64,000 bases of DNA from Hysterangium stoloniferum (taxonomy: Eukaryota > Basidiomycota > Agaricomycetes > Hysterangiales > Hysterangiaceae), in NCBI GenBank assembly GCA_015178975.1, contig WHVD01000214.1, positions 53,171 to 117,170 on the forward strand, given 5' to 3'. A program made the translations under genes and the position numbers. The notes below the pieces were generated by a model. That model made no database searches. It was given only the letters and a program-made list of their open reading frames with translations, and was not told the origin of the DNA. Positions 1 through 64,000 of the stretch are shown here, in pieces. Numbering within the stretch: position 1 is the stretch's first letter; the number at the start of each line of letters is the position of its first letter.

Positions 1-59
1 ATCCCGGTGATCACCCACGTTCCAGGTCTAGTACTCATGTTTGTGAGACTTGGGGAAAT

Positions 60-613
60 TTGGCCATTCGTGATCCAGGCATATGGTATCTCCTCGAATT
101 GAATGATTTGCCAAGCCAGACTGAAGCGTTTCTTGCCCGCTCCCAAAGTACAGATCGGAAAGTATGCTTAGACACCATGGTTGAAGACGATGATTATGAC
201 GGCCACAATGACTCACGCGAGTCAAAGCTTGAGAAGTTCTTATCTTTAGTAGAGCCGTATTCAGGCCAATGCTCGTTTCACCTATCAGGGTGGGTCCGGT
301 TTAATGTGGTGTTGGCAAAAACATAGACTTCTCTGTGAGTCCACCATCAATAAACTTGACTTTCACTATCAACTGTCGAGACCTTACGCCTGAGACTCTC
401 ACTGTCATTCGGTTAGGGCTAAAAGACTTTGGGAAATTGGATCTGTTTCGCGGCAACACGCGAACGTATAAACCTGTTTCTCTCAACAACTTACATACTT
501 TAGAACTCAATAATTTGGGTGGCGACGTTACTCACTATGTGATACAAAATTTCTCAACGCCAATCACGACATTAGGACATGGGATGAGTATAGGGCGATG
601 TTTTGATTACTAA
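60..613 (+). pseudogene. F-box/leucine-rich-like protein, partial copy
   Basis: Two adjacent plus-strand frames (60-326 and 335-613) are identical to 12448-12837 and 12161-12439 minus in the right arm. The second frame has a leucine-rich pattern resembling the degenerate LRR region of basidiomycete F-box proteins. The first holds an acidic stretch (VEDDDYDGHND). An intron probably joins the two frames near 326-335. The 5' end lies outside the window in this copy. The family call rests only on the leucine pattern; no F-box motif is visible. Confidence 0.35.
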
Positions 614-1232
614 TAATCTCTGCCCCTTGTATTGGCTACACTCCTAATGTAGTGGAACAACGTAGAAAACTGCCTTTGAATTACCAACGAAGTTGAGTCT
701 TCAAGCTAGGGGTGTTCGACTATGATGTTATGATAGCTAAATGAGAGTGCTTAGTCCGGACCCTTCACAGATCTTTAAACACTCCCATCAACTTACTGCC
801 ATCGATAATGGCCACCTTGTGGGAGGTCATCACTTGCCCCATTTCAGCAAGTTGATACTAGAATAACCAACTGAAATTGACTTGTCATTGCAAGAGTATA
901 CTTTCATAATTAGAGACATTCATTCTTTTCACTCGTGAGCACTCGTTTCGGTGGTTTTGGCGGCAGTCTGGGGAAACAGCTTGTTAAGCGGTGACACATC
1001 ATGAGCGGGTGGCGCAACATGAGCGGGAAAGCTGAGGTGGCTTGATGGGATCAGGTCTAGGCCCGGTATGCCGAATCAGTTCACATCCTAGTGCGGAATG
1101 AATGGTGTGCCTTAATGCGCTTCATAAACGTCAGAAAGTGCTATTATTACTTACCCAAATAGAAAATCATGATTCACCTGGGCCATCCTCCTCTTAACCT
1201 TCATTACCTCGTCTGCGTCCCTGACTCTGTCA
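614..1232. other. Gap between F-box-like and MFS copies, no gene recognised
   Basis: About 620 bp with no coding region I can support. The same sequence occurs inverted at about 11542-12160. It probably contains the MFS promoter, since the transporter starts just downstream. Confidence 0.5.
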
Positions 1233-2137
1233 GTGTCTACGCATAAAGTCATGTCGACCAATGAACACACCCCGCTTCTCAGAGATGACACAAACAGTGC
1301 CACTGCCTTAATTGTCAACAAAGTCCCTGTCAATCGACCAGGGCCGTTGGAAATTTCAGCAGTGAATCGCCGTTCGATTTTGGTCGGAATATGGATGGCT
1401 ACATTTCTATCCGTGAGGTATTCTTATTTCCTATTTGTATGTTCGGCTGAGACGAGCGAACCATGGATGGCGATTTGTTTAGTGTTTGAATAGTGAGTTT
1501 ACGATTTATAATGGCCAAAGCCCTCCTTTTGTGCACTTTAGAGGCCTCATGTAAATGGTGCGAGAACACGCTATTTCCAATTGGGGTTCTTCCTCGCGGG
1601 GATATAGGAAAATTTCTTAGTATCCCTATTCTGGTATATCAGTCTACACAGACCGATTGAGCAAATGGCCTAGACTCTTTCTGCCATCAAACCGTACAAC
1701 AGTCATGCTATAGGCAGAAAAATGCTAGACCTGTTAACGAGGCGGTGACCATGTACCATGGCATTCGAAAGAGTTCCGCCTATTTTCTAGCGAAAACTCC
1801 TGGGGCAAACTACAACCGTTCTTTCTTTCTTTATTTATTTATCACGGGATGCGATTTGACTGTGTTCTGATTATTCCTATGATTTACTTGGCAGCCACAC
1901 TAGTCGCGACACGCAAGTACCATATCTACTTCTTTGCTATTTATGATACACCGACTATATTCATACAGTGGTCTCCTCGATCTCTTCTGAATACAAGCAA
2001 TCAAACCAAGCCAGTTGGCTCGGAACATCATATTTCATTCTTTTTAATACCCCCGCTTTTGGAGATAACCTCGATCCATGTAGATATCTTCTCGCAACGT
2101 GTACGTTCACACCACTCTATGGTCGTCTCTCGGATGC
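1233..2137 (+). pseudogene. MFS transporter N-terminus, truncated by the inverted-repeat breakpoint
   Basis: The first exon carries the NEHTPLLR dileucine-type N-terminus (start at 1233 or 1251) and ends at the donor near 1413 after the segment GIWMATFLSV. A second segment encodes SWLGTSY, and after a short intron CTFTPLYGRLSD, which is the MFS loop 2-3 signature (GRLSD). Homology with the right-arm copy stops at that point and unrelated sequence follows, so at most the first three transmembrane segments remain. Family: DHA2/VBA-like drug:H+ or vacuolar basic amino acid permease. This copy cannot make a transporter. Confidence 0.8.
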
Positions 2138-2168
2138 TAGTGTCGATGAGTGCAAAGACTTGGGAGTG

Positions 2169-2194
2169 GGACTCGACCTTCGCGGTTCGAGTCC
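2169..2194. repeat. Hairpin just outside the inverted-repeat breakpoint
   Basis: GGACTCGACC, loop TTCGC, then GGTTCGAGTCC: a 10/11-bp stem with one bulged base. It lies 32 bp beyond the point where the 2.1-kb arms stop matching and just before an LTR. The GGTTCGAGTCC half resembles a tRNA T-arm but no cloverleaf can be built. Confidence 0.6.
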
Positions 2195-2242
2195 AAAGAC
2201 CATTAGTATGCAAGAAAACACTACCTTTATAGGTAGCTGAGA

Positions 2243-2922
2243 TGTTACCCTTGACACCTCTCGCTATTCGACGTCGGGGTCGTTACAACATGGTGTCTGC
2301 TGGGTAAAAAGGTGTCTGTCATTTGGCACTGAGAGCACCCATAGATATACACAAGACTTCAAACTAAGAAATATGGGTATGCTTGAAAGATATAGAGAGT
2401 TAAAGAAAAGAAATAAAAACTAGATAATAAAGTACTATAATATGTATATTATTCCACAGTCCAATCATGATATATGCATACCCTTCACAATTAGCTAGTT
2501 TATATAGACTGTAGAATGTATGCAATACCAAATCTGGTAATATTGAGATCCAAACAAGTAATCATGAAAGAAGATAAGTAAACACCAAATTAGGTGTTAG
2601 GGGTGGAATGGAAAGGAGGTGGAGTCTGAAACATGACAGGTCATTAGACCATAATGGGAATGGGGCTCAGTTAGAGAGCTGTTGGGTTATCTGGGTGGAG
2701 CCCAGTGACTGGTGCATGGAACAGGGTTGGACATAGACAGGCTTTGATGTGCACAGGTCCCAGCAGAGTCCAATGAGTGATGCATGAGACACAGAGGGTC
2801 AGGTGTAGATGGGCTTGACATCCAGGCCCTGGCAGGCTTTCCAGTTTAGCTGTAACTTGGTATAGTGAGTCAGGTCCATGTAGGATGGGGTCCAGAGGCT
2901 GGTGGGTTTTCTGGTCCTAAAA
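2243..2922 (-). mobile_element. LTR (family A), 680 bp
   Basis: Read on the minus strand it begins at 2922 with a slightly damaged TGTTAGGACC start and ends at 2243 with TAACA. It contains the TATA-box-like stretch TCTATATAAACT. The same segments occur in the same order in the LTR at 52305-53122 and, for the 5' part only, at 48599-48921. The flanking bases (TGAGA, ATCAT) do not form a target-site duplication, so this is one end of a longer element or a recombined LTR. Confidence 0.7.
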
Positions 2923-3332
2923 ATCATGCTTGAAGCCTCAACCTGGTGTATTCATCATATTAGAAAAGATCATAAGAACAGTGACATCAAATCCCATTAA
3001 ATTGGTGGAAAATTGATGTCAGCCTCATGCAGGTCAGAGAAAGTTGGATCATTTCCTATATTCACTTGCTAAGTTGGTCAAAAGCTAATGCCTGCCTGTA
3101 TTCTAATCAAGACCTTCAATAAATGTAAACTATTCATACCAGGATAGATGTATGCCTTTGTAAGAAATTAGCCAGTTGGTGTGCAATTGAGAGATATCCA
3201 AAAGAAGAAAATGTCTCCAAAATTCAGGTGTAATCTGTGAGATTTAAAGCACTAAATAATACTCAGTATTTGCATGCTGTATGCCAAATAGCTGAGGTGA
3301 AGTTGACTGGAATGGCTTCTTTTTGAGCTAAT

Positions 3333-3925
3333 TCAGAAGAAAAGGAAGGGTGATAAAGTGGAAACAATAGTATGGAATGTACTAGAATGTTTTAAAGAAA
3401 TATCACAGTGAGAAAGGGAACAATTAAGAAGTAAAACAAAGGGAGGCTTTTGTTTATGTGTCATGGCCCTTACTGCTATCCCATAAAGATACTGTTGTGC
3501 ACTTTCTGTTTCAACATAATCAAACTTCTCAGTGAGGTCTGGATTAAATAGGCACAATTATTCGGGAGAATTAGGACCTCACACTTAGAAGCAGTTACTC
3601 ACCTTCAGCTAAAGTCGGTGGATCATCTGGCAGTAGAAATGCATCCACTAGTAATTCTGCCTGTGCAATATTGAACACAATGTAATTACTTCATCTAAGT
3701 GCTTACTTTGATCTTGGCAAGGTTAGTGACACATAGTGGGACTTTGTCCTCATGAGCTGAATAAAAATCAATCACAAAAGATGGTTTAAGCACATATACC
3801 AACCTGCAAGACATGCATTGATGAAAAGAAGAGAGTTCTATTAAATTGATGGAGACACCAACACCACCTGTATTTCCTAATCTGCCTCCTATGAGGCCAG
3901 TAAGAACTATCCATAAGTAAAGCAT
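3333..3925 (-). pseudogene. Inositol polyphosphate 5-phosphatase (IPPc) relic, left copy
   Basis: Reading right to left: GLIGGRLGNTGGVGVSINL, equivalent to the IPPc core GNKGxV motif; then, after an apparent intron, AHEDKVPL and NLAKIK; then an exon with LPVDAFL; then DLTEKFDY. These are successive conserved segments of fungal IPPc phosphatases, which remove 5-phosphates from phosphoinositides. The invariant Lys of GNKG is Thr here, whereas the right copy keeps Lys. Splice-like GT/AG junctions remain between segments. The remaining catalytic motifs are not visible, so this is a fragment. Confidence 0.7.
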
Positions 3926-4427
3926 AATATTTGCTCATGGTTGAAATGGAACATTCAAATTGTGATAGAAAAATAGATGTAATTACATACCTCAGACAAG
4001 TGGTTGTGCATCCCTATGGACAAAGATGGCAATATAAATACCCATCAGTCAATCTTTCACAAGCAACTCATATTAGGATCTTTGGGGAGCTGGTGAGCTT
4101 TGAACTAAACATGTTGCTACATTATCATCCCTTCTAATTTTCACCTGGGCTTATGATTAGGTTCATATTAACTATTACTTCTGAGAACAATTGTGTGTGG
4201 ATTGCACTTGATCATTCAGTTCAGTTTGTGAAGTGCATTTAGTCAAGGAAGTGCTCTCACTCTGAAAACCAGGAGTCATGGATTAATGCTCCACATCTCA
4301 CCCTGCTGCCCAGACACTGCCAAAGATATATAAAGTGTCAAGGTGGTGTGATCATTCAAAATGAAAGATACTCACCCTCAATGCCATCCCATTCCTCTTT
4401 ACTGCAACCAACCACTTCAAACTCAGA

Positions 4428-5147
4428 GTGACTTTAATGTACTTTCAGACTTCCCACCCATTAAATAATGGAAGGGCCACCTCACACCCCTCCTCTTCTG
4501 CTCCTGCTCCTGCTCATCCTCATCCTCATCATCTTCAGGCAGCCCAAAGTGATCCGGAATATATATTCTCTCATCTAGTGAGGAGGAACTGCAATCTCCT
4601 CGACAATTGCAGCATTGTCAGCAGCCATAAACTGTAGGACTTGGACAGGCCAATGTATTCACTGTAGTTGTGCCGGTACAGCATGCCAAGGTGACACCAT
4701 ACATTGGCTAGTTTCACATAGCTTGCTAACCATGAATGAATTGATAAACACCAGAGTCATTGTCATTCACATCAGGTCAAATCTCCACTCAAGCACAAGT
4801 CAGGAATTCCAATAGATGTTGCTGATGAGCACTCATTAAAAAGGCAGCATCTCACCTTTCATGATAAAGACAGCATGAGTTGGCTGTACCATGAGCTTGT
4901 TGGTGTTAAGGAGAGTCTTGAGAAGATTTCTTGAGAAGATTTCTTGAGAAGATTTCTTGAGAAGATTGCTGTTCAAGCAAGAGAGGATAGATGATATGTA
5001 AACAGTAGGTTGGATGAGCTTCTTCATAAGATCTGACAACACTCTTGAGCCTATACATATGAAAGACCTGTAATAAATATGACATATATTATGCTGATTG
5101 AATACACATGTGTTGATGTTACCATACAATAATTGAGCAAAATCCAA
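4428..5147 (-). pseudogene. Exon-like frames upstream of the IPPc relic, unidentified
   Basis: The minus frame at 4836-5147 contains FAQLLYGNINTC and VQPTHAVFIMKGEM. Between 4428 and 4650 the minus strand has an acidic DEDE-type stretch. All of this is duplicated at 45240-45950. The order (upstream of IPPc, same strand) suggests earlier exons of the same captured gene. I do not recognise a domain. Confidence 0.35.
4916..4967. repeat. 13-bp tandem repeat, 4 copies
   Basis: Unit TCTTGAGAAGATT repeated four times. The equivalent place in the right copy (about 45443-45470) has about two copies, so this is an expansion specific to one copy. Confidence 0.85.
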
Positions 5148-5262
5148 TGCTGTATTAGCTGGTGAATCATGAATATTGTGTCTAACTGAGCAACTAGATC
5201 TGGCACAGAAATATTTGTGGTGATCATTATTTATCGGTGGTGATCATCCTCATCAGTGGTGG

Positions 5263-5580
5263 TCATTCCGATAGTACAATATAGGTAATTTTTGAAGCAT
5301 ATATAGGAGTCAGATAGCTGACAGCCTGATATGTGTTGATATGTGTGTATCTGTATATATATTCCAATCTCAAATTTTCCGACATAAGATGCAATTTACT
5401 GTATCCAAATGTGGCTCCTTGAATATGGCAAAAATGCGCAAACATTCCTAGTATTTGAAGTTTCCATCTGATAGGTCTAACGACATGCGAGTAAAAATGA
5501 CAGAGCATACATCTGGGATAGTCCGGATCTCTATAGCAGAGCCGGGAGTGAAGGTGTAAGGCTGTCGGTATCAGCCTCAC
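5263..5580 (-). pseudogene. Duplicated 105-codon frame, unidentified
   Basis: About 90% identical at protein level to the frame at 44116-44442 plus (shared segments HFCHIQGATFGYSKLH and YQAVSYLTPIYASKITYI). No domain recognised. It marks the outer edge of the duplicated IPPc block. Confidence 0.4.
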
Positions 5581-5845
5581 TTGGTCAACACAGACAGGAC
5601 TAAGTTTTCTTTATTTTTAAATATCAGTAAGATACAAGGTGGATGCGAGGTTCCCTAGGGAAGAGTGGGGAACAGATTAAATGGTCGAAGAGAAGATATT
5701 CTATCACTATAGGATATGGGTTTTTATATAGAGTCAAGGTGAATGTGGCAGGAGAACAAAGAACCGCATTATCAGGCACAGGGGCGCTACTTAACAATCA
5801 AGTGGCGGAACAATGAGTGGTTGATGGGAGAGGTTGGTGATGACG

Positions 5846-6181
5846 TAATTGTTGTCGGTCGCTTCCTTCACCTTTGACCACTTTCAGTTTCTACTCCAGA
5901 TGTTGATCTCTCCTCTACGATCACAGGTGGACCATCGCTTCCTGAACTGCCGCCTTAGGTTCATCTACTTGAATGAGGGTTAAGGACTCACCTGCATTGA
6001 TATATGTCCCACCTACCATCGCAATTTTTATTGCGACACTTCAGACAATTGTTGTCGGTCTTTTCTTCCCCTTTGACCACTTTCAGTGTCTACTCCAGGT
6101 GTTGACCTCTCCTCTACGATTACAGGTGGACCATCGCCTCCTGAACTGCCCCCCTGGGGTTTATCTTCTTTATTGAGGGTT
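5846..6181. repeat. Tandem duplication with a 200-bp period
   Basis: AATTGTTGTCGGTC at 5846-5860 recurs at 6046-6060 and is followed in both copies by about 130 bp of near-identical sequence (CTTTGACCACTTTCAG, GGTGGACCATCGC, TGAGGGTTAA). On the minus strand it includes a Ser/Gly/Pro-rich coding-like stretch, so it looks like a duplicated 3' exon or tail of the fragment at 6028-6673. Confidence 0.85.
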
Positions 6182-6673
6182 AAAGAGGGAGACATATAGG
6201 ATCGCAACGACCACGACGTACCATATTTCCCAAGTAGAGCCTCAAGCGTTGTAGCGGTTTCAGGAATGTTTCGATCGCTACTTTCCAGCCACGTTACTGG
6301 CTTGGTACCAATATGGTTAGTCACCACCATGGTGCGAAACACAACTGTAGCAACATTGAGTGTGATAAGATCTGGCCAGCAGGAATACGCTTACCGTGTT
6401 CCGCAAGACTTGTGAGAACGTAAAGCTGGGGTTCCCGCAGGAAGGCTCTATAAGATCGATGGTATCGCCAGCCGTCAATGTGTTGCTTCGGAATACGTCT
6501 ACGGCCAATAAATAAGTAGATTTACATAATTGATAAAGATGTGCATCACCATATTCACGTTCCTGCCGGGTGTTGAGTGGAGGCCACCAGTAGGCTAAAT
6601 CTACGCCAATCGACCACAACGGTTTACTTGGATTCATCAGGCGTAATTCATTTCTGAGGAATTTGAAAGACAT
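6028..6673 (-). pseudogene. Unidentified gene fragment
   Basis: The frame at 6317-6673 reads as ordinary protein (LWSIGVDLAYWWPP, DVFRSNTLTAGDTIDLIEPS). The next frame (6028-6342) has a hydrophilic, possibly regulatory tail (SSDRNIPETATTLEALLGK). No start codon, signal peptide or domain that I recognise. A 50-bp patch near 6385-6430, encoding FSQVLRNTVSVFLLAR, recurs in diverged form at 9315-9365. Confidence 0.35.
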
Positions 6674-6924
6674 ACTGCAAGAACGTTTTGATTAGAAAAA
6701 CTCTGTGATCCTTAATAGCACCGAACATGAGCAAAGCCAAATGTTGACCATCGCTCAAGACAGTTTCCAGTGTGGTCGGATGCCATTGTCGGAAGTTCGC
6801 TTTGGTGTGGTCAGATGGATATTATCGGATATGTGATTAACATACAGTTTACTAGGAGTGCCTTGAAAAAATTCTCGGAACTCACTCTGAGGTCATGAAT
6901 CTGTCGATAAACATAAGAACATAC

Positions 6925-6993
6925 CGTATCCCCAGATTGATTTGAGGCCCCGTCAATGCAGACAACTAAATTCCTCCCTTGTACATCGGGTGG
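6925..6993 (-). pseudogene. DUF2235 alpha/beta-hydrolase N-terminal fragment
   Basis: The minus strand encodes GRNLVVCIDGASNQSGDT followed directly by a GTATGT donor. This is the N-terminal signature (R-x-L-V-x-C-x-D-G-T-x-N-Q) of DUF2235 proteins, relatives of the bacterial Tle1 phospholipase effectors, which are multi-copy in agaricomycetes. The motif Thr is Ala here. I cannot find the following GFSRGA nucleophile-elbow exon, so it is a relic. A C-terminal piece of the same family lies at 40010-40412. Confidence 0.6.
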
Positions 6994-6999
6994 TTAAGC

Positions 7000-8890
7000 T
7001 TTGCATTCGCATCCGTCTTCTCTCGGACCTTGACTACATGAACTACTTGATAAAAGCTCGAAATCGATGGCTGAGGCCGACAGAATTATACTCACCTTAG
7101 GTTGCTGTCCATTGTTCTGGAGATAAGGTGGGAGTCGGTATGAGAGGGGAAGGGAGTTATGCAGTGATGAAGAGCAGGATGTCGTTCTGGAAGGGGAAGG
7201 AAATTGGGAGTAGTGACGAACTGGATATAGTTCTAGAGGGGGAGAGAAATTAGACAGAATGTCCTGGTTCGACTAGATAGTGTGGGACATGCTTTATAGC
7301 CTTTTCCTTGGTGTGTTAGATGCGGGGTGGAAATAATTGACCCGCGAGCCTCGGGAATCTGGCTGGCCGGTCATTCAGAATACCCAAGAAGAAAAGAATC
7401 TCTTTGATTCTGATGAATGGGAAATATTCAAGAACCTGTCTGGCCGGTCTTGGAGGATAATTTCTAAGAAATGAAAAGAAATGAAAAGAAATGAAAAGAA
7501 GCGGAAACAAGTCCCCAGTTAATCCACCTTAAGACCATCTTGACCGTCAGAAGTCCGCGAGACACTGGCTGGCCGGTCTTTCAGGATAACCAAGAAGAAA
7601 AAAACTTTGTATTTATTTGTGTAAATTGTTTGACGCATTTCACTGAACGTTAAATAATGTATTTTCTCACCAGTAAACCTTAAAGGACTTTCCAGACAAA
7701 AAGGGTATAGCAATGAATAAAGCAGGAGTCGCTGCAGACCGGATACATGTGGCAGGGCGGAAGCAAATGACTGAAAAGGATATATGGATCAATATATGAC
7801 ATATTGAGAATTAGGGACTCACAAAATTATGAACGAGGGTCCTGACCCCCGTTGATAATTTTTCGTTTAGGACGAATCGAAAGGTGACGTGACAGCTTCC
7901 CTGTCGTCGCTTAACCATCGACATACCGGCAGTATCACTTAGAACTGAGAATTTAGAATTCTAGGGCTACGGAGAGTCATCCATTACTTCCGCGGTAATG
8001 CATATTTATCCTGATATATTATGCACCCCACCGTGTCCATCTTATCCCCGCACATCGATTGGCCCTATTTTCGTTTAGAAGGCTAAGAAGTTATCATATT
8101 TTGCGTAGAAGTGCTATTGCCCTCAAGTTCTCGACGGCTCAGGTAAAGGCCATAGATCACGAGAACAACGTACCTTTGAGAAATAAACATATTTACCCAA
8201 TAATCTAGCAGGGAAAAAAAAGCTGTCTAGGAAGTGGTGCGAGATCAAACTGTTCGACCTTATGCGATGTGCTGCCACCACAACGAGAATTTTTCTCCAT
8301 TTCCTTAGCTAGTACATCGCACACCCAGAAGATGAAATAGTTTGATGATATTAATGAGGTTGAAACAATATTGTCATAGCTCCCGTGTCTCCTTGTCAAG
8401 GTTCTTAAACTCGGCCGTTGTAGTATCAGGGTGCTCTTTGAGGTAGCCGAGTGCATCAAGATTACCATTTTTGTGGTCAGACGTTGAGAGGAAAAGGCAA
8501 TGAAAAAAAAAAGAAACACCTTGCTGTAATTGCCTTTAACTGTTCCGCCATCTTTCCCTTCTGGGGTTTGGTCGTTTTTGAATCAGTAGGTGCAGTTAAG
8601 ATAGTTTCATACGGGGTTTCATTGCTGGGAGCAGAGATCTTCGCCATCTATATCTCCGACTAATATATCCCTCACATATGTCCCCTGTCTCAATGCGATA
8701 TTCTGGCAAAGACGTATTCGTCGGCGAAGCCGGCCGCATTTTAGAGTTATTGGGACTTTGTGCCTGGTCTAAAAGAGGCAGCGAAAAGGTCTCGAAGTGT
8801 AAGTATCTATCCTCGAAGGCTGGGCTAGAATGAAATGTATGAACGAATCGTCGGAAATATGATAATTCTGGCAGCGTTTTAAAGGGGAAG
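7000..8890. other. Gene-poor stretch with degenerate repeats
   Basis: No gene I can support. A GGCTGGCCGGTC motif with a similar downstream stretch occurs at 7361 and 7567 (206 bp apart), with a shorter copy near 7440, and a 10-bp AAATGAAAAG repeat (about 4 copies) lies near 7466-7500. A possible exon at 8680-8800 plus (frame ending at GTAAGT) encodes SGKDVFVGEAGRILELLGL, unidentified. Confidence 0.5.
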
Positions 8891-8894
8891 AAAA

Positions 8895-9310
8895 TTCCAA
8901 AAGAAACTCATTAAGTCGAGAGATTTCAAGTCATGAAAGAAACAAGATAGCCATATGATATTCTGAGCGATCTATGTACGAGTAAATTCTCCCTATTATT
9001 TTCTAGTTTGCCAGTAAAGGCCGCATTTTCACATCTGAAAGCCACATAACTACAAGTGACGAAACATCGTTGGATTATGCCGTCGTAAACTTTTGCATTC
9101 ATATAGTTCTAAGGGGTTTGTGTACAAAGTATGCATCTTCAAGAGTAGGTCGTTGGATTACGGAAAGCTTGAAAAAGTACATGGTTTGGTACACATGGAC
9201 ATATAGGTGCGCCAACCCCTTCAACTCCCTCATGTTCCCACGTTCCCCCCCTTTCAACCTCCTCGTCTTTACCAAAAACACTCTCTTCATCGGCACCACC
9301 ACCTCTCATG
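8895..9310 (-). repeat. Inverted copy of 41100-41475
   Basis: Reverse complement of the segment following the DUF676 fragment at 41 kb, with roughly 85-90% identity by eye (shared CCATGT, GATGTGAAAATGCGGC, CGCTCAGAATATCATATGGCT). Both encode a hydrophilic stretch ending GAPICPCVPNHV. Here it is joined to the broken 3' end of the MFS copy. Confidence 0.8.
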
Positions 9311-9369
9311 TATCTCGCCAGGAGGAATACGCTTGCCGCGTTCCGCAATATTTGCGAGAATGTTAATGG

Positions 9370-11541
9370 GCTTATCAGTGCAGCCGCAATTGCCGGACAT
9401 ATACCAAATATCATGCCGATGATCCTGTACCTCCCTGTTCTTGACATAATCCATCTATAGACATGCTCTCAGCCGTAAAATTCGCAACACAAGTTCTGCC
9501 ACATACTGCAAACAATGATCCCGTGGACATTGATATACGGTTTGGAAGTAAGTGGGCACCTACAACCCATTCAACATAGCAGCTGCATGAATACGAACAG
9601 CACACAAACCGGCGGTCGACGCGGACGTCAACATAACAGTCTCGAAGTACATGGGGAAGAAATATATGATAGCGAAATTACACATTGTGGCCTTCCCATG
9701 TCAATGTCACATTCAACCAAAACTTTCACATCTAAACTGGACTCACAAGCAAGTCACTGGTTCCAATCAAGATGGGAACCTTCTTCCTTAGTAAACAGGG
9801 AGCAAGAATGGGCTCAGGCGCAATAAGCAACTCGAAGAGGACGAATACAATGAATGTGACGATGCAGATTGCCACGGAAGCAATAACAGCAGGAGAGTTG
9901 AATGGGAGATCATCGTTGAATTTATAACTGAGGAAGAAGAGAAGTGAGCCGACCTGCACGAGCTATTAGTACAAATTAATAACAAATGAGGAGAATGCGG
10001 ACGGAGAGCAGAAGTGTGAGACTGCGCCGTAGTCAATCCGCTTGAGGACATCTTTGGTGCTCCTCCCTCGACCCTGTGGGTATTGTAAGTGGTCAAAGCA
10101 TGCTGCAGGGATTATGCCACAAACCGGGGTAACATAATGAAGGTTATAACCCGTTAAAATAAATAAGGCGACCCAAAACGGAATTTGCACTAAAAATGCC
10201 CAGCGCCATCCGAATCTGTCTCCTGCCATCAACTCGATTTTGTGGCAAAGACTATTCAAGAGATATACTGGTCGCTAATCCATCCACCAAGCGGACCGCC
10301 GAATCCTGTGCCAGCCTGAACGCCATATTGGCACTTAGAGCCAATACTGGACTAAGCACTTACACCGTTGAAAATACTCGCAATACCCTGTGCGAGCCCC
10401 CGATCTCGTATGCTAAACATATCGCTCGTAATGACTGTGGCGGTTGTAAACACCCCTCCGCCACCTATCCCACTCAACTTCCTAGAGCTTAAGGAATTGA
10501 CCGAATCAATTGGAAATCATATACGCTCACAAAACGCGCTACATTAAGCATTCCCAAGCTGTTAGACAGCCCACAGCATAATGTACCGAGCCCAGCGAAG
10601 AATACAGCTGTCTGGTTTGCTCCACCGCGACCCATGGCATCCGAGAGACGACCATAGAGTGGTGTGAACGTACACGTTGCGAGAAGATATCTACATGGAT
10701 CGAGGTTATCTCCAAAAGCGGGGGTATTAAAAAGAATGAAATACGATGTTCCGAGCCAACTGGCTTGGTTTGATTGCTTGTATTCAGAAGAGATCGAGGA
10801 GACCACTGTATGAATATAGTCGGTGTATCATGAATAGCAAAGAAGTAGATATGGCACTTGCGTGTCGCGACTAGTGTGGCTGCCAAGTAAATCATAGGAA
10901 TAATCAGAACACAGTCAAATCGCATCCCGTGATAAATAAATAAAGAAAGAAAGAACGGTTGTAGTTTGCCCCAGGAGTTTTCGCTAGAAAATAGGCGGAA
11001 CTCTTTCGAATGCCATGGTACATGGTCACCGCCTCGTTAACAGGTCTAGCATTTTTCTGCCTATAGCATGACTGTTGTACGGTTTGATGGCAGAAAGAGT
11101 CTAGGCCATTTGCTCAATCGGTCTGTGTAGACTGATATACCAGAATAGGGATACTAAGAAATTTTCCTATATCCCCGCGAGGAAGAACCCCAATTGGAAA
11201 TAGCGTGTTCTCGCACCATTTACATGAGGCCTCTAAAGTGCACAAAAGGAGGGCTTTGGCCATTATAAATCGTAAACTCACTATTCAAACACTAAACAAA
11301 TCGCCATCCATGGTTCGCTCGTCTCAGCCGAACATACAAATAGGAAATAAGAATACCTCACGGATAGAAATGTAGCCATCCATATTCCGACCAAAATCGA
11401 ACGGCGATTCACTGCTGAAATTTCCAACGGCCCTGGTCGATTGACAGGGACTTTGTTGACAATTAAGGCAGTGGCACTGTTTGTGTCATCTCTGAGAAGC
11501 GGGGTGTGTTCATTGGTCGACATGACTTTATGCGTAGACAC
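9370..11541 (-). pseudogene. MFS transporter copy 1, C-terminally truncated
   Basis: Multi-exon copy of the permease at 13142-16321. It starts at 11541 or 11523 (NEHTPLLR), then GRLSDAMGRGGANQ, then a WRWAFLVQIPFW segment, then DVLKRIDYG, YKFNDDLPF and GAHLLPN. It lines up with copy 2 down to about 9375 (RYRIIGMIFGICPAIAA). There copy 2 continues into its last transmembrane helices, while this copy switches to unrelated sequence (FSQILRNAASVFLLAR). The C-terminal third is therefore missing. Its first two exons lie inside the right arm of the inverted repeat. Probably a nonfunctional chimera. Confidence 0.75.
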
Positions 11542-12773
11542 TGACAGAGTCAGGGACGCAGACGAGGTAATGAAGGTTAAGAGGAGGATGGCCCAGGTGA
11601 ATCATGATTTTCTATTTGGGTAAGTAATAATAGCACTTTCTGACGTTTATGAAGCGCATTAAGGCACACCATTCATTCCGCACTAGGATGTGAACTGATT
11701 CGGCATACCGGGCCTAGACCTGATCCCATCAAGCCACCTCAGCTTTCCCGCTCATGTTGCGCCACCCGCTCATGATGTGTCACCGCTTAACAAGCTGTTT
11801 CCCCAGACTGCCGCCAAAACCACCGAAACGAGTGCTCACGAGTGAAAAGAATGAATGTCTCTAATTATGAAAGTATACTCTTGCAATGACAAGTCAATTT
11901 CAGTTGGTTATTCTAGTATCAACTTGCTGAAATGGGGCAAGTGATGACCTCCCACAAGGTGGCCATTATCGATGGCAGTAAGTTGATGGGAGTGTTTAAA
12001 GATCTGTGAAGGGTCCGGACTAAGCACTCTCATTTAGCTATCATAACATCATAGTCGAACACCCCTAGCTTGAAGACTCAACTTCGTTGGTAATTCAAAG
12101 GCAGTTTTCTACGTTGTTCCACTACATTAGGAGTGTAGCCAATACAAGGGGCAGAGATTATTAGTAATCAAAACATCGCCCTATACTCATCCCATGTCCT
12201 AATGTCGTGATTGGCGTTGAGAAATTTTGTATCACATAGTGAGTAACGTCGCCACCCAAATTATTGAGTTCTAAAGTATGTAAGTTGTTGAGAGAAACAG
12301 GTTTATACGTTCGCGTGTTGCCGCGAAACAGATCCAATTTCCCAAAGTCTTTTAGCCCTAACCGAATGACAGTGAGAGTCTCAGGCGTAAGGTCTCGACA
12401 GTTGATAGTGAAAGTCAAGTTTATTGATGGTGGACTCACAGAGAAGTCTATGTTTTTGCCAACACCACATTAAACCGGACCCACCCTGATAGGTGAAACG
12501 AGCATTGGCCTGAATACGGCTCTACTAAAGATAAGAACTTCTCAAGCTTTGACTCGCGTGAGTCATTGTGGCCGTCATAATCATCGTCTTCAACCATGGT
12601 GTCTAAGCATACTTTCCGATCTGTACTTTGGGAGCGGGCAAGAAACGCTTCAGTCTGGCTTGGCAAATCATTCAATTCGAGGAGATACCATATGCCTGGA
12701 TCACGAATGGCCAAATTTCCCCAAGTCTCACAAACATGAGTACTAGACCTGGAACGTGGGTGATCACCGGGAT
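10637..12773. repeat. Right arm of the >2.1-kb inverted repeat
   Basis: Reverse complement of 1-2137. Beyond 10637 the MFS gene continues normally, so this arm is the donor-like (intact) side and the left arm is the truncated duplicate. At 12773 the match is cut by the window edge, not by sequence divergence. Confidence 0.95.
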
Positions 12774-12837
12774 TTACGGGGAAATGGGGAATAATAAGAC
12801 CCAAAGAGGATGACAAGTTTAGAACCAGCCTCGACAA
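12161..12837 (-). CDS. F-box/leucine-rich-like protein, right copy
   Basis: Longer version of the left-arm copy. The frame at 12448-12837 starts with MSRLVLNLSSSLG and keeps ELNDLPSQTEAFLARSQ and the acidic VEDDDYDGHND stretch. After a probable intron near 12440 the frame at 12161-12439 encodes leucine-spaced segments (LTPETLTVIRLGLKDFGKL). Roughly 220 codons, shorter than typical basidiomycete F-box/LRR proteins (400-600), so it may be a fragment. No F-box motif is clear. Divergent from the MFS copy 1 start, with about 600 bp between. Confidence 0.35.
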
Positions 12838-13141
12838 GGGCCAAGCGCATCATCAACATGCACATCTCTCACATTCCTCATGCTTCATTTGCTTAGTCAA
12901 CCTCTTCTCCCTGTATAGGATAGCCAGTTTATAATCGATGTCGAGGTGCACCATAAGGGGAGCCCCCAAAAGTAGATAGACTACATATCTTGGATGTAAA
13001 AGTAAAGTGCGTATGCATTGATTCTTCCCTTGAAAAGGATAAAATCCTGAGTGGAGATCAAAATTTATGCATGATGATATGGAGAAATAGTATCCAAGAC
13101 AAAAAGGGCCGTAGAGCGTCAGGCATGTGGGTTACCATCTA

Positions 13142-16100
13142 TCATCTCCTTGCCGATCCCGCTGTCTCATCCTCGAGATCCATACCGCCCTCTATCGACT
13201 CATATGTCGACAACCGACGGGGTATACGCCGCCCAGGGGGCGTAGGACGAGGTGGTCCACCGGTGGGAGCTGCTTCCTCGGCATCATCGGCGACAGCGCA
13301 GGAGTCTATGGGCTCTTCTGGTTGTCGCTCCACGTCACTCGGAGATGCCTCTAGAGCATATTCATCGTCCAACGATTTATCTGGGATCTACGGATGTATA
13401 TTTAGAACGTGGAACCACAGTATGGATAAGAATAAGATAGGATAGTGTAATATACGTACCGCGAGCCGAATAAGAAAGGCTGAGAAGGACGAGCAGGCCG
13501 CAAGTGCAAACACCGATCGTAGAGCGATCCCATAGGACGCTTGCGGGTGTCGTTGAAGATCGGGTGGAAGCGTCGCGACCAGACTGGAGGAGTGTCGGAT
13601 TTGGTTGACCATTTATGTGTTGTGCCACATGAGTAAATCCATGCGCGTGTACCATCAAGCTGTCAAATCGGAAGAGACTTACTTCGGCAGCGTCAGGCCC
13701 GGTGATGCGCTTGGTTAGTTCCCGGCCGAGTATGGATTGCAACACAGCTGAGGCGAACGTGACGCCGCATACTTGACCTGTTCGTGGCCATATCTGTGAG
13801 ACTGAAGATAAAAACATGTGAGACGATGGCATATTTACCAATACAACGCCAGAGCTGCACAAATCCGGTGGCGACGGCCATTGCAGAACGATCAACGTTA
13901 ACCAGAAGGGCGACTATTTAAGTGGGCAATGAGGTCGGTATGCGGCATTGCATAATCAGGTAAGCAGACACTAACGTAGCGTCGTTTGGAATACCACTGG
14001 GTTACCGAATCCAAGTGGAATCTGATCATTGATAAGGGACTATCATACAGTATATAATATAGGGTCACATACGATGGTGAACCATTGTGTAAATATCGCA
14101 GAGTTCTCGTTGAGACGCGTCAAGAGCATCTAAGTATCCCATCATTAGTGGACCATAACCAGACAGGAAAAGCGAATAGACTAACAGTAGCAATTGCCGG
14201 ACATGTACCAAATACCATGTCCATGATCCTGTACTTCCCTGTAGTTGACATAATCCAGCTATAGACGTACTCTCAGCCTTAAAATTTGCAGCACAGATTG
14301 TACCACATACCCGGCAAATAATGATCCCGTGGACATTGCCATACTGTTCGGAAGCAAGTGGGCACCTACAACCCGTTCAGTATAGCAACAGCACGAATAT
14401 GCATAGCAAACATACCGGCGGTCGACGCGGACGTCAACATAACCGTCTCAAAGAACATAGGGAAGAAATACATGACAGCGAGACCTTCCCATGTCCATGT
14501 CACATTTAACCAAAAAGTTCACAAACAGGACTCACAAGTAAGTTACTTATTCCAATCAAGACCGGAACCCTCTGCCTCAACAAAAAGGGAGAAGAACGGG
14601 CTCAGGCGCAATAAGTAACTCCACAAGGATGAATGCAATGAAAGTGGCGATGCAAATTATTATGGAGACAATGGCAGCAGGAGAGTTGAATGGGAGATCA
14701 TCGTTGTATTTATAGCTGAGGAAGAAGAGGAGTGAGCCGACCTGTATGGCGTATTAGTAAAGAGAATTCAAAACAAAATGAAGAGAATGCGGACGGAGAG
14801 AAAAAGCGTGAGACTGCCGCCGTAGTCAATCCGCTTGAGGACATCTTTGGTGCTCTTTCCTCTTCTCTGAAGATATCGTAAGTGGTTAAAGCATGCTGAA
14901 GGGATCGTACCACGTACCGGGATAACATAGTGAAGGTTGTAGCCCGTTAAAGCAAATGAAGCGGCAAAAATAGGAATTTGGATTAAATATTCCCAGCGCC
15001 ATCCGAGTCTACCCCCTCCTGTCAACTCTATTTTATAGCAAAAACTATCCAGGAGATATACCGGTCGCTAATCCATCCACCAAGGGGACCGCCGAATCCC
15101 ATACCAGCCTGAACGCCATATTAGCACTTAGAGTCTATAGTGGACTAAGCACTTACACCACTGAAAATACTCGCAATACCTTGCGCAAGACCCCGATCTC
15201 GCATGCTAAACATATCGCTCATAATAATCGATGCAGTTGTCATTATCCCTCCGCCACCTATGCCACTCAACTTCCTAAGGCGTGAGGAATTAACCGAATC
15301 AATTACAAGTCATATACGCTCACAAACCGCTCTGCGATGAGCATCTCCAGGCTGTTAGACAATCCACAGCATAATGTACCGAGTCCAGCGAAGAACACGG
15401 CTGTTTGGTTAGCTCCACGGCGGCCCATGACATTCGAGAGACGGCCATAAAGCGGTGTAAATGTACACGTTGCGAGAAGATATCTACGTGAATTGAAGTC
15501 ATGTCAACATGCTGACGGATGAAAAGGAAATATGTACGATGTTCCGAGCCAACTGGCTTGGTTTGATTGATTGTATTCAGAAGAGATTGAGGAGATCACT
15601 GTGGGGATATAGTCAGCGCATCGTAAATGTCAAAGAACTAGATATGATACTTGAGTGTCGCGACTAGTGTGGCTGCCGGAAAAAAATATAAGAACAATCG
15701 GAAGGCTATCAAATCATACCCCACGACTAGAAAATAACACAGAAAATATAGAAGAAAGATTGCAGCTCCTTCCCATGGTTTTCATCTAGAAAATCAGTGC
15801 CAATCTTTCGTATGCCATGGTACATAGTCGCAGTCTGACCAGGAGGCCTGGCATGTTTCGGCTTATTGTGTGACTGATATACTTTGACGGTATAACGAGT
15901 CCATGCAATTCTCTGCTTTGCAGACTGACATACCAGAATAGGAAAACCGAAAAATTCCGCCTCCATTTCCATGAGGAAAACCCTACTGGGAAGTAGCGTG
16001 TTTTTACATGTCCCGCATGAAGCTTCCACACTACACAAAGTAAACCAATATAGATCGCAAACTTACTATTCAAAGTCTTAAAAATTAGCAGTCATGCATT

Positions 16101-16321
16101 CATCTCAGCCGAACTTGCGTGTAACGAAAAAACAGGAACAATTGACGTACAGAAAGAAATGTAGCCATCCATACTCCAACCAAAATCCAACGCCGATTGG
16201 CAGCTGAAATCTCCATCGGCCCTAGTCGATTCGCAGGGACTTTATCGACATTTGAGGTAACAGTACCATTAGGGTGGTCGGGATTCTCTCTGAGAAGTGG
16301 GGTGTGTTCATTGGCAGACAT
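13142..16321 (-). CDS. MFS transporter (DHA2/VBA-like permease), apparently complete
   Basis: Start at 16321 (MSANEHTPLLRE); the equivalent of the upstream Met in copy 1 is Val here. Exon 1 ends at 16151 with a GTACGT donor. Further exons encode QSNQASWLGTS, CTFTPLYGRLSNVMGRRG (MFS loop motif), RDRGLAQGIASIF, WRWEYLIQIPIF, VLKRIDYG, HLLPNSMAMSTGSLFAG, YRIMDMVFGTCPAIAT, AIFTQWFTI, GVTFASAVLQSILGREL and IALRSVFALAACSSF. The cytosolic tail is acidic and Pro-rich and ends ETAGSARR at 13142. The order of helices and motifs matches fungal vacuolar basic amino acid/drug permeases with about 14 helices. The NEHTPLL dileucine start fits vacuolar sorting. Substrate unknown. About 12 short introns, not all resolved. 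Confidence 0.75.
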
Positions 16322-16343
16322 GACTCTGTGCGTAGACACTGAT

Positions 16344-16381
16344 AGACACACAGACACAGACACAGACACAGACACAGACGA
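16344..16381. repeat. Hexanucleotide microsatellite (CAGACA)n in the MFS leader
   Basis: About five to six ACAGAC-type units just upstream of the start codon of the transporter (TGTCTG on the coding strand). The paralogue at 11540-11575 has only a degenerate, unexpanded version. Confidence 0.85.
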
Positions 16382-16743
16382 GGTTGCGTCTGGGACAATG
16401 AGGTAACGGTTAAGAGGAGAAGGGTCTAAATAAATGTCTTTTGTGATGGCTGTAGTGCATTCTGACAGAATCCTGTGACCCTCTGATCGTTCGTGCCGAG
16501 CGCAAAAAAATGCGGCCGAGCTACATGACGTTATGAAACCGGCTTCGGGACCAAGCACTTACGATGCCGATATCGGCACTGTCTACGTGAAATAAATTTT
16601 ACGATGATGCCAGCTTCGGCTTAGAAGTAGTTAAAGATACAGCAGGTTCCATAAACATCGAAGCTGTCCAAGAAACATTTTTTTCGACATTCTAGAACTT
16701 AAATGTTACATAGTAGATTTATATCAGAACCTCAAGAATCGAT

Positions 16744-19536
16744 TTAGATCTGGGAAACCTCTAAAGCATCCTGACTAGGCCCTGACCCTGCCGCCATTAG
16801 CGAGTCAATCGACATGTTCCCCTGATGTTCAATCGAGTCACACAGAGGCTTCTTCTCCCCGCCATCCAATGTAATAGCAGCCGATGCAGATCCACCTTTA
16901 TCCTCCGAATCAACAACCATCCCTTCGTCCTTCTCTTTTTTCTCTCGCTCCTTCTCCTTCTCCCGCTCTTGGTCGATACTCTTCGCTAGAATATCAACAT
17001 CCCCAACGCCAATCTTCCCGAATAGGTGAAGATGCTCGGCGCGCGCTCGGCGGATCGCGAGCCAAGATAGCCGGTCCCGTTGCTATATTGTCCGATATTT
17101 ATCAAGGAAGAAGGTCAATGCATGTCAATGGCTTAATAAAATACGAGAAACGAACCAAATTAAAATTCATTAATTGGGGATCTACTTTCAGTGGCGGAAG
17201 TGGCACAGCCTTTGCCACGGCAGGTTGTGAGCTTGGAAGAGGTTGTGTTGACGGCAACGAAGCAGTAGGCTGTGGCGAGGGTTGCAAAGAAGAAGGTGGC
17301 GGTCGTCCCTTCGGAGCAGGGCTCAAGACAGGTCGAGGAGGGAGTGAAGGGTGTAGAGAAGGCACTGACGGAACTGGAGCAGCTAGAGTCGGTGCCGCCA
17401 CTACTTGCACCGAAACCTGTGCTGGCGCTGCAGCCGCGGGCTCCTGTGATCCAGTAGGTGCTGCTTTGTCTTTTGCCGCTTCGGCCGTTGGTATAGGCGC
17501 AGGTGTAGCAACCAGGACGGGTACAGGTGGTTTCATCTTTTCTAGCTGTGCCTTACGCATATTAATACGCATTTCGACCTGTTTGATACGCTTTGCAAAG
17601 TCTTTCACTTCGTCGGGGCTGTTGTAGTGAAGTGCAAGCAAATAAAGATTAGAGAAACATAACAGCGTGCAGAACAAAACAGCTAACCTAGGCGGATCAG
17701 TACAATCCGAAAGTCCATGGAACCCAGTCTCCCAAAGCTCCGTCAGAGCCTCCGAGCCAAACCGATATCTCCACGGTGGTGGTGGCTCCATCAACTTTTG
17801 CCTCTTCACTCGAGTCTGTTCTTCCAGCGATGGCTGAAGAGGTTCCTTGTCAAACGGCGGGCAAAGGTCGTTCTTCCATCGAATCTAAGAAACAACACAA
17901 CCTTCAAATTCAGAAGGGCACATAAAATAAATAAATGTATAACAACTCACCCAGTTCCTCTCTCTTTCCAAGACAGCACCCAGAGTCTCTCCGACCACTT
18001 TACCATTAGGAGAAGTGGGCCTCATTTCCTCCAGTGCACGTATCCACGTTTCCTCAACCCACTTGGCATCGGCAGGAGTCAATGTGAAGTCCATATGTAA
18101 AGAACGATTCCGCGTTGTGGCCCATTTGACAACTTCTGTAGGCGTGAAGTACTGCAGATGCTGTAATAGAATGAGAAGTTGGAAGAGAAATTGTCGTCGG
18201 AAGAGTGTATCAGCAATCTGTTGAAGATGCCAAGATATCAGCATGATCGTTCTCGGTGCGCCTTTGTAATATATCTGCGCTCACCTCCAAATCAAGTAAC
18301 TCCGGCGAAGTCAAAAATTTCGCAAAAACGTAATCCCTCGATGCATCATCCCCAACTTCCATGTCGCGTTTCCGCTTCAGCGCTCCACTGACCGATTTAC
18401 TCCCCATCATTGCGCGTTCCTTCTTGGTAGCTTCGGAAATGACGAGAAGGACTGTGTTCACGGCATCTTTGAACTCGTCCACGCTGATTGAGTGTGCAAA
18501 GAGGGGAGGCCGGGAGTATGGAAGCTGGAGCCACCAGAACGTTTGGTAGAATTCTGGGGGAGGAGAGGTTTGTGAGTGGAAAGGAAAAAAGATACCACGG
18601 CGCAAGGCACCTTCTTTCTTCGCTTCCTCAGATGCAGCCCTTTTGGCCTTCTGATCGTTTTCTTGACCTTCCACAACAACGTCCTGGCTGCCTTCCTTTT
18701 CCTTTTCCTTTTCCTTTTCCTTCACATTCTCCTTCTGTTTCGCCTTCTTAGGTAATACGTCCCCCTCCCACTGCGGTCCGTAATCACCCCTCAAGTTCAC
18801 GCCACTACGTTCGCCAAGGGAAAACACGCTGCTGAAGAAATTCAATATTCTCCCGCAGAACATAGTATTCTTTCCTGTTTTTGAGAGACGGCGGAGGAGG
18901 TCGTTCAGTGTGCGGAGGAGGACTAGGGATTTGCCTTTGGCGGGTATCATGTTCTATTCTTGTATGTTTAGCAGGTGTCCTAGCTTTGATGTCTGGGTGC
19001 TCACAGTGGTTAATCGTTCCGTACGCTCCTCAATCCATGAAAATATATGCCAGCATGATTCAATTGTTTGCCCTTCCAGTAGATCCTCTAGAACACTAAA
19101 CGGGAACGAGCTGTCGCACATATCTGAAGAAATATAAACGTAAGAATGGACAGATAATAGAAGCGAGAAAAATGAGCAACGTACCATGTTCCGTAAATGC
19201 AAGCACCAAATCCAACCTCGACTTCAATTCATCAAAATACCTAATCTCTGACTCTTTCAACGCCTCTCCCTCTGTCGCCTAATCCACCACCGCCACCACA
19301 TCAATAAGTAAACAAAATGCTACAACAAAAACCAAGGGAAATCAACTCACAGCCAATTTAAACACCTCATTCTTTAACAGATACTCCCACTGTGCACGGC
19401 GCGTATCCAGCGACCGATCATCCCGCGTTTCTTGTATTGCATACGCTACAAACGGATCTCGTTCCTGTTGAGATACCGAGCGAGCCTCAAGGAGAGTCGA
19501 GAGGTGCGAACTGAGGATGGCGAGGTCCTTACTCAT
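16744..19536 (-). CDS. THOC1: THO complex subunit 1 (THOC1/Hpr1)
   Basis: Nuclear THO/TREX component coupling transcription elongation to mRNA export. Nine exons: 19351-19536, 19185-19278, 19005-19123, 18611-18953, 18285-18553, 17951-18217, 17688-17884, 17186-17618 and 16744-17082. They sum to 2,247 nt, an unbroken frame of 748 residues with canonical GT-AG introns. Diagnostic segments in order: LEDLLEGQTIESCW, KGKSLVLLRTLNDLLRRLSK, ERSGVNLRGDYGPQWEG, FYQTFWWLQLPYSRPPLFA and WRYRFGSEALTELWETG. A KEKEKEKEKE run is encoded by a TTCCTT microsatellite near 18695-18720, and the C-terminal half has a Pro/Ala-rich tract and a charged tail. It is the only conserved gene in the window that I could assemble with no lesion. 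Confidence 0.92.
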
Positions 19537-19558
19537 TGTGGTTGCAATTGACCACCTC

Positions 19559-19617
19559 GTGCTAGTGGAAGAGGAGAGGGATTTATGAGGATGTGACAGA
19601 TGTGACAGCTCATCAGG
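19559..19617 (-). promoter_or_regulatory. THOC1 upstream segment, shared with the ISWI upstream region
   Basis: Reading toward the gene: TGATGAGCTGTCACATCTGT, then CCTCATAAATCCCTC, then CTCTTCCACTAGCAC, ending about 23 bp before the start codon. The same ~58 bp, with only about two differences, lies inverted at 28167-28226 directly upstream of the ISWI pseudogene. Confidence 0.7.
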
Positions 19618-19639
19618 TGGCGGACTTAAAGACCCTTCA

Positions 19640-20149
19640 ATCTAAATCTTAAAAATTCCAAGGAGGACGCAGCGATAGATTCGAAGAAGAATGTTCCCAG
19701 CATCCCACGCATCGATGGTGACACCTACTTCTAGGGTCGGTGCAGTGGCCGAATGCATGGAATGGCTGCATATACGGCCCGATATTCTAGGTTAATTGGT
19801 GGAAGAGACTTCCCGATCTACTACTATTTCTGGATGTGCTGGATGTGGCTGACATTGTCGTGGCTGTTTTCTCTGATGAGGAGCACGATGACTACTCAGT
19901 ACTCGTTACCTAAAAGTGTTACTATGATTCCCGTTCGTTCTTGTGCCTCCCCATCTCCCAGGATGACGGTGTAGGTTAAATCGCTTAAGGACTGCCCTCT
20001 AGCTGCCACTATCAGTATGACTCGGCGGAACAGTATATTGGATTGAATTACAGACGTAGAGCAGCTACAAGTCTAGGGCCTCTGCTCATACAAATCAGCG
20101 CTATGACATCAGAAGGCAAAGTAAACATGTTCGTGGTCAAGATCGGTCA
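19640..20149. other. Intergenic, THOC1 to dehydrogenase
   Basis: About 500 bp between the THOC1 promoter and the 3' end of the dehydrogenase. The short frames here look like chance; nothing recognisable. Confidence 0.5.
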
Positions 20150-21403
20150 TTAATTCCTTGCCTTCATTCTCATCAATACATCATTCGACCCTTGAATTTT
20201 CTTGAACTCCTCGCTGTCCTCGTTAAATCCTGTCAGTTTCTTGATTACATTTCGAACACCCTGCTGCTCAATCTCATTCTTCAGCTCTGCAGCCTGCTCG
20301 TCCTCGTCGTTCTCATATGACATCGCAGCGGCAATGCCGCGAGCAAGATTATCAATAGGAAGGCGATATTCTCGGGCGGTATAGACGGGACCGAGCAAAC
20401 GGTCGTTTTTCGCGAGCTCCCGTAGTGGCTGGCGCCCCACCCGCTTTACATTATCCACGACATTCGGGTTGCGGAATCGATCGAGCGTCCTCTTGATATA
20501 CTTTTGCTGCTCATCCAGTGTGAAAGTAGGGTGCTTCTTCACAAGGGCTGCGCCGCCCTCTTGCATGGCGCCTTCGACGATGCGGAGAATTTCCTCATCC
20601 TGGATGCTGTCGAATATGGTGGGGTAACCTTTTAGGAACCCGAGGTAGGCGGTTGTTGCGTGGCCGCAGTTGAAGGTGAAGAGCTTCCGTTCAACGTAGC
20701 CGGGAAGCTCGTCCGTGAGTGCCATGCCCTTGATCCCGAGCGTCCCACTGTTGTCAATACCTGTAAGAGGCCCTCGTTCGACGATCCATTCTGATAAAAA
20801 ATTAATAATACGCTTTTAGTGACCCGTTGACAGAACCGACCACAGAAATATTCCACCCCAACGTCCAGCGGTGAATCATTCTCGAATGGCGGCATGATGC
20901 GATCGACCGAGCAATTCGCAAGGCCAACGTGCTCCTTTGCATACTTCTTATCTTCCTCCGAAAGATGCTCGAAAACCGCCTCCCGGAGCTTTTCCGTCGC
21001 ACCGACTCCGTTCTCGCATGCAATCACGTTTAGAGGCCCACTTCCCGCCTTTCTGCGCTGCGAAATTCCCCTGGCTATCGGACCGGCAATTTTCGGGAGT
21101 ACGGGGAGTCCGACAGATGTAGTGACTAGTTTGACGTCTGGTGCTGCTATTTCGTTTGGCAATTGATCACTTGTGGATACGATCCCTGAGATGTCGGTGA
21201 CAGTCGTAGTGCCCCCGATTCTTGGGCTCGAGGGTGTGTACAGCGTATTCTCTGTGTTCGTTTGCTTTGTTTATGACATCGGTGTCGATATCAGCGAATG
21301 TGACATGGTAACCAGATTGTAGGAGTAAAGGACCGATAAAGCCTCGTCCTATATTTCCAGCACCAAAGTGAATTGCACACAATTGTTTGTGATCGACAAC
21401 CAT
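20150..21403 (-). CDS. mtlD: Mannitol-1-phosphate 5-dehydrogenase, with a 1-base frameshift
   Basis: Reduces fructose-6-phosphate to mannitol-1-phosphate with NADH (mannitol cycle, cytosol). Two exons, 20841-21403 and 20150-20790, with a 50-bp intron. N-terminal Rossmann motif [16 protein letters not shown]; catalytic signature KxxxxNxxH as KLFTFNCGH; then VGRQPLREL and GIAAAM, all typical of the polyol dehydrogenase family. Exon lengths total 1,204 nt, one more than 401 codons. The surplus base is in a run of five C at 21212-21216 (G on the coding strand). With five, the frame leaves the family sequence after NRG; with four it continues through DISGIV into the rest. Either a real disabling mutation or a homopolymer error. 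Confidence 0.9.
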
Positions 21404-21838
21404 GGTTTGTATAAATGTGGGGATGGTGGGTACTTCCTCTTGCTTTATGTACTAAGCGCGAACTGACGTGTGTCCTTGCTAGTGCGGTAGTACGTACATA
21501 TGATGTCACACTCTCCACTGGCAGCGGCCCATTTTAGACCAGGGTAATTACATCGTACCGGAAATTTGAATTGGAAGGCTTCACAAGGTTCAGCCTGGTG
21601 AACAGAGTGGTTTGAATAAATATTAGGATGGTAGATGTCTATGGTAATGTCGTACTTTCACCTTGGAGCGGCCCATTTTAGAAATTTGAATAGAAAGGTG
21701 TGACTGGGCTGGAGACTTTCCAGAAACGAGAAGATTCCTATATGCATATGTGCATTCAGAAGCTCAGCTTAACGAATACAAAATATAAAAGAAGGTATAG
21801 AAACATAACTAAAGACATCGAATATTAGAAAATACTCC
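21404..21838. other. Intergenic, dehydrogenase promoter and SEC13 3' end
   Basis: AT-rich and non-coding. GGAAATTTGAATTGGAAGG (21559-21577) and a similar AGAAATTTGAATAGAAAGG form (about 21680-21698) recur about 120 bp apart, both following a copy of AGCGGCCCATTTTAGA (21524 and 21665), so the promoter contains a degenerate direct repeat. Confidence 0.5.
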
Positions 21839-23261
21839 CTAGCCAGCCATCTCGTTAACACATTCCCAACCACCTTTAAGTCTTTCTTTCCAGAGCGTCA
21901 CCTTCCTATCTCCACAGATGACAGCAAGGATATTCCCAGCTAGACTCCATGATACACGCCAAAGGACATCGGGGAATTTACCGCTGGAAGCGCCGGACAT
22001 GGTGGACGGGTCTAGTGCGGTCTTAGTCCAAGGGGATGTCGGTGTGTCTTTCGTCCAAATAATCACAGTTTTATCCTAGATATTTAGTAACATATGAGGT
22101 CATGTCAGTGATATTAATGGATATCAACGAGACGACGCCGACCTGAGAAGGCCGTAGCGATGTAGGAACGTGGGAGCCCGATATTGGGCGCCCAAGCAAC
22201 GTCACGAACCCAATCGGCATGACCCTCGAGAACTTCTTCCTCCAGCCAGGCTTGTTGGTCTTCCCTATGATATTGAATGATTTCAAAATCGACAAATGAG
22301 TTCTGAATGTGACGGCATGCCTGAATCCCCATATTTTCACAAGGTTATCGCACCCGGCACTCGCAAACCTCTTGACTGTAACATAGGAGGGTTGGTCTGG
22401 GTTTGATCCTAGTGCAGAGGGCTGTTGTTGGGTGGGTGTGATAAGTGAGCCCGGAAGGGTAGCTGGAGCCCAAGATACAGCGTTACAGCCAATTCCGTGT
22501 CCGTTGAAAATATCGGCACCCCAGGTGCCATCATCTAGTCAAAGAGAAACACATTAGAACATGCCAAAAAGACATGAGGCACGACACACTTTTGAAAGTA
22601 AGTACGGAAATTTTGCCATCGGAAGATGCACATGCAACAATCGCGCCGAGTTCATGGGGAGCCCAGCGCACCGAGTTGACTTTTCGCGAGATGTCAGCCG
22701 CTACTTGCATTCGCGCACGGGGTGAAAAGCATACCTGACGCGCTGTGCAGACTGTGTTCCTTGATTTTGGTCCACGCACCAAATCCACCACCTTGTCCCT
22801 GTCCCTGCGGCTGCTCCTTCCAGATCAACACCTTCCCATCGTACGAACAAGATGCAAGAATGTGCCCATATTTCTGAGGAGCCCATGCAACTTGCCATAC
22901 AGGTCCGTTATCGCTGTTAGTTGCTACAAGTTACCCTACATGCGGCGACACGACACGACACGACCAGACATACCCGCGGAGCACCTGTCCCTCTTTTCTC
23001 TGCATTTCGCCATTGATAACCTCGAAAACCCTCACGCTGCGATCCTAAGAGCATGTAGCCAACCTCTTCCCGTAGTAATCCAGTTGTGCATCATGCTATT
23101 CAAAAGGCAATGAGCACCAGAACCTGGCAAGATATATAACGAACGTACAATCATATCATCGTGTAATGTCTCAACTGGGACTGCTTTTGTCGCTTTAGAT
23201 GCAGCCTGGAGTGATTTCTTATATCGTTGACCATGTAGACATTGATACGGGAGCTTACCAT
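21839..23261 (-). CDS. SEC13: SEC13 (COPII coat/nuclear pore WD40 protein), with two lesions
   Basis: WD40 beta-propeller of the COPII outer coat and Y-shaped nucleoporin complex. Exons about 23259-23261 (ATG only), 23149-23205, 22974-23095, 22735-22913, 22590-22679, 22321-22534, 22143-22264 and 21839-22075. Diagnostic segments: [101 protein letters not shown] and DKTVIIW. Two defects: an in-frame TAG at 23045-23047 at the serine position after RLATCS, and one surplus base at about 22148 (exons total 1,024 nt, i.e. 3x341+1). The intron 22265-22320 uses a GC donor. Without the lesions it would be about 340 aa, the normal SEC13 size. Confidence 0.9.
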
Positions 23262-23829
23262 GTTGTACCACTCTAATCAATGTTTTGGAAGGACGTGGCT
23301 GAGCGCTGGAGAGTTATTTGGGCGCTAAGCACTGGCAATCTTTGAGTTGGATGATATTTGGTGTCTTCGCATGCTTGTATTATCCTCTTGTGTCTCTTTC
23401 TTTTTGTGCGTACAACCCCCACTTCCCACCTCACACCGAAAACCCAGACTGCTTCCCTCCCACCAAAATCCCTCATACCCATGTAGCTCACTCGGCACTT
23501 CGTAATTCCGTAGCATAGTTTAGTGGGGACACCATGCCCCTGGCCGCAGTTAGTCCTTGTTACTTGAAGCGGGATACAAATATATCAAAAAAAAAAAAAA
23601 GGTGTCCTCACGTGACATGTGGTCCAGTCCTACATCGTACACTCATCTTCCTTCCCATACTTTCTCGTATTTCCAGTCCTAATCTTTCAAGTCTTTTCAG
23701 AGGGAGAGATCAGAACAATGCTTCGACAGAGCAGTATGTCCTCCTTTCCCCCAATCCAAGTGAGATTTCATTATTATGCTTACGTGCTAACCACAGGATG
23801 TTATAAGATCTACCGGAAGGCATAGACGT
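23262..23829. other. Intergenic with poly(A) tract
   Basis: SEC13 promoter side. A14 run at 23587-23600 followed by GGTGTCC, which pairs with GGACACC at about 23527-23533. No coding potential I can support. Confidence 0.5.
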
Positions 23830-24330
23830 GTTCTCCACTGCTTTAATAGAGAGTGTATTCTGGTCGATGCGGTGTGGATACATGTGCGACTGCTTTAGGG
23901 GATGCTGGGGCATCTGTGTGGTCTGGATGTGAATAGCAAAGCATGCTGGAACCGAACCCAAAAATGAGCCGCTGATTAAGGACCTTGCTACTGTGGAGGA
24001 GAAGGAGAAGGGTATTTATGAGTTTATTACGACAGTGGGGTATTGAGCTTGTCATGGGGAAAGAGGGAGGTCATTCCCTGAAGAGTCGAGCCATCCGGAT
24101 GGCCATCATACGCGTCCAATGTTTTCGAGCGCGTCTTCCCTTCAGAACTGCCAGGACTCAGCAATCTCGGAAACAGCTGCTACATGGGATCCAGACTCCA
24201 ATCAATATTCACACTTAGAGCCTTCAGTCCAAACCACCTTTTGCCCTTGGTCACCCACGCGTGTACCTGCACCAAACAACTCCGCGTGCCCTGTATTGAC
24301 CGTCAGATTCCAAAATGGGGTTCAGGCCGA
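23830..24330 (-). repeat. Inverted copy of 26960-27345
   Basis: On the minus strand it repeats, in order, the motif encoding LESDGQYR (near 24310), the CCCATGACAAGC segment (near 24055) and the GGTTCGGTTCCAGCATGCT segment (near 23945), each matched on the plus strand near 26975, 27180 and 27295. Homology is patchy (about 80% in the best stretches). The underlying coding gene is not recognised. Confidence 0.65.
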
Positions 24331-26561
24331 CAATCTCACCCTCGCACCATTTTCCCGTCTTCTGCAACCTGTTTCACCGCCCTCGCCCCAGTGAAAGTGG
24401 AGATTGTGGAACCAATGAGAATAGACGGCCATCCCTTCCTTCGTTCATCCCTCCCCGACGCCGGCGCCGGTATTCCAAGACGGCATTACACCGACAATGT
24501 TCAGGTCTCCCATTAAAACAGGTCCCAAGGAATTATCGATGATGACACAGAAAATGTGAGAGTTCTTTGCATATCCTACAGTCCGCCAACAAGCTTAAGT
24601 TGTGGCGGCGCAGTGGGTGGTGGTGTTGACGAGTGCCTGCTGGCATCATCTGCCTGCGGTGGAGCAGGAGCTATTTTATGCAGTTCAAGGAGGTGTGGTA
24701 TTGTGTGTGATGATTTAAGCGGGTGGGGCACGTGGAGGGCGCTATTGGGGACCATGCCGGATGGTAATTGTGATGAGCGCTTGGTGGCCTGTAATCATCC
24801 CCTTTCCTTGTTTCCCTCGTCTCTTCTTGTTCGCGTTCGCCGGGGTCTAATTATGTGTCCAGTCTATGCGTCTTTCCACTCCTCCCACTCCTTCCGATTC
24901 CACAGTTATCGTAGTTTGCCTCCTCATACATTATCACGGCCGAAATTCCGGGGTCTGCCGCGCTCACAGCCCTAGAATCACCGGGATTAGGTACATGATC
25001 GGTTCAGTAATATTACTCTTACAATTTTCAGTGTTCTGGTTGAGTTCCCGTGTCCAGTTCAAACTCGCCCTTAATACGGCGAAGTTCATACCTAAAATCC
25101 GGCATCTAAATCTCCGGCTGCTAAGTAACCCCTTTACATATAAGAATAAAAATGCCTCCATCGGTTCCAATTGTAAAAAAGAAAAAAACAGTGATATCGT
25201 TGTATAATAGGATAATTGCGTGAAGAAGATTCGTCATGGACCATCATTTCTTCAGTTTGCCACGCCGCTCCATCCCCCTTCGTCGCCGTCGCCGTATGTA
25301 CAATTAACATAATACGTTGCATTAACATCGGCTTTTTTTTGGCTTTACTTGTGCCCCCTGCATAAATCACACAATTTATTGACTCCATTGTCATTGAATT
25401 ATTAAACTGCGTTGCATGTTTGGAAACAGCTGCGGGTGCCAAAGTCATAACTTTGATTATAATTAGATGGCTACTTCGCTGCGCTACTGCTCGAAAAAGC
25501 CTTCTTCTAATCATTATCGATGTTTTGTGAGTAACCTTGGGGGTCTTCTCGGTCAATATACTACCGACGCTGTGGATCTTGCATACTTCCAGGGTAGAAA
25601 ATAATATCTCATCGGCCCTTCGCCACTCACTTGAATCTCGCGGGTTACATAGTGGCGCTTTATAGTGGCATGGTCATTATTATGTTCGCACAAGACGTGG
25701 ATGTATGCGTGTTTGTGCATGCGTGTATGCGCGCGCACATGTGGCTACTATGTATCATTCGTAAATGATGTCGTCCACCACAGCTATCTACTCAACAGAC
25801 GGTTCGGGCCCACTGCCACTTGTCGCCGCAACTTTTTCACTGCATGGAAGGATCATCGACATTTGAAACAACAAAAGCAAGACGGCCGAACGATGGTGTC
25901 TAATATCATCAACGACCCACCTCGAACCTCCATCTGTCCAATCCATCACTCCATCCTGCGCGCCACTATTCCTGGGAGCAAATAGTTGGGAAGGGGACAG
26001 CATTTAATATTGGGAGGGAGGGGGATTTTGTACGGGGTAGCCAAAATTAAGCGAGATGGGATGAAATTCAACATGAGAGACATCGAATGAAAGGGAGTGG
26101 GAAAAAGTGGAAAGACAGGTGAACTCCACAACATGGTTCAGAGTCAAGTGAATACGAACAGGAATAGAGGAGGAAAATAAATGTATACCAACAAACGCCC
26201 ACCACAATCACCATCCTACAGCAGAGTCTCACCCGGGACCAATCCGGAGGCAGGGTGCTAGTCCAAAATAGGTTTGTCCTCGGTAGCTAGTTTAACGGCG
26301 AGGTTTGCAAGACAAAAGGAGGAAGATCAGGGAAAGTCGCAAAACGTCACCTCTGGACATCCTGTCGACAATGAGACGAGGAGGAAGAATATTAAAACTC
26401 ACGCGTCCGCCTCAACCCCCGTATCGCATCGCTGACACGTGTACTCAACGACATGTTCCACCAGTACGTGCCCTATGCACTCATTCAGCTTCCACCCTGA
26501 TACAGCACCTCCCCATACACAATTTTATCCGCCTTTAGAGCCGGGACCCACGATCAAATCA
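24331..26561. other. No supported gene; one alternating purine-pyrimidine tract
   Basis: Frames here (e.g. 24556-24975 plus, 25134-25556 minus) lack recognisable domains and splice-consistent extensions. 25697-25745 is an almost perfectly alternating purine-pyrimidine tract containing GTATGCGCGCGCACATGTG. Confidence 0.4.
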
Positions 26562-26800
26562 TCACCTATATAACACCGCAAGACCTGGAACTGAATAGCC
26601 TGCAGCGCGGCAGGCGAAAGCTGTCAGACGTCTGAGCTCAGGCTCACTTCCATCACTAGCAGGACCGACACGTTTCTGAGCGTGTTGAGGCAGGAATTCG
26701 GGGAGATACACGAAGAACTGTTCCACATCTTGCTGTTTCATCATCGAGAATTTCTCGTGTCCTTTTCCAATGAGAGGCTTGAATATCATCAGTGTACTGT
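26562..26800 (-). pseudogene. UBP14/USP5 ubiquitin hydrolase fragment
   Basis: The minus strand encodes FKPLIGKGHEKFSMMKQQD followed by VEQFFVYL. This is the segment of USP5/UBP14-type ubiquitin-specific proteases (FKxLIGKGHxEFxxMxQQD, then AxEFxxHL) between the Cys box and the rest of the catalytic core. The family D/A-E is V-E here. Neither the Cys box nor the His box is nearby, and the frame runs into unrelated residues after about 45 codons. One relic exon. Confidence 0.65.
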
Positions 26801-26959
26801 CTTATTGGAATCCGCGCGGTGGCGTCGGGGAGGGATCAACGACGGATCGGGGTCCATTGGCATTGGGTCCACAATCAACATTGGGACTGGGACATGTGGG
26901 GTACACGGGGAGCAGGAGACGGGAATTGAGTGGGAGCATGCGATTTCCGGCCTTAGAAT

Positions 26960-27345
26960 ATTCCGCCATTTTGGAATCTGACGGTCAATACAGGACGGAA
27001 GGAGCTGTTGTTACCGGCGTGGATGGGAAAGGATAGGAGGTGGAAGGGTGTTATGTACCAGCTGTGTCCGAGATTGCTGAGTCCTGTCAGTCCCACAGGA
27101 AAGACGGGCTCGAAAACATTGGACGAGTATGATGTACCTCAGAATGACTCGTCTCTTCGGGGACTGGCATCCCTCCTTGCCCATGACAAGCCCGATACAT
27201 CACTATCGCCATAAACTCATACATATCCTTTCCGCGTTTTACCGGCCGGGGCGCGTAAATCTCGTCGAATATAGCGACTTACTCGGTTCTGGTTCGGTTC
27301 CAGCATGCTCTGGACATTTAGACCGCACTGATGCCCAAGGACCTT
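26960..27345 (+). repeat. Plus-strand copy of the 23.8-24.3 kb segment
   Basis: Plus-strand partner of the inverted duplication, spanning about 385 bp versus about 500 bp in the other copy because of indels. The frame at 27129-27214 encodes RGLASLLAHDKPDTSLSP. The arms flank about 2.6 kb including the UBP14 relic. Confidence 0.65.
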
Positions 27346-28166
27346 TCTTATTCTTCTCTTTGGAAAAAAAGACTGTGAAATACAAGTACTAGGAATGCGA
27401 GAAAGTCAGGGAAGAAAGATGAGCGTAAGATGGAGGACTGGAGGATATGTGACACGATGTCACAGGGTGAAAGGCTATGCCGGAGAATTACTTTTTTTAT
27501 GGATTTCTGAATGTTAATATTCACATAAAATGGAAATGTGTGATTCTTTTACCATCTGCCTAAAATTACAGTTTTGGGAAAGTCTTCAGAGCTTTTATAT
27601 CTCAGTCATACAGTAGACGGGACGGAAAAATGTTCGATTGGTTTGTTTGATCATGTCCGAGTTTAGTCCTCCTCCCAAATGCACCTGGGTAGCTGCAAAC
27701 CAGTTGTATACATTATTCAAAGCGTTAATTCTATTACATGAGAACAACATCGACGCTCACGGGGCTCCCCGAAATACCGTGTCCGGCCACACAGGGTCAT
27801 TTATCCAACTGGGCTCCGGATCATCAGAAGCGCGCAACTGCACATCCAGGACAGATCCCCCCCGGGGGCCATATATATAACGTGGAGAAATAGGCTCAAA
27901 CAAGAATAATGTAGGCGGGTGTCTGCACGTCTGGGGTCACTAATTACTCTGTCAGACACTGATATTAAGAATGCGGAAGTGAAACATACACATCCTGAGG
28001 CATCTCCACAACTTCTCTTGTTGATATTTCCATTACTATTACCACGAAGGTTTCAATATTATTTCCAAAATACTTCGGTGCTTACCGATCATCAATTCGT
28101 GTGGAGGCGCACCCCCGTGATCCCACATTTCTCTATAATATCGGGCTCAAATTATGCAATTTGCGT
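27346..28166. other. Gap upstream of ISWI relic
   Basis: AT-rich; the frames at 27638-27880 and 27919-28170 show no domain. Nothing recognised apart from the shared promoter segment that begins at 28167. Confidence 0.4.
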
Positions 28167-28226
28167 GTGATGAGCTGTCACATCTGTCACAGCCTCATAA
28201 ATCCCTCCCCTCTTCCACTAGCACGC
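28167..28226 (+). promoter_or_regulatory. Copy of the THOC1 upstream segment, before ISWI
   Basis: TGATGAGCTGTCACATCTGT through CTCTTCCACTAGCAC, nearly identical to the reverse complement of 19559-19617, and ending 36 bp before the ISWI ATG. Either a duplicated promoter or a shared cis-element; the length and identity favour duplication. Confidence 0.7.
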
Positions 28227-28261
28227 CCGTCATCAACCGCGACTAAATACTTTTAATAAAT

Positions 28262-31335
<3,074 letters not shown>

Positions 31336-31339
31336 TCTA

Positions 31340-32221
31340 ACCATTTCAGACGTGGTTACTTATCTGACCCATTGTCTTTTGTGTATCGGAAAAATCCGAA
31401 AATCCTGATCAGGCCTGTCGGCCTGGCTAGATGCCGACTTACCTGATGCCGGCTGCTCAAGTCCTGATCATGCCTGGTGCACCAAGTATCAGGCCAGCAG
31501 TGCTCAGCACAGGTCGGCACAGACGCTTGGCAGTCTAACTAAGATCTGTGCAGACGCTGGCTCAATTAACCGGCGTCAGGGGCCTGACACTCAGTGACGA
31601 TCTGCATTCCACCATCGTCTTGCTGCACGGTCATCGACGGACGATCCAGAAGGGAAACCTAAGGCCTTGTAGCACGACCTGCGTCAGCTTCTGTGATCAT
31701 TGATCTCGGGTTAAAACCTCTATCCCCTGACAGGTGTACCCCCACAACTGTATACTACCCACCATTTGATCTCAAGATTCTCGGAATTTCGATGCACGCG
31801 TAAGGCGGCACGAATTAATTATCTTATCACTCCCTTTGGCCCAGGCTCAGCAGTTGAACACGGCGGCAGGTAAACACTATGCTAATAGCAGTAAGGCACC
31901 CAGTTACGTTCTGGGCTACAGGGGTTTCGCGGCCACTCTCCTTGCGGCGCTTGAGTCTTGGGGTTGTTCGTCGTGCTGGTTTTGCTACAAAGAGCTTGTG
32001 GGTAGTTAGGGATGTCGAGGATGGTCTTGGAGGTAGCATGTGGCCTGCGGGTCACTAAGTTCCCCAGACGACCGATGCGCCTGAAGATTCAGTTAATGGT
32101 TGGATGCAGACGGAGAGCATTGAGAATGAAGATATTGTTTTGTTCCTTACATTGGGTATGTTTGTAGAAGTCGCCAGCATCGCACACCCCCTTCCGGTCG
32201 GCGTCGAACAAGAAGCGGCAT
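31340..32221. other. Gap with short GC-rich repeats
   Basis: 31390-31500 is built of short related units (CCTGATCAGGCC, CCTGATGCCGG, CCTGATCATGCC) separated by GGC-rich bits, perhaps a small transposon end. The minus frame at 31827-32039 starts MLPPRPSSTSL and is basic; it could be the first exon of an unknown gene, unsupported. Confidence 0.35.
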
Positions 32222-33360
32222 TTGGGGTATCACGTCGCGCCTTTCGCGTCTCATCTCACTACAGCATCCAGCGCCAATTTCAGCACCGACACCCCAACAC
32301 GCCGCCCCCGCTTCCCAGCACGCTTCCGCCGCCTTGATCTGCATCACGCCGTCCCTCCCATCACTGCACTCCCGGCCGTCCAGCCCATCCGCGTCGCGTC
32401 GCCACCCCACACGAACACCGGCACTGCAACTAGCACTATGTCCTCCCACGCCCGCTCAGCCTCCAGCAGCTCAGTTCCCGCCAGCCGCATCCGCTCAGCA
32501 TCGCCGCACCTGCCTGTCTCGTTCGGCCACAGCTACAGCCACAGCCAACACAACCCCGTCGACATCGACCCTCTCGCTCTCCTCGCTCATCTCGGCCGCT
32601 GCCGCATACGCTGACGCGGACGGCGTTCCAGTAGCCGTCGAGCGGGCCGAGGGTGGAGCAGATGCTCGTCATCAGCTCTCAGGAGTCAGTAGGCCGGTCT
32701 GGGGTGCTGTATGGGGATGCGGCGATGGCGCAGAGCAGGGAGGCGCTGATGATGGGTGCGGGCAGGGCGACTCCGCCGCCGCCGTTTGATGCGCCAGGGA
32801 ACCCTGGGGCTGGCCCGGGGCCGGGGGATTCGCTGACGTCGTTGCGGTCGGTGGGCAATGGAGATGGGGAGGATGCGGGGATGGTCACTGTGCCACAGTC
32901 GTTGGGGCGGCCATCACTGGAGGCGGCTGGGGAGGACGGCAGCGGGCCGGCGGCGGCGGAGACGCCTGTTGGTAGGAGGATGTCATTGTCGTCGGGTGCG
33001 GGTGCGGGTGCGGGTGCGGGAGAGAAGACGCTTGATTCTGATGATATGTCGGGGAACACATCGCTTGCATCGATCATGGATGCATCTATCTCGACTCCCG
33101 AAACGACATTTACAGTCGGACACCCTCCTCCTGACGTCAGCAAGGACACGCCTGTTCCGCTGTCATTGGCGCTTTACATACCCGGCGTGCCTGCTACTAC
33201 GGGCCGCTGCGAAGTCGGCTCCTACGCCGCCGCCGACTCCTCCGTCACAACACTCACATTCACAGCTGCAGTCATCATCATCGCATCGGTTATCTGTGCC
33301 TGTTATTACTGTCGCGCCTGCGACACCTGCCACTCCCTTATCGCCAGTGTAGCAGGCAGG
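32222..33360 (+). CDS. Low-complexity Ser/Pro/Ala/Gly-rich protein, tentative
   Basis: A 1.1-kb GC-rich island with long open frames in several phases on both strands. The plus-strand reading changes phase at least twice, e.g. SSLISAAAAYADADG near 32560, MAQSREALMMGAGRATPPPP near 32725, then SQHSHSQLQSSSSHRLSVP near 33260, so introns or frameshifts must be assumed. GGGTGC x4 at 32994-33021 encodes a Gly-Ala run. Resembles disordered regions of basidiomycete regulatory proteins. Strand and structure are uncertain. Confidence 0.3.
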
Positions 33361-34129
33361 GTAAATAGGTGGGGACATTGTGTTGTGCTTAATGTTGGGG
33401 TACTAGATTTGAGCTGGCGTAGGCTTCTGCCACTGCACAGCCATCAGCACCAACTGCTTTTCCTCACGCACTTGCCGATTCTTTGCGATTTGTAGAATAT
33501 GCTGGTAAAAGAACGAGGAGGTGGGTGTTCTGAATGGTGCCTGCAGGTTTTCGTGGATGCAATTGACCATAGCGGAGAGAGAAATGGGATTGAAAGCTAT
33601 GCAAGTGGCAGGTTAATATCAATGTTTTGGTTATTATTAAATAATAGTGAGCCCCTTGTTGATAGTTATCTGGATTATATGAAGCCATAACCAATGTAAG
33701 CTCTGTAGTGTAGTTGTAGTGGTACTTTGTTCATAATTTTGTATTAGTAATCTCCCTTGGTCGCCCATTCAATTCCCGTTTTACACAATTATTATATTTA
33801 CTATGTATTGCTCTTGGGCGCCTAAGGTACATGTAGTGGAAATGGGGTCTGTTTGAATGAGTCCGAGAGACCCTCAGCCACAACTAGTGCTCTCCGCAGA
33901 ACTAAGCCCGCCGTGCAACAGACCACCAATCCTCATTCCCGAAATGCTTCCAACTCAAAACGTCTTGCAGCCTACAAGACTGGTCCGTGCAATTGCGGCA
34001 AATGCTCTACGTGCGAGATGACATGCTTGTATGTCTTCTTGCGCGAAAATGATACCACTGTTATTCAGTTTTTTGTGTTGGTGGGGTGAGCAGGGTTTTT
34101 GGATTCTGATATTTAGGAGATTGTAAGGC
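33361..34129. other. Gap, no gene recognised
   Basis: A short Cys-rich plus-strand frame (33853-34089; GPCNCGKCSTC) is open but has no recognisable family. The rest is AT-rich and non-coding. Confidence 0.4.
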
Positions 34130-34159
34130 TTCATTCACTTTTGCAATGAGGGCATGTTC

Positions 34160-34640
34160 TGAGAGGGTGGAGATTCTGCAGTGTACATTCCGCACCATCT
34201 CCGAATTGAAGGTCACATTAGATACTCTCAGTGTGTCTCCACGAAAAAAATACAACAATGGGGTACACATAATTAAAACTAAATAATGCATAGGTCCAGT
34301 TGCTACCGAATCGGCCGTTCATGTTCTCCCAACCTGTGCTCAAGGTCCTTCGTCCTACTGTATTAGCAACAATTAGGCGGCTCACCACTGCTCTTGTTGT
34401 GGATATGGACGGATACTTAGGGCTTCCGATACGGGATGGAGTTCTGGGCTACTGCTATCCAGATTAAACGGAATTAGAGTCATGTGAAAGTGTGCGACTT
34501 AGTTCGTCGTATGTTATCATGATGAAGCAGAACGCGATTCTTTTGCTAAACCTCCTAATGTCATAATCCGCTTCGAATTTCAAATGCCAAATCACATCAC
34601 GAAAAAGAAGGGGAAAGTCCAAGATCTGGTGATCGCTTAG
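34160..34640 (+). repeat. Direct-repeat partner of 49824-50310
   Basis: About 480 bp with the same order as 49824-50310 and roughly 90% identity (starting AGATTCTGCAGTGTACATTCC and ending AAGATCTGGTGA). In this copy the reading frame of the 50.2-kb gene stops soon after the shared part (GATCGCTTAG). Confidence 0.85.
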
Positions 34641-34879
34641 TGTGCCTGCATTTTAGCCTTCACTAAGGGTGTGGCTACCACGACGTAACCCAAGTAGCGT
34701 CAAAACGTGCATTGCGTGATTCCTATTCTTCCTGGACGCCAGGTCAGACAGTTACATTGTGAACTATCAACGCTGAAACGGCGCTTTGTTCCGTGAGTGG
34801 AGGACCTGGAAGACTCAACCGTGTACACCGTTTGAGTATCTTGTAAGTCTGTACACCGAACACACCAGTACTCACATCC

Positions 34880-35700
34880 CTCGTTGGTGCCATTTCGAAG
34901 GGAACAGTCGAACAGGCGAGAAAATAATGCCAACATCAGCGGCTCCCAACTCGGCTGCAAACAAATGCGCCTCAGCGTCTCCGGAGATGGTACGTTTCAA
35001 CCCCTTGTCAGTGGTTGTCTCGACTTCCTTCTTCAAATGAACCAGTCTTGCGATGAAAGCGCTGACGACGAGGGGAATATGGCCCTGCGACGTAGATGAT
35101 ACACGATTAGTTTGAGAAAGGGGATGTTAGGAATTGTCTTGTGGTGAAAGGGACTACTTCCATCTGTAACTGCTGCGAATGAAGCCGTCAGCTCTCCTGT
35201 GCCACCTCCGAACAGAAGTCTCCTTAAAGTTGGAATTTGAGTGCTGACGCTGGGTGAGCCGTTGGATGAGTATCCATCCAATCGGACCATGTAAAGCTGT
35301 GGTATCGCGGATTACAGCGCCCCTGTGAGGTGGTGTTAATACCGTAACGGATATAAGTACTGTGGTTAGCCGAGACTTACTTTCTCCAACTTGTGTGCTG
35401 CGCCGGTTAAGAAGAACGTACCGTACCCTGAGAACACACCAGAATGAGCCGGTACTGTTATGGCCGTCGTGACGCGAGGGATATACGCCAATCTGAACTG
35501 CAATGGCTAGATTAAGCATAGCAACGCCATGGTGAGTAAGGATAACCCACTCAGCATCACTCATAGCAAACTGTAACCCATCCTCCCTCCTGATAACAGA
35601 AGGATCGCCTCCCAAGATACTCAGCACAGAGCCAGTCAATGGATCAAATACGTCCCCATCCTGCGTCGTCGGTTCTTCCGGGATCTCTGAGACCTTTTGT
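34880..35700 (-). pseudogene. Amidohydrolase-family (metal-dependent hydrolase) relic
   Basis: Right to left on the minus strand: DGDVFDPLTGSVLSILGGD followed by PSVIRREDGLQFA; AHSGVFSGYGTFFLTGAAHKLEK; STQIPTLRRLLFGGGTGEL; GHIPLVV; TISGDAEAHLFAAELG followed by AADVGIIFSPVR. These are successive segments of a family of large basidiomycete amidohydrolase-domain proteins with a TIM-barrel fold. Phase changes between them fit introns, but the family's end (LPGPPL onward) and its beginning are missing, and the HxH metal motif is not visible. Substrate unknown for this family. Confidence 0.65.
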
Positions 35701-36061
35701 CACTGGATGGCAGCGAGAGCGTAAATTAGACGACCTTGAATCTGCAGCGGAGCCGGGAGGCGGTACCAAGCACGTTTGGGTGTTGAATAAATTACTTTGA
35801 AGGGTCGATGAGCTCTTTAATACTAGCGACGATAAATATCTCAACGACGTGAAGTTGATGGTCAGACGACAGTGCTATATCCTGTGGCTGCAGGATCGAG
35901 ACGGAGGTACACGATCTCAAAAAGGATCGGAACTGCATTTTTGTGCCATGAGATCCTTGCTTTTCTAGCTGCATCTGTGATCTCTAGGATCCTGGCCACC
36001 GACATACACCGAACTTGGTACGCCGCCGAAAGACGCGTGTGTACGTGTTAAATTTCATCCA

Positions 36062-38427
36062 TCTTTATCTCACTCCGGTCTGGTGAACAACATCATGTTG
36101 TGGTCTAAAGCGGGAGCCGGCTGCGACCACAGATGATAGACAGGCATCCATGGCAGCAGGCGCGGGCCAAGCGGGGCAGAGGTTAGAAAGGCCAGAGGAC
36201 TGGGAGAAGCGGTCTGGGAATGTGGCCATGAAGACCCGATGTTGTTATGAGATAATGGAAATGATAGGGCGAGGCTCAGTAGGGCTGTAGGTTGACTTGA
36301 GAGAGAGAACCTTGGGGGAGGCCTTGAGATTAAGATTGGGGGCGATGGAGAACATGAAGGTGAATTCAAAGCGAGAGGCAGCATCAGCAATGGAATTTTC
36401 CTTGGAAGGAAGCCATTTAGATTTGAAAAGGAAGTCCAGCTGGGATGCAAGCCCAAGGAATTGATGCAAGAGTTCCATCGTGGGAGATGAGCGGATAGAG
36501 AGCTTCGAAATAGTGGAATGTACATTTTGGTTATCAGTATGAAAGATAACATGATGGCCCCGGAAATGGGGACCCCAGCATAAAATAGCATGGATAATGG
36601 TGTAAAATTCTTTAACTTAGATGTCGGCACCTGAATAACAATGAGGAATTCGACAAGAAAACCATTGATTGCCGAATACTGCACCTGCACTCTTTGCACC
36701 ATTTGCATCAGTGAAGATGTGGAGGGTAGTTTGAGCAGGGGAGATGAAATGGACTCCATTCCAACCGGGGGCATAAGTAGCCCACCAAGTGATGTCGCGA
36801 CGTGCAGGGCGAGTAAGACGGCGGCGAACAAAAGGAGAGGTGCATGACATTGTGAAATTGAATAGTGAGCGCATAAAGGCTTTGGAGAAAGGGATGATCC
36901 GAGAGCAGAATTGAAGGAACCCGGTTAGTTCCTGTAACTCGTGGAGGGTGCAATGCATCTTGGCCTGCCATGAGAAGGTTTGACAGATGTCAGTTTACCT
37001 GTGGGTAGACGAGCCTCCATAGCCATGGAGTCAAGTTCAATGCCCAAGTATTCGAGGCAGGTTGATGGACCCTCAATCTTAGATTCTTGGAAACGGAGAC
37101 CAAGGGCATTTGCTAAGCCACAGGTCCATTCAAGAGCTGCATGGATAAGGGGAAGTGGGGTATGTGGCTTGAAAATCTGCAAAAAATCATCCAGATAATG
37201 CCGAATGAAGGCAGGAAGATGGCAGTGTAAGATCCAGTGGAGGCCCTCAGAGAATAAGTTGAATATATATGGAGCAGAGCACAGACCAAACATAAGGAAT
37301 AGCTCATAATAAAAATTTCCTGCCCAATGGAAACCCAGTAGTGGCCAATCAGCTGGTCGGATAGGAATGTGATGAAAGGCTTGTTCGAGATCCAATTTGA
37401 GCATGATCGATCCAGGGCCAGACTCAATGAGATCAGTGACAGCAGTCTGAAACATATCATACTTAATATGTGCTTCAGAATCTGGTATACCATCATTGAC
37501 GGAGGAGCCACGAGGCCAAGAGAGATGATGGATCCGGCGAAGTTTATGGGAATGCTTTCGTGCAGCGACACCCAGTGGTGAGGAGCGGAAATGAGGTAAA
37601 GGTGGGGATAGAAATGGACCTCGAAGTCACCCATGCATGAGCTGGGTGTCAATATCAGAAGCGATTGCATCGGGGAAGGAGGAAGCAGTAGGGATATTAG
37701 GACATGATTGGCTACATGCCCTGTCACCTCTGAAGCCGATGTCACAGCCATGGTCAATGATGTGCAGTAGTGCGACTACAAATGGTCGGTCCGGATAGTC
37801 CGCCAAGAAAAAGGCCCATGCATCTCGGTTGAGGGTAGAGGATACACGGGGCAGCATGGAGGCATCACCTGGAGATGCATTGATATGGGGATCGGAGTTG
37901 GGGCATGGCAGAGGATTCCCTCGAGGGGGGAATAGGTGAGCATGGGGAAGCAGGAAGTCGCCATCAGCAGGGGACAATGCTAGTGCAGAGGTCCAAGATG
38001 GTTGCACCTTTGACTCGATGGAGAGGAGCAGTGGCTCAGTGCTGCGAGGTAAAATAGTGGATGTGCAGACTTCGGGGGACAGAGAAGAGCTGTCAGTGGA
38101 TAGACCAGAGCTATCGTGGGAGGGAAAGACGTCCTCCAATGGGAAGCCGGGAATAAGTGGGCCAGCGATAATAGTAGGTGCTGCGGACTCGTCACAGAGG
38201 AGCAGATGTAAATGGTGTCCAAGCTTGGGAGGTGGTTGGGATGAGTGAGAGCCATCCTGGGAGGGAAAGACATCCTCCAATGGGAAGCCGGGAAGAAGTG
38301 GGCCTGTGATAGTAATGGGTGCTGTGGACTTGTCACAGAGGAGCGGACTTAAATGTTGTCCAAGCTCGGCACCAAGGAAGTGGGTGTGGCGGCATGTAGG
38401 CTTGAAGCGACGCGAGCGCTGGCACAC
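36062..38427 (-). mobile_element. DIRS-like (tyrosine-recombinase type) retroelement, degraded
   Basis: Upstream region (38427-37630) is Pro/Ser-rich gag-like and ends with WAFFLADYPDRPFVVALLH and GCDIGFRGDR. After one in-frame TGA (37627-37629) come SPLGVAARKHSHKLRRIHHL, then reverse transcriptase with LDLEQAFHHIP and the catalytic YLDDF (37185-37199). A frameshift near 37000 follows, then LHELQELTGFLQFCSR and the RNase H part with TDANGAKSAGAVF, TDNQNVHS and WLPSKENSIADAASRFEF. A TAA (36617-36619) interrupts it. RNase H ending in ADAASR is characteristic of DIRS/YR elements rather than Gypsy. The recombinase ORF expected next is absent. Confidence 0.85.
38100..38400. repeat. In-frame 141-bp tandem duplication in the gag-like region
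   Basis: Two copies 141 bp apart (47 codons) share GGGAAGCCGGGAA and GTCACAGAGGAGC. Both encode GFPLEDVFPS and LLCD-S-AP segments. The copies differ at about one base in ten. Confidence 0.85.
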
Positions 38428-38429
38428 AC

Positions 38430-38843
38430 CAGCATAAAATCAAGTGAAGCTGAGTGGGTCTTGGATCACTAGCTGGGGTGGGCATGGCAAAAAGAGTTTG
38501 GAGCGCTGCCGGTTGTTGTTATTTCTGCGAGTAAATGGGCTACCCATCGAAGCCAGCAGTGGAATGTGCTGTATCGTAAGTATTGTGTGGCCAGTGAAGT
38601 GGCCTGCCGGTGGTCTTGCTCCGTCGAGTTCAGAAATTTAATGGGCGTGAAATAAAAAGAACTATCACAGATACTGCAAGCATCCTGTGAGATGGGAGAC
38701 GAAGGAACAGAGACGAAGAGAAGGGGGAAAGTGCTAGTGAACAATAGGGGAGATTGTCACAGTGACATTGGGTGAGACCTATGATCACTAAAGAACTCAT
38801 ACAAATTACATTTGTCCGATCCAGCACTTCAAGATGGAGATGG
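38430..38843. other. Gap downstream of the 5' end of the DIRS element
   Basis: No gene. Presumably contains the element's left terminal repeat, but I could not identify a matching repeat inside the window. Confidence 0.35.
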
Positions 38844-38893
38844 GTCAGAGGGACTGTAAGAGTCTTATGCTTTACTTATTGAGCTAGCAAGGC
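38844..38893 (-). pseudogene. 5' half of a tRNA-Lys(CUU)-like gene
   Basis: The minus strand starts GCCTTGCTAGCTCAAT, keeps the D-arm and reaches the anticodon region GACTCTTA, then the intron start CAGTCCCTCTGAC, after which it diverges. It shares the anticodon and intron with the copy at 39379-39472. Confidence 0.55.
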
Positions 38894-39378
38894 ATAATTC
38901 ATAGGATCCAAATCGTAATACATACTGAACCATGAAGCTATCATTGCAATGATGTTGGGATAAAATATAGAAGCTCCGAATGAACTATAAGAGCAGTATA
39001 TAAATTCCGTCTGTGCGCATATCTTGTAGTAAAATTAGGCAAACGAATGAGTAGATACATGAACAATAGGCTAATTCTGCTAAACAATAGAATACTAAAT
39101 GGGACAACAAAAGGGATAGAATACAGGGAATAAAGAAACAAAGAAGAAAGGGTTATGTGTTATGACCTTATTTAACACTCGTATTCCAAAAAATGAGTCA
39201 ATATATCTTGGTGCAACCTTTGAACTTCTATATGGTTCTGCATATGCATGTTTGGTGCTCAATGGCAAATTCTATAATTCTTAAAAATATTTCACACACT
39301 TGGAAAAAGAGATATATATCTTATTCAATAGGAACTTGCGGTAGGAAGGAGTCCATGATTTGACAGGATAAAAGTATA

Positions 39379-39472
39379 GCCTCATGTGGGAGTTGAACTC
39401 ACAGCCTTAAGACTCTTACCCAGTCAGAGGGACTGTAAGAGTCTTCCGCTCTACTGAATGGCCTAGAAAGGC
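39379..39472 (-). tRNA. tRNA-Lys(CUU)-like gene with intron, degraded
   Basis: Minus strand: 5' GCCTTTC acceptor side, D-arm, anticodon arm GAAGA/CTCTTA with CUU anticodon, an intron of about 22 nt (CAGTCCCTCTGACTGGG-) after base 37 where nuclear tRNA introns sit, T-arm GTGAG-TTCAACT-CCCAC and 3' ATGAGGC. The acceptor stem has two mismatches, the D-stem is broken (GGCC opposite GAGC) and the T-stem has one A-C mismatch. Probably a tRNA pseudogene or tRNA-derived SINE. Confidence 0.45.
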
Positions 39473-39479
39473 ACTGATA

Positions 39480-40009
39480 AGACCTGCATTCTAATAGATA
39501 ATGAACAATGACGCCACAGTTCTGCATTCGAGTCCCTTATTTCTTTCCTATATTACATTTGTGATACTGCACATTACTTTTGTTGTACTAGTATTTGCAA
39601 TGACAAAAGGATAAATTAACAAGGGTATGTCAATATATCTTGGGCTGCAAAATTTAAACTTCTACATAGTTATGTATGCATGCTTGGTACCTAATGGCAA
39701 GTAGAGTTGCTCCAACCATTCCCGTGACCGCTGCTATGCCATCGGCTTTGTGATATCTGCAACTGCTACTAACATTCCATCCAGAAAATATTTGGCAACG
39801 AAAAAAAATCAAGGGGATAAGGGATGCGGAACAAATGAGGATGAGGAGAACACATTTTTCAAGGGGCTATGTGCTAGAAAAGAAGTACATGGTTGTTTCA
39901 TTGGGGTTGCACGCTTATCTACTAGTGGTGTTGGAATAGTAGATAGAAGGACACAGAAGTCACCAGAAGTGACGAAACTCAGACTCAGACTCAAACTCGA
40001 ATGACCCAA
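39480..40009. other. Gap, no gene recognised
   Basis: The frame 39750-40004 is open (RLSTSGVGIVDRRTQ) but has no family. It ends close to the DUF2235 exon that follows. Confidence 0.4.
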
Positions 40010-40412
40010 TAAAGCGACTGTCCTACGAGTCTGGCGACAGCGTCACTTGGCGGTACGTTGTTACTGCATGGGGTTCAATGTATTAATTTTATAGGGCATT
40101 AGTCCACATCGTGGCCGGGGACGCAACCAGCCTGGACAGAAGGTGCACGTCTCTGCAGTATACTGTCAAAAGTCATATTCACCCAAGGCCGTCTTACCTG
40201 TGGATGGTACACAGTGGGTTGACTTTATAGGCCTTGGTGACCGAGAAGATCCGTTGTCTGTCCTGCGGGATCTCAAAGATATAGATCTACTAGAAATGGA
40301 CATCTTTGATCCAAATGCTGCAGACATCGCCATGAAGATGACTGAACGCTCGCCAGATAAAACAGGACCGCTACACCGACTGGCAATTCACCGAAAACTC
40401 AACACCATGTGA
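40010..40412 (+). pseudogene. DUF2235 hydrolase C-terminal fragment
   Basis: Encodes KRLSYESGDSVTWR, then a GTACGT...ATAG intron, then HRGRGRNQPGQKVHVSAVYC followed by QKSYSPKAVLP, DPLSVLRDLKDIDLLEMDIF and TGPLHRLAIH, stopping at 40412. This is the conserved C-terminal region of DUF2235 alpha/beta-hydrolases. The exon junction is one base out of phase as written. No hydrolase core precedes it. The matching N-terminal relic is 33 kb away at 6925-6993 on the other strand. Confidence 0.65.
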
Positions 40413-40785
40413 CGCACATAATTCCTGAATCTATGTTTGCTTCATTAAGCACCACATCTCCCGAAATCTACCCTTTCCCTCGTTGTATAACTTATATCAA
40501 GATCACGATTCACCAATGACCATATTATATTATGATTCATAAATATTGAAATAACATCAAAAATATACATACTTCGTAAATATATGATAAGCATTCCATA
40601 GTTCCCCAGAATATTTTTTCATTGTAACTTTTTGGAATTTGTGAGCAACCTGGAGTTGCACAAGCTATGTCCGTGGCCTTCACAGTGTTTCCCGCGTCCT
40701 TTGCACACCGTTTAACAAGCGCGCTCTGCTGTCCATTTTTCTGCACGATTTCTTGTCAGCTTTCCTCTCTCCGTCTCGACTTATC

Positions 40786-41209
40786 ATGTCAAATCCCTAT
40801 GCATCCAATTTCGGATTGAAAGAGCTTGCGCCTGCAGGGGAATCTCCTACCGTCGAGTAAATGGATACTTGCACCCGTCAGAGACAATCATTGCTGAACT
40901 CCTCACAGCATGGTCGCTATGCATGGTCTCAATGGTCACCGGGAAGCATCCTTCACTGCAGATAATGGGGTGATTTGGCTTCGTCATCTCCTGCTAGAGG
41001 CGATCCCATCCGCGGTTAGGGCCAATATAATCTTTACAGGTTCATATCGCACAAAGGCCTGCCCGCGCATTGTGGGCACTACATCCCGCATATACGGCTC
41101 GAAATGGGAGGTGGTGGTGCCGATGAAAAGAGTTTTTTTGGTAATGACAAGGATGTTGAACATGAGGGGGTTGGCGCACCTATATGTCCATGTGTACCAA
41201 ACCATGTAA
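40786..41209 (+). pseudogene. DUF676 serine-esterase N-terminus (fungal NLR-type effector domain), truncated
   Basis: Exon 1 from ATG 40786 (MSNPYASNFGLKELAPAGES) ends at 40856; the intron 40857-40908 splices to DMVAMHGLNGHREASFTADN followed by GVIWLRHLLLEAIP. HGLNGHR...W is the oxyanion/N-terminal signature of DUF676/PGAP1-like hydrolases that form the first domain of many basidiomycete NACHT or repeat-containing NLR-like proteins. The reading then drifts: the YGYD segment is unrecognisable, although TSRIYGSKWE follows. The GHSLGG nucleophile exon is absent. Downstream sequence is the dispersed repeat at 41100-41475. Confidence 0.65.
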
Positions 41210-41475
41210 TTTTTCAAACTTCCCACAATCCAAGGATCTAGTCTTGAAGATGCACACTTTTGTACCCAAACCCCTTATAACTACATGAATGCAAAAATTT
41301 TATGACGGCATTATCCAACAATGTGTCGTCACTTGTAGTTATGTGGCTTTCGGATGTGAAAATGCGGCATTTTCTGGCAAAGTAGAAAATAATAGGAATA
41401 ATTACTCGTACCTAGATCGCTCAGAATATCATATGGCTCTCTTTTTTCTTTCAAGACTTAATGGGTTTTACAGCA
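41100..41475 (+). repeat. Plus copy of the repeat at 8895-9310
   Basis: Near-colinear with the reverse complement of 8895-9310. Here it follows the esterase fragment, which suggests the repeat is the old downstream part of that gene and was copied to the MFS break at 9.3 kb. Confidence 0.8.
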
Positions 41476-42708
41476 CGCGTACCTTGAGCGTGTGCTTGCA
41501 GGTTATAACATGACAGGCTGCAATCACCATAGATTTTAGTGGCATCATGGGTGGATCTGGTCGGAAATATAGCACTATCCTGCCCATCTTGTTAAGCCTC
41601 TTGCTTACATCCGTGTCAATCGCTAAACTTCACGTCGAGACCCCCGCCAGAACATATGATGGCCCAGCGTATTCGTAATTTGAGTCCAGCTAAAGCGAAA
41701 TGTACTCAAGCGGCTGCACCTTTGAAATTGGGATTTGTTGATAATCAAGACCCTAAATGTAACTCAGTCTCGTTTATTGTATAACGGACTATATATTTTA
41801 TGTACCTAAATGTAACTAATAAACATTTGTTAGTTACATATCAAGTACCGATACATAACAATCTTTACTTACCTCAGTCTCGTTTATTGTATAAAATACT
41901 GAGGTAATACTACTGTAGTTCCAGATTATATACTTGACTGTATATATTGCCAGGCACCACTAATGGCGTGTTATGGATACCGGGTGCCTATGTCCGAGCT
42001 TAGATGGTCTTGGGGTCGGTCAACTTGGGCTGCATATATTTCAATGGTGTTATTCAACAGGATTGAAACTATAGGCTTCAGACTCATCTGCTGTCAATGG
42101 CAATATACATCCTTATGTGATTCCCCAATTCTCTGGATTGGCCAACTCACAACTTACAAGAGTTTCAGGTCAAAGACTTATAGGCCACTTGAATCATAAT
42201 CAGCCATCGGGATGGCTATTGAACCCCTAACCTTTTATTACCAAATCACCAACATGGGTGGGTGTGGGTGAATTAATTGAATAGACATGTGTGAAGTGTT
42301 GTGACTGTCATTTGTGGTCGCTACAATGGCCTGACTCGTGACCGTCGACCCTTTATCTCTTACGGCACAACCCCCATCACAACCTGGGTTGACTATGAAT
42401 GTATCTGAGATAAGAACACCAGCACCAGTCAAGATAATATGCCTGGGTCTCAGTTGCACGGGGGTAAGAGCGCAATGACTCAAATCATCAGAGCTGAGCA
42501 ACTGTTAACTGCAATCCACTGCGATGTCAACAGACCACAAGTCTCAGTGAGGCACTGGACATACTTGGCTTTGGTCCTTGCTATCACACTTATATGCTTA
42601 TACACAAGGGACAAACCGATTTCGATGCATGGTTTGAGATCAGCGATGGCATGTGTTTTTTATCCTTATCTCAAGACTTGTACTTATTGACGTCCTGATC
42701 ATATGTAG
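41476..42708. other. AT-rich gap with small palindromes
   Basis: TAACTAATAAACATTTGTTAGTTA at 41813-41836 and ACCTCAGT/ACTGAGGT at about 41871-41904 are inverted repeats, and CTCAGTCTCGTTTATTGTATAA occurs twice (about 41763 and 41873). Could be a small MITE-like element. The frame 42439-42690 (ends YPYLKTCTY) is not recognised. Confidence 0.45.
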
Positions 42709-43390
42709 GACCAGCAACTCCGGAGCAATTCGACACGATTTTCCAAGGTTATCACATTGTTCTGGACCAACCTGCTGCACTTTTTCCTGACGAACTTTAT
42801 GCTGCATACCCTGATGCCAAGTTTATATTGGTCCGTGCCATTGCTGTAATGGTCAAAAGTCACATGAACGATAATATATATTTCTCCCAAAGACGACACA
42901 AGATCCAGACAAGTGGGCCACCAGCACACAAAATACAATATTTGCGGGAGTCGAATTACTGTGGCAGATAGAGCCTGAGGATCAGACGCCTCTACAAGAA
43001 TTTTTGGCTACATGGCATGGCGATCATGTCTGTATGTGACCTGTATCGTTAGCGATTTGTATTCTTATATTGGAATACAGTAAAGAAATTTCACGGTCAA
43101 TATGCTTTCACTACTCCCCAATGGATCATTTGGAGCATAATGAGAAGGTTAAAAGAGTTGTCCCTGAAGAAAAGCTTCTGGTGTACGAAGTTGGGGAAGG
43201 TTGGACCATGTGTCAGTTTTTGGAAGTGTAAGAGATTCTCAATAAAATATAATTAATTGCTAACGTGAAATACTTATCCATTATTTGGACACAGTGATGC
43301 CCCATCAGACCCTTTTTCTCGCCTCAATGATAGTGAGAGTTTTAGTAATGCTGTCCTAAAGGGATTATGCAAAGGTGAATAAAGTCAAAT
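42709..43390 (+). pseudogene. Sulfotransferase-like (Sulfotransfer_4) relic
   Basis: Exon 1 encodes TPEQFDTIFQGYHIVLDQPA followed by ALFPDELYAAYPDAKFIL. After an intron ending at 42892 comes TTQDPDKWATSTQNTIF, where the family has TTRDPxxWxxS. A third part gives HNEKVKRVVPEEKLLVYEVG followed by EGWTMCQFLEV, then DPFSRLNDSESF. The order matches fungal Sulfotransfer_4 P-loop proteins. The N-terminal P-loop exon is missing, the PAPS-binding Arg of TTRDP is Gln, and exon 3 is out of frame with exon 2. Confidence 0.7.
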
Positions 43391-44115
43391 TTTGTTTTAA
43401 CAATAGACTCCAATATTTCTTCAATGACTGATATTTCCCCACATGTAACCTCATAGTTTGATTTCAAATATCGATTATTGATATTTGAAGGAAATTCACA
43501 CATCATGAAATGTAATTCGAAACCGCTAGTTCAGTTAGTTTATCTAACAAAGCTAGATCAATTATTCCCTAGTGCACTTCAGTATCATAGACTACTAATT
43601 ATAAACCACATGGTAGTTTATTGCCGACCTATTTGTCATAAATTGTTTCCTAATCCTAAATATAATTCATAACTCAGAGATTCAAAGGGTTTGAAGACAA
43701 AATTTCTGTGATGCATCCTGAATATCTATTCCAGCTTAATGTTTGAGGTAATCTACAAGCCTGGAGATCACAGTGCGAGGACTCTCTACACTGGGGAGCA
43801 TAGCCACTAAGAGTAGAGTGGTGTAGGTATTAAACCAGTGATATTGCTAGGCTTCTAGATGAGGATCCTACTCCTCAGCTAGACTAACTATATACTACGT
43901 ACATGGTCTGTGCACTGGTCTGTGCATGATGGCGTGCTACAGGTCTAGTGAACACTAAACTAAATATACAGAATCACATGATATGAACTGGTTGGATCTA
44001 TACAGTCACAAGATGAGATATGAGATTAGACTAAATGCGTATCCCATATTCTAACACTTAATTGACTCCGCTCATGGTCATTCGACAGCATTTTCAGCAG
44101 TGTGAACCATGATGT
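43391..44115. other. Gap, no gene recognised
   Basis: AT-rich; the frame 43478-43672 has no family resemblance. Ends where the duplicated IPPc block begins. Confidence 0.4.
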
Positions 44116-44442
44116 GTGCGCTTTATTGCTGTTAGGACATACACTACTACTATAATGAATGCCTTCACTCCCAAAGAGATCCAGACTATCCCAGATGTAT
44201 GCTATGTCATTTACTCACATGTCATTAGACCTATTGGATGGAAACTTGAAATACTAGGAATGTTTGTGCATTTTTGCCATATTCAAGGAGCCACATTTGG
44301 ATACAGTAAATTGCATCCTATGTTGGAAAATTTGAGATTTGAATATATATACAGATACAAACATATCAACACATATCAGGCTGTCAGCTATCTGACTCCT
44401 ATATATGCTTCAAAAATTACCTATATTGTACTATCGGAATGA
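44116..44442 (+). pseudogene. Duplicated frame, right copy (partner of 5263-5580)
   Basis: Plus-strand copy with HFCHIQGATFGYSKLH and YQAVSYLTPIYASKITYI. The first about 15 codons differ from the left copy, so the duplication boundary lies near 44158. Confidence 0.4.
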
Positions 44443-44600
44443 CCACCACTAATGAGGGTGATCACCACCGATAAGGTTGATCACCACCGACAAGGGTGAT
44501 CACGGCTGACAAGGATGATGAGGGTGATCATTACTGTTGGGGATGATGAACACTGATGATGAACCTCGATGAGAGTAATCACTACACTACTTGCCTGTAT
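44440..44600. repeat. Degenerate minisatellite of GTGATCACCACCGA units
   Basis: Units such as GGGTGATCACCACCGATAAG and GTTGATCACCACCGACAAG repeat with an 18-21-bp period, decaying to the right. The left block has only about two to three units at 5218-5265. Confidence 0.75.
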
Positions 44601-44669
44601 GATACTCACTGATTACATTGCCTAATAATGATCACCACAAATATTTCCGTGCCAGATCTAGTTGCTCAG

Positions 44670-45214
44670 TGTTGTGACCTGTTCCCGGATGTTTCAATAT
44701 CCGACTTCCGATCTCCAACTACAGAACATCATAGTTACGATATCATCCGCATTCGTCCCTTGTTCCATATTTGGCATTTTGTCCGTTGACAAGTAATTCA
44801 CTCGTTTGTTTGTTGTATTCCCATTTTGGAATATTGTCTCCCTAATATGTCTTATTGTATTTCCATTTTAAGAACATTTCCATTTCTGTCTTATTATGGT
44901 CTCAGTTTGTAGTACAATAACAAGTAGACTTATATTAGTTTCTGCGAATTTGTACTTTACCTTAGATCTGATATTGACTTAGTTTCTTATTCCTCCTCCC
45001 ATCTTTCTGTACGCTCGATATTCGGAACTCTTCGGAACTCTGAATATCCGTATCTTCCATCATAAGCCTTACTTCCGAAATTAAGGACTTTGAGCGTTTG
45101 CATAGAGGCGTAGCACATAAGCTGAAGCTGACGTCCTGACCCTATCCACTAGTTTCCGACTTCCTGGTGACTTTCTGATAGTTCTGGAATAAGTTTCTGA
45201 CATGGCACTTAACA
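44670..45214 (+). mobile_element. Solo LTR, 545 bp, with 5-bp target duplication CTCAG
   Basis: Begins TGTTGTGACC and ends ACTTAACA (TGTT...AACA). Flanked by CTCAG at 44665-44669 and 45215-45219. The left block has a single CTCAG at the matching site (GTTGCTCAGTTAGACA on the reverse strand), i.e. the empty site. Similar start (TGTTRTGACC) and a shared ATAAGCTGAAGC near the end link it to LTR family A. Confidence 0.9.
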
Positions 45215-45239
45215 CTCAGTTAGACACAATATTCATGAT

Positions 45240-45950
45240 TCACTGGCTAATACAGCATTGGATTTTGCTCAATTGTTGTATGGTAACATCAACACATGTG
45301 TATTCAATCAGTATAATATATGTCATATTTAGTACAGGTTTTTAATTTGTACAGGTGCAAGAGTCTTGTCAGATCTCATGAAGAAGCTTATCCAACCTAC
45401 TGTTTAAATATCATCTATCCTCTCTTGCTTTAACAGCAATATTCTCAAGAAATCTTCTCAAGAATCTCCTTAACACCAACAAGATCATGGTACAGCCAAC
45501 TCATGCTGTCTTTGTCACAAAAGGTGAGATGCTGCCTTTTTAATGAGCACTCATCAACAACATCTATTGGAATTCTTGACTTGTGCTTGAGTGGAGATTT
45601 GACCTGATGTGAATGACAATGACTCTGGTGTTTATCAATTCATTCATGGTTAGCAAGCTATGTGAAACTAGCCAATGTATGGTGTCATCTTGGCATGCTG
45701 TACTGGCACAACTACATTGAATACATTGGCCTGTCCAAGTCCTCGGTTTCTGGCTGCTGACAATGCTGCAATTGTCAAGGAGATTGCAGTTCCTCCTCAC
45801 TAGATGAGAGAATATATATTCCAGATCACTTTGGGCTGCCTGAAGATGATGAGGATGAGGATGGGGATGAGCAGGGGCAGAAGAGGAGGGGTGTGAGGTG
45901 GCCCTTCCATTATTTAATGGGTGGGAAGTCTGAAAGTACATTAAAGTCAC
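45240..45950 (+). pseudogene. Exon-like frames upstream of the IPPc relic, right copy
   Basis: Counterpart of 4428-5147. On the plus strand: LLSDLMKKLIQPT-like and VQPTHAV-like segments, now interrupted by stops (e.g. after IQPTV), then DERIYIPDHFGLPEDDEDED followed by GDEQGQKRRGVRWPFHYLMG near 45800-45925. More damaged than the left copy. Confidence 0.35.
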
Positions 45951-46473
45951 TCTGAGTTTGAAGTGGTGGGTTGCGGTAAAGAGGAATGGGATGGCATTGA
46001 GGGTGGGTATCTTTCATTTTGAATGATCACACACCACCCTGACACTATATATCTTTGGCAGTGTCTGGGCAGCAGGGTGAGATGTGGAGCATTAATCCAT
46101 GACTCATGGTTTCCAGAGTGAGAGCACTTCCTTGACTAAATGCACTTCACAAACTGAACTGAATGATCAGGTGCAATCCACAAACAATTGTTCTCAGAAG
46201 TAATAGTTAATATGAACCTAATCATAAGCCCAGGTGAAAATTAGAAGGGATGATAATGTAGCAACATGTTTAGTTCAAAGCTCACTGGCTTCCCAAAGAT
46301 CCTAATATGAGTTGCTTGTGAAAGATTGACTGATGGGTATTTATATTACTATCTTTGTCCATAGGGATCTACAACCACTTGTCTGAGGTATGTAATTACA
46401 TCTATTTTTCCATCACAATTTGAATGTTCCATTTCAACCATGAGAAAATATTATGCTTTACTTCAATTAGTTT

Positions 46474-47066
46474 ATGGATGTCATAGACAGTGTTCCTACT
46501 GGCCTCATAGGAGGCAGATTAGGAAATAAAGGTGGTGTTGGTGTCTCCATCAATTTAACAGAACTCTCTTCTTTTCATCAATGTACATCTTGCAGGTTGG
46601 TATATGTGCTTAAACCATCTTTTGTGACTGATTTTTATTCAGCTCATGAGGACAAAGTCCCACTATGTGTCGCTAACCTTTCCAAGATCAAAGTAAGCAC
46701 TTAGATGAAGTAATTACATTGTGTTCAATATTGCACAGGCAGAATTACCAGTGGATGCATTTCTACTGCCAAATTATCCACCGACTTTAGCTGAAGGTGA
46801 GTAACTGCTTCTAAGTGTGAGGCCCTAATTCTTCCAAATAAATGTGCCTATTTAATCCAGACCTCACTGAGAAGTTTGATTATGTTGGAACAGAAAGTGC
46901 ACAACAGTATCTTTATGGGATAGCAGTAAGGGCCATGACACATAAACAAAAGCCTCCCTTTGTTTTACTTCTTAATTGTTCCCTTTGTCACTGTGATATT
47001 TCTTTAAAACATTCTAGTACATTCCATACTATTGTTTCCACTTTATCACCCTTCCTTTTCTTCTGA
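46474..47066 (+). pseudogene. IPPc phosphatase relic, right copy
   Basis: GLIGGRLGNKGGVGVSINL keeps the GNKG lysine. Then come AHEDKVPL and NLSKIK, an intron, AELPVDAFLLPNY, and an intron with GTGAGT at about 46797 ending before DLTEKFDYVG. Same exon order as the left copy. The downstream exon carrying the GDLNFR motif of the family is not present, so the captured piece ends inside the catalytic domain. Confidence 0.7.
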
Positions 47067-47206
47067 ATTAGCTCAAAAAGAAGCAATTCCAGTCAACTTC
47101 ACATCAGCTATTTGGCATACAGCATGCAAATACTGAGTATTATTTAGTGCTTTAAATCTCACAGATTACACCTGAATTTTGGAGACATTTTCTTCATTTG
47201 GATATC

Positions 47207-48477
47207 TGTAAGGTATCCGGCTATTTACTCTCTCAAATAATTAACAAATGTTGACACAGCAAGGGATTCAAGAAATAAACAAATAAAGGTCCAGTAATTT
47301 AAATACTGATAGATTAATTAGCTGAACTATTAAGCTTAAACAACTAAAGTCAATATTTGTTTGGTCTCTTGACAAATTCAGATGAACTTGTAGTGACGTG
47401 CTCTACGAAGGTTAAGTTCTCCTTGAGAATAAAGGTTTCGGAGCTGAATGTATGCGCAATAAGTTGGCGGAAACTTGTTGTAAGCCTTCGCTTTCTTGTA
47501 GCCTTTTAGTTTACTATTTATGAATATTTAACAAGCTGTTAAATAATTTATAAATAGAGAGATTGTCCGAGAGTCAAATATCCAAGCGTGTGTCTAAAGA
47601 TCGATTAACTGTGCTGTTAAAGTGGGCTCTTGAATAACCTAAACAGGCAGGGATTTCAGTAATGAGAATTTAGATTTACTTAAGTGATTAGTAAGCCTAA
47701 AGGTTTTCCGGGAAGCTGAGGGAACTTAGATGAATTAGCTAAGTTCAAGAGTTCTGACAAAGAGTTCAAGATGCTGCAAGTGTAGACACTTGCAGTTAGT
47801 ATATCAGATTAAGGCTATTTTTGTCCTTAGGATGATTAGATAAGTTTATGAGCTGGTGCTGTTGATAATATTCAAGTAAAGTTGTTATTTATTCAGTGAT
47901 TTGGACCTCCTTTTATACATGTAGAGAGTTTTGCTTAATGATTTCTAAATAACTAATTAGGAAATTATTAGAAGCTTCTAAAGGTTTCTATAATTCTGCT
48001 ATGATGTCGTAGCTATCACCCGACTCAAAGATCTGAACTGAAGATCTGAACCGTTTGAGTCAGAAGATATGTCCGAGATGGCCAAGGGTGGAAGCAAAAT
48101 AGCTTCCAGGGCTGAATTTGGACGAAACTGGCTGCTTGGCTGTGGAAATGTCATGCATCGACTTGCAGACATTTCGTCGAGTCGATGATTACATAATATC
48201 ATGTGATAGAGCCGAAAAAATGCGCATATATGCAGTGATTCTGAGAAAAGGGCCCAAATCACTAAAAACAGATAAAGTGGCTTATTAATCTTAACTTTGG
48301 ACCACTCTAGGCTTCTATTATGTAATGTGACATCATTCGAAGCTTTTGAGTATGCGAAATTAAAAGGAAATAGCCATATTCTTGGAATAATAAATAAAAT
48401 AAAATAAATGGAAATAAATTGAAATAAATTTGGGAAAATTAAGGGAAAATTTGTGAAAATCAACTGGATACATCACA
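47207..48477 (-). mobile_element. LTR-like element, 1,271 bp, with 5-bp target duplication ATATC
   Basis: Flanked by ATATC at 47202-47206 and 48478-48482; the left block has one ATATC at this site. Read on the minus strand it runs from TGTGATGTATCC to GGATACCTTACA, i.e. 12-bp imperfect terminal inverted repeats with TG/CA ends. AT-rich, no coding domain. A solo LTR of a different family from 44670 is the simplest reading; a non-autonomous element is the alternative. Confidence 0.85.
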
Positions 48478-48598
48478 ATATCTCTCAATCGCACACCAAC
48501 TGGCAAATTTCTTGCAAAGGTATACATCTATCCTGGTATGAATCTTATGATCTTTTCTAATATGATGAATACACCAGGTTGAAGCTTCAAGCATGATT

Positions 48599-48921
48599 GT
48601 TAGGACCGGAAAACCCACCAGGCCCTGGACCCCATCCTACATGGAACTGCCTTGCTATACCAAGTTACAGCTAACCTGGAAAGCCTGCCAGGGCCTGGAT
48701 GTCAATCCCATCTACACCTGACCCTATGTGTCTCATGCATCATTCATTGAACTCTGCTGGGACCTGCGCACATCAAAGCCTATCTATTTCCAACCCTGTT
48801 CCATGCACCAGTCACTGGGCTCCACCCAGATAACCCAACAGCTCTCTAACTGAGCCCCATTCCCATTATGGTCTAATGACCTGTCATGTTTCAGACTCCA
48901 CCTCCATTCCATTCCACTGCC
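48599..48921 (+). mobile_element. LTR family A, 5' part only
   Basis: Starts TGTTAGGACCGG and matches the first about 320 bp of the LTR at 2243-2922 (on the minus strand there). Homology stops at 48921, so this LTR is truncated. Confidence 0.75.
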
Positions 48922-49823
48922 CACAGTTGTTCTTAAATAATTATATAAGCAATTTTATCATGAAGTGATGAAGTTATTTAAAGTAACTCCAGAAGATTGG
49001 CTCCACAAGTATAGTGTAAGGGGCCCAGTGGTGTGTGTTGAGTCCATATCTTCATTATACTTTGAAACCAGATTCTCAATGCTATTTTTCCATGGCTGCC
49101 ATCACCTTCCAGAGTGTCTGACCACCCAGCCTCCAATATGTCCCACAGAAGCTACTACAAACAATTTTACAGATCCCAGTGGAGGCTCACCAAAATAATA
49201 GGAAGAATATCAGACACATCCACCCCACTCATCGCAATGCCCGCCGTAGAAACTCAAGACTCTGACACAGAATTGTCTAGTCAGTAATGGTTATGAATCA
49301 CGACCAATAGCCAACTACTTCCAATACGATACTGGCCCCATGCATGGTAATCTAGGGGAGAGACTTCAGCGGAAAGTAGCAAAGTGAACACTAAGTGGAT
49401 AGAAAAGAGAAACAACCATAACAAGCCTTTATAAGCTTTGTAGTGCCTCTATTCTAGTCTGTCGTCATGGAGGTTTTAGGACCCTGTCAATCAGTGGGCT
49501 CATGTATGCAATGCAAGGGGCTCGGCCAATGATGGTCTAGAATTATTCTGGAAAGTGGATAAAAAAAATCAAAAAATTATTATGCAAAAGAAAGACAGGT
49601 GTCAGTTTACGAGAAGGGGCAAAAAGGCGTCTAATTCAGTTTTCCAAATGGGGATCCAATTTCTACCCGAAGTGATTCTACAACCAAACACAGCCGAAAT
49701 AACATGTTCATCACCTGTAGAGTGATGAAAGTCTGAAGGGATGGTGTAATAAATCATTTTCCAGCTCATAAAATCACTTAAAGCTTTCGATTAAGCTTTG
49801 AGACACTGTTCCTTGATAAAAGA
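48922..49823. other. Gap, no gene recognised
   Basis: The frame 48965-49198 (77 codons) has no recognisable domain. AT-rich. Confidence 0.4.
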
Positions 49824-50310
49824 AATTCTGCAGTGTACATTCCGCTCCGAATTTAAGGTCACATTAGATACTCTCAGTGTGTCTCGACGAAAAAATACAA
49901 CAATGGGGTACACATAATTAAAACTAAGTAATTCATAGGTCCACTTGCTACCAAATCAGCCGTTCATGTTCTCCTAACCTGTGCTCGAGAGGTCCTTTGT
50001 CCTACTGTATTAGCAGCAACTTGGTGAACTATTATTAGGTGGCTCACCACTGCTCTTGTTGTGGATATGGACAGATACTTAGGGCTTCCGATATGGGATG
50101 GAGTTCTGGGCTACTGCTATACATATTAAATGGAATTAGAGTCATGTGAAAGTGTGTGACTTAGTTTGTTGTATGTCATCATGATGAAGCAGAACACAAT
50201 TATTTTGCTAAACCTCCTAATGTCATGATCCATGCTATGCTTCAAATTTCAAATGCCAAATCACATCACAAAAATGAAGGGGAAAGCCCAAGATCTGGTG
50301 AAATTCCAAG
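49824..50310 (+). repeat. Direct-repeat partner of 34160-34640
   Basis: Same orientation and order as the copy 15.7 kb to the left, with a ~17-bp insertion (near 50025) and scattered substitutions. It continues into the open frame at 50225, so this copy is the longer one. Confidence 0.85.
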
Positions 50311-50929
50311 TTATGCCTACTTGTTGCAAGGTGGAATTAAAGCTCTGGAAGAGTTTCAGAAAATACAAAAAAAAGTCTTGGCTAATCACCATATTCTTTT
50401 AAACTACAATTCTTCAGCAACACTTCCTCAAGCCACTCTAAATGCTACCATCTTTTCTCTATTTCCATCAGAGAAACACTTTTGGCTTACATACCCCAGT
50501 AGGCTTGATATTCAAGATTATATTTGTATATCACCACAAGACATTCCTCATGTGACTCCAAAGCAAATTCAAATCACTACAAATGCATCTAGTACACTCA
50601 AAAGACAAAATAGCAATCAATCTCATATATCAATCCAATCTGATGAGGATGATGAGGCATCCTATCCCCAACAGAAGTATTCTCAAAGATACCTTCAAAG
50701 AGTAGAGTCTTATAGTGAAGGCCAGGTGGTCATTCATAAAGCAAAGCCCGAAAGACTCCCAAAATCTATGTCTATGCCTGCCTTATCTCCTGAGATTCCT
50801 GGGATAGGTTCTAACGCTTCATTATTTCCAATCTCATGTCGCTGTGGACATACTGGTGATGGTAATGAGGAAGCAGCTCAAGGGTTTACCGATGACTACA
50901 TTCACTGTGATGAATGTGATAAATCCTAA
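50225..50929 (+). CDS. Unidentified protein cut off within a PHD-like finger
   Basis: A single 234-codon frame: a possible folded part (GGIKALEEFQKIQKKVLAN, FSLFPSEKHFWLTYPSRLD), a disordered Ser/Gln-rich acidic middle (SIQSDEDDEASYPQQ), then PISCRCGHTGDGN followed about 13 residues later by IHCDECDKS and stop. C-x-C-G plus C-x-x-C with that spacing is the first half of a PHD finger of the SET3/MLL5 type, where Trp normally follows the second pair. The stop codon lies within telomeric repeat sequence, so the natural C-terminus is lost. Start may be further upstream via an intron. Confidence 0.45.
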   Translation: MIHAMLQISNAKSHHKNEGESPRSGEIPSYAYLLQGGIKALEEFQKIQKKVLANHHILLNYNSSATLPQATLNATIFSLFPSEKHFWLTYPSRLDIQDYICISPQDIPHVTPKQIQITTNASSTLKRQNSNQSHISIQSDEDDEASYPQQKYSQRYLQRVESYSEGQVVIHKAKPERLPKSMSMPALSPEIPGIGSNASLFPISCRCGHTGDGNEEAAQGFTDDYIHCDECDKS

Positions 50930-50948
50930 CCCTAACCCTAACCCCTAA
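50925..50948 (+). repeat. Interstitial telomeric repeat (CCCTAA), 4 units
   Basis: CCTAACCCTAACCCTAACCC then CTAA. The orientation is that of a left chromosome end (CCCTAA reading inward to the right), i.e. the HEAT side would be the chromosome interior. It supplies the stop codon of the preceding frame. Confidence 0.9.
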
Positions 50949-51429
50949 TAACAAAGTTTTTTATAGATAATATTCACTTTTAAGAGCATATAACATAATA
51001 TAAAGCATTTCACATATAGTATTTGACATTTTTTAGAGCCTCTCATCCACAAGTACAGTTGTTTCAGTGTCGCGGCACTTCCTAATTAGGAAGGTAACTG
51101 CCGCGACATGCAAGTTTTTTGTGTAAACCTAGAACCCATGTCATTTAGAAGTTATATTTTATTATTTAAGACTTTAATAAGTTTATTTGAGAATTAATAA
51201 CACTCAAGGAAGGGTTAAAACTAAGTATGTGCCAATTAAAGTGGTGCACAAGGTATATTTCAGCAGGAAAATGTACACTAGATGTAACAGTGCTCATATT
51301 TTAAAGATATAATGTCAAATATTATTTTATTTTGGTAATTTTCAATACAAAATTGACGAAGTATCTACTGATTTTGAAAAAAGAAACATGTCGCGGCACT
51401 TGCGTGGCAGCGCGACACCCTGCACGGCA
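50949..51429. other. AT-rich spacer between telomeric tract and HEAT array
   Basis: About 480 bp, strongly AT-rich, no coding frame. Contains GTCGCGGCACTT twice (about 51069 and 51391). Confidence 0.5.
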
Positions 51430-54400
51430 CTTTCCTATAGCCCAAATTCGGCTGTGGTCAAATGTCAGCTGGAATCCAATCCCAAAATCACACATCGCAC
51501 CTTGCTTTGAAAAATTCCCCAGGACCGACACTGCGCTTGATAGAACGTGACAGTGAGAGTCCTTCAACAGTTTAACAATGGCGGGAATGACAGGCACAAT
51601 GGCCGCTCGAAATTCGGCTGTGGTCAAATGTCACCTGGACCCCCATCCCAGTATCACAGACCTACCCTCCTCTGAAACCGTCCCCAGGACCGATACTGCG
51701 CTTGATCGGACAAAATGGTGAGAGTCCTTTAACAGTTCAACAATGGCGGGAATGACAGACGCAATGGCTGCTTGAAATTCGGCTGTGGTCAAATGTAACC
51801 TGGACCTCCATCCCAATATCACAAACCCTACCTTGTTCTTAAACATACCCCAGGACCAATACTGCCCTTGATTGAACGTAAGAGGAAGAGTCCTTGAACA
51901 GTTCGACAATGGCAGGAATGACACCCGCAATGGCTGCTTGAAATTCGGCTGTGGTCAAATGTCAGCTGGAATCCCATCCCAATATCACACACCGCACCTT
52001 GCTCTGAAACCTTCCCCAGGACTGATACTGCCCCTGTTTCAACATCAGAGTCAGAGTCCTTCAACACTTCAAAAATGGCGGGAATGACACCCGCAATGGC
52101 CGCTCGAAATTCGGCTATGGTCAAATGTCAGCTGGAATCCCATCCCAGTATTATAAACATCACCTTGCTCTGAAACTGCCAACTGGATCCATGGAGGTAG
52201 ATACCCTCAGGCACAATCATAGTGTGCCAGGGGCCTGCTATCGCTATGGGAGTCTGGAGCATATAGTTAAAGACTACCCACATGTTTTTGATGTTCAGGC
52301 TATCTGTTATGACCGGACAATCCCGCCGGACTCCGGGCACTAACTCGTATGCCCCCACGCGCTACAAGCACCAATCGTCTGTTTATAGGATTTCCCGCCC
52401 GGACTCCATTACGTCAAGACTCGTTACGTTCGACCTCATTAAGACACATATCAGTCACCGGACTTCCCCTGGACCCCGTCTCTGTCTATGTCCGTCTTCG
52501 TCCCACACATCAGTCACCGGAACCCGCTCAGAATCCCATCACCGCTCTAATCGAGCCCCATTCCCGTTTTAGTCAAATGACCTGTCACAATTTAGGACTC
52601 CACTCCCGCTCCATTTCCCATTATGGGTTATGCTTTGTCACGATTCGGACTCCGCTCCGTTCCATCCCGTTCCTAACCCCAATTTGGTGTTTACTATTCC
52701 CGTTTTATGTTTTGCTCATTTCATCTCATTATTACTGGATTCGGTATGTCATGCATTCCACGGTCTATATAAACTGGCAGATGTTGTACATACAATCCAG
52801 TCAGAAAATTAGCTTAGATTCCCCCCAGTAATCTAATACATTTTCCTCTCTAAACCCTACTCTTATCAGACCACTCGCACTAGTCGGAGCCCACGGGCTC
52901 TGGCGCATCTATCTCTCTCGACTATCTCGATTCACGACTCACGACTCATGACCTACAACTCACGACCCACGAACCCCTGCCCGGACTCCCCAGGATTCCC
53001 GTCCACCTGTCTGAAATTGGACAACACGATCTAGTGAGGGTGCAGCCTATAAGCTGAAGCCAAGTCCTACTGGATATCCCGCGGGTTTCTCCGGAAACCC
53101 GCCCTGTGTGTGTATCCTAACAGTATTTTCTGACTTACACTCGCAGATTGTTTTAAACCTTCCCCAGGACCGATACTGTGCTTGATCGAACGTCAGAGTT
53201 AGAATCCTTCAATAGTTCAACGATGGCGGGAATGACATCCGCAATGGCCGCTCGAAATTCGGCTGTGGTCAAATGTCAGCTAGATACCCATCCCAGTATC
53301 ACACACCGCACCTTGCTCTGAAACCTTCCCCAGGACCGATGCTGCTCCTGTTCCGACGTCTGAGTAAGAGTCCTTCAACAGTTCAACAATGGCGGGAATG
53401 ACACCCGCAATGGCGGCTTGAAATTCGGCTGTGGTCAAATGTCAGCTGGATTCCCATCCCACGACCACACCCACCTTGCTCTGAAACCTTCCCCACCACC
53501 CATACTGTCTGTGATCCAGCGTAATAGTGAGAGTCCTTCAACAGTTCAACAATGGCGGGAATGACACCAGCAATGGCCGCTCGAAATTCGGCTGTGGTCA
53601 AATGTCAGCTGGATTCCTATCCCAGCTTCACAACACCGCACCTTGCTCTGAAACCTTCCCCAGGATGGATACTGCCCTTGATTGAACGTAATACTGGGAG
53701 TCCTTCAACAGTTCAACTATGGCGGGAATGACAGGGGCAATGGCCCCTCGAAATTCGGCTGTGGTCAAATATCAGCTGGATTCCCATTCCAGTATCACAC
53801 ACCACACCTTTCTCTGAAAATTTCTCCAAGACCGATACTGCCCTTGATCGAATGTAATGGTGAGAGTCCTTCAATAGTTCAACAATAGCGTGGTTGACAG
53901 GCGCAATGGCCGCACGCCATTTGGCTGTGGCTAAATGTCAGCTGGACTCCTATTCCAGTATCACACATCGCGCCTTGCTCTGAAACCTTCCCGAGGACCG
54001 ATACGGCGCTTGATTGAACGTCAGAGTTGGAGTCCTTCAACAGTTCAACAATGGCGGGAATGACACCCGCAATGGCCGCTCGACATTCGGCTGTGGTCAA
54101 ATGTCAGCTGGATCCCCATTCCATTATCCCACACTCCACCTTGCTTTGAAACGTTCCCAAGGACGGATACTGCCTGGGATCCCAACGTCAGAGTAAGAGT
54201 CCTTCAACAGTTCAACAATGGTGGGAATGACACCCGCAATGGCCACTCGAAATTCGGCTGTGGTCAATTGTCAGCTGGATTCACATCTCAATATCATATA
54301 CCGCACCTTGCTCTGAAACCTTCCCCAGGAGCGACACTGCCCATGATCGAACGTCAGAGTTAGAATCCTTCAACAGTTCAACAATGTCGGTAATAGTCTG

Positions 54401-56500
54401 GGAAATGGCGGTTCCAAAAGCGGCTACTAACAGTTTATCGATCCTGGCGTTTGACGGGGAGTTCGTGCACATACCAAACATATGTAGGGCACTGACCACC
54501 GTCTTCAGAGCGAACTTTCCTTTTTGCTCCTTGAGGTCAAATCTGGATAAGGTGAGGTAAAAATTCCGCGCTTTAAAGTGGAATGGAAATTAGTCAATGT
54601 ATAATACATGACCTGTCTTCACATACATGTTATTGCGCATTGAATGATCCTGATGGCTTCATGACGCGAAATAGAGTCAGTACTATGGAAGAGATCCACG
54701 GTGGACGACAGTCGACGGCCAGAGAGGTCTTGTATATCGGGCAGATTTGCTTGATTACCATGAAAGTGATCAGAATCACATATAAAAAAAGAGGGAATTG
54801 GCATGCGTTGAAGTGGGATGGAAAGTGACTCAGGCAACGTTGGTTGCGTGTCGGCCGACAATCCTACCGCCACACATATGGCAGCCCTGACGAGAGGGAG
54901 AAACCACCCTATGGAGATTTAAGAAAGATCCCTCATGAATATTTATTGGATTACCATGCTCTGAAGCCTTCCCTAGGGCCGATGCTGCCCTTGATCGAAC
55001 GTCAGTGTCAGAGGCCTTCAACAGTTCAACAATGGCGGGAATGACACCTGCAATAGCCGCTTGAAATTCGACTGTTGTCAAATGTCAGCTGGATTCCCAT
55101 CCTAGTATCACACACTGCGCCTTGCTCTGAAACCTTCCCTAGGATCGAGACCGCGCTTGATCGAACGTCAGAGTCAGAGTCCTTCAACAATTCAACAATG
55201 GCTGGAATGACACCCGCAATGGCCACTTGAAATTCGGCTGTGATCAAATGTCAGCCGGATTCCCATCCCATTATCAGACACCGCACCTTGCTCTGAAACA
55301 TTTCCCAGGACCGATACTGCGCCGGATCGAATGTCAGGATCAGAGTCCTTCAACAGTTCAACAATGGCGGGGATGACACCCCCAATGGCCGCTTGACATT
55401 CGGCTGTCGTCAAATGTCAGCTGGATTCCCATCCCAATATCACAAACCGCACCTTGCTCTGAAACGTTTCCCAGGACCGCTACTCCCCTTGATAGAATGT
55501 AATAGTCAGAGTCCTTTAACAGTTTAACAATGGCGGGAATGACACCCGCAATGGCCGTTCGAAATTCGGCTGTGGTCAAATATCAGCTGGATCCCCATCC
55601 CAGTGTCACACAAAGCACCTTGTTCTGAAACCGTCCCCAGGACCGATACTGCCCCTGATCGCATGTCAGAGTAAGAGTCCTTCAACAGTTCAACAATGGT
55701 GGGAATGACACCCGCAATGGCGGCTTGAAATTCGGCTGTGGTCAAATGTCAGCTGGATTCCCATCCCACGACCACACCCACCTTGCTCTGAAACCTTCCC
55801 CACCACCCATACTGTCTGTGATCCAGTGTAATAGTGAGAGTCCTTCAACAGTTCAACAATGGTGGGAATAACAGCCACAATGGTCGCTCGAAATTCGGCT
55901 GTAGTATCACACACCGCACCTTGCTCTGAAACCTTCCCCAGTACCGATGCTGCTCCTGTTCCGACGTCAGACTAAGAGACCTTCAACAGTTGAACAATGG
56001 CGGGAATGACAGGCGCAATGACCGTTCGAAATTCAGCGTGGGTCAAATGTTAGCTAGATTCCCACCCCACTATCACACACCGCACCTTGCTCTTAAACCT
56101 TCCCTAGGACCGAAACTGCGCTGGAGCAAACGTCAGAGCCAGAGTCCTTCAGCAGTTCAACAATGGTGGGAATGACACCCAAAATGGCCGCTCGAAATTC
56201 CCCTGTGGTCAAATGTCAGCTGGATTCCCATCCCATTATCACACCGCATCTTGCTCTGAAACCCTCCCCAGGACTGATACTGCACTTGAACGAACGTCAG
56301 AGTCAGAGTCCTTCAACAATCCAACAATGGCGGGAATGACACCCACAATGGCCACTCGAAATTCGGCTGTGGTCAAATGTCAGCTGGATTCCTATCCCAT
56401 TACCCCACACCGCACCTTGCTCTGAAAACTTCTCCAAGGTAGATACTGTGCGCGATCGAACCGAATAGTTGGAGTCTTTCAAAAGTCCCATCATTTTGGG
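51430..56500 (-). CDS. HEAT-repeat array gene(s) built from ~22 exon-intron units
   Basis: Minus strand. Each unit is 166 bp: a 117-bp exon encoding one 39-residue HEAT repeat (A-EFRAAIAGVIPAIVELLKD, then SDSDVRSGAVSVLGKVSEQ) and a 49-bp phase-1 intron (GTGCGG...TTTGACCACAG) with a CTGAC branch-like site. Unit frames start at 55247, 55413, 55579 and 55745, exactly 166 bp apart; similar units continue to 51445. Introns are as conserved as exons. Helix B varies mainly in residues after LKDS. A different segment (FDLKEQKGKFALKTVVSALH followed by MFGMCTNSPSNARID) joins unit 13 near 54420-54540, and 54540-54960 is non-HEAT, so there may be two genes. No ATG is certain. HEAT arrays act as protein-binding solenoids, in fungi often as sensor parts of NLR-like proteins; function here unknown. 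Confidence 0.7.
52225..52304 (+). pseudogene. Gypsy gag zinc-knuckle relic
   Basis: Encodes ACYRYGSLEHIVKDYPHVFD. The pattern CxxCGxxxHxxxxC of retroelement CCHC knuckles is present with two of the three Cys changed to Tyr (TGT/TGC to TAT/TAC). It sits directly before the LTR. Confidence 0.65.
52305..53122 (+). mobile_element. LTR (family A), 818 bp
   Basis: TGTTATGACCGG ... TATCCTAACA. Contains the TATA-like GTCTATATAAACTGG and the ATAAGCTGAAGC block near its end. Flanks CTATC/GTATT do not match perfectly. Confidence 0.75.
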
Positions 56501-58039
56501 AATGACACCAACGCTCCCAGTTGGGAATCTAGCTACAAACCGGTGAATGTTTAATCATTCTCCTCCCAACTTGGCATTTTCTTACCACATTCCAATAGTA
56601 ATCGTTATGCTATGCTCTCAATAGTATAAATATTTTACATGTACAGTAGTTAGCCTCAGTTTCAATCTCTTAGGAATCCCACTAAAACAAGTGTGATCTC
56701 CCCTGTCATTGAGTTATCTCCTCTTCACTTCATCTTTCTATATTATATCTTGTGTTTGGTAGCCTTGTTAGTGTTACCCTAACAGCTCCTATGTTAGAGT
56801 ACCAGATGATTACAAGGATATGAACAATTGTAGGGGCTGAAAGAATAACAATATAAACCAAGTATTGGGGTCACAAGGCAGTGGCTCTGTAGTCCAAGGT
56901 CCTGATGTTGGGATCCCAGAAAGGTTATCAAGGTAAGGCCAAGTTGTGGGGACCTGAAAGGGCAAGGATCAGTTAGTACAATAAGAACTAAAGACAATAC
57001 TTAGCTCAATTGACCAGAGGGCAAAAATACTAAGAGTTATAGGGTAAAGCGTCATAGCTGGCTGACAATATCTTTGAGGATATTAGAGAGGGAGTAAGGT
57101 GGCTGAAGACTAAATAGAGGTAATTTAAGTTAATATTAAAACTGAAGAATAGTAGCATACATGGTAGGAAACTTTATACTAAGGTGTAATGGATGAGCAG
57201 AGATCTGATCAAGGAAGCAAGAAGTAGTGATGGGTCAAAGGAAGCATGGGAAGGAGTAAGAATCAAACTAGAACTAAATACAATGTAACAAAAGTATTCT
57301 ACAGGGTATGAGATTGCAAATAACATGTTGAATTTAGGCTCACGCACTCCGCATTACCAAGTCCAGATGGCTACACCACACTGTACCCGGTTATACCACA
57401 CTGTACATGGATACACGAAGCTGCATCATTCCTGCCCAATATATGGTCTTACTACCATCATTTCCACACAATATAATCATGTACTATTTAATCCCAGACA
57501 CTCAAGACTCATACCTCAGTCAAGTATGTTATCACTACTTATTGTTGTTTCACATTTTCTTACCTAATGTAACATAGCATATTTGTTATAAATATAGTCG
57601 AGTCACTACTTTGTGTCGACTGAGCGTATTTGTTACATAACATTTACACATAGAACAGGTGACAGGAGAGCATCAGGATGGAGAAAAGATGGGACAATGA
57701 AAAGGGAAAAAGTGTCAGGGTGCCATGGGTAGTGACACCATGGTCAGAGGTACTGATAGTGAGATACCAGAGGGTAGGGAAGGTAAAACAAGGTTGCAGG
57801 GGGCCAAATGATTGGGATCATAACACTTTCCAAAACAACAAAACATTGGAATGATTCTTTGAGCCACTGTATGAGGTTCAAGCCTTTTGAAGTTTTCCAG
57901 ATTGTACTTTTGACTCAATTTCTCGTCAAGTTCTAGTAATGGGAGTAATAGTATGTTTGCAGCGCAGCAAGGCGGTAAGTCCGAGTAACCTTCATTATAT
58001 TCTACAGGAATAGAAGAGTTACGGAGCCATCAAAAGTGC
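56501..58039. other. Gap, no gene recognised
   Basis: AT-rich. The minus frame 57715-57918 (SQKYNLENFKRLEPHTVAQR) is open but unidentified. Confidence 0.4.
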
Positions 58040-58279
58040 GCGCGGTAGGACAAACATATTTATATCTGCGAGTCTGAAAGATGACAACTCACCACCATGC
58101 ATATGTCCACAGTCAGCAAAGTACTTCGTGATAAGACTGTTCGTCCACCAAGTTTTCACCCAGTTGATAGATCCGGTATACGCATCTAAGCCACAATGCA
58201 GGAAAAGGGCGAAGCGGCCCCAGTTGTACTGGCTGGTATTGTCTTGCAGCCCAATAGGGCCTTCTTTTGAATTGACCAT
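58040..58279 (-). pseudogene. Integrase-core-domain (DDE) protein fragment
   Basis: The minus strand encodes WGRFALFLHCGLDAYTGSIN followed by WVKTWWTN, LITKYFADC and HGG. This matches the first part of the integrase-core domain of a basidiomycete multicopy gene family (FGLYFHCGLDPYTGxxxWxK), where the D of GLD is the first catalytic acidic residue. The upstream DxxDKL and downstream TDxGTEN motifs are missing. Confidence 0.6.
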
Positions 58280-59747
58280 ATTTTCTTGTTAAGATGCCTG
58301 TGTCTCTATCATGTACCCGAGTATAGCAGACTCTCGCATTGCGCAGGGTACATTTATTGATGTAGCTACGCATATAAACACTATGAGCAATAGACTTCTC
58401 AAAGGGGAACACAATTGAAACATTGGAAGCAATGAAATAAGAAACAAGGGTATATAGTGGGACAATGGGAGCCAAAAGAACCAAGGGAACAGGTAGCGAA
58501 ACGAACTTGGATAATGCTCGAAATTCAACATTGCGGACCTCGACTGCACGCGGCTTCGACCGTCATCAAAGGAAATTCACAACCTCCTTAATTTGTTAGC
58601 CCATATGTCTCCAAGGTATGTGCTCGTGGTTGCTTGTGGCTGCTGGGTACTGTTGATAAGCAGTGAAAGACGGCGACGCTCATTGACCTCCCATATTTTT
58701 AGCCCATTATTTCTGGTAAATATCTAATGGTGACATCCACTCACTTGCAACCGAGAGCACTGTAATTCATTCTCAAGCTGGCGTGTGACGCTATCGAGCA
58801 CGGATATTCGCTGAAGGATGTCGGTGGTTCCCACTATCCAACAGCTAGGGAACTTTTTTTTTTTTCGTCGGATAGCTCCGGACGACCACCCGCTGTCTGT
58901 ATATTCTTGCGAGAACGAGTCCAGTTGATATACAAACTATGGGTTCCATCACCAGGCCACAGATATGTTCTGCCAGATAGAGGACCACAGTCCCGGACGA
59001 GCGTTGATGGCCAGAAACGGTAACCAAAGTATCACACCCACTTCATCCAGCTTCGTCTATATCGGAATGACAATGTAAAGAGCTGTGTGGTTGGGTAGAG
59101 GGAGAGCGTTAGCTCTCCGCGTGTGCGTGGGAAGACTCGCCGCTCGGGAGGGCAGGTATTCATTACGCATTAAACAGCTCCTGACATTGTCTAATCCTAT
59201 GTAATGTGATCAAAATATTACTCCGAAACCGATAATTACTGTATTAATGTCACTGCCTTTGAGAAAGGGTCAGGGTGGGTGGGTAAATTAATTAGATGAG
59301 AGTTATAGATGAATTATACGATGTCAGAGAGTGAAAAAAGAACTAAAGACTGTGGGATGACAGCGTCGTCGTAAGAGAAAAAAGGCGTGGTATTGCTTCA
59401 TACGCTCAGCTGGACGTTGAGTGCCGAACTACTCCCGGCAAGCTAGGGATCGTGCGGTACTATTCTCATACTGGGAAGTCACCCACTCACGTTCTTCTCT
59501 AAGTTGTAAACATTACCGCATAGTTCTCTAATAAAAATTACGATATAATACAGATCAATATAATTTCGTCCGTGAAGTTCATCGAATCTGCGCTCAAGAA
59601 GGTAAGAACGTCTAGAGGCCGATAATATATTGAAACTGTAGTAATAATTGGGATGATTAGATCGTAGACAGCATATAGAACAATTAATCAATAAAACATG
59701 CTGTTTCCAGATAGGGATGAAGGTGGAATGGAAATCATTGCCTGATG
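58280..59747. other. Gap with a short perfect hairpin
   Basis: No supported gene. A T13 run lies near 58853-58865, and GGAGAGC-GTTA-GCTCTCC at 59101-59118 is a perfect 7-bp stem. Confidence 0.45.
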
Positions 59748-61859
59748 CTATGCACCTGCACGGGTTGTTTTAACCCGCCTTTTTTTCTCCGCCTTGGGCA
59801 TTTTTGTTTTCCGCTTTTCTCTAGCAGCCTCTTTTACGGCTTTTTTCCGCTCCTAGAACAACCCAGAAAATGAGCACTGAACAGTTGGGAACCATGTTTA
59901 ATACCTTTTTAGCGTCCTTATCCTCATTCCTATGACCTCTAGGTCGACGATCCTGGATTGTGGCATCGTCTCGCCCCTCTTCTCCGGAACTATACTGGTC
60001 ATCCTCTTCAACGTCGTCATCATCCGTATTATCTTGACTGTCAGCTCCCAATCCAGAGACTTCCTCTGGGAAACTATTGATTGGTGTATTTATCTGCATA
60101 TTCTTTAAACCGTCTGTGGCCCCGACGACCCCAATTATATTTGAATATATTAGGCTCTCGCCTCTACCTCGGGAAACTAGGTCAACATCCCATTACGGGT
60201 CATACACTTCATTCAGAGTCCTCGGGATATAGGATTTCAAAAAAACTTTATCGTCCGCATGCTGCTTTTCCTTTGCGAGCTCGTGAAACTCATCTTCATC
60301 ATTGTTATTGATGCCTTTCGCCTTTCGCGAGTGTTTCCGCAAGGAGTGTTTCTAACCATGCTGCCGCTGCTGCGTCCTCGTTTACACCCTTGCCAATCAC
60401 GAACTCGAAAGCTCTCCGGAGACCAATGCACTGCACCCCTCTTCATCCAAAAAACTCTTCCACGTTTTTAAGATCTGTCAGGAGAAAATCGAAAGCAGAT
60501 GGGTGGTCTTGTTCGACACTTTGGCCGACATCGATGATATATAGTTGCGATTCGTGGTAGAGTATGTTATATTCTGACAAATCAGCATGCACCAACTTAC
60601 ACTGATGAAAAATTTTCCGGACAGTCAGTAAAAGACCCTTGTACAGGTTTGAAAACTGGTCTTCAGGAATTTAGACGACGGGATGCCCTAATATAACGTT
60701 ATAATTTAAGCTGAAAGTGAGCATAATGCTCACCATCCATCCCTATCTCCCAAAAAGGCCATAACGAGGACGTTTTCACGCACTTCGATAGGTTCAGGAC
60801 AAGGAATCCCAGCAGTCACGAGACGTTTCAAATTTCGCATTTCCTTTTCTGCCCATAACCTGACCATCTTCTTTGGGTTGTGTTTGCTGTAGCCACGTCG
60901 AAAGCGGCGTTCGCCACTCACGTACCGATCTCGATCTTTAAATATCAGAATGGAGGTCTTAAAAATCTTGAGGGCGACATGGGTCCTCTCGGGTGTGTAC
61001 GCATGATATACATTAGCCTAATGATTTTATATTGTTCAACAATCGGATTTAGAGATTAAAACAAGCTAGTTACCTCTTTTCCTGTACTGACACATCCGTT
61101 GACCTCACTAATTAGGCCCCTTCCGATCATCTTAAATAGAATCAGTCTAGTTCGGGGATCCAACACTTGTTCATTAGTTGCTCTATCCGATTTGTCCTTC
61201 ATATTTCCACGCTCGCTCGGGCCTTTCTTATTGCTGGATATACCCATGAGACCGTACGGCTGGTCGATTTGGGCCAGACGAGACGAACACTTTGATAAAG
61301 CGACAAGCTGATCTGAAGTTTTCTGTGGTATCGAGGGCGCAGATGCGGGATCACGTAAACGGTTTACAGCCGGAAGAGGGACGATACGGGTTGGGACAGC
61401 GATGGAATTGGCTACACTGGAAGCAGGTGGGTCTGATGTTCCAGAACGGGCAGCGACATGTTGTCGTAGACGATTATATTGTTTTGTAAAGTCTATAATT
61501 GTTTTCAAAGTCGAGGTAAAAAGAGTGGAGCCATAAAGTACACACCTCGTTCGGCTATTTCCCAGTCTTCATCGTCCACACTTGTTAATCTGTTTGTCTC
61601 CCAGTAATCTTCATATTCTTCGCTCTCTAACACTTCATTGTCGGCTTCCTCTTCTTCAGACCAGTCCAATATTTCCTCATCAACGAAAGCCTGTCCTTCT
61701 CGAGGATCGAATGCCGGTGCTTCTGTTAGTGTAGTTGATGTTGTGACGGTGGATGTTTGACGTCCTGGGTACAGCTAATTGATCTGCTGCCACTGGTGTA
61801 TCCTCATCTGCATCGTCAAACTGTCCGTTTACGATAATTTCGACAACAGGATGTGTCAT
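59748..61859 (-). CDS. RIO1: RIO1 serine/threonine kinase, with apparent lesions
   Basis: Atypical kinase/ATPase needed for 40S subunit maturation. Start near 61859 ([13 protein letters not shown]), acidic N-terminus ([20 protein letters not shown]), then [15 protein letters not shown], an intron, ANVYHAY (P-loop), [59 protein letters not shown], catalytic loop [12 protein letters not shown] (60569-60590), metal motif [27 protein letters not shown], and the basic tail [16 protein letters not shown] ending at 59748. Lesions: the exon after the intron 60688-60733 runs into a TGA at 60663-60665 unless one base is added, and a TAA at 60193-60195 follows NEVYDP. A third frame problem may exist near 61,780. 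Confidence 0.85.
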
Positions 61860-62095
61860 TTTTGGGATTGGTGTCGATTGCTTACTAATACGAGAGATGA
61901 TCGTTTCCACCTGTATACCTAATCTTGAGGTTCGTTTCTGTCCTCAAACTAGATCTAGCACCGGCAAGCATACCAGAGCAGTCCCAAAAATATATACCAG
62001 CTTGTCTACAGTAAGTACTAGGTGATAAAATACTAAACATTTGGGTGGGAGGCACATGAAATAGGAAATAGGGATCCAGCCGTACTAACACAAAG

Positions 62096-64000
62096 CTATC
62101 GACCAGATTGAGCTTGAGTAGGAGGTACATACGAATGGTACACAGCGTATGGTTGCGGTACTGGCGATGACCTTCCAGGCGTAGACGGTCCTGCTCTCCT
62201 CAAATGAGCTGGCAGCGTTGCAACGGTCTGATTTTGCCCATATCCCTGTGCCCAGCCATTTTGTTGTGCTCGTTGAGGCTTCGCCGTATTACCAACTGCA
62301 CGGGACACACTTGTCTGAGCACTATAAGATCCATAGTACGATGATGTTGCGCCTGCTTTCTGACCGGTAGACGGCTGGTAATTGAACCACTGGCCATACG
62401 TTTGAGGATAGCTACATGGATACTGTGGAGTTCTACCTGCCGTCTGGCCGCTTTGTAGATAGGCGTTGGATAATACGTGCTCTGAGAAGCTGTCGGTGTC
62501 TGCGTGCCCGGGCGTTTCCCTGTCTGCGAATTCTGGTAGGGATAAATGGGCGGGCGATATTGAGCACCGGAGGGATAGCCTGGAGTGGCATAGGCTGGCG
62601 TCGTTGGGGTTGCAGTGATCGGCTGAGTGCTGACTTGGGAAGCACCCGCTTTGACATATACTGTGGCGTCATCGCGGAGAGCGGTTTTTCGAGTTTCATC
62701 CAGTGTGCCCTGCCATCCTGCCGCCGGCGCTGAAGGAAGAGTTGCATGCAATGCTCGCAATACTGATGCGGGTGGAATGAGTGGGGTTGGTTTGACGCAT
62801 CGGATTCAGATGGCGAGAATCGAGGTCGCAATGCAGTGAGCAGGGTGAGAGAATTCATGATCTCTTGTGCTACGGAAAGTTCTATCTATAAGTTATTTCC
62901 ACAAGGGTTCAAAATAGACATACCAAGTTTCCATTCTTCAGTATCCACCTTAAGTTCTTGGTCTTCACTTTGTAACCGGACCATTTGAAGACCGTTAAGA
63001 TGATTCAATGCACTTGCATTCTTCTGCAATAGCTCAGCGACACCTTCCTCCACCTGCAACAGTTGCAACGCTTCCTTGAAGGCATCCACATCTTGGGCTG
63101 GAAATAGACTTGAGAGAATGTCGTCAAGGACTGGTCGATCATGTTCCCTTGACTTCTCTTTCACGGAAGTATCTGCCGTATCGATATCCACAGACTGTTC
63201 GGCTTGTAACTGAGCCATTAACTTCCGTCTCCTTTCTTTAATCTTTCGTTTGTCTATGCGACCCATCAACACTTGACCAAGCCCCTCTCTACCTACTTCC
63301 GCCCCTTCTGAGTCGAAAGCTGGGGCAAACGATGTGTATGGACCATAGTCTAAAAAGGTGCCTGAGCTGAGCGACCGGTAATGCATTTGCAATGGCCTGA
63401 ATTTAGATCGGACGCCTTTCCGGCCTTCCATGCGGAGGTCGCCTAACGTTGGCAAGCTAGAAGTTGGAATAGGTAATGAAGGAATTATGGATACAAGCTC
63501 GGCATGTCCTTTATGCAACTCTTTTGCTTCTGTAGCCGACAAGCCCTGCTCGCCTTCACGAATCGTGTTTGCAGAGCTCCACCACTCGCCACCAGGCAAT
63601 TTCTGAGCCAAGGCATATCTCCGTCTCTTGTCGGATAAACCATAAGAGGACTCTGAATTTTCAGATTCGGGAAAAATTGTTGTCTGAGATAGTGTGATAG
63701 GTGGGTGGTTTTGGGCGGATTGGTCGAGGAGGGAGAGGGCGATATTACAGAAATGCAGTTGCTGGGCTGCAGGGATCGAGGGACGCGATCGCGGTTGCGA
63801 GGAAATTGGAAACAATGGCTTAATGGCGGACTGCACCTACGCATTGGTAAACTGTTAGAGAGACGAAAAGTAAAATGCGCACCCGTAACACCTTAAGGGG
63901 GTGTGCTGTAGGGTGTTTCAGTAGGGTTCGGAGCGAGTACATTTTGGTAGCGTCTTTGGAAGTGCTGGCCCCGGACGATGAGGCTGATTGTGATTCAGGC
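62096..64000 (-). CDS. Unidentified protein with Tyr/Pro/Gln-rich C-terminus (5' partial)
   Basis: Continues beyond the right edge: the first visible exon includes MYSLRTLLKHPTAHPLK, an intron, VQSAIKPLFPIS, YALAQKLPGGEWWSSAN, ELVSIIPSLPIPTSSLPTLG, FLDYGPYTSFAPAFDSEGAE, a basic RRRKLMAQLQAEQ helix, and FKEALQLLQVEEGVAELLQK. After an intron near 62880-62925 comes LTLLTALRPRFSPSES, then (one base out of frame near 62790) ASVLRALHATLPSAPAAGWQ and a low-complexity tail (TPTTPAYATPGYPSGAQYRP) ending at 62096. The layout recalls fungal SWI/SNF-RSC subunit Ssr4, but I cannot confirm it. It lies divergently spaced only 240 bp upstream of RIO1, same strand. Confidence 0.55.

Follow-up and report, generated by a model that had tools for sequence, protein, structure and literature searches.

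Several described systems bear on the locus analysed here. In Podospora anserina, the hnwd genes (het-d, het-e and het-r) are presented, in the parts of two papers drawn on here, as a dispersed NACHT-WD40 allorecognition family with concerted repeats, in which a few surface codons per repeat are under diversifying selection (PMC1805685, PMC2873952). Fungal NLRs whose TPR, ANK or HEAT repeats are highly conserved are described, in the consulted part of a further paper, as homogenised, diversifying and variable in repeat number between strains; the same part includes Podospora Pa_6_7270, a sesB-like/NACHT/TPR(HEAT) gene, and a truffle NACHT-ankyrin family that combines mini exons of codon size with alternative splicing (PMC4986451). 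The PP2A scaffold PR65 has 15 repeats, whose intra-repeat loops and turns make a ligand-binding ridge according to the excerpt used (PMC1945078).

The locus examined here lies in a 64,000-nucleotide stretch of Hysterangium stoloniferum DNA (the window, which is the whole stretch that was analysed). It is probably a dead, truncated member of a family of DUF6535-anchored HEAT arrays which diversify like the hnwd WD40 genes. As far as the hnwd accounts were covered, both families are dispersed, undergo concerted evolution within and between loci and carry a few diversifying codons per repeat. In contrast, hnwd combines a WD40 propeller with NACHT, whereas HEAT repeats, DUF6535 and one exon per repeat are found here, in a family analysed in one genome. 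With the fungal NLRs, to the extent described in the portion consulted, the family shares near-identical helical repeats and diversifying sites, repeat number varying between strains there and between loci here; however, judged by mean identity between the units of a locus, most loci here would fall below the 85% repeat identity (over 100 residues) used there. The truffle family, as presented in that portion, is likewise a fungal repeat protein diversified via its exon structure, but through codon-sized exons and alternative splicing rather than exons that each span a whole repeat and, to the extent observed here, turnover at the DNA level.

On the minus strand of the window, from 56,532 to 51,452, we identified 23 unit matches in blocks of 10, 8 and 5. 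Each unit consists of a 117-bp exon, corresponding to one 39-residue HEAT repeat, and a 49-bp phase-1 intron, a division which the earlier note had proposed and which was borne out. Its HEAT assignment also proved correct: two adjacent window exons match Pfam HEAT (PF02985; 45.7 bits, E 3.7e-12), and seven spliced repeats from locus C517 reach 103.3 bits (E 1e-30), the cut-off being 23.5. Array A comprises ten exon-intron units (units 0-9; 54,953-56,532, minus strand) and is parted from array B by a middle block of 529 bp that is conserved (54,424-54,952, minus strand). The first eight units of array B (units 10-17; 53,142-54,423, minus strand) are in turn parted from its last five (a partial unit 18 and units 19-22; 51,452-52,192, minus strand) by a 978-bp insertion (52,177-53,154), which cuts unit 17 and is missing from the duplicate on contig C17. 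Spacings within blocks range from 137 to 167 bp, plus one of 77 where a unit is truncated. The 166-bp period reported earlier was found again, but the units, put at 20 or more, are not consecutive, given the middle block and the insertion between them. Upstream, the last sequence that the window copy has in common with the relatives, the end of an upstream exon with its intron, occupies 56,533-56,606 (minus strand), with no match further upstream; the relatives' C-terminal block was not found after array B. Scanning the window for Rfam families and tRNA genes gave no matches. The 5' similarity limit at 56,606 recurs at many loci and resembled the border of a mobile element with sharp ends. This candidate was rejected, as in most relatives the shared sequence extends about 2 kb further upstream and 56,606 is the truncation point of the window copy.

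Neither N-terminal nor C-terminal exons are present in the window copy. In array A, unit 2 has a stop and an altered acceptor, unit 3 a stop and a shortened intron, and units 1 and 8 altered donors; array B exhibits a frameshift in unit 11, a GC donor in unit 12 and a stop in unit 20. Units 17 and 18, which flank the insertion and run on into it, also contain stops. Of the 19 contiguous window units, 12 have an open exon and retain both splice dinucleotides. Because of these stops, the frameshift and the damaged splice sites, the window copy looks dead, i.e. it appears to be a truncated pseudogene rather than a working gene. Most of the lesions are common to the near-identical copy on C17, to which the window is linked by a segmental duplication. 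The earlier view of the array as an active gene is not supported, given these shared lesions and the absence of both gene ends.

The relatives of the window copy look intact, like working genes that diversify fast. Middle-block matches revealed at least 40 related loci in the genome, 21 of which, including the window, were read; the genome searches scored the best candidates only, so that the counts are lower bounds. With the window as query, 19 of the 20 relatives examined have the middle block between their arrays, C224 giving no match. Across the 16 loci with DUF6535 and both arrays, array A has 10-26 units and array B 14-21, with totals of 24 to 45 per locus. Every contiguous exon is open in 13 of the 21 loci. 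The 17 well-kept loci contain 462 units, 453 of which have an open exon and GT..AG, although four of these loci have one non-open exon, which counts against the favoured reading. An intact member is predicted to comprise, in this order, a DUF6535 membrane domain, two arrays which together hold 24-45 HEAT repeats and enclose the middle block, and a C-terminal part. Loci C346 and C224, both damaged, were left out of the analyses of unit variation, selection and intron conservation, as were the window, C17, the first unit of every locus and the non-contiguous last unit of every array; C533 was also left out of the array-position test. Removal of units with exon indels kept 429 of 446 units for the codon analyses.

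Each HEAT repeat very likely corresponds to one 117-nt exon with 1-1 intron phase, and the frame would stay unshifted when units of exon plus intron undergo unequal exchange, are duplicated in blocks or are converted. The earlier claim that adding or losing units keeps the frame is supported for the family. The five most conserved bases of the intron are the donor GT, an internal A (A36, 446/446) and the acceptor AG. Net exon length is kept in 437 of 446 units, and indels occur in 128 of 446 introns. An alternative 126-nt exon, ending at a GT nine bases downstream, was rejected: this GT is kept in 445/495 cases versus 490/495 at the first position, and a net two-base loss in 90 of 446 introns would shift its frame. 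Gaps at intron positions 6-7, ahead of the alternative donor, occur in 19% of units. In the window, mean pairwise divergence is 0.200 for exons and 0.166 for introns (calculated from 19 of the 23 units, with 3, 9, 17 and 18 dropped). The introns of different units thus resemble one another no less than the exons do, in agreement with the earlier proposal; introns are also less variable than exons among the family units. An intron in every unit provides an internal intron-versus-exon comparison, which intronless repeat arrays do not offer.

The nearest neighbour of a unit lies in the same locus in 52% of cases, versus 5.9% expected. Units at the array ends were matched by position, and inner units by locus. 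Among the 12 of 78 locus pairs listed, C2c and C200 have DUF6535 exons that are 99.0% identical, whereas the mean identity of a unit to its best match is 94.8%. When the units of one locus are compared with each other, their amino-acid identity averages 0.68-0.85 (17 loci), and many units have a partner at 85% or above, 100-residue runs aside. As judged from sequence comparison, units have evidently been swapped inside single arrays, between the two arrays of a locus and from one locus to another, while array-end units stay position-specific; repeats are thus traded within and between loci, as in hnwd. The unit copying or conversion suggested previously is supported for the family by intron and exon similarity and by unit numbers that differ between related loci. 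The correlation between exon and intron copying counts against the favoured reading, being modest (r 0.406, permutation maximum 0.399) and, within the window, weak (r 0.118).

Selection evidently preserves the frame, the splice signals, the HEAT core (pN/pS 0.2-0.4 at core sites) and DUF6535 (pN/pS 0.38). The units as a whole give a pN/pS of 1.07 with an interval that includes 1, by a counting measure on non-independent units; the value is 0.87 for nearest-neighbour pairs and 0.61 for the 39 closest pairs, and the three codon positions are equally variable (0.151, 0.166, 0.164). These figures would suit relaxed drift with homogenisation, in which a conversion-prone stretch of a real gene tolerates variation at residues 22-24 and other sites in unconstrained loops. 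We regard this as rather unlikely, since tolerance gives at most 1 per site, whereas the locus-bootstrap intervals exceed 1 at sites 9, 16, 22, 23, 24, 28 and 32, and the held-out pN/pS of the top-10 sites is 1.91 versus 0.58. Clear selection on stop variants, frame and splice sites also argues against it. The greatest variability lies directly after LKDS, as the earlier note had claimed (seen on 429 units of 17 relatives), and residues 22-24 exhibit a pN/pS of 2.2-3.1 and 109 distinct triplets among these units. Residues 9 and 16, on the first helix, vary too, which fits the favoured reading less well. Counting methods show that amino-acid change appears to be favoured in the inter-helix turn of each repeat and at a few helix positions; with the locus bootstrap, the hnwd-like trait of a few diversifying codons per repeat is found here.

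DUF6535 (Pfam PF20153), in Pfam a family of unknown function, was identified in the N-terminal exons of two members (E 1.3e-32 and 5.8e-34); among the papers searched, mentions of DUF6535, PF20153 or IPR045338 were confined to a transcript table in one of them. It occurs upstream of 29 of the 40 middle-block loci, and the 11 loci with no upstream match count against the favoured reading. AlphaFold, applied to the DUF6535 exon with 13 relatives, returned a poor model (mean pLDDT 50.2, pTM 0.39). At least 75 DUF6535 and at least 38 NACHT matches were found in the genome, none of the matches listed lying on the window's contig, C129. The suggestion of an NLR-type sensor, in which the HEAT repeats would be the ligand-binding end of a NACHT protein, is favoured by homogenised, diversifying repeats being typical of fungal NLRs and on one Podospora NACHT gene with HEAT-type repeats, as given in the part consulted (PMC4986451). 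However, the upstream search it called for revealed, among the matches listed, no same-strand NACHT within 15 kb of any of the 40 related loci, which sets them apart from NACHT-type fungal NLRs, and DUF6535 at 29 of 40 instead; on the opposite strand, a NACHT match lies 6.6 kb from one locus. An NLR-type sensor built on NACHT is thus extremely improbable.

With regard to function, the DUF6535-anchored protein is best read as a modular binding surface that is held at the membrane and would probably serve to recognise non-self or a partner, a proposal on which we find the balance even. It is made by analogy, because the intra-repeat loops of PR65 form a ligand-binding ridge, and the binding turn of PR65 sits where residues 22-24 do here. 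PR65 differs in that its 15 repeats are divergent and it is not known to have a membrane domain. Repeat turnover would reset the specificity of such a surface. PR65 is also the closest solved sequence (E 1e-19), with Vac8 lower down, and this is consistent with a HEAT spring or scaffold tethered to the membrane, whose length would matter most and whose families would expand by gene duplication, with no role in recognition. The range of 24 to 45 units over 16 loci and the duplication joining the window and C17 would fit as well. Nevertheless, selection on length leaves the site-specific amino-acid excess and the 109 triplets of residues 22-24 in 429 units unexplained, and we consider the scaffold unlikely. 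Going beyond a binding surface, the family might form a recognition repertoire of interchangeable exons, with at least 40 loci, most of them DUF6535-anchored, 24-45 frame-neutral HEAT exons per complete locus and residues 22-24 as the specificity code of each repeat. With each unit being an exon of 1-1 phase, such a repertoire could grow by unequal exchange of DNA and also by exon skipping or choice in RNA, yielding many receptor forms per gene; we hold this to be quite doubtful.

An array like that of the window, read in isolation, can be the dead copy of a live family. The conserved splice signals, frame and membrane domain, together with a predicted binding turn that diversifies, point to recognition as the role of a DUF6535 subfamily, and hundreds of natural unit variants are at hand for testing it. 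This would suggest that modular sensors can evolve in fungi without the NLR core, of which NACHT was examined here.

The exon of the HEAT unit has at least 521 matches in the genome (111 Mb in 554 contigs), and the middle block, taken as a marker present once per gene, has at least 40. Twenty further loci were fetched, giving 21 with the window. The relatives share one layout: N-terminal sequence (about 2 kb) leads into array A, which a middle block of some 510 bp separates from array B, and C-terminal sequence (about 500 bp) follows array B. Of the 21 loci, 17 have the N-terminal block, complete or truncated by the limits of the fetched piece, and 18 have the C-terminal one; the 16 loci having DUF6535 and both arrays contain 24-45 repeats each. 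The N-terminal exons of two members matched DUF6535 (1.3e-32 and 5.8e-34), and a same-strand DUF6535 match lies 2.0-6.5 kb upstream at 29 of the 40 middle-block loci. Each of 13 aligned DUF6535 exons exhibits three hydrophobic regions. At none of the 40 middle-block loci did the genome search find a same-strand NACHT within 15 kb. One weak match to NACHT, scoring 25 bits, or 26.7 when its neighbours are included, was observed at C24:621283 (minus strand), 6.6 kb from a DUF6535-HEAT middle block and on the opposite strand to it. The genome contains at least 75 DUF6535 matches, on contigs C79, C545, C212 and others, many of which are not upstream of the 40 listed middle blocks, including several on C79.

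With regard to the units themselves, there is strong sequence evidence that they would be spliced at their exon/intron borders. Of the 462 contiguous units in the 17 well-kept loci, 453 combine an open exon with GT and AG; the figures become 474 of 495 once the damaged loci C346 and C224 are counted in. All contiguous exons are open in 13 of the 21 loci, nine of which also retain every GT and AG. Among 446 units, net exon length is kept in 437, the changes being of 3, 6 or 9 bases in seven units and of one base in two; indels were found in 128 of the 446 introns, 90 of which show a net shortening by two bases. The five most conserved of the 49 intron positions are G1 (445), T2 (443), A36 (446), A48 (444) and G49 (445), which correspond to the donor, the acceptor and an A located thirteen bases before the intron end, within CTGAC. 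This context would fit a branch point.

On its minus strand, the window copy (56,532-51,452) yielded 23 matches to the 166-bp unit, numbered 0-22. In each unit, a 117-bp exon encodes 39 residues (typically AEFRAAIAGVIPAIVELLKDSDSDVRSSAVSVLGKVSEQ), and a 49-bp phase 1 intron comes after it. The count of at least 20 units proposed in the earlier note is thus upheld, but the units are not consecutive, as they are grouped in three blocks of 10, 8 and 5. The first gap is a 529-bp piece that is also present in 19 of the 20 fetched relatives; the second, between blocks 2 and 3 in array B, is a 978-bp insertion (52177-53154) that the copy on contig C17 does not have. In C17, the two matches flanking this insertion have a 4-base overlap that might reflect either a short target duplication or chance. 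Among the 19 contiguous window units, 12 keep an open exon together with both GT and AG. Stops are found in units 2, 3 and 20, and also in units 17 and 18, which both adjoin the insertion. A frameshift is present in unit 11, unit 2 has an altered acceptor and unit 3 a shortened intron (spacing 137). Three units (1, 8 and 12) have an altered donor, which is now GC in two of them; GC donors can be functional. The C17 copy shares 98.8% identity with the window copy over 6,869 bp, upstream flank included, and 95.7% over 1,739 bp on the far side of the insertion. As the lesions of units 1, 2, 3, 8, 11, 12 and 20 are common to both copies, the window copy had been broken by the time of that duplication. 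It also has neither the upstream exons beyond 56,606 nor the C-terminal block and is, judging from its sequence, a pseudogene. The segmental duplication covers at least window 50444-60000, array copy and flanks, and the match reaches the end of the fetched C17 piece. Elsewhere in the window, a few tandem TTAGGG-like (telomere-type) copies lie inside the contig at about 50917-50943 (minus strand), and overlapping open frames are clustered at 35154-38427 (minus strand), one with a stretch resembling reverse transcriptase by eye.

Between units, introns diverge less (0.127) than synonymous (0.152) and nonsynonymous (0.163) exon sites. For 52% of the units, the nearest neighbour belongs to the same locus, versus 5.9% by chance. 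For inner units, compared by exon, this applies to 231 of 413; 87 of these neighbours belong to the other array, and within an array the commonest lags are 1 to 7. Units at array ends differ in that they match the corresponding position of another locus (first of A, 15/16; last of A, 12/16; first of B, 15/16; last of B, 14/16). Such a pattern, by position at the ends and by locus inside, would be expected of unequal exchange and conversion inside arrays with protected edges. In all 12 locus pairs listed, out of 78, the units are less alike than the DUF6535 exon, which indicates a faster turnover in the arrays than in the flanking sequence; for instance, this exon is 99.0% identical between loci C2c and C200, whose units average 94.8% identity to the closest unit of the partner locus. 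Exon and intron show visible but modest signs of being copied together: their distances correlate within loci at 0.406 (200 permutations: mean 0.325, maximum 0.399), and at 0.118 in the window alone. Window units 4 and 15, which lie across the middle block from each other, have 95.7% identity, and both contain a shortened intron. In array B of the C157 locus, runs of three to four units recur in tandem with the same order of residues 22-24, as seen by eye, a sign of recent block duplication.

Selection was assessed by a counting method on units that are not independent of one another. Across 13 loci, pN/pS is 0.38 in the DUF6535 part and 0.57 in the rest of that exon. The units have an overall value of 1.07 (bootstrap over loci 0.96-1.17), which hides two opposite site regimes: 0.22-0.27 at core sites 3, 11, 18 and 37 of the 39-residue unit, and 2.0-3.1 at sites 9, 16, 22, 23, 24 and 32, with every bootstrap interval above 1. 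Among the 12 sites bootstrapped, sites 28 (1.30-2.06) and 20 (1.04-1.41) also exceed 1, and sites 13, 27, 34 and 35 do not. When the ten most variable sites were picked in half of the loci, their median in the remaining half was 1.91 (1.61-2.25, 40 splits), and the 20 least variable sites gave 0.58 in the held-out comparison. Stop-creating variants make up 23 of 4,742 exon variant occurrences, against an expected 3-4%. As a counterpoint to diversifying selection, pN/pS is 0.87 in nearest-neighbour pairs and 0.61 in the 39 closest pairs. Among 429 units, 403 are distinct over their 39 residues and 109 different triplets occur at residues 22-24, and a single 11-residue core pattern accounts for 207.

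In the Podospora hnwd genes, the WD40 repeats evolve in concert, with diversifying selection acting on four surface codons (PMC1805685). The DUF6535-HEAT array would work like these repeats, being both concerted and diversifying; the genes nevertheless differ from hnwd in repeat, N-terminal domain and exon structure and are not members of that group. In the open-licence literature, DUF6535 (PF20153, IPR045338) was found in one paper only, in a transcript table, and titles and opening lines of abstracts on HEAT/armadillo arrays gave no open-licence paper on a family of fungal HEAT genes in which every repeat has its own exon. The combination of concerted repeat evolution and diversifying selection is already known; what is new, as far as searched, is its occurrence in DUF6535-HEAT genes built in this way. 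The unit sequence matches PR65 of PP2A (E 1e-19), and, as judged from this match, residues 22-24 would lie in the turn that links the repeat's two helices. The intra-repeat loops of PR65 are described as the ridge seating the B56 subunit and SV40 small t (PMC1945078). Given this position of residues 22-24 and the role of the PR65 loops, we infer that the DUF6535-HEAT protein may be a membrane-anchored binding array whose ligand contacts would be reset by repeat turnover.
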